Assembly (NCBI GenBank): GCA_009843735.1
Contig: VYCW01000086.1
Span: forward strand, 1 to 36,070
Direction: 5' to 3'
Origin: Acidimicrobiaceae bacterium
GTDB taxonomy: Bacteria > Actinomycetota > Acidimicrobiia > Acidimicrobiales > Aldehydirespiratoraceae
Length of the DNA: 36,070 nucleotides
Shown: piece after piece, positions 1 to 36,070 of the stretch
Layout: every line of letters begins with the position of its first letter
Numbering within the stretch: the first letter of the stretch is position 1
Made by a program: the position numbers and the translations under genes
The notes under the pieces: model-generated
The model's input: only the letters and a program-made list of their open reading frames with translations
Told to the model about the DNA's origin: nothing
Database searches by the model: none

Positions 1-36
1 CTTGTGTGGTCTCGGGGGCTTGTGTGGTCTGTGGGG
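1..36. repeat. Two 18-bp tandem repeats at the left edge
   Basis: Positions 1-18 and 19-36 are near-identical 18-bp units that start cttgtgtggtct and differ at a few 3' positions. On the minus strand they encode PETTQA- and PQTTQA-like hexapeptides of the partial protein. The array probably continues beyond the window. Confidence 0.6.
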
Positions 37-349
37 GCTCGGTGGTGTCGGGGAGTGGTGTCACGGCCCCGGCGTCGCTGAGGTTTGAGAGTGTGCCCAC
101 GATCTTGGCTAGGTCGCTTATCTTGCCATCGAGGGCTCCCGACGTGCTGTCTACGGTCCTCGCCGTGAAGAAGGTCCACGGTTCGAAAGCTGCAAGCCCA
201 ACGGTGATGATGGTGCAGGCGACCTGTAGTCGGCTTGACCGAACCAGGCGCTCTAGCGTGCCGCCTAAGCGGTCCAGCGCGTGGCGTACCTCATCATTCT
301 GCGGCGGGTCTTCCACAACTTGCGGTTGGTCTTCAGGGCTGTCTTGCAT
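1..349 (-). CDS. Partial hypothetical protein with one membrane-like segment and a Thr/Pro-rich repeat
   Basis: An open frame reads leftwards from the ATG at 349 and leaves the window, so only about 116 N-terminal residues are visible. An in-frame TGA lies three codons upstream, so this is the first possible ATG. No strong Shine-Dalgarno is seen. Residues 1-40 are acidic and polar (starting MQDSPEDQPQVVEDPPQ). A hydrophobic stretch follows (VACTIITVGLAAFEPWTFF), then a short helix-like part, then TTEPPQTTQAPETTQ-type repeats at the window edge. This looks like a small anchored protein with an extracellular Thr/Pro linker. GC content and third-codon-position GC are visibly lower than in all later genes, which may mean foreign origin. 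No family was recognised. The overlapping plus-strand frame at 6-389 is considered a shadow. Confidence 0.5.
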   Translation of the reverse strand, partial: MQDSPEDQPQVVEDPPQNDEVRHALDRLGGTLERLVRSSRLQVACTIITVGLAAFEPWTFFTARTVDSTSGALDGKISDLAKIVGTLSNLSDAGAVTPLPDTTEPPQTTQAPETTQ

Positions 350-448
350 CTTCGATCAGAGTCCGAGACGAAGCAACTTACTCGTGTAGGTGAACTTACA
401 CGGTTAGGCAAATAGTTCCAACAACGATCCCCGTGCGACCGTGCTTGG

Positions 449-466
449 GACCGCCGATCGGCGGTC
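449..466. terminator. 18-bp perfect palindrome downstream of the molybdenum hydroxylase operon
   Basis: gaccgccgatcggcggtc is its own reverse complement. It lies 24 bp beyond the stop codon of the minus-strand large subunit gene (490) and 100 bp upstream of the start of the next minus-strand gene (349). It can form a short GC-rich stem but has almost no loop and no T-run, so a terminator role is only suggested by position. A dimeric regulator's operator for the lower-GC gene at 1-349 is the alternative. Confidence 0.35.
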
Positions 467-489
467 GCGGACCCGCAGGTTGTGCGCGG

Positions 490-2730
490 CTAACTGACGG
501 TGCTGTTGAGGCCGGCCAGGACCCGGTCGGGGGTGAGGGGGAAGCTGTCGAACCAGACGCCCGTGGCGTCGTGGAGGGCGGCCACCACCGCGGGGGCGTA
601 GGGGATCATTCCCATCTCGGCCATGCCGCGGGCACCCCAGGGACCGTGGGGGTCGGCCAGCTCCAGCACCACACTGTCGACGTGGGTCGGTATGTCGCCG
701 ATGCCGGGCATCAGGTAGGTGCTCAGCCGCATGTGCTGCAAGCGGCCTCCCTCGGAGCGGAGGTTCTCGCTGACCGCGTAGCCGTGGGCCTGGATCACCG
801 CGCCCTCGATCTGGCCCACCACCAGCTTGGGGTTGATCGCCTTGCCGACATCGTGGGCGCTGACCACCCGGTTCACCCGGATGTGGCCGGTGCCGGTGTC
901 AACGGTGAGGTCGACGTGCTGGGCCACGTAGCCGTAGGTGAAGTTCGGCGCGCCGCTGCCGTCGGCGGGGTCGAGCATCTCGGTGGGAGGCGGCACGTAG
1001 CGGAACCGGCCCACCGCGGGGCGCTGGCCGTCGCGCCAGGCCTTCTCGGCCTCCTCGGCCGCGCCGAGAATCGCGTTGCCCGACATCCAGGTGAGCCGGG
1101 ACGCCGAGGCCGAACCCGAGTCGCCGGAGGTGGCCGTGTCGGAGAATCGGCGCTCGATGCGGTCCGTGGGCAGGCCGGTCGCCTCGGCGGCCATCTGCAC
1201 CAGCGCGGTATGGGCGCCCTGGCCCACATCGGCGCCGGCGTGGAACAGCTCGGCCCGGTCGGGCTCGTCGGAGTCCGCGGCGCCGTACAGCACGATCTCT
1301 GCCTCGCAGCGCTCGGGGAAGCCGAACGAGAACCCGACGTTCTTGAACGAGCACGCGAACCCCCGGCCCCGATGCAGCGCCGACGGATCGGCCGGCAGCG
1401 ACGGGAAGGGGCTGAAATCCGCTACCACCTCATCCGCGGTCGAATCCGCCGCCTCGGCGCAGCGTTCGATCACCTCGGGCATGGTCACACCCTCGGGCAT
1501 GGGTGTCTGGGTGACGCCGATGCTGCCCTCTCGCAGTGTGTTGATACGGCGCAGCTCCACCGGGTCCATTCCCAGCGCCTCAGCCAGCTTGTTCATCTGG
1601 CACTCGGCCGCGAACGCGCCCTGGGGCCCGCCGAAGCCCCGGAAGGCGCCGGCCGGTGTGGCATTGGTGTAGACCGCGTAGCTGTCGATCTCGGCGTTGG
1701 GCACCACATACGGGCCCGACTGGTGCATGTGGCAGTTGCCCAGCACCTTGTTGGACGTGAAGTTGTAGGCCCCCGCGTCGAGCCAGGCCGTGCTCTGGAT
1801 CGCGGTGATGCGGCCGTCGCTTCGGGCCCCCCAACGGGTGGTGATGCGGCCCCGGTGGCGCTTGCAGTGGCCGACGATCGACTCCTCGCGGGACCACACC
1901 GTGCCCACCGGCCGGTCGATTCCCCGCTCGTGGAGTCTCACGGCGGCTACGGCCAGCACGATCTGGATGGAGATGTCCTCCCGGCCGCCAAAGGCCCCGC
2001 CGATGGCCGGATAGATCACCCGCACCCGCTCGTCGGGAAGGTCCAGGGCGTGGGCGATCTGCTCCCGGTCCTCGTGGGTCCACTGGCCGGCGACCTCGAC
2101 CGTCACCCGGCCCTCGTCGTCGATGTAGGCCAGCCCGGCCTCGGGCTGGAGATAGGCGTGCTCCTGGTAGGGGAACTCGTAGGTGGACTCCACCACTACA
2201 TCGGCGTCGGCCCAGCCCTGATCCATGTCGCCTTTGCGGATACGCAGCGAGTGGTAGACGTTCGAGGGCTTCCCGTTCTCGGGATGGAGCAGCGTGTCCG
2301 AGGCCAGCGACTCGTCGATGTCGTCCAGCACCGGCAACGGCTCCCACCGCGACTTGATCGCGGCTGCACCGGCCCGGGCCGCCTCGGGCGACTCGGCCAC
2401 CACCAGCGCCAGCCGGTCGGCCTCCCAGCGCGACACGTCGCAGGCGACGGCACTTCGTCCAGTGTGCTCGAGACCCACGAAGACGGGGTGGTCGGCCATC
2501 GTGAGGCCGTACTCGTTCACGGGCACGTCGCCTGAGCCGAGCACGGCCACCACTCCGGCGACGGCCTCGGCCGCGGAGAAGTCGAGCTCGACCAGCCGGG
2601 CGTGGGGCTGGTCGGTGAACACGACCATGGCCCACAGGGCGTCCGCACCGATGCGGTCGCTTCCGTAGGAGGCCTGACCGGTGAGCTTCGCGGGCGCGTC
2701 GATCCGGGCCGCCGACTGGCCGACGCTCAT
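490..2730 (-). CDS. Molybdopterin-binding large subunit, xanthine dehydrogenase/aldehyde oxidase family
   Basis: 746 aa. It carries the Mo cofactor in a three-subunit-type hydroxylase that inserts water-derived oxygen into N-heterocycles or aldehydes. An a/b-hammerhead domain occupies about residues 1-115, followed by the two Mo-cofactor domains. GGAFGGRED (244-252) and AFRGFGGPQ (362-370) are cofactor-loop motifs of the hydroxylase branch; the AYRCSFR loop of form I CO dehydrogenase is absent. GADVGQGAHT is the conserved GQG segment, and the catalytic base is probably Glu705 in ARGMAEMG. The ATG at 2730 overlaps the upstream stop by ATGA; the frame is open up to 2808, but the extra residues lie inside the preceding gene and do not resemble the family. 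It is the catalytic partner of the FAD/FeS protein encoded upstream. Substrate is unknown: xanthine, nicotinate and related heterocycles are all possible. Confidence 0.92.
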   Translation of the reverse strand: MSVGQSAARIDAPAKLTGQASYGSDRIGADALWAMVVFTDQPHARLVELDFSAAEAVAGVVAVLGSGDVPVNEYGLTMADHPVFVGLEHTGRSAVACDVSRWEADRLALVVAESPEAARAGAAAIKSRWEPLPVLDDIDESLASDTLLHPENGKPSNVYHSLRIRKGDMDQGWADADVVVESTYEFPYQEHAYLQPEAGLAYIDDEGRVTVEVAGQWTHEDREQIAHALDLPDERVRVIYPAIGGAFGGREDISIQIVLAVAAVRLHERGIDRPVGTVWSREESIVGHCKRHRGRITTRWGARSDGRITAIQSTAWLDAGAYNFTSNKVLGNCHMHQSGPYVVPNAEIDSYAVYTNATPAGAFRGFGGPQGAFAAECQMNKLAEALGMDPVELRRINTLREGSIGVTQTPMPEGVTMPEVIERCAEAADSTADEVVADFSPFPSLPADPSALHRGRGFACSFKNVGFSFGFPERCEAEIVLYGAADSDEPDRAELFHAGADVGQGAHTALVQMAAEATGLPTDRIERRFSDTATSGDSGSASASRLTWMSGNAILGAAEEAEKAWRDGQRPAVGRFRYVPPPTEMLDPADGSGAPNFTYGYVAQHVDLTVDTGTGHIRVNRVVSAHDVGKAINPKLVVGQIEGAVIQAHGYAVSENLRSEGGRLQHMRLSTYLMPGIGDIPTHVDSVVLELADPHGPWGARGMAEMGMIPYAPAVVAALHDATGVWFDSFPLTPDRVLAGLNSTVS

Positions 2731-4205
2731 GACACCGGCTCCGCCGCGCCCGGAGCCTCTGCACCCATCAGGGCCTCGATGATCGAGTAGTAGCCGGTGC
2801 AGCGGCACAGGTTGCCGGCCAGACCGTGCTCGACCTGGGCTCGGCTCGGGCTGGGCTCCTCAGCCGCGAGCATGACTGAGCTCATCACGAACCCCGGCGT
2901 GCAGAACCCGCACTGCACGCCCTCGCAGTCGGCCAAGGCCTGCTGGACGGGGTGCAGGCCCCCTTCAGGCGGGGCGACCCCCTCCACGGTCGTGATGACC
3001 GCTCCATCGGCGCGGGCCGCGGGCACCAGGCAGGCGAGCACGGCCTGACCATCAAGGTGCACGGTGCAGGCGCCGCACTCGCCCTCGGCACAGCCCTCCT
3101 TCGTTCCGGTCAGCCCCAGGTCGAAGCGCAGCCAGTCGAGCAGGGTGCGGCGGGCCGAATTGGAGGCGCGACGCTCATGCCCGTTGACGGTGGCGCTGAT
3201 GGTGCTGCCGTCGGTGATCTCACGCTGAGGCATCCGACTTGCCCCGGAGGCGCCCGCGGCGCCGTTCGCGGCCACGAGCCGTGGCGGGCGCTCGGGCCAC
3301 GTGTCGGCCTCGGTCCGGGCGGCCAGCGACAGCAGGGCCCGTTTGACCACCACCTCGGTGGTGTGGCTGCGGTACTCCGCGGTGGAGCGCAGGTCGTCTA
3401 TGGGCGTGACCGCGGCCCGGGCCGCGGCCGCGACGTCGGGCGCAGCCTCGGCCAGCGGCCGTCCGGCGGCGATGGCCGCAGCCGTCGGCACCATCTCGAT
3501 GGTGGGACCGACGCTGCCCAGGGCCACCACCAGGCCGGCCACCGTGCCGTCGTCGGCGTCGGTGACCACCGCGGCCGCATGGACCACCGAGATCGCCTGC
3601 GCCTTGCGCAGTCCCAGCTTGACGAAGACCCCGCGGCGGTTGCCGCCGAGAGCACCGAACGCGATCCTGGTAACCAGCTCGCCCGGCTCCAGCGCAGTGG
3701 TGCGGAAACCGGTGAAGAAGTCCTCGATCGGGAGGGTCCGCTCGCCGCCGGCGGCCGACACCAGGGTCACGTCGGCTCCCAGCGCGTACAGCGCCGAGAT
3801 GGTGTCGTTGGCGGGGCTGGCGGTCACGATGTTGCCGACGATGGTGGCCCGGTTGCGGAGCTGCGGCCCCCCGACCTCCAGGCAGGCCTGCGCGAGAGGC
3901 AGTCCCGCCGTGAGCATCCTCTCGGAGGCGACCACGTCCGCGTGGGTGACCAGCGGTCCCAGCTCGATCCGCCCGTCGCGCTCGACGATGGTGTCCAGAC
4001 CGTCGAGGACGCTCAAGTCCACGAGCGTGTCGATCCCGGTGCGGGCCCCGCGGCTGAGCTCCAGCAGCAGATCGGTGCCGCCCGCGATGACCCGGGCCGA
4101 CGGGCCGTGCGCGGCCAGCACCTCCAGAGCGTCTTCCAACGACTCGGGCGCTACATATCGTCTGATCGGATCGGCCCGTCGTTGGGCTTCGTGAAGTTGA
4201 TTCAT
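2727..4205 (-). CDS. FAD-binding and [2Fe-2S] subunits fused in one protein, xanthine dehydrogenase family
   Basis: 492 aa. It passes electrons from the Mo subunit through two [2Fe-2S] clusters to FAD. Residues 14-300 form the CoxM/XdhB-type FAD domain (AGGTDLLLEL at 41-50, ATIVGNIVTASPAND at 120-134). Residues from about 325 form a CoxS/XdhC-type ferredoxin with ligands Cys372, Cys377, Cys380, Cys392 for the plant-type cluster and Cys432, Cys435, Cys467, Cys469 (CGFC, CRC) for the four-helix cluster. The order FAD then FeS is reversed relative to XDH and XdhA, where FeS comes first. The start ATG lies only 8 nt from the tRNA-Pro 3' end and has no Shine-Dalgarno; no other in-frame ATG suits the N-terminus. 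It overlaps the large subunit gene by 4 nt, so the two are translationally coupled. Confidence 0.92.
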   Translation of the reverse strand: MNQLHEAQRRADPIRRYVAPESLEDALEVLAAHGPSARVIAGGTDLLLELSRGARTGIDTLVDLSVLDGLDTIVERDGRIELGPLVTHADVVASERMLTAGLPLAQACLEVGGPQLRNRATIVGNIVTASPANDTISALYALGADVTLVSAAGGERTLPIEDFFTGFRTTALEPGELVTRIAFGALGGNRRGVFVKLGLRKAQAISVVHAAAVVTDADDGTVAGLVVALGSVGPTIEMVPTAAAIAAGRPLAEAAPDVAAAARAAVTPIDDLRSTAEYRSHTTEVVVKRALLSLAARTEADTWPERPPRLVAANGAAGASGASRMPQREITDGSTISATVNGHERRASNSARRTLLDWLRFDLGLTGTKEGCAEGECGACTVHLDGQAVLACLVPAARADGAVITTVEGVAPPEGGLHPVQQALADCEGVQCGFCTPGFVMSSVMLAAEEPSPSRAQVEHGLAGNLCRCTGYYSIIEALMGAEAPGAAEPVS

Positions 4206-4213
4206 GGGGTGGG

Positions 4214-4287
4214 TCGGGACGGCCGGATTTGAACCGGCGACCCCCTGCTCCCAAAGCAGGTGCGCTACCTGGCTGCGCCACGTCCCG
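4214..4287 (-). tRNA. tRNA-Pro (anticodon TGG)
   Basis: 74 nt on the minus strand. The acceptor stem pairs CGGGACG with CGTCCCG. The anticodon stem CCTGC/GCAGG encloses the loop TTTGGGA with anticodon TGG. The T arm reads GCCGG-TTCAAAT-CCGGC. The discriminator base is A and the 3' CCA is not encoded (ACCC follows). It lies between two minus-strand protein operons, 43 nt after the stop of the acyl-CoA dehydrogenase gene and 8 nt before the ATG of the FAD/FeS gene. Confidence 0.96.
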
Positions 4288-4330
4288 TGCGACTGATCAG
4301 GCTACCCGTGGAGGGGCATAGCACCCCAAG

Positions 4331-5500
4331 TCATGAGCGCGACCGGGGCAGGCCCAGCCAGCCCTCGGCCACAAGGTTGCGGTTGATCTCGCTGGTGCCG
4401 CCGTAGATGGCGGTCACCGGGGCGTGGCGGAAGTGCTCCTCGATCAGGCCGTCCATGTGGGCGCCGGGATCGTCGTGGGTGAGCAGCCCCTCGGCGCCCA
4501 TCATGTCGAGGAACCAGGCGCAGTGCTTCTTGTAGGACTCCGAGGCGAACAGCTTGGTCATCGACCCCTCCACCCCGAACATCTCGCCCTGCGACGCCAG
4601 CGCCGCGGTGTGGTAGGCGAAGCTGCGGCACACCTCCACGTCGATCATGGCCTGCACCAGCCGGTGGCGGACCGTGTCGTCGTCGATGGGGCGGGGGCGG
4701 TCGGCCCGGCGGGCGGTGCGGGCCCAGTCGATGGCAGCTTCGATCACCGGCGGCGAGGGGAACTGCCCTCCGGCAATGCCCCGCTCGTACTTCAGGGCGG
4801 TCTTCATGACGTCCCAGCCGCCGTTCACCTCCCCGAGGCGCCACTCGTCGCCGAGGCGCACGTCGTCGTAGAAGGTTGCGTTGGAGCGCTCGGTCCCCAT
4901 CGTGGCGACCGGCCGGATCTCGATGCCGGGCGTGTCCAGGGGCACCACGAAGAAGGTGAGGCCCCGGTGCTTGGGCACATCGGGATCGGTGCGGGTCAGC
5001 AGCAGCACGTAGTCGGCGACATGGGCCAGGGTGGTCCACATCTTCGATCCGTTGATGATCCAGCCGTCACCGTCGCGCACGGCCCGGGTGCGGGCCGCAG
5101 CCACGTCGGAGCCGGACTCCGGCTCGCTGTAGCCGAAGCAGCCGAGCGCCTCGCCCGACAGCAGGCGGGGGACTGCCTCGGCCCGCAGGAAGTCGTTGCC
5201 GTGCTCGAGGATCATCGACACCGTGACCACGGCCACCCCGAGCGCGTCGGCGGGTGCCTGATGCAGCTGGAGCTCCTCCAGCAACACGCACAGTTCCACC
5301 GGGTCCATCCCGCCGCCTCCGAGCTCGGCCGGCACCGCCCCAGACAGCCAGCCGCGGTCGGCGATGGCCCGGTGCAACCCAGGCGAGTGGATGGTGCCGT
5401 CCCTGGTGGCCGCGATCATCTCGGCGGTTAGGTGTTCGGCCAGGAACTCCTGGACCTCGGCCCGGAACGCCTCGGCCTGCGCCGGCAGCCGGAAGTCCAT
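4331..5500 (-). CDS. Acyl-CoA dehydrogenase, likely catalytic subunit of a heteromeric enzyme
   Basis: 389 aa. Expected to oxidise an acyl-CoA to the 2,3-enoyl-CoA with FAD, passing electrons to ETF. N-terminal helical domain 1-115, middle beta domain with FGYSEPESGSDVA (122-134) and the WTT flavin motif (155-157), C-terminal helical domain ending IYGGTSEINRN. The usual C-terminal Glu is Gly here; instead Glu239 in ALKYERG sits in helix G, the base position known from isovaleryl-CoA dehydrogenase and FadE26-type proteins. The ATG at 5500 overlaps the upstream stop as TGATG. Adjacent long and short acyl-CoA dehydrogenase genes in actinobacteria commonly encode alpha2beta2 enzymes acting on bulky side-chain CoA esters (steroid type), so such a complex with the 5500-6534 product is inferred. 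Confidence 0.9.
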   Translation of the reverse strand: MDFRLPAQAEAFRAEVQEFLAEHLTAEMIAATRDGTIHSPGLHRAIADRGWLSGAVPAELGGGGMDPVELCVLLEELQLHQAPADALGVAVVTVSMILEHGNDFLRAEAVPRLLSGEALGCFGYSEPESGSDVAAARTRAVRDGDGWIINGSKMWTTLAHVADYVLLLTRTDPDVPKHRGLTFFVVPLDTPGIEIRPVATMGTERSNATFYDDVRLGDEWRLGEVNGGWDVMKTALKYERGIAGGQFPSPPVIEAAIDWARTARRADRPRPIDDDTVRHRLVQAMIDVEVCRSFAYHTAALASQGEMFGVEGSMTKLFASESYKKHCAWFLDMMGAEGLLTHDDPGAHMDGLIEEHFRHAPVTAIYGGTSEINRNLVAEGWLGLPRSRS

Positions 5501-6534
5501 CACGCGGCCCCGACCTTGGGGCCGAACTCGGCGTCGGACAGGCGGGCAATCTCGGATGCGGGCTCGCCGAGCTGCAGCAGCCAGGCCGCGGCCCGGCGGT
5601 AGTAGAGCTGAACGTCGTACTCGGCGCTGTAGCCGTAGCCGCCGTGGTACTGCAGCACCCGGTCGGACGCGAAGCGGGCGGACTCCGCGCTGAACAGCAG
5701 TGCCATCGAGGCGAGCCGGTCTGCCCCGGCGTTGGCGGCGTCGACGGCGCAGGCAGCCCGGAAGGCCAGCAGGCGGGCGCCCTCGGCCCGGGTGGCCGCG
5801 TCGGCAAGGCCGTGCTGGACCGCCTGGAAGGACCCGACCGGCACACCGAACTGGTGGCGCTGCTTCACGTAGGCGACGCCCATAGCCAGCACCTCGGTGG
5901 CCAGGCCCGCGTAGGCCACGGACATGAGCGCCTTCCATTCGGTCAACGCAGCGTCGAAGGCGCCACGGGCGCTCCCGCCGGTTGCGAGGATCACGGCATC
6001 GGACAGGTCCCTGTCGGCCAGGGGCAGATCCGCGGTGTTGGGTCGGGCCTGGCCGGGCGGCTCGCCGCGGCCCAGGACCAGATCCCCGTCGCGGAGGCCG
6101 GCCACGACATCGGCCACCGCGCCGGCCGGCACCAGCCGGGCCGTGCCGCCGGCCGCGGCGGGCCGCAACGCCAGCGTGGCGACCAGCTCGCCGGAAACCA
6201 CCGCCTCACGGAGACCGTCCGGCGCGCTCCGGCCGGCCCCGGTGCACAGCAGCCGGGCCACCACCGCGTGCTCGACGAGGGGCACGGAGGCGATCCGCCG
6301 ACCCCACTCGTGGACCACCACGGCCAGATCGACCAGCGAGGCGCCGCCGCCCCCGTCGGTTGCCGGTGCGGCCATGCCCGGCGCGCCCGCCAGAGCCAGC
6401 TTGTCCCACAGACCCCGGTCGAACCCGCAGCCCGCCTCAGCGGCTCGAACCGCCTCGGCGGTCGACTCGCGGGCGAACAGTTCGCCGAAGGCCTCGCTTA
6501 CGGCCTGCTGGTCCTCCGAGTAGCGGGTTCGCAC
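5500..6534 (-). CDS. Acyl-CoA dehydrogenase-like subunit, shorter and divergent
   Basis: 344 aa, shorter than the usual 380-400. The N-terminal helical domain is present, but the middle beta domain is degenerate and lacks the WxT flavin motif and the GSD segment. The C-terminal part is well conserved (VKQRHQFGVPVGSFQAVQHG, then LQYHGGYGYSAEYDVQLYYRRA). Family knowledge: in heterotetrameric ChsE-type acyl-CoA dehydrogenases one subunit supplies the base and the other helps complete the flavin site. This product fits the non-basic partner of the gene that follows. Start is GTG at 6534 with an upstream GGAG; the preceding CoA lyase gene ends 29 nt earlier, so they are probably one transcript. 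Confidence 0.85.
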   Translation of the reverse strand: MRTRYSEDQQAVSEAFGELFARESTAEAVRAAEAGCGFDRGLWDKLALAGAPGMAAPATDGGGGASLVDLAVVVHEWGRRIASVPLVEHAVVARLLCTGAGRSAPDGLREAVVSGELVATLALRPAAAGGTARLVPAGAVADVVAGLRDGDLVLGRGEPPGQARPNTADLPLADRDLSDAVILATGGSARGAFDAALTEWKALMSVAYAGLATEVLAMGVAYVKQRHQFGVPVGSFQAVQHGLADAATRAEGARLLAFRAACAVDAANAGADRLASMALLFSAESARFASDRVLQYHGGYGYSAEYDVQLYYRRAAAWLLQLGEPASEIARLSDAEFGPKVGAA

Positions 6535-6563
6535 GTTCCGGGTCGCTCCAGCGGTGCTTTCAG

Positions 6564-7367
6564 TCAGGGCCCGCCGGGGACTCGGTCGAGGACTCGCCGG
6601 GCCTGGCGCACGACGGCCTCGTCGATCATCACACCGTCGGCGGCCGCCACGCCCGCGCCCGCGGCGACGGCCGCCTCGAAGCCCTCGATCATCTCCCGGG
6701 CGTCGGACACCTGCTCCTCGGTGGGGGTGAACACCTCGTTGATGACTTGCACCTGCGCGGGATGGATGGCCGGGCGGCTCCCGAAACCGAGCCTGACCAG
6801 GGCCTCGGTCGAGCGTCGCAGGCCGTCGCTGTCGCGGAAGTCGGTGAACACCGGCCCTGACGGGGCGTCGATTCCCGCGGCTGCCGACGCCACCACTAGC
6901 TGCGACCGGGCGTAGAGCAGCTCGACCTCATCGTCGCCGAGGGTCACGCCCAACTCTGCACTGAGGTCGGCCTCGCCCACGGCCAGCCGCTCGACGCCAT
7001 CGGCTGAGGCCAACTCGGAGGCGGCCTGAAGTCCGGCCGCAGTCTCTACGAGGGGCATTATCGGGAGCGACGTGAGCGAGACCGCCCGCGACAGCGTCTC
7101 GGGTTCTGCCTTGGCCAGCACGATCCCGGCGGCGCCGCCGGCCACGGCCGCATCCTCGGCCAGCTGGTCGGGGTGGCTGTTCACCCGCACCCAGGTCTCG
7201 ATGGGGCCGGGCAGGAAGTCGGCCAGGATCCGCCGGGCCTCTACCTTGCGAGACGGCGCGACCGCGTCCTCGAGGTCCACGATGAGGGCGTCAGCGCCTC
7301 GTTCGCCCGCCTTGGCCAGCATCTCGGGCCGGTCTGCCGGTACGTACAGATAGGAGCGCGGGCTCAT
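6564..7367 (-). CDS. CoA ester lyase, HpcH/HpaI - CitE family
   Basis: 267 aa. Cleaves or condenses a 3-hydroxyacyl- or citramalyl/malyl-type CoA ester in a Mg-dependent TIM barrel. Visible motifs: SYLYVPADRPEM at the N-terminus, DALIVDLEDAV after strand 2, the KAE segment, PLVETAAG with the probable Mg-binding Glu, AVGEADLSAELG with the Asp, and FGSRPAIHPAQVQVINEVF, the CitE/Mcl signature near the C-terminus. The ATG at 7367 overlaps the epimerase stop by ATGA. Position between an epimerase and acyl-CoA dehydrogenases suggests a role in CoA-bound intermediate breakdown; citramalyl-CoA or malyl-CoA type substrates are possible but not distinguishable here. Confidence 0.88.
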   Translation of the reverse strand: MSPRSYLYVPADRPEMLAKAGERGADALIVDLEDAVAPSRKVEARRILADFLPGPIETWVRVNSHPDQLAEDAAVAGGAAGIVLAKAEPETLSRAVSLTSLPIMPLVETAAGLQAASELASADGVERLAVGEADLSAELGVTLGDDEVELLYARSQLVVASAAAGIDAPSGPVFTDFRDSDGLRRSTEALVRLGFGSRPAIHPAQVQVINEVFTPTEEQVSDAREMIEGFEAAVAAGAGVAAADGVMIDEAVVRQARRVLDRVPGGP

Positions 7368-8308
7368 TGCTGCGCCACCTGCTCGGCGATCCACCGGTAG
7401 GTCTCGGCCATCCCCTGGCGCAGGTCGTATCGCGGCTCCCATCCGAGCTCCGTGATCCTCTCCTTGCTGAAGTTGCGGGCCGCCACTCCCAGCGGCCCGT
7501 CCACAGGACGGATCTCGATGCGCTTGGCCGCCACCTCGGCGGTGATGTTCACGAGGTCGGCGATGGTGACCCGCTCGTCGGGACCGATGTTGGTGGGACG
7601 GTCCTCTCCGGAGCGGGTGAGGAGCACGACCGCGTCCACCAGGTCCTCGACGTAGACGAAGGTCCGGATCGTGCTGCCGCCGCCGAACACCTCGATGGTG
7701 CCGCCGTCGGGCGCCTCCGCGACCTTTCGGGCGATGGCCGCCGGCGCCTTCTCGCGGCCGCCCTGCCAGGTGCCGAAGGGTCCGTAGCAGTTCTCGAAGC
7801 GTCCGATCCGGGCCTCGAAATCGTGGCGGCGGGCGAAGGCCGACACCATGCGTTCGGCGTAGAGCTTCTCCCAGCCGTACTCGTTGTGAGGGTTGGCCGG
7901 GTAGGCGTCGTCCTCGGTCAGCGGCGGCTCGTCGGGCGCCATGTCGCGGTAGACGCACACCGACGACGACAGGAAGTAGCGGTCGACCCCGGCTGAGGCC
8001 GCGGCCTCGATCATGTTGGCGTTAATCGACGCCGAGTTGCGCATGATCTCGCACTCGGCGGAGGAGATGAACTCCATCCCGCCCATGTCGGCCGCGAGTT
8101 GGTACACCTCGTCGAAGCCGCCGTCGAGCGCCCGGAGGCAGGCGTCGGCGTCACGCAGGTCCAGGGTCAGGAACTCATCGGCGGGCAGGTCCCGGTACTC
8201 GGGCTCCGTTACATCGACGGCCCGCACCCAGCAGCCCTCAGCGCTCAGGCGCACGACGAGGTGGCCTCCGATGAACCCTCCGGCACCGGCAACCAGGACC
8301 CTCTTCAC
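7364..8308 (-). CDS. NAD-dependent sugar-nucleotide epimerase resembling GDP-mannose 3,5-epimerase
   Basis: 314 aa, extended SDR. GAGGFIGGH is the NAD-binding glycine loop. Several blocks match GDP-D-mannose 3,5-epimerase of plants as I recall it: LAADMGGMEFI, SSSVCVY (with the catalytic Cys), NEYGWEKL (Tyr/Lys pair) and YGPFGTWQGGREKAPAA (containing the second catalytic Lys). The chosen start is the GTG at 8308, preceded at 8-nt spacing by a strong GGAAGGAG; an ATG does not occur at the family's N-terminus. It is the first gene of the minus-strand operon running to 4331. Its sugar-nucleotide role does not fit obviously with the CoA enzymes that follow. Confidence is high for family and moderate for substrate. 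Confidence 0.85.
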   Translation of the reverse strand: MKRVLVAGAGGFIGGHLVVRLSAEGCWVRAVDVTEPEYRDLPADEFLTLDLRDADACLRALDGGFDEVYQLAADMGGMEFISSAECEIMRNSASINANMIEAAASAGVDRYFLSSSVCVYRDMAPDEPPLTEDDAYPANPHNEYGWEKLYAERMVSAFARRHDFEARIGRFENCYGPFGTWQGGREKAPAAIARKVAEAPDGGTIEVFGGGSTIRTFVYVEDLVDAVVLLTRSGEDRPTNIGPDERVTIADLVNITAEVAAKRIEIRPVDGPLGVAARNFSKERITELGWEPRYDLRQGMAETYRWIAEQVAQQ

Positions 8309-8459
8309 CCTGTCGGCTCCTTCCCGTCGGCCGCGTCCCACAAGAAGCTAACCCCGCTCAGCACCGGCCACCCTGCATCCTCCTGCTGGCGACGGGAATA
8401 CGCCGCAGGCCGATCCGGTTCAGGGTGTTCGACCGATTGATTGAGGGAGAGGATCGAGA

Positions 8460-8885
8460 ATGCGACTGCAGCTTGCCTTGAACGTTTCCGACATCGACGA
8501 GGCCGTCGAGTTCTATTCGCGGCTGTTCGGGGCGGAGCCGGCTAAGCGCCGTCCGGGCTACGCCAACTTCGCCATCGACGAGCCGCCGCTCAAGCTGGTG
8601 CTCTTCGAGGCGGGTCCAGACCCAGACGGCACCGCCGGATGCTGCGCACCAGGCGGCACCATCAACCACCTCGGCGTGGAGACCGAGACCGCGGAGGAGG
8701 TCGCCGACGCGGAGCGCCGCATGACCGGAGCAGGGCTTGTCACGACGGGCGTCGACGACACCCTGTGCTGCTATGCGACCAAGACCGAGACCTGGGTCAC
8801 CGACCCCGACGGCACGGCCTGGGAGTGGTACGTGCGCACCGGCGACAGCGAGATCCTCGAGAACGTGGTGGTCGCCTCGCGCTGA
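8460..8885 (+). CDS. ArsI/CadI-family vicinal-oxygen-chelate dioxygenase
   Basis: 141 aa, usual VOC size. The segment from NVSDIDEAVEFYSRLFG through RRPGYANFAI to PPLKLVLFE is near-diagnostic of ArsI/CadI proteins, which include the Fe(II)-dependent C-As lyase that demethylates trivalent organoarsenicals, and cadmium-inducible CadI. Likely metal ligands are Gln4, His70 and Glu122. The substrate-binding vicinal cysteines are Cys103-Cys104 in LCCYA. Two oddities: a second vicinal pair, Cys61-Cys62, and TETWV where family members usually read QDKVWV, so the conserved Lys is lost. Start ATG has GGGAGAGG at 7-nt spacing. No ArsR regulator or other ars gene is adjacent. It diverges from the epimerase operon across 151 bp. 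Confidence 0.85.
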   Translation: MRLQLALNVSDIDEAVEFYSRLFGAEPAKRRPGYANFAIDEPPLKLVLFEAGPDPDGTAGCCAPGGTINHLGVETETAEEVADAERRMTGAGLVTTGVDDTLCCYATKTETWVTDPDGTAWEWYVRTGDSEILENVVVASR

Positions 8886-8923
8886 GGCTCCCGAGCCGGC
8901 GGCGCACCTAAGCTCCGGGGCGC

Positions 8924-10282
8924 GTGAATGACGCCACTTTCCTGATCCGGGGCGGCATCGTGCTGCCGCTCGAGGGCCGCAGGATCAGCCACGACCCGGG
9001 CTCGGTCCTCGTGGTGGACGGAGCCATCGCCGCCGTCGGCACCGTCGACGAGGTCGAGGCCCACCCCGCGGCCGCGGCCGCGCCGGTGGTGGACGCCGCC
9101 AACCACGTCGTCATCCCGGGCATGCAAAACGCCCACCTGCACTCGGGGCTGCTGCGGGGCACGGCCGAGTCGCTGGCGCTGTTCGACTGGCTCGAGAACT
9201 ACGTCGATCCCGCCCACCGGGCCCTGACCCCCGAGATCGCCAAGGCCGCCTCCTACATGGCCTACACCGAGTGCCTGCAGGGCGGGACCACGTCGGTGCT
9301 GGACATGTGGCGGTTCATGGAGGGGTCGGCCGAGGCCGCCACCGACATCGGCATCCGGGCCACGCTGGCCCCCTACACCGCCGACCGCTACGACTACTTC
9401 GAGTCTCTGGAGTCCAACCGGCGCCTGCTCGAGACCCACCGCACCGCGGCGGACGGGCGGGTGCGGGCCTGGGTCGGCTTGGAGCACATGCTGTACTGCT
9501 CGGCGGAGATGTTCCGGGAAGCGGCCCTGCTCGCTGAAGAGTTCGACACCGGCATCCACACCCACTCCTCGGAGACTGTCTGGGAGGTTTCGGAGAGCCT
9601 GCGCCTGTTCGGCCGCCGGCCCATCGAGGAGTTCTACAACCGGGGGATCCTGGGAGAGAGCACCGTGGTCGCCCATTGTGTGTGGCTCGACGACCGCGAG
9701 GTCGAGTTGATGGCCCGGACCGGCACGGCTGCCACCCACTGCCCGTGCTCGAACATGAAGCTCGCGTCGGGACCGGCCCGCGTCGGCCACTACCGGTCCT
9801 CGGGCATGACCGTCGGATTGGGCACCGACGGCGAGAAGGAGAACAACAACCTCGACATGCTGGGCGAGATGAAGTTCGCCTCGCTTCTAGCCAAGGTCAG
9901 CACCCTGGACCCGACCGCGGCCGACCCGTGGGACATTCTCGACATGGCCACCCGCGCCGGCGCGGCCGCACTCGGTCTCGATGACGTGACGGGGACCCTG
10001 GAGGTCGGCAAGGCCGCCGACATCGTGATGGTGGACATTGGCGGCCTGCACTTCGTGCCGGTGATGCACGGGAGGCACTTCAACGCCCCCGCCCACCTGG
10101 TGTTCACCGCGAGCGCCCGAGACGTGAGCGACGTCTGGGTTCAGGGCCGCCACTTGGTACAGGACACCGAAGTGACCTCCGTCGACGTGGCTGCGGTGGC
10201 CGCCGCGGCCCAGGCCGCGGCCGAGGAGCTGTTCGAGCGCCGGGAGGCCTTTAAAGGCAATCCCGCCGGCCCCCTTTGGTGA
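8924..10282 (+). CDS. Amidohydrolase of the TrzA/SsnA/guanine deaminase (ATZ/TRZ) group
   Basis: 452 aa. Metal-dependent hydrolase expected to deaminate or dechlorinate a heteroaromatic ring. The N-terminal beta sandwich is followed by a TIM barrel. Metal ligands: His71 and His73 (NAHLHS), His214 (GIHTHSSE), His251 (VAHCVWLDD), Asp302 (GLGTDGEKENNNLDM). SNMKLASG and the NNNLDM stretch are typical of the guanine deaminase/S-adenosylhomocysteine deaminase/atrazine chlorohydrolase group. Start GTG at 8924; a TAAGCT -10-like box lies 9 nt upstream, so the message may have little leader. A Rieske oxygenase follows 25 bp later in the same direction. Substrate unknown; a purine, pterin or triazine-like ring fits the neighbours. 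Confidence 0.88.
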   Translation: MNDATFLIRGGIVLPLEGRRISHDPGSVLVVDGAIAAVGTVDEVEAHPAAAAAPVVDAANHVVIPGMQNAHLHSGLLRGTAESLALFDWLENYVDPAHRALTPEIAKAASYMAYTECLQGGTTSVLDMWRFMEGSAEAATDIGIRATLAPYTADRYDYFESLESNRRLLETHRTAADGRVRAWVGLEHMLYCSAEMFREAALLAEEFDTGIHTHSSETVWEVSESLRLFGRRPIEEFYNRGILGESTVVAHCVWLDDREVELMARTGTAATHCPCSNMKLASGPARVGHYRSSGMTVGLGTDGEKENNNLDMLGEMKFASLLAKVSTLDPTAADPWDILDMATRAGAAALGLDDVTGTLEVGKAADIVMVDIGGLHFVPVMHGRHFNAPAHLVFTASARDVSDVWVQGRHLVQDTEVTSVDVAAVAAAAQAAAEELFERREAFKGNPAGPLW

Positions 10283-10307
10283 CCGCCGACGTGAACCTCG
10301 CAGCGCG

Positions 10308-11312
10308 ATGACCCTGACCGACTCCATACGCGACGAATGGTTCCCGGTGGCGCGCGCCGGCGACCTGGAAGCGGGCCGGTGGCTGCCTTTCGAGCTGCTC
10401 GACGAGCGGTGGGTGCTGGCCTGCGACAACGCCGGCCGGGTCGAGGTGTTCGTGGACACCTGTCCCCACCGGGGCGCCCGGATCACGCTTGGCGACTTCG
10501 ACGGGGAGCGGCTGCGATGCGGCTATCACGGCTGGCAGTTCGACATCGACGGCCACTGCATCCACCAGCCGGCCCACCCGGACCGCCGGCCCGCCGGCAT
10601 CCGTCTGCGCACGGCTGAGGTACGGGCCGGGTACGGGTTCTGGTGGGTCTGCGCGGGGGACCGGCCCCGGAACCTGCCCCTGGCGCCGGACCATGCCGCC
10701 CACCCGGAGCGGACCGTGTGGCTCGACCCGGTGAGGGTCGAGTCGTCGGGGCCCCGCGTCATCGAGAACTTCCTGGATCTGGCCCACTTCCCGTTCGTGC
10801 ACGAGGGGTACCTGGGCCAGGAGCCCTACACCGAGGTGATCGGCTACGGGGTCGAGGCCGATGACCAGGAGCTGCGGTTGACCGATTGCATGTTCTGGCA
10901 GCCCGATCCGGGACCGGCCGCGTCGGGCGGTGGGCCGGTCCGCTACCAGTACTCGGTGTCACATCCGTACGCGGCCACCCTCACCAAGGTGCCTTCGGGC
11001 AGCGATGGTGACGGCGACAGTGACGGGGTCGGGGGCTTCACCATCCTGATCGTGGCCAGCCCCGTCACCGAGACCGCCTGTGTCGTGTGGCGCTCGACCG
11101 TCGTAGACGACACCGGCGCCGACCTGGACGCCCAGCGGGCCTTCAACGAGCTGATCTTCTCCCAGGACATCGATGTGGTGGAGTCCCAGCGGCCCCGGCG
11201 GCTGCCGACCGACCCGAGGATGGAGTCGCACCAGGCGGCCGACGCGGGCAGCCTCGCCTACCGCAGATGGCTGCGCGCCCGAGGCATCCGGTATGGCACG
11301 ATGAGCGTGTGA
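10308..11312 (+). CDS. Rieske non-heme iron oxygenase, VanA/NdmA-like
   Basis: 334 aa. The Rieske [2Fe-2S] ligands are Cys52, His54 (CPHRGA) and Cys71, His74 (CGYHGW). The catalytic domain holds the mononuclear iron site His160 and His165 with the bridging Asp157 (ENFLDLAHFPFVH) and the later Asp in SQDIDVVESQRP. Length and the VVESQRP signature place it with monooxygenase-type members (vanillate and dicamba O-demethylases, caffeine N-demethylases) rather than dioxygenases with beta subunits. No ferredoxin reductase gene is in the window. A Ser/Gly/Asp-rich loop (SGSDGDGDSDGVGG) near residue 230 is unusual. Its stop overlaps the following deaminase start by GTGA. Confidence 0.9.
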   Translation: MTLTDSIRDEWFPVARAGDLEAGRWLPFELLDERWVLACDNAGRVEVFVDTCPHRGARITLGDFDGERLRCGYHGWQFDIDGHCIHQPAHPDRRPAGIRLRTAEVRAGYGFWWVCAGDRPRNLPLAPDHAAHPERTVWLDPVRVESSGPRVIENFLDLAHFPFVHEGYLGQEPYTEVIGYGVEADDQELRLTDCMFWQPDPGPAASGGGPVRYQYSVSHPYAATLTKVPSGSDGDGDSDGVGGFTILIVASPVTETACVVWRSTVVDDTGADLDAQRAFNELIFSQDIDVVESQRPRRLPTDPRMESHQAADAGSLAYRRWLRARGIRYGTMSV

Positions 11313-12364
11313 CTGATCCCTCCAGACCCGTGGCGTCGGTCGACGCGGCACTGGCCGCTTTCGTGAGGGGGCTGCCCAAGGCCGAGCTGCACCTGCACAT
11401 CGAGGGGACTCTCGAGCCGGAGATGCTCTTCGAACTGGCCGGCCGCAACGGCGTCGATCTCCCCTTCGCGGACGAGGCCGCGGTGCGGGCCGCCTACTCC
11501 TTCACCGACCTCCAGTCGTTCCTGGACATCTACTACCAGGGCGCGGCGGTGCTGCAGACCACCCAGGACTTCTACGACCTGATGGCCGCCTACCTGCAGC
11601 GGGCCCATGCCGACGGGGTCAGGCGGGCGGAGATGTTCTTCGATCCGCAGACCCACACCGAGCGCGGTGTCGGCTTCGACGTGTTCATGGAGGGCTTCAC
11701 CTCGGCCATGTCCGACGCCGAGGCCGCCACGGGGATCTCGTCCGACCTGATCATGTGCTTCCTGCGGCACCTGCCCGGCGAGGCAGCCTGCGACACGTTC
11801 CGAGCCGCCGAGGGATGGCTCGACCACATCGTCGGCGTCGGCTTGGACAGCTCGGAAGTGGACCACCCGCCCGAGGAGTTCGCCGAGGCCTACGCCATGG
11901 CCCGCGCCGCAGGGCTGCGCCCGGTGGCCCATGCCGGCGAGGAGGGCCCTCCCTCGTACATCACCGGCGCTCTCGACGCTCTCGGCGCTGAGCGCATCGA
12001 CCACGGCGTGCGCTGCGAGGAGGATCCCGCTCTGGTGGCGCGGCTGGTGGAGGCTCAGACGCCGCTGACGGTTTGCCCTCTGTCGAACCTGGCGTTGTGC
12101 GTGGTGGACGACCTGGCCGGCCACAACTTCAAGCGCCTGCTCGACGCCGGTCTGAAGGTCACCATCAACTCCGACGACCCCGCCTACTTCGGGGGTTACG
12201 TGGCCGACAACTACCTGGCCGCGGCCGCGGCCCTCGGCCTGACCCGCGGCGAGCTGGCCCAGTGCGCCCGCAACAGCCTCGAGGCCAGCTTCGCTCCCGC
12301 CGACCAGAAGCGGGCCTGGCTGTCCGACCTGGACGCCTTCGGCGATGATGACGGTGGGGACTGA
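11309..12364 (+). CDS. Adenosine deaminase superfamily, adenine deaminase (Aah1/PA0148) type
   Basis: 351 aa. Hydrolytic deaminase with Zn ligands His28 and His30 in KAELHLHIEG, the HAGEE segment (His and catalytic Glu), the RIDHG block with catalytic His, and SDDPAYFGGYVADNY with the Zn-binding Asp. TVCPLSN is the usual loop. The DPAYFGGY sequence is that of adenine aminohydrolases; adenosine deaminases read DDP-G there. N6-substituted adenine or a related 6-aminopurine is therefore more likely than adenosine (inference). The GTG at 11309 overlaps the Rieske stop (GTGA), and the next gene starts 1 nt after its stop, so deaminase and both oxygenase-like genes are co-translated. Confidence 0.88.
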   Translation: MTDPSRPVASVDAALAAFVRGLPKAELHLHIEGTLEPEMLFELAGRNGVDLPFADEAAVRAAYSFTDLQSFLDIYYQGAAVLQTTQDFYDLMAAYLQRAHADGVRRAEMFFDPQTHTERGVGFDVFMEGFTSAMSDAEAATGISSDLIMCFLRHLPGEAACDTFRAAEGWLDHIVGVGLDSSEVDHPPEEFAEAYAMARAAGLRPVAHAGEEGPPSYITGALDALGAERIDHGVRCEEDPALVARLVEAQTPLTVCPLSNLALCVVDDLAGHNFKRLLDAGLKVTINSDDPAYFGGYVADNYLAAAAALGLTRGELAQCARNSLEASFAPADQKRAWLSDLDAFGDDDGGD

Positions 12365-12365
12365 G

Positions 12366-13223
12366 ATGCAGGTCTGTTCCGACCCGGTGATCCTCAACGA
12401 GTGGCACGCGGTCGCAGATCTGGACGAGATCCGCCGCAGCGACCTCCACACTCTGCTGCTCGGCGAGCGGTTGCGCTGCTGGATCGATACCGGCGGTACG
12501 GCCCGGGCCGAGACAGGATCGGGCCGGGAGCTGGAGGTCCGCACCGACTACGGGTACCTGTGGACCACCCTGGGAGAGCCCGAGGGAGGCGTGTTCGACA
12601 TCCCCGAGGCTCACGAGGACGACCGGAGAACCCTCAACGCCGTCACCGTGGGAATCGAGGTATCGGCCCCGCGGGCGGTGGAGAACTTCCTGGACATGGC
12701 TCACTTCCCGTACGTGCATGCGGGCGTGCTCGGCGAGGAGCCCCGCACCGAGGTGGCCGAGTACCGGGTCGAGGAGCGCGACGGCGAACTCTGGGCCTTC
12801 GACTGCCTCTTCTACCAGCCTCGTGCCGCCGCGGCCTCCTCGCAGGCGGTGCTGGCCTCCTACGTCTACCGGGTGCCGCATCCCTACGGCGCCATGCTCT
12901 ACAAGTCGTCGCCCACCGATGTCGAGAGGATGGACGCCATCGGGATCTTCATCCATCCCCTCACCGAGACCCGGATCCGCGCCCATCTATTCATCAGCGT
13001 GCTCGACGACGTGAGCACCAACGGGGAGATCCGGCGGTTCCAGCAGGGCGTGATCGCCCAGGACAAGCCGATCCTCGAGAACCAGCACCCCAAGCTCCTG
13101 CCGCTGGATCCCCGGGCGGAGACGCCGATCCGGGCCGACCGCTCGGCCATCGTCTACCGGCGCTGGCTGAGCCGCCTCGGGGTGACCTACGGCGTGATCC
13201 CGGCAGCCGGAGCGGCGAGTTGA
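12366..13223 (+). CDS. Rieske-oxygenase-like catalytic protein lacking the Rieske cluster
   Basis: 285 aa. The C-terminal catalytic domain of a VanA/NdmA-type oxygenase is clear: ENFLDMAHFPYVHAG with Asp110, His113 and His118, and AQDKPILENQ carrying the third iron-ligand Asp. The N-terminus aligns with the start of the neighbouring oxygenase (EWHAVADLDEI; LLLGERLRCWI) and resumes at LEVRTDYGYLWTTLGE, but the block with CxH and CxxH is missing, so the loss is internal, not an end truncation. Precedent: NdmC of the caffeine-degrading Pseudomonas putida CBB5 lacks its Rieske domain and is served by an extra one on NdmD. ATG at 12366 has GGTGGGG upstream; an ATG at 12345 would sit inside the deaminase gene. 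Electrons could come from the 10308-11312 product (inference). Confidence 0.85.
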   Translation: MQVCSDPVILNEWHAVADLDEIRRSDLHTLLLGERLRCWIDTGGTARAETGSGRELEVRTDYGYLWTTLGEPEGGVFDIPEAHEDDRRTLNAVTVGIEVSAPRAVENFLDMAHFPYVHAGVLGEEPRTEVAEYRVEERDGELWAFDCLFYQPRAAAASSQAVLASYVYRVPHPYGAMLYKSSPTDVERMDAIGIFIHPLTETRIRAHLFISVLDDVSTNGEIRRFQQGVIAQDKPILENQHPKLLPLDPRAETPIRADRSAIVYRRWLSRLGVTYGVIPAAGAAS

Positions 13224-13239
13224 CGAACGAACACGCCAC

Positions 13240-14487
13240 TCACCTGGGGACGTCCCGCCAGGGCGTGTCCCGGTCGGCGCTGGGCTCTCGGGGCAGTCCC
13301 AGGGAGCGCTCGGCCAGGTTGTTGCGCATTACCTCATTGGTCCCGCCCCCGATCGACACCGCGTAGCGCCCCATCAGCTCGTGGCGGGCCCAGCGGGCCG
13401 TCTCGCCGGTGTCGGCCACCACGGCCAGCCCGCCCACCGCGGTGGCCAGTTCCCCGCTGCGCCGCTTCGACTCTGCCGCGAACAGCTTCATGAGCGCGGG
13501 GTCGATCGGCGGAGGCTCGCCCCGGCGCACCGCATTCTGGATGGTCTCGCCCATCCAGCGCTGCATCCGCTCCCGGGCCCAGGCGTCGGCCAGCCGCTGG
13601 CGGACCATCGGGTCGTCGAGACGGCCGTGACGGCGGGCCAACTCCGACAGGGGCGACATCACGCTGGTGCCCTTGCGGTCCCCGATGAACGCCGACTCGT
13701 TGAGCAGCACCGTGCGGGCCGGTCCCCATCCGCCGTTGATCTCGCCCACGACGTTCGTGACCGGGATGCGCACGTCGGTCAGGAACACCTCGTTGAAGTG
13801 AGCCGCCCCGTTCATCTGCACGAGCGGGCGGGCCTCGATGCCCGGCGTGGCCATGTCCACCAGCAGGAAGGTGATGCCCCGATGCTTGGGCGCGCCGGGA
13901 TCGGTTCGGACCAGCAGGAACCCCCAGTCGCAGAACTGGGCCTGGGAGTTCCACACCTTCTGGCCGTTCACGACGAACTCGTCGCCGTCACGGTCGGCCC
14001 TGGTGGCCAGGCTGGCCAGATCGCTGCCCGCGCCGGGTTCGCTGAACAGCTGGCAGAAGGCGAGCCCGCCCGACAGCAGGCCGGGCACGTACCGGCGCTT
14101 CTGCTCCTCGGTTCCGTGGCGCAGCAGCGTCGGGCCGAGCATGGCGATGGTGGCTCCGACGAAGCCCGGAGCCTCCTCGTAGCCTGCGGCGACCTCCGCG
14201 AAGACCCGGGCCTGCCACGGCTCGCCCCCGCCCCCGCCGTAGGCCTCGGGCCACGTCAACCCGGCCCAGCCGTGCTCGAAGAGGGTGCGCTGCCAGGCCC
14301 TTCCGCGGTTGAAGTACTCCTCGGCCCGTGCGGTGTCCACATACAGCGGCACGCTCCACAAGTCGCCACCCGACCGGGGAGTGGCATGGCGGTCGTGCCA
14401 GGCCCGGACCCGCGACCGGAACCCGGCCTGCTCGGCGCTGTCGTCCGAGTCGCGGTGAGGGCCCTGATCGGGTGCTCTGTTGATCAA
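13240..14487 (-). CDS. Acyl-CoA dehydrogenase
   Basis: 415 aa. FAD-dependent oxidation of an acyl-CoA. N-terminal helical domain with the extended WSVPLYVDTARAEEYF region, middle domain with CQLFSEPGAGSDLA and KVWNSQAQF (W/N in the flavin loop), C-terminal domain ending SIGGGTNEVMRNNLAERSLG. Glu in LLNESAFIG of helix G is the candidate base, since the C-terminal position is Gly. The start is TTG at 14487, with GAGAGGA at 6-nt spacing. It converges with the Rieske-less gene (16-bp gap) and diverges from the 14536 small ORF/flavin enzyme operon. It is not the close partner of the 4331-6534 pair and is long enough to work as a homomer. Confidence 0.9.
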   Translation of the reverse strand: MINRAPDQGPHRDSDDSAEQAGFRSRVRAWHDRHATPRSGGDLWSVPLYVDTARAEEYFNRGRAWQRTLFEHGWAGLTWPEAYGGGGGEPWQARVFAEVAAGYEEAPGFVGATIAMLGPTLLRHGTEEQKRRYVPGLLSGGLAFCQLFSEPGAGSDLASLATRADRDGDEFVVNGQKVWNSQAQFCDWGFLLVRTDPGAPKHRGITFLLVDMATPGIEARPLVQMNGAAHFNEVFLTDVRIPVTNVVGEINGGWGPARTVLLNESAFIGDRKGTSVMSPLSELARRHGRLDDPMVRQRLADAWARERMQRWMGETIQNAVRRGEPPPIDPALMKLFAAESKRRSGELATAVGGLAVVADTGETARWARHELMGRYAVSIGGGTNEVMRNNLAERSLGLPREPSADRDTPWRDVPR

Positions 14488-14535
14488 GGCGGTCCTCTCA
14501 GGGGCGCACGGGCGAGACCGTTACCCTCTGCGGGC

Positions 14536-14679
14536 GTGTCCTGGCCCTCAGAACGCTACGGCGTGACCGACGACGAGGTCGACATAGAGCGCGCTCCGGG
14601 CTTCGCCATGCTCGGGCCCACATCCATAGCCACCATCGGGCGCAAGCCCGCGTCCACCGTCAGCGAGGGTCAGCCGTGA
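14536..14679 (+). CDS. Small 47-aa ORF coupled to the flavin monooxygenase gene
   Basis: GTG start at 14536, stop TGA at 14677-14679 overlapping the GTG of the next gene as GTGA, the same coupling seen for several certain genes here. The protein begins MSWPSERYGVTDDEVDIERA and ends with a basic, Pro-containing tail (IGRKPASTVSEGQP). No signal peptide or membrane segment and no known family. No strong Shine-Dalgarno lies before the GTG, so it could be a leader ORF or chance. The exact overlap and the absence of any other gene in 14488-14675 support it. Confidence 0.4.
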   Translation: MSWPSERYGVTDDEVDIERAPGFAMLGPTSIATIGRKPASTVSEGQP

Positions 14680-15779
14680 AGTTCGCCATGTTCTACGAGA
14701 TCCCTGTGGCCCGGCCGTGGTCCGAGCGCAGCGAGCAGCAGGCCTACCAGGAGGTGGTCGAGCAGGTCCGGCTGGGCGACCGGGTCGGCTTCCACTCGGT
14801 GTGGACGGTGGAGCACCACTTCCTGGAGGAGTTCTCCCACTGCTCCAACCCCGAGGTCCTCTACGGCCACCTGGCCGCGGTCACCGAGAACCTCCGCCTC
14901 GGGTACGGCGTGCGCCTGATGCCCAAGCCCTACAACCATCCGGTGCGCACCGCCGAGTCGGTGGCCGTACTCGACCTGCTCTCCAACGGTCGGGTCGAGC
15001 TGGGCACCGGCCGGTCGGCCACCCGGGCCGAGCTGGAGGGGTTCGGCATCCATCCCAGCGAGACCCGAGCCATGTGGCGCGAGGCACTGGAGATGGCGGT
15101 CACGGCCATGACCAACGACGAGATCGAGTGGGACGGCCACTACTGGCAGATGCCGCGCCGGCGGGTACTGCCCAAGCCCATCCAGCGCCCGCATCCGCCG
15201 CTTTGGGCCGCCACCAGCTCCGACGGCGGGCACCGCATGATCGGTGAGGCCGGCCTGGGGCTGCTCTCCTTCTCGGTGGGTACGCCTCCCGAGGAACTGG
15301 CCCGCCGCATCAGCATCTACCGTGACGGCATCGCGGCGTGCACCGACCCCATCGGCCGGTTCGTGAACGACCAGGCGGCCACGTTCACGATGGTCAACGT
15401 GGCGCCGACGATGGCCGAGTCGATCGACGTGTCGGCCGAGTCCTTCGAGTGGTACCCCAAGAAGGGGGCCCGCCTGATCGGGTCGGTGGCCCAGTGGCTG
15501 CGCGAGATGGAGGCCGAGCTGGGGACCTACGACTACCTGGGCAGGACGGCCGACCACGTGGAGGACGGCTCGATCGAGCACCTCACCATGGACTATCTAA
15601 TGGACACCAACGCCTGCGTATGCGGCGACCCGGAGCGGGCGGTCGAGATGTTCCGGGCCTACGAGGCGACCGGCTGCGACATGGTCTTCTGCCTGTTCAA
15701 CCCGTACAACGTGCCCCACAAAAAGGTGATGCAGACCATCGAGCTCATGGGAACGGAAGTGATCCCGCGGTTCGCGTGA
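14676..15779 (+). CDS. LLM-class flavin-dependent oxidoreductase (bacterial luciferase-like)
   Basis: 367 aa TIM-barrel flavoprotein. WTVEHHFLEEFSHCSNPEVL near residues 43-62 is the typical loop of the alkanal-monooxygenase group using FMNH2. NGRVELGTGRSAT and PHPPLWAATSSDGG are the conserved barrel motifs. GTG at 14676 with GAGGG at 7-nt spacing. The thiolase gene follows 52 bp later and the SDR after that, so the three plausibly act on one CoA-linked pathway. Oxidation of a hydrophobic or heterocyclic substrate is likely, but the substrate cannot be named. Confidence 0.85.
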   Translation: MKFAMFYEIPVARPWSERSEQQAYQEVVEQVRLGDRVGFHSVWTVEHHFLEEFSHCSNPEVLYGHLAAVTENLRLGYGVRLMPKPYNHPVRTAESVAVLDLLSNGRVELGTGRSATRAELEGFGIHPSETRAMWREALEMAVTAMTNDEIEWDGHYWQMPRRRVLPKPIQRPHPPLWAATSSDGGHRMIGEAGLGLLSFSVGTPPEELARRISIYRDGIAACTDPIGRFVNDQAATFTMVNVAPTMAESIDVSAESFEWYPKKGARLIGSVAQWLREMEAELGTYDYLGRTADHVEDGSIEHLTMDYLMDTNACVCGDPERAVEMFRAYEATGCDMVFCLFNPYNVPHKKVMQTIELMGTEVIPRFA

Positions 15780-15831
15780 ACCGGCCGTGCGGCATAATCG
15801 ATACAGAAATATCCGAAAGGGGAACCCTGCG

Positions 15832-16983
15832 ATGAGTGAGGCCTACATCGTCGATGCGGTGCGCACACCGACAGGCCGGCGGGGCGGCGGCCTCGCGGAC
15901 GTGCATCCCGCCGATCTCGGAGCCGCGGCCATCAAGGCGCTGCTGCGCCGGACCGGCGTCGATCCCATGGCTGTGGAGGACGTCATCTTTGGCAACCTCG
16001 ACAACGTCGGCCCCAACGCGGGCGACATCGCCCGCACCTCCTGGCTGGCCGCGGGCCTGCCCGAGGCGGTTCCCGGCGTCACGGTCGATCGCCAGTGCGG
16101 CTCGGGCCAGCAGGCAGTCAGCTTCGCGGCCATGGGCGTCATGGCCGGGGTGAACGACCTGGTGGTGGCGGGCGGTGTGCAGAACATGTCCATGGTGCCC
16201 ATCGGAACCGCGCTGATCGCGGCCGAGCCTCTGGGCCACGCCGATCCGTTCACCGGCTCGCAGGGATGGGTGCAGCGCTACGGCACCCAGGAGGTGTCGC
16301 AGTTCCGGGGCGCCGAGATGATCGCCGAGAAGTGGGACTTCAGCCGGGCCGACCTGGAGGCCTACGCGCTGGAGAGCCACCGCCGGGCCATCCAGGCCAT
16401 CGACGAGGGGCGCTTCGTCGCCGAGATCGAACCGGTCGCCGGCGTGACCACCGACGAGGGTCCCCGCCGCGACACCTCCCTGGAGAGGATGCAGTCGCTG
16501 CCGCCGCTCACCGAGGGCGGGCGGCTCACGGCGGCGGTCTCCAGCCAGATCAGCGACGGGGCGGCCGCGCTCCTGGTGGCCTCCGAGAGGGCCGTGGAGC
16601 AGCGCGGACTGGAGCCCAGAGCCCGCATCCACCACATATCGGTGCGGGGTGACGACCCGATCTACATGCTGACCGGCCCCATCCCGGCCACCGCCTACGC
16701 GCTGGAGCGCACCGGCATGGCCATCGACGACTTCGACCTGTTCGAGTGCAACGAGGCGTTCGCGCCGGTGCCGATGGCCTGGATGCACGAGCACGACATC
16801 CCCCACTCCAAGGTCAACGTCAACGGCGGGGCCATCGCGCTGGGCCATCCGCTGGGCTGCACCGGCGCCAAGCTGATGACCACGCTGATGCACGAACTGG
16901 AGCGCACCGGCGGCCGCTGGGGCCTGCAGACCATGTGCGAGGGCGGCGGCCAGGCCAACGTGACCATCATCGAGCGCCTGTGA
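15832..16983 (+). CDS. Thiolase (acetyl-CoA acyltransferase)
   Basis: 383 aa, standard thiolase length. Catalyses thiolytic cleavage of a 3-ketoacyl-CoA or the reverse Claisen condensation. Nucleophile Cys89 in DRQCGSGQQ, His339 in ALGHPLGCTG, and the second catalytic Cys369 in TMCEGGGQ are all present. The N-terminal IVDAVRTPTGR motif fixes the start at ATG 15832, preceded by AAAGGGG; the frame is open further upstream but without family similarity. A CATAAT -10-like box at 15793-15798 may give a secondary promoter in the 52-bp gap. The SDR gene begins right after its stop. Confidence 0.95.
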   Translation: MSEAYIVDAVRTPTGRRGGGLADVHPADLGAAAIKALLRRTGVDPMAVEDVIFGNLDNVGPNAGDIARTSWLAAGLPEAVPGVTVDRQCGSGQQAVSFAAMGVMAGVNDLVVAGGVQNMSMVPIGTALIAAEPLGHADPFTGSQGWVQRYGTQEVSQFRGAEMIAEKWDFSRADLEAYALESHRRAIQAIDEGRFVAEIEPVAGVTTDEGPRRDTSLERMQSLPPLTEGGRLTAAVSSQISDGAAALLVASERAVEQRGLEPRARIHHISVRGDDPIYMLTGPIPATAYALERTGMAIDDFDLFECNEAFAPVPMAWMHEHDIPHSKVNVNGGAIALGHPLGCTGAKLMTTLMHELERTGGRWGLQTMCEGGGQANVTIIERL

Positions 16984-16988
16984 GCCCG

Positions 16989-17762
16989 ATGCCGAGCGGT
17001 CTGGCGCTGGACAAGGTGGTGCTCGTCACCGGCGCCGGGGGCGGCATCGGCCGGGCCTCAGCCCAGCAGTTCGCAGCCCAGGGCGCGTCCCATGTGATCG
17101 TTGTCGACATTGACGGCGAGGCCGCGGCCGCCACCGCGGACGGGATCAACGCCGCCGCGTCCGAGCCGCGGGCCTCCGCTGTCCAGGTGGACGTGACCCA
17201 CGAGGCCGCGGTGGCGGCGCTGGTGGACGGGATTGTCGCGACGCACGGACGCCTCGACAGCGCATTCAACAACGCCGGAATCTCCGACCAGATGTCGGAG
17301 TTCCACGATCTGGACCTGGCCCGCTGGGACCGCATGATCGCCGTCAACCTGACCAGCGTGTTCCTGTGCATGAAGCACGAGCTGTTCCACATGGCTGCAG
17401 CCGGCACCGGGACCATCGTCAACACATCCTCGGGGGCGGGTGTCGTGGCCGCGCCGGGCCAGCCGCACTACACGGCGGCCAAGCACGGCGTGGTGGGTCT
17501 CACCAAGGCGGCCGCCCAGGAGTACGCACGGCGTGGTATCAGGGTCAATGCGGTGCTGCCGGGCTCCACCGACACGCCCATGATCCGGCGCTTCATCGGA
17601 GACAACGAGGAGATCGCCAAGCTCATCGCCTCAACCAACATCGGCGGCCGGATGCTCACCGCCGACGAGGTCGCCGAGGTGGCCGTCTGGCTGGCCTCCG
17701 ACGCGTCCAGCATGGTCAACGGGCAGTCGCTGATCGTCGACGGGGGCGGACTCGTCCGCTGA
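16989..17762 (+). CDS. Short-chain dehydrogenase/reductase
   Basis: 257 aa classical SDR. TGAGGGIG (14-21) binds the dinucleotide; Asp40 after VIVV points to NAD(H) rather than NADP(H). NNAG (94-97), Ser147/148 and Tyr161-x3-Lys165 form the active site. The C-terminal INGQSLIVDGGG-like ending (VNGQSLIVDGGG) is standard. The start could be ATG 16989 or GTG 16980, the latter overlapping the thiolase stop as GTGA; ATG is annotated because neither has a clear Shine-Dalgarno. Following a thiolase, oxidation of a 3-hydroxyacyl-CoA or a cyclic alcohol is plausible. It converges with carD, leaving 9 bp. Confidence 0.92.
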   Translation: MPSGLALDKVVLVTGAGGGIGRASAQQFAAQGASHVIVVDIDGEAAAATADGINAAASEPRASAVQVDVTHEAAVAALVDGIVATHGRLDSAFNNAGISDQMSEFHDLDLARWDRMIAVNLTSVFLCMKHELFHMAAAGTGTIVNTSSGAGVVAAPGQPHYTAAKHGVVGLTKAAAQEYARRGIRVNAVLPGSTDTPMIRRFIGDNEEIAKLIASTNIGGRMLTADEVAEVAVWLASDASSMVNGQSLIVDGGGLVR

Positions 17763-17771
17763 GAGCCCCCT

Positions 17772-18251
17772 CTAGGTCAGGGCGACGTCAACCCGGCGGG
17801 AGGCCTCGTCCTCGCTCACGTCGAGCGCGAACGACAGTTCCGACACCAGCACGCTCCGGGCCGTGTTGTAGAGCGTCTTCTCGCCGGCCGAGAGCCCCTT
17901 GGCCCGATCGCGCAGCGCCAGGTTTCGCACTACCTCGGCCACCTGGTAGACGTCGCCTGACTTGAGCTTCTCCTGGTGGTTCTTGTAGCGGCGGGACCAG
18001 TTGGCCGGCTCGCGCACGTCCCGGCGGGCCAGGACCTCGAACAGGTCGTCCACGTCCTCGGTGCTGATGGGCCACCTCATGCCGACGTCCTCGGCCTTGT
18101 CGGCGGGCACGGCCACGGTCATCTCGCCATGGGTCATGCGCAGAACCAGGTAGTCCTGCTCCTCACCGAAGGCGGTGCGCTTCTCCAGCCTGACGATCTC
18201 GGCGGCTCCGTGGTGGGGATACACGACCCGATCACCCACCTTGAAGCTCAC
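17772..18251 (-). CDS. carD: CarD-family RNA polymerase-binding transcription factor
   Basis: 159 aa. Binds the RNA polymerase beta subunit and stabilises open complexes, as known for mycobacterial CarD. The N-terminal RNAP-interaction domain (about 1-55) starts with VGDRVVYPHHGAAEI. The C-terminal helical domain contains Trp85 in PANWSRRYK, the residue that wedges at the upstream edge of the transcription bubble in the mycobacterial protein, at the same position. The start is GTG at 18251; a TAGAGT -10 box lies 7 nt before it, so the mRNA is probably leaderless. CapA lies 75 bp upstream in the same direction. Confidence 0.95.
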   Translation of the reverse strand: MSFKVGDRVVYPHHGAAEIVRLEKRTAFGEEQDYLVLRMTHGEMTVAVPADKAEDVGMRWPISTEDVDDLFEVLARRDVREPANWSRRYKNHQEKLKSGDVYQVAEVVRNLALRDRAKGLSAGEKTLYNTARSVLVSELSFALDVSEDEASRRVDVALT

Positions 18252-18258
18252 ATTTCCG

Positions 18259-18264
18259 ACTCTA
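18259..18264 (-). promoter_or_regulatory. -10 box of carD, leaderless arrangement
   Basis: On the minus strand TAGAGT fits the actinobacterial TANNNT pattern and is separated from the GTG start by 7 nt (CGGAAAT), so transcription would begin at or within one base of the start codon. There is no Shine-Dalgarno in this space and no clear -35 was seen. Confidence 0.5.
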
Positions 18265-18326
18265 CAGCCGAGGGCGATCGTTCCGGCGCGGCCGGCGATC
18301 CCGTGGCCGCCCCGCGGCGACCGTCT

Positions 18327-19532
18327 CTACCGGGGTGCGACCGCGATCCCGAGCGACTCCACCGCCGACGCCGTGCGCTGGGCCGACTCTGCCATCAGCA
18401 CGGGGTCTCGCCCCGAACCCCGCAGCACATCGATGATCTCATAGTTAGAGCGGTCCACCCAGGTCGGCGTGTGGGAGATGTCGGTCACCCGCCACTGGCC
18501 GCTGGCGGTGTCCTCGGTCACGGTCAGGTGCATGATCACGCCGTCCTGGGTGGAGACCGGGCACACGTCACAGCTCTCGGGGGACTGGTTCGACAGGAAG
18601 TTCCCCATCCCGTACACCAGGAACTCGTCACCGATCCGGGCCACGGGCTGCACGACGTGGGAGTGGTGGCCGAGGATCAGGTCGACATCGGGGGAGGCCA
18701 GGATGCGGGGCCCCAGCGTGGTCTGCAGCTCGTCGGGCGCCGCTTCGTAGTTGGCTCCCCAGTGCATCGACAGCACCACGAAGTCTGCTCCCTCGGTGCG
18801 GGCCCGTCTCGCCTCGTCGAGGATGGTCTCCTCGTCGATCAAGTTAGAGAGGTAGGGCTCGTCGGCCGGCAGTTGCCGGTTGGTGAAGCCGTAGCTGTAG
18901 GAGAGATGAGCCACGGTCGCGTCGCCGGCCTCGACCAGCGTTACCCGGTCGCGATCCTCCGCCGAGAGGGCCATGCCGGCGTGGGCCACCCCGGCCCGGT
19001 CGAGGGCGGAGATGGTGCCCACGATGCCCTCCTGGCCCCCGTCGGTGGCGTGGTTGGAGGCCAGCGAGCAGGTGTCGTAGCCGGCGTATGCGATGGCCGA
19101 GGCCAGCTCTCGGGGCACGACGAACGCCGGGAAGTACGACAGCTGGGCGTTGTTGGGCGACATGGGCGTCTCCACGTGGCATACGGCCAGGTCGGCGGAG
19201 CTGAGGATGGGCGCCACGTGCGTGAACATCGGAGAGAAGTCCCACCCGTCCTCCGTCCGGGCCGCGTCGGCCACTGACTCATGGATGAGCAGGTCGCCGG
19301 TGGCGGCAATGGTGAAGGTCCTGGGACCAGACTCTGCGGTTGGGGTCGGGACCGTTTCGGCTGCCCCGTTCTCGGGCGTGTCGTCGACGGTGGGCTCAGG
19401 CAAGCTCTCGGTCGTGGCGGGGGCCGGTTCCGGGGCGTCGCGGTCGAAGGCGATCGACGCCGCCGCGCCCGCCACGAGCAGCAGGAACAGCAGCCAGGCC
19501 ACTCCTTGCTCCAGCGGCGACTGCGTTCTCAC
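18327..19532 (-). CDS. CapA-family (poly-gamma-glutamate biosynthesis-like) metallophosphatase-fold protein, membrane-anchored
   Basis: 401 aa. An N-terminal membrane segment (VAWLLFLLLVAGAAASIAF, about 11-29) is followed by a Pro/Thr/Glu-rich linker to residue 70 and a calcineurin-like CapA domain. Motifs: ATGDLLIHE, CHVETP, LASNHATDGG, MHWGANYE, LGHHSHVVQP and YGMGNFLSNQ, together giving the metal-site Asp/Glu/Asn/His residues. Two Cys in SCDVCPV may form a disulphide outside the cell. No capB or capC is nearby, so poly-gamma-glutamate synthesis is unlikely; many stand-alone CapA proteins have unknown roles. Start GTG at 19532, 18 bp after the preceding amidohydrolase gene. Confidence 0.88.
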   Translation of the reverse strand: MRTQSPLEQGVAWLLFLLLVAGAAASIAFDRDAPEPAPATTESLPEPTVDDTPENGAAETVPTPTAESGPRTFTIAATGDLLIHESVADAARTEDGWDFSPMFTHVAPILSSADLAVCHVETPMSPNNAQLSYFPAFVVPRELASAIAYAGYDTCSLASNHATDGGQEGIVGTISALDRAGVAHAGMALSAEDRDRVTLVEAGDATVAHLSYSYGFTNRQLPADEPYLSNLIDEETILDEARRARTEGADFVVLSMHWGANYEAAPDELQTTLGPRILASPDVDLILGHHSHVVQPVARIGDEFLVYGMGNFLSNQSPESCDVCPVSTQDGVIMHLTVTEDTASGQWRVTDISHTPTWVDRSNYEIIDVLRGSGRDPVLMAESAQRTASAVESLGIAVAPR

Positions 19533-19550
19533 GCCGACTTATCCCCAGTC

Positions 19551-21200
19551 TCAGGCCGTGCCGATGTCGGACTGGAGGCCCCGGCCGTTGAGGGCTTCGC
19601 TCCGAGCGCCGTCAGGCGACAGGGCCACCCGGCCCTCCACCACCACCCACTGGATGCCCGTGGACTCCTGGGCCGGGTTCTCGATGGTGGAGCGGTCGGT
19701 GACGGTGGCCGGGTCGAACACGGTTATGTCGGCGTCGGCCCCGATTCCCAGGCGGCCCTTGCGCCGGAGGTCGGGGCATCGGCGCTCCAGCAGGCGGGCG
19801 GGCTGGATCGTCATCTTCGACAGCGCCGTGGGCAGGTCGACCACCTCGCGCTCGCGCACGTAGCGGCCCAGCACCCGGCTGAAGCACCCGGTGGAGCGGG
19901 GATGGTTGTTGTGGGACCGGTCAAGGATGGCGTCGCTTCCGACCATGACGAAGTCGGCCTGCAGGGGCAGCTCCACGTCAGTGGGCGACATGGCGAACGC
20001 CGCGGTGAGGCTGTTGTTGGCGTAGGCCGCGTCGAAGGTCTGCTCGGTCAGCCGCTGCGAGGTTCCCGCCACCTGGAGGTCGCCGTAGCTGATGCCGTAC
20101 TTCTCCTGCCAGTCCTGGTAGCGGGCCGACTTGAGGTACGTGGCCCAGAACTCGTAGGGGTAGACGCACGCGGTCATGGACAGGCCCTCGTCGATGGCGT
20201 CGCTGATGCGCCCGAGCGCCTCGGCCATCACTCCGGTGCCGCCGGTGGAGTTGATGTGCTCGACGTGGACGTGGGCTCCGGTCTCGCGGGCCGCCTGCAC
20301 GAGTTCGCCGATGGCCTGCAGGTTGGTTCCCGGAGCGATGTTGTCGGAATAGCGGGCATGGACGCACAACGGGACGTCGAGCTCAGCGGCCAGCACGGCG
20401 TGGGCCAGCAGGTCCTCGGCGGTGGTGCCCGGGGTGTACTCGGGCTGCATGTGCAGCCCGACGAAGCCGTTGCGGAGGTCGGTTCGGGCGTCCTCGATGA
20501 TCGCGTTCGTGGTGCCGGGGGCTGCGGTGTCGTACGGGTCCAGCCCGTAGGTCTGGCGGACGAAAGCGTTGTCGTAGGCCCCGCCGAAGTGGATGGGAGA
20601 GCTCCCGTCGGGATGGGCTGCGAACCAGCCGTCGGCGCGGCCGTCGAGACCGTGCATCCCAAGGTTCGCGGTCACGCCGTCGGCCAGCTTGAACCACTCG
20701 CCGTAACCGTTGGGGCTGTACGACAGGATGTCGATGAACCCCGGCGACACCACCAGACCGGTGGCGTCAATGGTCTCGAAGGCCTGCAACGGCGCTGCGT
20801 CGGGTCCGGCCACGATGGCGGCGACCGTCGAGCCGGTGACGCCGATGCTGGCCACGAAGTCGAAACCGGACGCCGGATCGATCACCCGGCCGCCGACAAT
20901 GGCGAGGTCGAAGAGGTGATCGGGGCCGCGGGCCGCCGACTCGTCCAGTACCGGAATCTCCGGCGGGTCTTCGGACGGCGCCGGCTCGGCCACGGCTGTC
21001 GCCGGAGCCGGACCCGCGTCCGGTGACTCCGGGGCGGCCGCGGGGTCGCCGGGCCCGGTCGAATCGGAGAGCGAACCGCTGCCCGGGCCGGTGTCCGAGC
21101 CGAAACGGCGGAGCACAGCCACGTTGGTGACTCCGAAACCGAGCGCGAGCAACAGGCGGCGTCGGGCTATGGATCCGACGGTCGGTCTCGGCTCGTTCAT
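19551..21200 (-). CDS. Membrane-anchored amidohydrolase of the N-acyl-D-amino-acid deacylase group, HxH motif lost
   Basis: 549 aa. Residues 12-32 (ARRRLLLALGFGVTNVAVLR) form an Arg-flanked hydrophobic anchor or atypical Tat-like signal, then a Pro/Ala/Asp linker to about 95. The amidohydrolase part resembles D-aminoacylase: LCVHARYSDN, HVEHINSTGG, MVGSDAILDRSHNNHP and the GCFSRVLGRYVRE block preserve the later metal ligands and catalytic Asp. The first motif, normally GFIDxHxH, reads GFIDILSYSPN: Leu159 and Tyr161 replace both His. Hydrolysis with a single metal bound by the remaining His residues, or loss of activity, are both possible. ATG at 21200 has GGGAGG at 7-nt spacing. It lies between HAD and CapA genes, likely one transcript. 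Confidence 0.82.
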   Translation of the reverse strand: MNEPRPTVGSIARRRLLLALGFGVTNVAVLRRFGSDTGPGSGSLSDSTGPGDPAAAPESPDAGPAPATAVAEPAPSEDPPEIPVLDESAARGPDHLFDLAIVGGRVIDPASGFDFVASIGVTGSTVAAIVAGPDAAPLQAFETIDATGLVVSPGFIDILSYSPNGYGEWFKLADGVTANLGMHGLDGRADGWFAAHPDGSSPIHFGGAYDNAFVRQTYGLDPYDTAAPGTTNAIIEDARTDLRNGFVGLHMQPEYTPGTTAEDLLAHAVLAAELDVPLCVHARYSDNIAPGTNLQAIGELVQAARETGAHVHVEHINSTGGTGVMAEALGRISDAIDEGLSMTACVYPYEFWATYLKSARYQDWQEKYGISYGDLQVAGTSQRLTEQTFDAAYANNSLTAAFAMSPTDVELPLQADFVMVGSDAILDRSHNNHPRSTGCFSRVLGRYVREREVVDLPTALSKMTIQPARLLERRCPDLRRKGRLGIGADADITVFDPATVTDRSTIENPAQESTGIQWVVVEGRVALSPDGARSEALNGRGLQSDIGTA

Positions 21201-21212
21201 CGCTCGGCCTCC

Positions 21213-21259
21213 CGATCAGGCCGAGTGTTCCGCGATCAGGCTGAGTGTGCCGCGATCAG
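21213..21259. repeat. 20-bp tandem repeat at the 3' end of the HAD gene
   Basis: Two 20-bp units at 21213-21232 and 21233-21252 differ at two positions, and a third partial copy (cgatcag) starts at 21253. The right unit includes the stop codon and last codons of the minus-strand HAD gene; the left unit lies in the 35-bp gap before the amidohydrolase. Translated past the stop, the extra copy would repeat the C-terminal LIAxHSA sequence, so it is a small tandem duplication. Confidence 0.8.
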
Positions 21260-21859
21260 ATCGTCGACCGACTCCCAGCCGTCGAACAGCAGGCTCACGC
21301 CCGCATGCTGCATGACTGAGCGGTTCCAGGGCTGTGGCAGCAGCCACACCGGCTTGTCGGCCTCGGCCAGCCGCCGTATCCGGCGGGGAGCGTCGTCCAC
21401 CCACACGTCGGCGTCGATCGACACCGGGTCGTCGGTGAACACGACGTCGTCGTCGCCGATGCCCAGTTCGGGCTGCCCCGCGAACCACTGGCGGACGATG
21501 TCACGGGTCAGTTGCTGGTCGTCGGGGTTGTCGCCCACCATGCGGTCCCGCCTGGTGACTGCGAGGACCCTGAAGCCCGCCGACTGCAGCCTGGCGATCC
21601 CGGCCTCGGCGCCCTCGACGAGCTTGAGCCGTCCCGACATCGGAGACAGCAGGAAATCGCGGATGGCTGCGGCTGGATCGGCGACATCCCACTCCGACAG
21701 GTCCCAGGACACATTGAGGGCCAACTGCCGGTCGGCGACTGCGTGGCGGGCGGCGACGTGGGCTCGCAAGCCCTTGACCCAATTCGCGATAACCCCGTCC
21801 ATGGTCACGGCCACAGTCGGGGAACTCGAATTGGACGATGCAGGGGGTGGAGGCGTCAT
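21236..21859 (-). CDS. HAD-superfamily protein like 5'(3')-deoxyribonucleotidase (NT5C type), nucleophile substituted
   Basis: 207 aa. Family members dephosphorylate nucleoside monophosphates. Motif I normally reads DMDGV with the first Asp as nucleophile; here it is VTMDGVIANW, with Thr19 in its place and only Asp21 kept. Motif II (Thr102 in LAVTRRD) and motif IV (VDDAPRR, Asp155-Asp156) are intact, as is the NT5C-like WDLSEW region. The protein may be a pseudo-enzyme or use different chemistry. ATG at 21859 was chosen because the sequence before it, inside the divergent promoter region, shows no similarity; a TACACT box 8 nt upstream suggests a very short or absent leader. It diverges from the ThDP gene. 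Confidence 0.78.
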   Translation of the reverse strand: MTPPPPASSNSSSPTVAVTMDGVIANWVKGLRAHVAARHAVADRQLALNVSWDLSEWDVADPAAAIRDFLLSPMSGRLKLVEGAEAGIARLQSAGFRVLAVTRRDRMVGDNPDDQQLTRDIVRQWFAGQPELGIGDDDVVFTDDPVSIDADVWVDDAPRRIRRLAEADKPVWLLPQPWNRSVMQHAGVSLLFDGWESVDDLIAAHSA

Positions 21860-21867
21860 GGGCCGAA

Positions 21868-21873
21868 AGTGTA
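21868..21873 (-). promoter_or_regulatory. -10 box of the HAD gene
   Basis: TACACT on the minus strand fits TANNNT and ends 8 nt before the ATG at 21859. It sits beside the inverted repeat at 21886-21922. No convincing -35 was found. Confidence 0.35.
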
Positions 21874-21885
21874 ACGACCGGATTC

Positions 21886-21922
21886 CTTGCTCCGTACCGG
21901 TTCTTCGCCTTGCCGGAGCAAG
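21886..21922. promoter_or_regulatory. 9-bp perfect inverted repeat between divergent HAD and ThDP genes
   Basis: Arms cttgctccg (21886-21894) and cggagcaag (21914-21922) are exact reverse complements with a 19-nt spacer. They lie in the locally AT-richer 142-bp divergent region between the two -10-like boxes. Arm centres are 28 bp apart, which could suit a dimer or a looped pair of sites; as RNA it could also be a hairpin if transcription toward the ThDP gene starts upstream of it. Confidence 0.45.
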
Positions 21923-21968
21923 AAGAATGAGGCCCGGCACACCTGCACTTCTTGTATTTGATCGACTA

Positions 21969-21974
21969 TATGAT
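21969..21974 (+). promoter_or_regulatory. -10 box of the ThDP enzyme gene
   Basis: TATGAT matches the sigma-70 consensus at five of six positions and lies 27 nt before the ATG at 22002, giving a leader of about 20 nt containing GGAG. The -35 region is weak, which is consistent with control by an activator or with the adjacent inverted repeat. Confidence 0.4.
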
Positions 21975-22001
21975 GCTGCCCAACCGTGGAATGGAGATCC
22001 G

Positions 22002-23666
22002 ATGTCTGATGCCACCGGTGAGCCGGGTAGCCGCGTGATCGCGGGCGCCTTGCGGGACACCGGGGCCGATGCTGTCTTCACGGTGACGGGAGGACACTTC
22101 CTCCCCACATACCACGAGCTCGGCCGGATGGGCTCGCCCCGAATCGTCGCGGCCCGTCACGAGCAGGGCGCCGGCTACATGGCGTCCGGCTATGCCTTGG
22201 CCAGTGGCCGACCGGGGGTAGTGCTGTCGGGAGCGCCCGGACCGGGCGCCACCAACCTGGCCACCGCGGTCGCCAACGCCCAGGCGGACTCCATCCCGCT
22301 GCTGGTGCTGACCGCCCAGGTCGACCGGCGATACGTACACCGCAACATCCTCCAGTACTGCGACAACGTCGGGCTGTTCGCTCCGTTCTGCAAGAGTTCC
22401 GTGCAGGCGGCCTCTCTCGACGAGGTGCCCAACCTCATTGCCACCGGCCTGCAGCTGGCCGCATCGGGCCGTCCCGGCCCGGTGCATGTTGCGCTGCCCC
22501 AGAATCTCCAGGCCGACACCTCGGACCGGAGTGTCGAACCCCTCTCAACGGCCGCCGAGGCAGGCGCCGCCCCGGACGGGCCTGTCGTCGATGAGCTCGT
22601 GGCCCGTCTTGAGCATTCGAAGCGGCCTGCCGTCCTCGCCGGTCACGGCGTGATCCGCAGCGCCGGCACCGCCGCGCTGCGAGACCTCTGTGAGCGGCTC
22701 GGCGCTCCCGTCGCCACCAGCCGCTCCGGTATCGGCAGCATCTCCACCGACCATCGGTGCAGCGTCGGGATGCTCGGCTTCTACGGAACGGAAACAGCCC
22801 GCGACGCCATCGGCGCCGCCGACCTGGTGCTGGTCGCGGGATGCGCGCTCGGAGAGCAGACGACCTTCGGCTGGCGCCGCGACCTTCTTGGTGAAGGCAC
22901 GGCTCTGGTGCAGATCGACGCGGACCCCTCGCAGATCAACCGGGTCTATGAGACGGACCTCGGCATCGTCGGCAGCGCGGCCGCAGTATTGGAGGCCGTC
23001 TCCGGACGGGTCGGCCGGCGTGAGCAGTGGTACACCCGCCGACCGTCGCGCACCCCGCCGCAGAACGACCCCGCCCGTGGCCTGAGCGCGGCCACCGTGA
23101 TCGATGCGCTCAACCGGTGCGGGCCTGACGGCATGCTGGTGTCGGCCGACATCGGCAACCACCGGCTCTGGGTCTGCGAGCAGCTCGACGTGACCAGGCC
23201 GGAGGGGTTGCTGCAGTCCTGCGAGTTCGATGCCATGGGCTTCAGCCTGCCAGCCGCCATAGGGGCGGCCGTCGCCCGGGAGGGAGTCCCGGTCACGGCC
23301 ATCGCGGGAGACGGGGGATTCGTCCACACGATGGGAGAGTTGGCCGTCGCCCGAGACCTGAACCTGCCGGTAGTAGCCGTGGTCTTCGTCGATGGAGCCC
23401 TCGGGATCCTGCGCCACCAGGCCGAGGCCATGTACGGCGAAGACCACTTCGTGCGCCTCGGGCCCATCGACTTCGCCGCGGTAGCGCGCGCCTTCGGTAT
23501 CGAGGCTCGCAACGTCGGGGTCGCGAGCGAGGTCGACGCGGCCTTCGAGTGGGCCCTGTCGCTGGGCGGACCGGCGCTGCTCGCGGTCGAGATCGACCCG
23601 GAGGAGGTCTTCCCGCCTCTGCGCACCAAGATCGAGCAGCGCAAGATCGACCTCATGGGCCGGTGA
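22002..23666 (+). CDS. Thiamine-diphosphate-dependent enzyme, acetolactate synthase large-subunit-like
   Basis: 554 aa with the three POX-type domains: Pyr domain (1-175) with the activating Glu54 in ARHEQGAGYMASGYA, central domain (about 195-330; LAGHGVIRSAG), and PP domain with AGDGGFVHTMGELAVARDLN. In the ThDP motif the usual NN after GDG is Asp-Gly (VFVDGALGIL), so the second Mg ligand is atypical. The Glu excludes glyoxylate carboligase, which has Val there. No IlvN-type regulatory subunit follows; instead an amino-acid-synthesis-family gene does, so a catabolic 2-oxo acid lyase or decarboxylase is more likely than acetolactate synthase. ATG at 22002 with GGAG at 7-nt spacing; the long frame upstream crosses the divergent region and is not coding. 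Confidence 0.9.
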   Translation: MSDATGEPGSRVIAGALRDTGADAVFTVTGGHFLPTYHELGRMGSPRIVAARHEQGAGYMASGYALASGRPGVVLSGAPGPGATNLATAVANAQADSIPLLVLTAQVDRRYVHRNILQYCDNVGLFAPFCKSSVQAASLDEVPNLIATGLQLAASGRPGPVHVALPQNLQADTSDRSVEPLSTAAEAGAAPDGPVVDELVARLEHSKRPAVLAGHGVIRSAGTAALRDLCERLGAPVATSRSGIGSISTDHRCSVGMLGFYGTETARDAIGAADLVLVAGCALGEQTTFGWRRDLLGEGTALVQIDADPSQINRVYETDLGIVGSAAAVLEAVSGRVGRREQWYTRRPSRTPPQNDPARGLSAATVIDALNRCGPDGMLVSADIGNHRLWVCEQLDVTRPEGLLQSCEFDAMGFSLPAAIGAAVAREGVPVTAIAGDGGFVHTMGELAVARDLNLPVVAVVFVDGALGILRHQAEAMYGEDHFVRLGPIDFAAVARAFGIEARNVGVASEVDAAFEWALSLGGPALLAVEIDPEEVFPPLRTKIEQRKIDLMGR

Positions 23667-23724
23667 CACACCTCCGTTCGACGCCTGACAGCCCGCCCCG
23701 AGACCGTGCCGACGAGGAGGCCAC

Positions 23725-24294
23725 ATGAAGGGGATCCGCAAGATCCACACCTCGATCGAGGAGACCCGCGTGGAGGGCGGCCGGGACGTCGCGCCGCCCC
23801 TGACAACGGTGATCGTGGCCGCGGTCATGCCCAATCCGTGGGCCGGCCGCCCCTTCGTGGAGGACCTGCATCCCGACATCTTGACCTTCGCCAGCGATCT
23901 CGGCGTCCTGCTGGCTGACCGCCTCGTGGACGCATTCGGATCGCCGGAGGCGCTGGAGGCGTACGGCAAGTCCTCGGTGGTGGGAGTGGACGGCGAGATC
24001 GAGCACGCCAACGCCATGGTCCACACGCTCATGTTCGGCGATCCGATCCGTGGCCGGGCTGACGCGTCCAGCACCCTCGTGTTCACCAACACCCGGGGAG
24101 GCCCCGGCGCGCCGATCATCGTGCCCATGGTTCACAAGGAGGAGATGCTGAGGCGGACCCACTACCACACCGCCCAGACGGCAATCGCCGACGCTCCGCG
24201 GGCCGACGAGGTGATCGTGGCGCTTGCGGGAGCCAGCCGCAGCCGGCCCTTCCCCCGGATAGGGGACCGGGACCTCGACGAGCCCCACCGTTAG
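23725..24294 (+). CDS. Amino acid synthesis family protein (DUF1185)
   Basis: 189 aa. MKGIRKIHTSIEETRVEGG at the N-terminus, VIVAAVMPNPWAGRPF, the GxDGEIEHANAMVHTLMFGDPIR block and the GPGAPIIVPMVHK block match the PF06684 family as I recall it. Function is not established despite the name; such genes often sit among luciferase-like oxidoreductases, amidohydrolases and ABC importers in catabolic loci, as here. ATG at 23725 has GAGGAGG at good spacing. It follows the ThDP gene by 58 bp and converges with the GntR gene. Confidence 0.85.
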   Translation: MKGIRKIHTSIEETRVEGGRDVAPPLTTVIVAAVMPNPWAGRPFVEDLHPDILTFASDLGVLLADRLVDAFGSPEALEAYGKSSVVGVDGEIEHANAMVHTLMFGDPIRGRADASSTLVFTNTRGGPGAPIIVPMVHKEEMLRRTHYHTAQTAIADAPRADEVIVALAGASRSRPFPRIGDRDLDEPHR

Positions 24295-24326
24295 CCGCGA
24301 ACTCGAGCAGGGTCGGGATCGACGGC

Positions 24327-25004
24327 TCAGGCTGACTTCTGGGCGGTCTCGTTCCCTGCCACTGCGATCGCCTCGGCCAGCGCGGCTATGGCATGAGCCC
24401 TGTGCATGTGGCTCTCGTCGAGGAAGGTGTCGACGTCCCTGTCGGCGATCGCTTGCATCATCCGGTGATGCTGGTCGTGCACTAGCCGCCGGTTCTCGGG
24501 CGACATCAGGTAGCGCACGCGATAGCGGTCCGAGGAGTCCCACAGGATTCGCAGGACCCGCACCAGCTGGGGCATCTCCGCCGCCTCGAACACGGTGAAG
24601 TGGAACCGCCGGTTCACCGCCGTCAGGGAGACGACGTCTTCCTGCACCTCGTCCATCTCGTGGACGATCTCTCGCAGGCGGACCACGGTGTCGGCCCCCA
24701 AGCGCGGGATTGCCCGGCTGACCGCCTCCGTCTCCAGGAGTTCCCGGATCCGGTAGATGTCGATGAGGTCGTCCATGTCGAGGGTCGCCACCACATAGCC
24801 CCGATGGGGCCGGTAGTGGACATGCCCCTCGCCTTCGAGGATCCTCAGCGCTTCCCGCACCGGTACGGCCGACACCCCGAGCTCCTCGCCCAGAGCGTCC
24901 GGGCGGATGGACTCTCCCGGCGCCAGCCGGCCGTCCAGGAGCTGCTGGCGTATCTCCGCCAGCACGGCCTCCTGGGCGGTCTTGGGCCTTTCAAATGAGC
25001 TCAC
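24327..25004 (-). CDS. GntR-family regulator, FadR/FCD subgroup
   Basis: 225 aa. A winged helix (about 8-75) contains LGEELGVSAVPVREALRILEGEG and YRPHRGYVV. The C-terminal FCD helical bundle (about 80-215) carries the metal/ligand-site residues Asn131, His135, His179 and His199 (or neighbouring His). Effectors of this group are usually carboxylic acids. The start is GTG at 25004. It diverges from the ABC binding-protein gene across 92 bp that contain a strong promoter, so it most likely controls the importer and itself. Confidence 0.93.
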   Translation of the reverse strand: MSSFERPKTAQEAVLAEIRQQLLDGRLAPGESIRPDALGEELGVSAVPVREALRILEGEGHVHYRPHRGYVVATLDMDDLIDIYRIRELLETEAVSRAIPRLGADTVVRLREIVHEMDEVQEDVVSLTAVNRRFHFTVFEAAEMPQLVRVLRILWDSSDRYRVRYLMSPENRRLVHDQHHRMMQAIADRDVDTFLDESHMHRAHAIAALAEAIAVAGNETAQKSA

Positions 25005-25034
25005 AACGCCCCATCATGCCACAAGTGGGCGGAG

Positions 25035-25063
25035 TTGACATCCGATTGATGATTTCCTATAGA
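25035..25063 (+). promoter_or_regulatory. Sigma-70-type promoter of the ABC importer operon
   Basis: A perfect -35 TTGACA (25035-25040), a 17-bp spacer and -10 TATAGA (25058-25063). Transcription would begin near 25070, giving a leader of about 27 nt that includes the GGAGGGAG Shine-Dalgarno of the binding-protein gene. The GntR gene reads away from the same 92-bp region, so its operator is expected to overlap. A CCAC-AA-GTGG inverted repeat at 25019-25028 is one candidate but is short. Confidence 0.75.
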
Positions 25064-25096
25064 GTTTTGCCGTCTCAACGGCGGAGGGAGACCATC

Positions 25097-26347
25097 ATGA
25101 ACGAGACGAGAAATCGGACCAGACGACTGCGCTGGCTCGCGGTGCCGTTCGCAGCAGCCCTGCTGTTCACAGCCTGCGGCGACGACGAAGAGGCGGAGCC
25201 GGCCGCTCCGGCGCCGGCACCGGCCGAGGAGGCTGCTCCGGCACCCGATCCAGAGCCTGCCCCCGAGTCGGTCGACGAGGAAGAGGGCCACGACCACGAC
25301 GAGGACGACGGCCACGACCACGACGAGGAAGAGGGCCACGACCACGACGAGGAAGAGGGCCACGACGAGGAAGAGGGCCACGACGAGGACGAGCCTGAGC
25401 CCGAGCCCACGGTCCCGCCCGAGCCGATCGACATCCGCCTCGTGACATGGGGCGCAGCCAAGTTCATCGACTTCATCGACCTGTACGTGGCCGAGGAGAA
25501 CGGCTACTTCGCTGAGGCCGGAGTGACTCTTGAGCAGCTCCCGGGCGCGGGCGCAGGCGACGCGGTTCGCCAGCTGGTGGCCGGCAACGCCGACATAGCT
25601 ATGGCCGACGCACTGTCCGGCTTCTTCGCGACCATCGCGGGAGCCGACCTTGAAGGCATCTACTGCCCGTACACGCAGAACTGGATGACCATGCTGGTCA
25701 ACACCGCTTCCGGCGTCGAGTCGCCGGAGGACCTGCGGGGCAAGACGGTGGCGGTCACGTCGCAGGCCTCAACCAGCAAGTGGTACGCCGCCCTGCTGCT
25801 CGCCGACAACGGCATCACCGAGGAGGACGTGACTTTCGCGGCCACCGGCATCGCCTTCGGTGAGGCTCTGCTCGGCGGGCAGGCCCAGGCCGCGTCTACG
25901 TGGGGCTCGATCAACTGGGCCCTCCTCGAGGCCGGCGGCATCCCCGAGGACCAGGTCGGCGACTACGAGATCTGGCAGTACGACCAGGTGCCCGGTCCCA
26001 ACGACGTGTACTTCGCCAACCGGAGCTGGGTCGACGAGAACTCCGACGGTGTCCAGCGGTTCATCGACGCCCTGGAGAAGGCCAAGCTGTGGATCGAGGA
26101 GAACCCCGAGGCCGCGGCCGAGATCGGTTCCCGCCATGCGGTCGGTGCCGACAACATGGACCGGAACCTCGCGGTGATCGACTACCGGATCCAGATGCAG
26201 AACAACGGCCCCGGCGTCTCCGAGAACGGCATGGGCTGGTGCGACGTGGCCACCATCCAGGACGTGGCCGACCAGGCCACTGCACTGGGCATCCTGCCGG
26301 ACTCGGCCGATGCCTCAGCGGTGATCTCCAACCGGTTCATCAACTAA
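25097..26347 (+). CDS. ABC transporter substrate-binding lipoprotein (SsuA/THI5-like) with a His/Asp/Glu-rich linker
   Basis: 416 aa. The signal peptide ends in lipobox FTAC with lipidated Cys27. Residues 28-59 are Ala/Pro/Glu-rich; residues 60-98 repeat EEEGHDHD-like units with eight His; a short EPEPEP stretch precedes the folded domain. From about 110 a type II binding fold of the nitrate/sulfonate/pyrimidine-precursor group follows: LVTWGAAKFIDFIDLYVAEE, YFAEAGVTLEQLPGAG, DLRGKTVAVTSQAST and FANRSWVDEN. Two Cys (YCPYT; GWCDV) could form a disulphide. ATG at 25097 has GGAGGGAG; the frame upstream to 24995 crosses the promoter and is not used. His-rich linkers are typical of zinc-binding proteins such as ZnuA, not this group. 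Confidence 0.93.
   Translation: MNETRNRTRRLRWLAVPFAAALLFTACGDDEEAEPAAPAPAPAEEAAPAPDPEPAPESVDEEEGHDHDEDDGHDHDEEEGHDHDEEEGHDEEEGHDEDEPEPEPTVPPEPIDIRLVTWGAAKFIDFIDLYVAEENGYFAEAGVTLEQLPGAGAGDAVRQLVAGNADIAMADALSGFFATIAGADLEGIYCPYTQNWMTMLVNTASGVESPEDLRGKTVAVTSQASTSKWYAALLLADNGITEEDVTFAATGIAFGEALLGGQAQAASTWGSINWALLEAGGIPEDQVGDYEIWQYDQVPGPNDVYFANRSWVDENSDGVQRFIDALEKAKLWIEENPEAAAEIGSRHAVGADNMDRNLAVIDYRIQMQNNGPGVSENGMGWCDVATIQDVADQATALGILPDSADASAVISNRFIN
25274..25390 (+). repeat. Tandem repeat coding the His/Asp/Glu tract
   Basis: Degenerate 24-bp units (GAG GAA GAG GGC CAC GAC CAC GAC type), three full copies and two shortened 18-bp copies, encode residues 60-98 of the binding protein. Codons are nearly identical between copies, which indicates recent expansion by slippage. 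Confidence 0.85.
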
Positions 26348-26358
26348 TCGACAACTAG

Positions 26359-26398
26359 CCTGAACCCGGCGGGCACCCGGTGCCCGTCGGGGTTCAGG
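26359..26398 (+). promoter_or_regulatory. Long intercistronic hairpin overlapping the ATPase Shine-Dalgarno
   Basis: Arms cctgaacccggcgggcac and gtgcccgtcggggttcagg pair over about 18 bp with one bulge and one G-U, closing a 3-nt loop. There is no T-run, so full termination is unlikely. The 3' arm ends at 26398 and overlaps the AGGGG (26396-26400) serving the GTG at 26407. It probably stabilises the binding-protein mRNA and lowers ATPase translation, a common way of making more binding protein than membrane components. Confidence 0.65.
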
Positions 26399-26406
26399 GG
26401 CAGAGC

Positions 26407-27189
26407 GTGAACGACCAGACCGGAGAGCTCTCGGGGCGCGGCCACATCGAGATCGACGGCCTCACCAAGACCTTCGCGTCCGACGCCGGAGACATCACGG
26501 CCATCGAGGGCATCGACTTCGACATCGCGCCCCGCGAGTTCGTCGGCATCGTCGGGCCCAGCGGCTGCGGCAAGAGCACGCTGCTGCGATGCGTGGGCGG
26601 CCTCATAGCGCCCTCCACCGGGGAGGTGCGCATCGGCGGTGAGGTCGTCACGACCCCCGACCGGCGCATCGGCTACGTCTTCCAGAAGGCGGTGCTGCTG
26701 CCGTGGCGCAGGGTCCTCGACAATGTGATGCTGCCGTTCGAGGTGATGCGCCGGCCCACCGAAGAGGACAGGCGCAAGGCGCACGAAGTGCTGGAGATGG
26801 TGGGTCTCGCGGAGTACCTGCAGCACCGGCCGGGCGAGTTGTCGGGAGGCATGCAGCAGCGGGTGTCGGTGGCCCGGGCCCTGGCGGTGGAGCCCTCAAT
26901 CCTGTTGATGGACGAGCCCTTCGGCGCCCTCGACGCCCAGACCCGGGATCTCATGAACCTGGAGCTCCTCCGCATCTGGCAGGAGTCCCAGACCACGGTG
27001 GTGTTCGTGACCCACGACATCGGCGAGGCGCTGTTCCTGTCGGATCGGGTGATGGTGATGTCGGCCCGTCCCGGGAGCGTCCAGGACGTGATCGACGTGG
27101 ATCTGGAGCGGCCCCGCACCTTCGAGCAGGTCGAGGGGGACGAGCGGTTCTGGTCGCTGCGCCAGCGGATCAGGGATCAGCTCGAATGA
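26407..27189 (+). CDS. ABC transporter ATP-binding protein (SsuB/TauB-like)
   Basis: 260 aa. Walker A GPSGCGKST (50-58), Q-loop Gln93 in YVFQKAVLLPWR, signature LSGGMQQR (145-152), Walker B LLMDEP with catalytic Glu170, D-loop GALD and switch His203 in THDIGEA. LLPWR after the Q-loop is typical of the nitrate/sulfonate/taurine importers, matching the binding protein. Start GTG 26407 was chosen for the AGGGG at 7-nt spacing; an in-frame GTG at 26380 lies inside the hairpin loop. It energises the permease encoded next. Confidence 0.95.
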   Translation: MNDQTGELSGRGHIEIDGLTKTFASDAGDITAIEGIDFDIAPREFVGIVGPSGCGKSTLLRCVGGLIAPSTGEVRIGGEVVTTPDRRIGYVFQKAVLLPWRRVLDNVMLPFEVMRRPTEEDRRKAHEVLEMVGLAEYLQHRPGELSGGMQQRVSVARALAVEPSILLMDEPFGALDAQTRDLMNLELLRIWQESQTTVVFVTHDIGEALFLSDRVMVMSARPGSVQDVIDVDLERPRTFEQVEGDERFWSLRQRIRDQLE

Positions 27190-27229
27190 GGCGGCCCCCG
27201 GGCATGAGAACGCCTTTGGGGAAGGCGAC

Positions 27230-28045
27230 ATGAAGCGGCTGCTGAAGGCGGCGCGCTCCGAGGCGTGGATCGGCAGGGTGCTGGTGCTGCTGTCGGCCGT
27301 CGTGCTGATCGTGGTCTGGCACCTGTGGGCCAGGACCAACTCCCCGCTGGTCCTACCCGAGCCGGGTCCGGTGCTGAGCCGTCTGATCGACTACGTGGGG
27401 TCCGGTAGGGCCAACCCTCACATCTGGATCACCGTGCAGGAGATCGTGCTGGGATTCGCGCTGGGCGGTGTGGCCGGCATCGGCCTGGGCACCCTGGCCT
27501 CCGAGTTCGGGATCGCCCGGCGCGTGATCATGCCCTACGTCATCATCACCCAGGCGCTGCCCAAGTTCGCGCTGGCACCGATCCTGGTGATCTGGTTCGG
27601 CTTCGGCATGACTCCCAAGGTGATCATCGCGGCCCTCATCGCCTTCTTCCCGCTCCTGGAGAACACCTACCTCGGGCTCACAACGGCACCGGCGGAGATG
27701 CTGGAGCTGTTCCGTGCGTTGCGAGCCTCCCGGTGGACGACCCTGACCAAATGCAAGGCCCTGCACGCAGTCCCCGCGGTGTTCAGCGGGCTGCGGGTCG
27801 CGCTCATGCTGGCGCTGGTGGGCGCAGTGGTGGCCGAGTACGTCGGCGCCAACAAGGGTCTCGGGGCGCTGATCATCGTGTCGCAGGGAACGCTCGACAC
27901 CGAACTGATGTTCGTGGCCTTCGTGCAGCTGACCGTGCTCGGGCTGCTGCTCGACAAGCTTCACGGTCTCGTGTACCGGCTGGTGATGCGCCGGCTGTAC
28001 GGCTCGATCGGCGCCGAGATGCGGGCCGCGGGCGTGTCGGTGTGA
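27230..28045 (+). CDS. ABC transporter permease (SsuC-like)
   Basis: 271 aa with about six membrane segments: VLVLLSAVVLIVVWHLW near the N-terminus, GFALGGVAGIGLGTLA, ALAPILVIWFGFGMTPKVIIAALIA and others. The coupling-helix EAA-type loop reads EMLELFRALRASRWTTLTKCKALHAVPAVFSGLRVAL in outline, with the conserved Ala/Gly positions. It completes a three-gene type I importer with the two preceding genes. ATG at 27230 follows GGGAAGG. The flavin monooxygenase gene lies 34 bp downstream. Confidence 0.95.
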   Translation: MKRLLKAARSEAWIGRVLVLLSAVVLIVVWHLWARTNSPLVLPEPGPVLSRLIDYVGSGRANPHIWITVQEIVLGFALGGVAGIGLGTLASEFGIARRVIMPYVIITQALPKFALAPILVIWFGFGMTPKVIIAALIAFFPLLENTYLGLTTAPAEMLELFRALRASRWTTLTKCKALHAVPAVFSGLRVALMLALVGAVVAEYVGANKGLGALIIVSQGTLDTELMFVAFVQLTVLGLLLDKLHGLVYRLVMRRLYGSIGAEMRAAGVSV

Positions 28046-28059
28046 TGCCGGTGGGCAGA

Positions 28060-28073
28060 CCTGCGGGAGCAGG
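28060..28073 (+). promoter_or_regulatory. Short hairpin with GGGA tetraloop covering the flavin enzyme Shine-Dalgarno
   Basis: cctgc-ggga-gcagg is a perfect 5-bp stem closed by a GNRA-type tetraloop. The AGGA that serves the ATG at 28080 starts in its 3' arm. The stem is short, so the effect on translation is uncertain. Confidence 0.3.
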
Positions 28074-28079
28074 AACCTG

Positions 28080-29066
28080 ATGGACTTCGGCTGGCGGGTG
28101 CCCTCCTACGCCGGGCCGCTCACCACCCCCGCCTCGGCGCGTGCCCTGGTCCCGTACTTCACCCGGGTGGAGGAGGCCGGCTTCTCCGGGCTGTGGGTGA
28201 TCGACCACTTGCTGGTGGCGCCCAACGTGTACTCGGTGGCCTGGCAGGATCCCATGATCACCCTGGCCGTGGCCGCGGGGGCCACCGAGCGGATCCGCCT
28301 GGGAACGGCCATCCTTTGCGCGCCGTTCCGCCATCCGACCATCATCGCCAAGGAGGTCGCCAGCCTCGACAGCCTCTCGGGAGGCGGCCGGGTGGTTCTG
28401 GGCGTCGGCACGGGCCACGACGACATGGAGTTCGCGTCGGTGGGGGTGCCGCGGCGCGAGCGCGGTCGCCGCACCGACGAGGCCTTGGAGCTGATCGGGC
28501 TGCTGCTGAGCACCGACGACGTGAGCTTCGAGGGCACCTACTACCGCGTCGACGACGGGACCACCCTCTACCCGCGGCCCGAGCAGCCGATCCCGGTCTG
28601 GATCGGCGGCGGCTCCCAGGTACACGTCGTCGACAACGTGGACACACCCAACATGGCACCGGCCGTGCTGGCCCGGATCGGCCGCCACGACGGCTGGATC
28701 TGCCGGTCCAGCGGCACCAGCCCCGAGATCGTGGCCGGCGACATCGCGTCAGTGCGCGGCTACCTGGAGGCCCGACGGGACATGAGCACCTTCACCATGT
28801 CGCACGCTCAGTGGCTGCACATCGTCGACTCGGCCGACCGCGACAACGTGATCGCCGAGCAGCTCGCCGCCTACCGGACGGTGATGGACGTCAAGCGCTC
28901 CGACGCCGACCTGCAGAACGCCTATCTGTTCGGCACCATCGACGAGATGACGGCGCGCATCAGGGCCCTGGCCGAGGCCGGGATCGACCATCTCATCATC
29001 AACCCGCTGACCGACGATCCCCGTCAGATCGACCTATTCGCCAACAAGATCATGGCCAACGTCTGA
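28080..29066 (+). CDS. LLM-class flavin-dependent oxidoreductase, probably F420- or FMN-using
   Basis: 328 aa TIM barrel. FSGLWVIDHLL, IRLGTAILCAPFRHP, LSGGGRVVLGVGTGHDDMEF and PVWIGGGSQ are luciferase-like/F420-dependent family motifs. VPSYAG at the N-terminus lies at the flavin site. It differs clearly from the 14676 homologue, which has the WTVEHHFLEE loop. Ring oxidation or reduction of the imported compound is a reasonable role, since importer and enamidase genes flank it in the same direction. ATG at 28080. Confidence 0.87.
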   Translation: MDFGWRVPSYAGPLTTPASARALVPYFTRVEEAGFSGLWVIDHLLVAPNVYSVAWQDPMITLAVAAGATERIRLGTAILCAPFRHPTIIAKEVASLDSLSGGGRVVLGVGTGHDDMEFASVGVPRRERGRRTDEALELIGLLLSTDDVSFEGTYYRVDDGTTLYPRPEQPIPVWIGGGSQVHVVDNVDTPNMAPAVLARIGRHDGWICRSSGTSPEIVAGDIASVRGYLEARRDMSTFTMSHAQWLHIVDSADRDNVIAEQLAAYRTVMDVKRSDADLQNAYLFGTIDEMTARIRALAEAGIDHLIINPLTDDPRQIDLFANKIMANV

Positions 29067-29141
29067 AGATGCCGGCCCGCTGTGCGGTGTCGAGCCGGCT
29101 CAGGTCGGCAGCGGCCGCACCACGCCTCCGGAGGTGACCCA

Positions 29142-30305
29142 ATGCAACTCGTACTGCACAACATCGGCCAGGTGCTGACCGGGGTGCTCGACGCGCCGAC
29201 GCTGGACACCGACACCATCGTCATCGACGGCGGTCGCATCGCCTCGGTGGACGCCGGCGCGGCCACCACCGCCGACGTCGTCGTCGACTGCAAGCAGATG
29301 ACGGTGGCGCCCGGGCTCGTCGACACCCATGTGCATCCCACTCTCGGGGACTACGCGCCCAAGCAGCAGTCGGCGGGGTACCTGGAGCGCATGATGCACG
29401 GAGCGGTCACCCGGGCCGTCTCCGCGGGCGAGGTCCACGCGCCGGGCCGCTCCGGCGCCGAGTCGGCCCTGGGCATCGCCCTCGGAGCGTTCCACTCCTT
29501 CGAACGGCACCGGCCCTCGGGAATGAAGGTCCACGGCGGGGCGATGCTGCTGGAGAAGGACACCGAGCCGGCCCACATCGACCGGGCCTTCGCCTCAGGC
29601 ATGCGGATCATCGGCGAGATAGGCGTGGGCTCGCTCAAGGACCCGGCGCGGGCCGGCGAGTTGTCGCTGCACGCCCGGGAGCTGGGCATGACCGTGCACA
29701 TGCACTGCGGCTGCACGTCTGACCGGGGGCCGGGCGGCGATGAGCACCCTTACTTCTCGGCGGAGGACGTGATGGAGGCCCGACCGTCCATCGCTTCACA
29801 CGCCAACACCTTTGCCTCGCTGTCGGATGCCGACATCGACATGCTCTGCGAGGACGGCGGCCCGCCGTATGTGGAGGTGGTGCAGGCCGGCGGCACCCGC
29901 TCGATGCTGCGGGTGGTGGAGGGCCTGGCCGAGCGCGGCCGGCTCGACCGGCTCCTGATCGGCACCGACACGCCCACCGGCTACGGAGTGACGTCGCTGG
30001 GCGTGCTCAAGACCATCGGCGACATCTGCTCGCTCGGCGGCGTGGCGCCCGAGACGGCGTGGGCCATCGCCTCGGGCCACGGCGCGGCCGCGTTCGGCTC
30101 CGACGGCAACGTGATCAAGCAGGGGGCTGTCGCCGACCTCGTGGTGATGGACGCCTCACTGGGGTCGGTCCACGAAACCGCCCTCGACGCTATGGCCGCA
30201 GGGGAGTTCCCCGGAGTGGCGGTGGTGATCACCGACGGTGTGGTGCGAGTGCGGGGTTCGTTGTGCACCCTTCGAGCCCGCCGGGTGGCCGGCATCGAGG
30301 GCTGA
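29142..30305 (+). CDS. Enamidase-like cyclic amidohydrolase
   Basis: 387 aa. Resembles enamidase (Ena) of nicotinate fermentation in Eubacterium barkeri, which opens the ring of 6-oxotetrahydronicotinate. Shared blocks as I recall them: VAPGLVDTHVH, GDYAPKQQ, the APGRSG segment, KVHGGAMLLEK, IIGEIGVGSLKDP, MHCGCTS, GTDTPTGYGVTSLGVL and DASLGSVHE. Metal-site candidates are His63, His65, Glu159 as bridging ligand, His188, His220 and Asp276. ATG at 29142 has an excellent GGAGGTGA at 5-nt spacing; the frame upstream to 29082 is not similar. Likely opens a lactam or enamide ring in the pathway of the imported compound (inference). Confidence 0.85.
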   Translation: MQLVLHNIGQVLTGVLDAPTLDTDTIVIDGGRIASVDAGAATTADVVVDCKQMTVAPGLVDTHVHPTLGDYAPKQQSAGYLERMMHGAVTRAVSAGEVHAPGRSGAESALGIALGAFHSFERHRPSGMKVHGGAMLLEKDTEPAHIDRAFASGMRIIGEIGVGSLKDPARAGELSLHARELGMTVHMHCGCTSDRGPGGDEHPYFSAEDVMEARPSIASHANTFASLSDADIDMLCEDGGPPYVEVVQAGGTRSMLRVVEGLAERGRLDRLLIGTDTPTGYGVTSLGVLKTIGDICSLGGVAPETAWAIASGHGAAAFGSDGNVIKQGAVADLVVMDASLGSVHETALDAMAAGEFPGVAVVITDGVVRVRGSLCTLRARRVAGIEG

Positions 30306-30314
30306 GCCCGCCGT

Positions 30315-31532
30315 TCAGCGGCTGCTGGGGAGGCGGACGGCGCCTGCTGCGACGAGGGCCTCGATCTCGGCCTCGCTGCGGCCCAGCGATCGCAGGATCT
30401 CCTCGCTGTGCTCTCCCAGACCGGGCGCAATGCTCCTCGGCGCCCAAGCCGTTTCCGAGAAGTCGACCGGTGTGGCGACCATCGTGGAGGTGCTCGTCCC
30501 GTCGGGCACGTCCACCAACCCTCCGGCCGCCGCGAACTGCGGATCGGCCAGCAGGTCGTCGGGCGACTGGATGGGCGCCCAGAACAGCTCCGGTTCGGCG
30601 GCGAAGATCTCGGCCCACTCGTCAAGGGACTTGGTGGCGAAGATCTCGTCCAGTTCGACGACCAGGCTGGCTGCGTTGTGGCGGCGCCCGCGGGCTGTCC
30701 CGTAGTGCTCGTGCTCCAGCCAGTCGGGCCGACCGACGGCCCGGGCGAGCGGTGCCCAGTGGCGCTCCGGCTCGAGGCCGACCAGCCAGAACCGGCGGCC
30801 GTCGCCCGCGGTGTAGTTGTTCATGGCCGGGTTGCCCATGTTGTCGCGCTGGCCGATCTGCAGCGTCAGACCCCAGCCCAGCGTTATCGACAGGTCGAAG
30901 CTGATCGTGTAGGCACCCTGACGCAGTAGTGAGGTGCTGACCACCTGGCCCTCGCCGGTGCGCTCCCTGGCGAGCAGCGCCGCGCAGACGCCGGCTGCGG
31001 CGGCCAGCCCGGTGCTGTGGTCGCCCATCCCGCCCCGCTGGAACGGCGGGTCGCCGCCATCGGGGGTAAGCAGGTGGGCGATTCCCGAGCGGGCCCAGAA
31101 GCCGGCCACGTCGAAGGCGCCGCTGCTGGCCTCGGCTCCCTCCAACCCGTAGCCGGTGACGGAGGCGTAGACGAGTCGCCGGTGGCGGGCCGTCACCGAC
31201 GCGTGGTCGAGTCGTAGACGGTCCAGCCCGCCGAGGCGGACATTGGTGACGAACACATCGGCCCCGGCCAGGAGCTCGTCCATGACGGCGTATCCGTCGT
31301 CGGTGGTGAGATCCAGGGCGATGCTGCGCTTGCCCCGGTTGTCCATCTGGAACACCGGGTTGCTGAACATGTCGCCGCCGAGGATGAACTGGAACATCCG
31401 GCCGGGATCACCGCCGGTGGGCTCTACCTTCACCACGTCGGCGCCCCAGTCGGCCAGAATCCCGCCCGCCGCCGGCCCAGCCACCCAGACGCCCAGCTCG
31501 ACGACCCGGATCCCTTCCAGCGGCCCCGCCAT
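30315..31532 (-). CDS. CaiB/BaiF-family CoA-transferase (class III)
   Basis: 405 aa. Moves CoA between carboxylic acids through an aspartyl-CoA anhydride. GIRVVELGVWVAGPAAGGILADWGAD is the N-terminal family motif; KVEPTGGDPGR follows. The catalytic Asp171 lies in RGGMGDHSTGLAA, and RTGEGQVVSTSLL is the usual interlocking-fold segment. It converges with the enamidase gene (9-bp gap) and diverges from the M20 gene across 121 bp. Probably activates an acid produced by the neighbouring ring-opening enzymes or feeds the acyl-CoA dehydrogenases; the acid is unknown. Confidence 0.93.
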   Translation of the reverse strand: MAGPLEGIRVVELGVWVAGPAAGGILADWGADVVKVEPTGGDPGRMFQFILGGDMFSNPVFQMDNRGKRSIALDLTTDDGYAVMDELLAGADVFVTNVRLGGLDRLRLDHASVTARHRRLVYASVTGYGLEGAEASSGAFDVAGFWARSGIAHLLTPDGGDPPFQRGGMGDHSTGLAAAAGVCAALLARERTGEGQVVSTSLLRQGAYTISFDLSITLGWGLTLQIGQRDNMGNPAMNNYTAGDGRRFWLVGLEPERHWAPLARAVGRPDWLEHEHYGTARGRRHNAASLVVELDEIFATKSLDEWAEIFAAEPELFWAPIQSPDDLLADPQFAAAGGLVDVPDGTSTSTMVATPVDFSETAWAPRSIAPGLGEHSEEILRSLGRSEAEIEALVAAGAVRLPSSR

Positions 31533-31653
31533 AGGGGCTGCACCGTAGCGGCTCGGTTCCGTGGCGTGGTTCGCGTGCGTCTGTGTTGGCGCGCCGGGTC
31601 AAGGGACTGCACAGTCAACATCGAGGGAGTGGGCCAACCGGGAGGGAGCAGCC

Positions 31654-32934
31654 ATGACAGGAGCCGACACCGCAATGCGAGACGCCGTCTTCGAGCTGAT
31701 CGACGCAGACCGGGAGCTGCTGGCCGAGACCTGCCTGGAGCTCGGCAACACCTACGCGCCCTGCGGGCACGAGCAGCCCGTGGCCGACGCGGTCAGCGCC
31801 TGGTACGAGCGCCACGGCATCGCGGCCCGCCAGCAGCAGATCCTGGCCGACCGCTCCAATGTGGTGGCCACTCTGGCCGGATCGAGGCCGGGAGCGAAGA
31901 GCCTGATCTTCAACGCCCACCTCGACACCGAGATAAGCGGCCCCGACCACGCCAACCTCATGGAGTCGAGCGACCCCAACCTGGTGGGGGCCTGGCGCGA
32001 GGGCGACCGGATCTTCGGTCACACCGTGCTCAACGACCGGGGCTGCATGTCGGTGTTCATGGTTATGGCCAAGGCGCTGCAGGGCGCCGGGGCCCAGCTG
32101 GGCGGCGACGTGATCCTCACCTCGGTGGTGGGGGAGACCGGGATGGCGCCTGTCGACGAGTACCAGGGCCTCAGCTACGAGGGCAAGGGCTTCGGCACCC
32201 GCCATCTGGTGGACCACGGTGTGCGGGCCGACTATGCGCTGGTGGCCGAGACCACCGCGTGGTCGAAGTCGTGGATCGAGTGCGGCGCGGTCTACCTGAA
32301 GATCACGCTGCGGGGCCGCAACATGTACACGCCCCGGCTGATCCGCGAGCCGGACCTTCCCGACCATCCCAACGCCATCGTCAAGGGAGCGGTCGTGGCC
32401 ACCGTCCTGGAGGCGTGGGGCATCGACTACGAGGAGCGAAACGCCTACATCTCGGAGCTGGGCGAGGTCCGGCCCAAGGCCCAGGTCGGGGCGATCCGGG
32501 GCGGGGTGCCGTACCGGCCGAACCGGTCGTCGCCGGTCTGCAAGCTCTACATGGATGTCCGCACCCTGCCCGGGGCCGACCAGGACGCGGTTGTCGACGA
32601 GGTGAGAGCGGTGGCCCGGTCGGTGGATCCCGCCGCCGAGGTGGAGTGCTACACGGCCAAGGCGGGCCGGGTCGGAACCGGTGTCGAGCCTCTGAGCGAC
32701 GCGGTCGAGCAGGCCTACGGCCAGATCGTCGGGGGAGCCACGCCGCCTCCCCAGGTGGCCCACACGTCCATGTGGCGCGACACCAACATCTTCAACGCGG
32801 TCGGGATCCCGTCACTGACGTTTGGCCCGCCCCGGGGATCGGCTGCAGTGCAGGGCACCGGCAACTTCGAGCTGGACGACCTGGTGGCCGCGGCCAAGGT
32901 CTACGCCACGGTGGCCATGGACATCTGCGCCTGA
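31654..32934 (+). CDS. M20-family amidohydrolase/peptidase (ArgE/DapE-like)
   Basis: 426 aa. Zinc hydrolase of the acetylornithine deacetylase/succinyl-diaminopimelate desuccinylase type. HLD (His89, Asp91 in FNAHLDTE), Asp128 in VLNDRGCM, the dimerisation domain (about 215-320) and C-terminal AHTSMWRDTNIFN are present. The Glu-Glu dyad (base plus zinc ligand) reads VVGETG, so one Glu, most likely the second, is Thr162. ATG at 31654 has GGGAGGG at 7-nt spacing. The biosynthetic argE or dapE clusters are absent, so a catabolic amide or carbamoyl amino acid is more likely. It converges with the GH3 gene, leaving 7 bp. Confidence 0.87.
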   Translation: MTGADTAMRDAVFELIDADRELLAETCLELGNTYAPCGHEQPVADAVSAWYERHGIAARQQQILADRSNVVATLAGSRPGAKSLIFNAHLDTEISGPDHANLMESSDPNLVGAWREGDRIFGHTVLNDRGCMSVFMVMAKALQGAGAQLGGDVILTSVVGETGMAPVDEYQGLSYEGKGFGTRHLVDHGVRADYALVAETTAWSKSWIECGAVYLKITLRGRNMYTPRLIREPDLPDHPNAIVKGAVVATVLEAWGIDYEERNAYISELGEVRPKAQVGAIRGGVPYRPNRSSPVCKLYMDVRTLPGADQDAVVDEVRAVARSVDPAAEVECYTAKAGRVGTGVEPLSDAVEQAYGQIVGGATPPPQVAHTSMWRDTNIFNAVGIPSLTFGPPRGSAAVQGTGNFELDDLVAAAKVYATVAMDICA

Positions 32935-32941
32935 ATCCTCC

Positions 32942-35056
32942 CTAGATCCGCCGCGCGCTGGCGGCGTCGAACCCGACTGCGTACTCGATAGGCGAGTCCT
33001 CGCGGATCCAGGCGCCGCCGATCCGCAAGTCCAGGACCGAAGGGTCGAGCGGCACCGCGGCGTCGGTGCTCTCGCCCGGTGCGAGACGGACCTTGGCGAA
33101 GCCGACCAGCCGCTTGGGCGGGCGCTCGTAGGCCGAGGCAGGGACGCGGCCGTACACCTGCACGACGGTCGAGCCGGAACGCCGGCCGGTGTTGGTGACC
33201 CCGACGACCACCTGATCCTCGGTCGCCTCCGCGTCGCCGAGCTGGAACGTGGTGTAGCCGAGGCCGTGACCGAAGGGCAGATGGGGAGACGTGCCCCGAG
33301 CGTCCAGATGCCATTGCCCGTGGAGCAGGCCGTAGACGGCCGTCTCGGCCTCCCGGTCGAAGTCGACGAGGTCGGACTCCTGGCGGGGGATGGCGAACGG
33401 GAGCCGGCCGCCGGGTTCGGACTGGCCGAACAGCACATCGGCCAGGGCGTGACCACCCTCCGAACCCGGGTACCACACCATGAGGGCGGCGTCGACGGTG
33501 TCGAGCCACGGCATGACCACCGCGCTGCCGGCCATGACCGCCACCACCACCCGGTCACACACGGCGGCTGCGGCTGCGATCAACTGCTCATCTGCCGGAT
33601 GCAGGCGCAGCGAGGCCCGGTCGCCGCCCTTGGAGGATCCGGCTACCGCGCCGGCGTCACCGAATCCGGCGAGGAGCGACTCGGCCTGGGCCGGGTCGGC
33701 CAAGCCGAGCTCGGGATGGTCCAGGGCAGGGGCCAGCTTCAAGAAAACGGTTCCACCGTCGTCCATGTACTCGCCCTCGTCGTGGCGGGTATAGCCGACG
33801 ACCACCACTGCGAGATCGGCTCCGGCTGCAACCGAAGCATCCCGGTCGCTGTGAGCCACGCTCACGCCTCTCGGGCGGGCAGCGGCCTCGATTCCGGCGA
33901 GCAGCGTCACCGGATCCGGGGTGTGCAGGACGTTGCTGGAGCCGCCGTCGCCGAGGTTGGGCACCGCAGCCAGCGGGCCCAGCACCGCGATCTTCCCAGC
34001 GGCTGACAGATCCAAGGGCAGCAGGTCCTCGTTGCGCAGCATCACCATCGACCCAACCGCGGCCCGGCGGGCGAGCGCCCGGTGCTCGGCGCATCCCACC
34101 ACAGAGCGGTCCGGGGCGTTGGTGAACACTTCGACGAAGCGCAGGAACGTGGCCAGGGTCTCGGCCACACGGGCGTCGACGTCGACCACATCCAGCTCGC
34201 CCGACGCCACCGCTTCGGGCAGCACCTGGGTCCGCTGCTGGCGGAAGGGCATCTCAATGTTGCACCCGGCCTGCACCGACGCCACCGGGTCCCGCAGCCC
34301 CATTATGAAGTCGGTGACGACCAGACCGTCCCAGCCCCAGTCGTCCCGCAGGATCCCGGTGAGCAGCGGGTGGCTGTCGCCGCACCAGTGGCCGTTGAGG
34401 GAGTTGTAGGCGCTCATCACCGCAGCCACGCCCTCTGAGGCCACTCGCTTGAAGTGGGGCAGGTACACCTCGTGCAGTGCTCGCTCGTCCGCGACGACGT
34501 CCACCTTGAAGCGCGCGTTCTCCATGGAGTTGCAGGCGAAGTGCTTCATGCACGCCATCACGTGGCGCTGCAGGCCCCGCGTGAGGGCGGTGGCCATCTC
34601 GCCCACATGGTGGGGGTCTTCGCCGTAGGTCTCCTGGGCCCGGCCCCAGGCGGGGTGGCGGAGCAGGTTCATGCACACCGCGCCGGTGAAGGTGGCCTCG
34701 GAGGCTCGCAGCTCGGCTCCGATGGCCCCGCCGATGCGCTCCTCGAGGGCCGGATCGAACGACGCTCCCCGGGCCATGGACACCGGGAACGTGGTGGACG
34801 GCCCGAGCACGCATCCCCGGGGCCCGTCGGCGAAGTTGAGTCCGGGGATTCCCAGCCGCTCCACCCGGGCTGCCGGCCATCCGTGGGCGTGGTATCCGCC
34901 GGTGGTCAGGTCGATTATCCCGGGCCAGAACGCTGGCTCGCCCGACAGGCAGCCCAGCTTCTCCTCCAAGGTCATCATGGCGACCAGGGCGTCGGCCTCG
35001 GCCCTGGGGTCGGCGCCCTGGGCCACCCGTCCGGCCGCGTCGTCAAAGGCAGTCAT
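32942..35056 (-). CDS. Glycoside hydrolase family 3 (beta-glucosidase-like), cytoplasmic
   Basis: 704 aa. The (beta/alpha)8 domain carries FADGPRG (Asp77), KHFACNS (171-177) and the nucleophile Asp249 in LVVTDFIMG, where most relatives read SDW. The alpha/beta sandwich domain (about 310-560) and a fibronectin type III-like C-terminal domain (RLVGFAKVRLAPGES) follow. No signal peptide is visible, so it would act on imported or internal glycosides. ATG at 35056 is preceded by TAGCCT with 6 nt between, indicating a leaderless transcript. It does not clearly belong to the nitrogen-compound genes. Confidence 0.93.
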   Translation of the reverse strand: MTAFDDAAGRVAQGADPRAEADALVAMMTLEEKLGCLSGEPAFWPGIIDLTTGGYHAHGWPAARVERLGIPGLNFADGPRGCVLGPSTTFPVSMARGASFDPALEERIGGAIGAELRASEATFTGAVCMNLLRHPAWGRAQETYGEDPHHVGEMATALTRGLQRHVMACMKHFACNSMENARFKVDVVADERALHEVYLPHFKRVASEGVAAVMSAYNSLNGHWCGDSHPLLTGILRDDWGWDGLVVTDFIMGLRDPVASVQAGCNIEMPFRQQRTQVLPEAVASGELDVVDVDARVAETLATFLRFVEVFTNAPDRSVVGCAEHRALARRAAVGSMVMLRNEDLLPLDLSAAGKIAVLGPLAAVPNLGDGGSSNVLHTPDPVTLLAGIEAAARPRGVSVAHSDRDASVAAGADLAVVVVGYTRHDEGEYMDDGGTVFLKLAPALDHPELGLADPAQAESLLAGFGDAGAVAGSSKGGDRASLRLHPADEQLIAAAAAVCDRVVVAVMAGSAVVMPWLDTVDAALMVWYPGSEGGHALADVLFGQSEPGGRLPFAIPRQESDLVDFDREAETAVYGLLHGQWHLDARGTSPHLPFGHGLGYTTFQLGDAEATEDQVVVGVTNTGRRSGSTVVQVYGRVPASAYERPPKRLVGFAKVRLAPGESTDAAVPLDPSVLDLRIGGAWIREDSPIEYAVGFDAASARRI

Positions 35057-35062
35057 GCCGAG

Positions 35063-35068
35063 AGGCTA
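35063..35068 (-). promoter_or_regulatory. -10 box of the GH3 gene, leaderless arrangement
   Basis: On the minus strand TAGCCT (TANNNT type) is followed by CTCGGC and then ATG, placing the transcription start at the start codon. No Shine-Dalgarno fits in the gap. Confidence 0.45.
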
Positions 35069-35135
35069 AGCCCGCCCCTCCCGGGAATTGGCAGCGTTGT
35101 GCACGGTATGCGTGCATTCCGCTGCCAGTTCGCGG

Positions 35136-36070
35136 CTAGCGGAAGTCGCGGCTGGGGAGGGTGGCCGGCAGCGCCAGCGGCTCCAGGTGCTCAGCGATGA
35201 CGTTTACCACGCCCTCGTGACGCTCCAGACGGCCCCGGATCGTCAACGCCCTGGCACCGATGGCGAGCCTGCGGAACCGGGCCTGGCAGCCCTTCGACAC
35301 GATCACGTTGGTGAGGCCGGTCTCGTCCTCGAGGTTGATGAACATGGTGCCTCCTGCGGTCATGGGCCGCTGGCGGTGCGACACCGTGCCGGCCACCTTG
35401 ACCCGGCCGACCGGGTGAATGTGCAGGTCCGCGGCGGTCACCACGCCCGCGGCGTCCAGTTCGGCCCGGTGGAAGCGGGTGGGATGCCCGTCAACGGCCA
35501 CGCCGGTGGTCCACAGGTCGGCGGCGGCCTGCTCCTGGGGCGACATGGGCCGCAGCTTCGGTACCTTCGTCCCGGTGACCGCGCTGGGCAGGCGATCGGC
35601 ACCCGACTGGGCCGCCGCGCCGGCTGTCCACAAGGCCTCGCGCCGGTCCAGGCCCAGCGAGTCGAATGCTCCGGCCGCGGCCAGCGACTCCAACGCCGGC
35701 AGGTCCAATGGCGGCAGCCCCTTCTGCCTGCGCTCCCGTCCCGCGCGCCGTCGACCGTTCGGGGCCTGTCGGGCGGCCCCGGCCCGCTCGGCCGTGATCC
35801 TGCGCTCCGACATGGCCCGGACCAGGTGCTCCATGGACTCATACGGGGCCTCTTCGGCCATGGCCGCGGCCAGCTCCGGGCCCACCCCCCGCACCGATGA
35901 CAGGCCCAGGCGCACCGCGGCGCCGCCCGTCGAGGCCTGGCACGGCTCCAGTGTCGCCGCGTCGGCCGACAGGTTGATGTCGGGGCCGTGCACCACCACG
36001 CCGTGGCGGCGGGCGTCCTGGCACAGCGAGTGGGGCGAGTAGAAGCCCATCGGCTGGGCGTTGAGCAGCG
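35136..36070 (-). CDS. dnaE2: Error-prone DNA polymerase DnaE2, C-terminal part (5' end outside the window)
   Basis: About 310 C-terminal residues are visible; the reading frame enters from beyond 36070 with LLNAQPMGFYSPHSL, a typical block of bacterial C-family polymerases. The helix-hairpin-helix region (VRGVGPELAAAMAEE) and OB-fold domain (VKVAGTVSHRQRPMTAGGTMFI) follow. It ends SRDFR, the characteristic C-terminus of DnaE2. In SOS mutagenesis it works with ImuA'/ImuB, which are not in this window. The apparent ATG near 36050 is an internal Met, not the start. The GH3 gene lies 79 bp downstream in the same direction. Confidence 0.93.
   Translation of the reverse strand, partial: LLNAQPMGFYSPHSLCQDARRHGVVVHGPDINLSADAATLEPCQASTGGAAVRLGLSSVRGVGPELAAAMAEEAPYESMEHLVRAMSERRITAERAGAARQAPNGRRRAGRERRQKGLPPLDLPALESLAAAGAFDSLGLDRREALWTAGAAAQSGADRLPSAVTGTKVPKLRPMSPQEQAAADLWTTGVAVDGHPTRFHRAELDAAGVVTAADLHIHPVGRVKVAGTVSHRQRPMTAGGTMFINLEDETGLTNVIVSKGCQARFRRLAIGARALTIRGRLERHEGVVNVIAEHLEPLALPATLPSRDFR

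Follow-up and report, generated by a model that had tools for sequence, protein, structure and literature searches.

A Rieske-less oxygenase of the NdmC family in an Acidimicrobiaceae genome and its probable supply by an NdmD-type protein encoded elsewhere

Introduction

Rieske oxygenases normally hold the electron relay and the catalytic iron in one chain. In the chlorophyllide a oxygenase of Micromonas (MpCAO), a eukaryotic enzyme with another substrate and without a reductase fusion, two chains carry separate centres. The account in PMC9615114 describes it as one oxygenase divided over two chains. The system closest to the gene studied here is the caffeine ndm system of Pseudomonas putida CBB5, in which NdmCDE is the N7-demethylase of 7-methylxanthine. 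As described in PMC4408171, NdmC is without a Rieske cluster and NdmD has an extra one, NdmD serves NdmA, NdmB and NdmC, and NdmE is a GST-like protein needed for solubility and activity; the same account reports homologous ndm clusters in 18 further organisms. In CBB5, NdmCDE is reported to form a tight complex that requires the GST. NdmA and NdmB are listed in PMC12445004 as an alpha3alpha'3 heterohexamer.

Here we describe the gene of a Rieske-less oxygenase (RL) in a 36,070-nt stretch of contig VYCW01000086.1 from an Acidimicrobiaceae bacterium (assembly GCA_009843735.1), hereafter the window, and we compare the candidate donors of its electrons.

Results

RL is a Rieske oxygenase without the cluster-binding block

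The RL reading frame is unbroken from an ATG at 12366 to a stop at 13221-13223, and a second in-frame ATG lies at 12345. In a Pfam profile search, the product matched VanA_C (73.7 bits against a cut-off of 23.5) but not a Rieske domain, whereas the complete oxygenase of the window, P0002 (Table 1), has a Rieske domain besides VanA_C. BLASTP aligned RL with P0002 from RL residue 54 on (39% identity over 233 residues, E 1e-46). For the N-terminal part, similarity shows only in profile comparison (probability 99.1%, E 1.5e-18); there, the first 87 residues align with the Rieske domains of complete oxygenases. A joint alignment with complete oxygenases gave one internal gap of about 50 columns, by which CxH...CxxH is removed and the flanking strands are kept. 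These results confirm that RL is an intact Rieske oxygenase from which only the cluster-binding block of about 50 residues is missing.

Table 1. Positions of RL, its conserved sites and its neighbours in the window.
Feature	Position	Strand	Basis or remark
Deaminase-type amidohydrolase (TRZ/ATZ, guanine-deaminase-like)	8924..10282	+	GTG start; Amidohydro_1 195 bits
Complete Rieske oxygenase (P0002)	10308..11312	+	Rieske and VanA_C, both motifs; solved relatives SxtT, SxtDIOX, NdmA closest
Adenosine-deaminase family protein (ADA)	11309..12364	+	NF006850 505 bits, cut-off 419; start GTG 11309 assumed
Rieske-less oxygenase (RL), NdmC family, 285 aa	12366..13223	+	VanA_C, ndmC-position likeness, AlphaFold, SxtT fold
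RL junction, CxH...CxxH cluster block missing (about 50 residues in all)	12504..12509	+	Approximate, residues 47/48; joint alignment
RL D110 codon, taken as bridging aspartate	12693..12695	+	D in 88/88
RL H113 codon, taken as iron ligand	12702..12704	+	H in 87/88
RL H118 codon, taken as iron ligand	12717..12719	+	H in 88/88
RL D233 codon, taken as iron ligand	13062..13064	+	D in 88/88
16-bp gap, RL to opposing acyl-CoA dehydrogenase gene	13224..13239	.	Holds NdmD-like and GST genes in the orthologous G009 and G014 loci

The 2-His-1-carboxylate iron site and the bridging Asp of the Rieske oxygenase superfamily (VanA_C type) are present in RL, and the superfamily's own Rieske [2Fe-2S] motif, CxH-CxxH, is absent. 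We aligned 88 RL-family sequences, namely 87 of the 104 available RL rows and the window protein. N107, D110, H118, Q232, D233 and E238 were identical in all 88, and H113 was found in 87. The RL sets did not include a 157-aa fragment of L098 (30% identity), and two smaller alignment sets of 21 and 17 sequences were picked by hand. By analogy with naphthalene dioxygenase, we take D110 to be the bridging aspartate and H113, H118 and D233 to be the iron ligands. At a separate locus, L176:5116-6000, the first iron-binding His of a Rieske-less protein is replaced by Arg; NdmD-like and GST genes lie beside its gene.

The first-pass annotation had called this protein Rieske-less and had aligned both of its ends with P0002, and both points held; the iron ligands in homologues, which it proposed as a check, are conserved with one exception at H113. 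It named Asp110, His113, His118 and a later Asp as the iron site; the residues were right, but D110 is assigned here to the bridge and not to the ligands. Its reading of RL as an oxygenase with a kept iron site that needs an external electron donor, here a Rieske donor, is supported.

The AlphaFold model of RL (pLDDT 88.5) superimposed on SxtT with a TM-score of 0.88 and an rmsd of 2.9 A. Among PDB sequences, SxtT and SxtDIOX were closest to RL, followed by NdmA and NdmB. SxtT and SxtDIOX (GxtA), the solved structures nearest to RL and the nearest in sequence to P0002, differ from RL in being complete oxygenases with their own Rieske domain. A phage origin of RL was considered and rejected: among 50,697 phage records there were 2 matches, which covered 75% of the protein with 25% identity.

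RL belongs to the NdmC family and lies in a deaminase gene string

Over 280 aligned positions, RL shares 43% identity with the ndmC-position protein of a plasmid cluster in P. putida MT178, a figure that refers to this protein and not to CBB5 NdmC itself. The layout of the MT178 cluster resembles that of the caffeine ndm genes; its neighbouring oxygenase is NdmB-like (6icl, E 9.5e-236) and its reductase bears the NdmD ferredoxin (6icm_D, E 4.7e-47). The ndm-like cluster and the identity to its ndmC-position protein place RL, as judged from sequence, in the NdmC family, to which it is similar over the full length and with which it shares the missing Rieske motif. Like NdmC of CBB5, RL has an oxygenase fold without a cluster and keeps the iron triad, and the gene order C-D-E of NdmCDE is common to many RL relatives. 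RL differs from NdmC in that no ndmD or ndmE neighbour was found next to it in the window; it is accompanied instead by deaminase, amidohydrolase and complete oxygenase genes.

The ADA gene sits between the two oxygenase genes, overlapping P0002 by 4 nt and ending 1 nt short of RL. For the amidohydrolase, all NCBIfam matches were below their cut-offs (among the matches listed, 25 of 41). Downstream, the RL stop ends at 13223 and the opposing acyl-CoA dehydrogenase gene starts from 13240. No Rieske gene besides P0002 was found in the window. Elsewhere in the window, genes of the xanthine dehydrogenase-type molybdenum hydroxylases, below equivalog cut-offs, occupy 493-4205 on the minus strand, and genes of an NMT1/THI5-type ABC transporter followed by a luciferase-like monooxygenase gene lie at 24995-29066 on the plus strand.

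An NdmD-like gene accompanies RL in relatives

Directly after many RL genes, we found ORFs of about 590 residues with Rieske, FNR-type and plant-type ferredoxin (Fer2) domains, usually with a GST gene next. One such NdmD-like protein, encoded on contig C131 of the window genome (G000), is 37% identical to MT178 NdmD along its length; like NdmD, it has Rieske and ferredoxin domains, and its FNR-type part is diverged.

GTDB genomes were scanned for relatives, and of the 548 confirmed we used the best 80 loci, which span Acidimicrobiia, Granulosicoccaceae, Rhizobiales, Pseudonocardia, Nocardioides, a planctomycete and others. In these best 80 of 548 loci, an NdmD-like gene lay within 500 bp downstream of 67 of the 109 RL matches; another RL copy or piece came first after 24, a match called complete oxygenase followed 4 (one of them, L216, a contig-end fragment), and none of these followed the other 14. 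An NdmD-like gene was present in the stretch of 99/109 RL matches, and in many of the Rhizobiales loci two RL genes stand ahead of one NdmD-like gene.

The co-occurrence of the genes was then counted in raw numbers of genomes, the relatedness of the genomes being ignored. In the order, scored with the best 6 candidates per genome for RL and the best 3 for NdmD-like genes, RL was present in 23/397 genomes (E<=1e-50) and the NdmD-like gene in 22/397 (E<=1e-100), all 22 among the 23 with RL. At these cut-offs, none of the 374 genomes of the order without RL had an NdmD-like gene. The one RL genome without an NdmD-like call, G273, has a 35% NdmD match at a contig edge. In the family, RL was counted by hand in 18 of 51 genomes (full-length matches with >=50% identity, among the matches listed). 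The NdmD-like gene was present in 17 of these 18 and in 0/33 others (E<=1e-40); 11 of the 18 had an orthologue of the complete oxygenase (E<=1e-60).

Two loci showed other arrangements. A 5-kb stretch of G341, L116:5313-10463, contains three Rieske-less genes together with the gene of one complete oxygenase, and NdmD-like genes are found elsewhere in this genome. On a plasmid of Rhizobium brockwellii (L149:8339-9828), the gene of a 216-aa Rieske protein precedes a Rieske-less gene and a GST gene. This Rieske protein leaves no room for a reductase part and shows that RL can have a separate Rieske protein beside it.

The adjoining NdmD gene appears to be lost in the window lineage

Window-type RL (82-100% identity) was found in 13 of the 16 genomes of the genus, with open frames in all 13. 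Pairwise dN/dS, by a simple counting method, was 0.06-0.25 in all comparisons, indicating purifying selection. An NdmD-like gene was present in 12/13 of these genomes, missing in G006, and was directly downstream of window-type RL in only two, G009 and G014. In both loci, the NdmD-like gene and a GST gene follow RL in this order, ahead of the same acyl-CoA dehydrogenase gene that opposes RL in the window. The RL of G009, with its adjoining NdmD, is 89% identical to that of the window.

In the NdmD tree, the genes from G009 and G014 group as sister to the NdmD gene beside RL in G016, a genome of the neighbouring genus (support 98/93). This mirrors the RL tree, in which the RL of G016 is sister to the window-type RL clade (95/86). 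The NdmD alignment comprised 54 of the 63 listed NdmD-like rows and L151; nine ORFs (L103:1844, L115, L119, L120, L122, L123, L128, L139, L143), incomplete or missed by the ferredoxin-motif filter, were outside the tree. Given that the NdmD tree mirrors the RL tree and given the gene order in G009 and G014, the adjacency is best read as ancestral and lost. Trees and gene order thus suggest that window-type RL once had cognate NdmD and NdmE genes beside it, which were lost in this lineage.

The window genome has two NdmD-like genes, on contigs C131 and C25, which belong to other clades. Each has a GST gene beside it, as in the NdmD-NdmE arrangement, but on contigs other than that of RL. The two GSTs are 64-65% identical to an S. 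medicae GST (BLAST; CBB5 NdmE was not the reference). Since the window MAG (3.4 Mb) is 84.6% complete, a cognate NdmD could also lie in the missing sequence. An earlier idea, that the genome is devoid of an NdmD-type reductase, was dropped. It came from a PF00175 profile search of the window genome, which gave no match; this null was a false negative and uninformative because the NdmD-like genes carry a diverged domain of this type (27.2 bits in L102 and 19.5 bits in the C131 copy, cut-off 22).

The complete oxygenase as an alternative donor

The order P0002-ADA-RL was conserved in 8/13 window-type loci (the window and seven others), and an orthologue of P0002 (E<=1e-60) was found in 9/13 window-type genomes. 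It was missing from G006, G007, G010 and G015, which are 86-96% complete. An obligate pair of RL and complete oxygenase was rejected on this co-occurrence. In the donor model of the first-pass annotation, spelled out, RL would join P0002 in a mixed trimer or hexamer, and the Rieske cluster of P0002 would feed the RL iron across the interface. The tight string of both genes, the conserved order, the invariant D110, the absence of NdmD beside RL in the window lineage and the heterohexamer listed for NdmA/NdmB in PMC12445004 are in its favour. However, the orthologue is missing from 4/13 window-type genomes and from 7/18 RL-bearing family genomes, compared with 1/18 for the NdmD-like gene; the G009 RL has remained close to the window RL although NdmD adjoins it; and complete and Rieske-less N-demethylase genes normally cluster in the ndm cluster as well. 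We regard such a complex as quite unlikely.

The other RL copies of the genus bear on the same question. Counted by hand among the matches listed, the genus has 45 RL genes versus 21 NdmD-like genes (a reductase-only match, G014:C85, was excluded, and split matches in G010 and G014 were taken as one gene each), and the window genome has at least four RL genes among the matches listed. For 42 of the 45 copies, all but G008:C1 and two of G011, the gene order could be placed: 11/42 were followed by NdmD, 11/42 by a complete oxygenase and 20/42 by neither. The copies before a complete oxygenase are of a second Rieske-less type (L084:1175-3077 and ten equivalent genus loci), with 41-226 bp between the BLAST matches. 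Their position directly before a complete oxygenase again speaks for a mixed complex, but 9 of these 11 pairs have an NdmD-like gene within 2 kb, and the contigs with the remaining two pairs are 3.3 and 4.0 kb long. We find it hardly probable that RL, its cognate NdmD-NdmE lost, has switched donors and now uses the Rieske cluster of P0002 within a mixed trimer of the two. If this were true, one oxygenase subunit would share its cluster with a second one whose substrate position differs.

The NdmC/NdmD precedent drawn by the first-pass annotation is supported by the likeness to the MT178 protein, and its pairing of RL with P0002 in part: the genes share one tight string but are not direct neighbours, because the ADA gene intervenes, and the order recurs in most window-type loci while the orthologue is missing from four genomes. 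Its choice of P0002 as the likely donor is not supported, given the frequent NdmD-like gene directly after RL and the co-occurrence in the order, and with it the claim of a solution different from NdmC/NdmD is left unsupported.

G006 and the remaining alternatives

G006 has an intact RL, no NdmD-like gene (E<=1e-40) and no complete-oxygenase orthologue. The THL and ACAD neighbours of its RL are truncated in the assembly, and some of its 11 Rieske domains are at contig edges. One edge fragment, on C119, scored 67.0 bits with P0002 versus 58.9 bits with NdmD; being slightly better with P0002, it does not rescue the NdmD model for G006. Since G006 has neither partner, both donor models explain it poorly; the locus appears degraded, and the Rieske fragments at contig edges are no clear pieces of NdmD.

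RL might instead draw electrons from another Rieske protein of the genome, for example a small Rieske ferredoxin. The window genome has 44 matches to Rieske domains (8 and 9 in the sister genomes G001 and G013), the R. brockwellii locus pairs a Rieske-less gene with a small Rieske protein, and such a donor would cover G006 as well. However, the NdmD-like gene tracks RL closely in the order, and P0002 is the only Rieske gene in the window, which makes this source of electrons unlikely.

The reading of RL as a relic, or as a subunit that has no catalytic role and receives no electrons, is very improbable. It is favoured by the lack of an adjoining NdmD in 11/13 window-type loci and by the degraded look of the G006 locus, but the low dN/dS in every comparison, the conserved iron ligands and the open frames argue otherwise.

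The middle region of NdmD resembles a shrunken catalytic domain

The stretch between the Rieske and reductase domains matched no Pfam family in the three NdmD-like proteins scanned; an example of the region is L151:8855-9709. In profile comparisons, it matched the RL catalytic domain with 69.7% probability (E 4.2e-5) and, with a second alignment, 92.3% (E 5.7e-7), compared with only 6.1 and 18.7% for complete oxygenases and 0.1-0.4% for reversed controls. The iron motif was found in 0/17 and 0/55 sequences of the middle region, and the Rieske motif was present in all. The Rieske and middle part had an AlphaFold pLDDT of 89.8, and Foldseek aligned it along whole oxygenase subunits (SxtT/GxtA chains, 277-308 columns) with a TM-score of 0.61-0.65 but an rmsd of 6.2-10.5 A. 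Profiles, motifs and predicted fold give moderate support to the view that this part of NdmD is a shrunken catalytic domain without iron. If so, NdmC with its iron site and NdmD with its cluster would each lack what the other keeps, and the two may be complementary remnants of an oxygenase subunit. The split would then be comparable in principle, by analogy, with the two-chain chlorophyllide a oxygenase of Micromonas as described in PMC9615114. A literature search found no paper pairing NdmD with 'vestigial' (among the matches listed, 10 of 113).

Discussion

We consider it reasonably likely that RL is an N-demethylase, probably for a methylated purine, which is fed in trans by a shared NdmD-type hub. 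An oxygenase subunit would have lost its cluster-binding lobe and kept the mononuclear iron site, giving rise to RL. Electrons would pass from NADH to flavin, to the plant-type [2Fe-2S] and to the Rieske [2Fe-2S], all inside the NdmD-like protein, and from its Rieske cluster across an oxygenase-like subunit interface and through Asp110 to the RL iron, at which the N-methyl group of a purine-like substrate would be oxidised off with O2. A GST-like NdmE may hold the RL:NdmD complex together. In the window genome, the paralogous NdmD-GST pairs on C131 and C25 would serve RL in trans, and other Rieske-less and complete oxygenases as well.

Gene neighbours and remote homology point to a substrate of the purine type. 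The string in the window contains deaminase and amidohydrolase genes, and xanthine-dehydrogenase-like genes are present at 493-4205. A P. putida relative has nucleobase symporter and urate hydroxylase genes beside it, and in rhizobia there are BMP-type ABC transporters with amidohydrolase or GST genes. Against a purine substrate, SxtT and SxtDIOX outscore NdmA for both RL and P0002. Our literature searches returned nothing usable on a methylated-purine role of such enzymes or on their occurrence in Acidimicrobiia or sponge symbionts.

Regarding the electron route, RL copies outnumber NdmD-like genes about 2 to 1 in the genus; an NdmD donor would therefore have to be shared by several RL proteins, just as CBB5 NdmD supplies NdmA, NdmB and NdmC. 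Against such a hub, NdmD adjoins only 11/42 placed RL copies in the window's own genus, and the tight CBB5 NdmCDE complex with its required GST, as described for that strain, argues against an easy exchange of partners. Even so, we consider an NdmD-GST pair acting in trans the likelier donor for RL than P0002.

The Rieske-less half of oxygenases is widespread, and its gene can part from the gene of its donor. The window lineage would thereby offer a natural experiment on the specificity required of a Rieske donor, and NdmC and NdmD, as possible complementary remnants of an oxygenase subunit, provide a testable picture.
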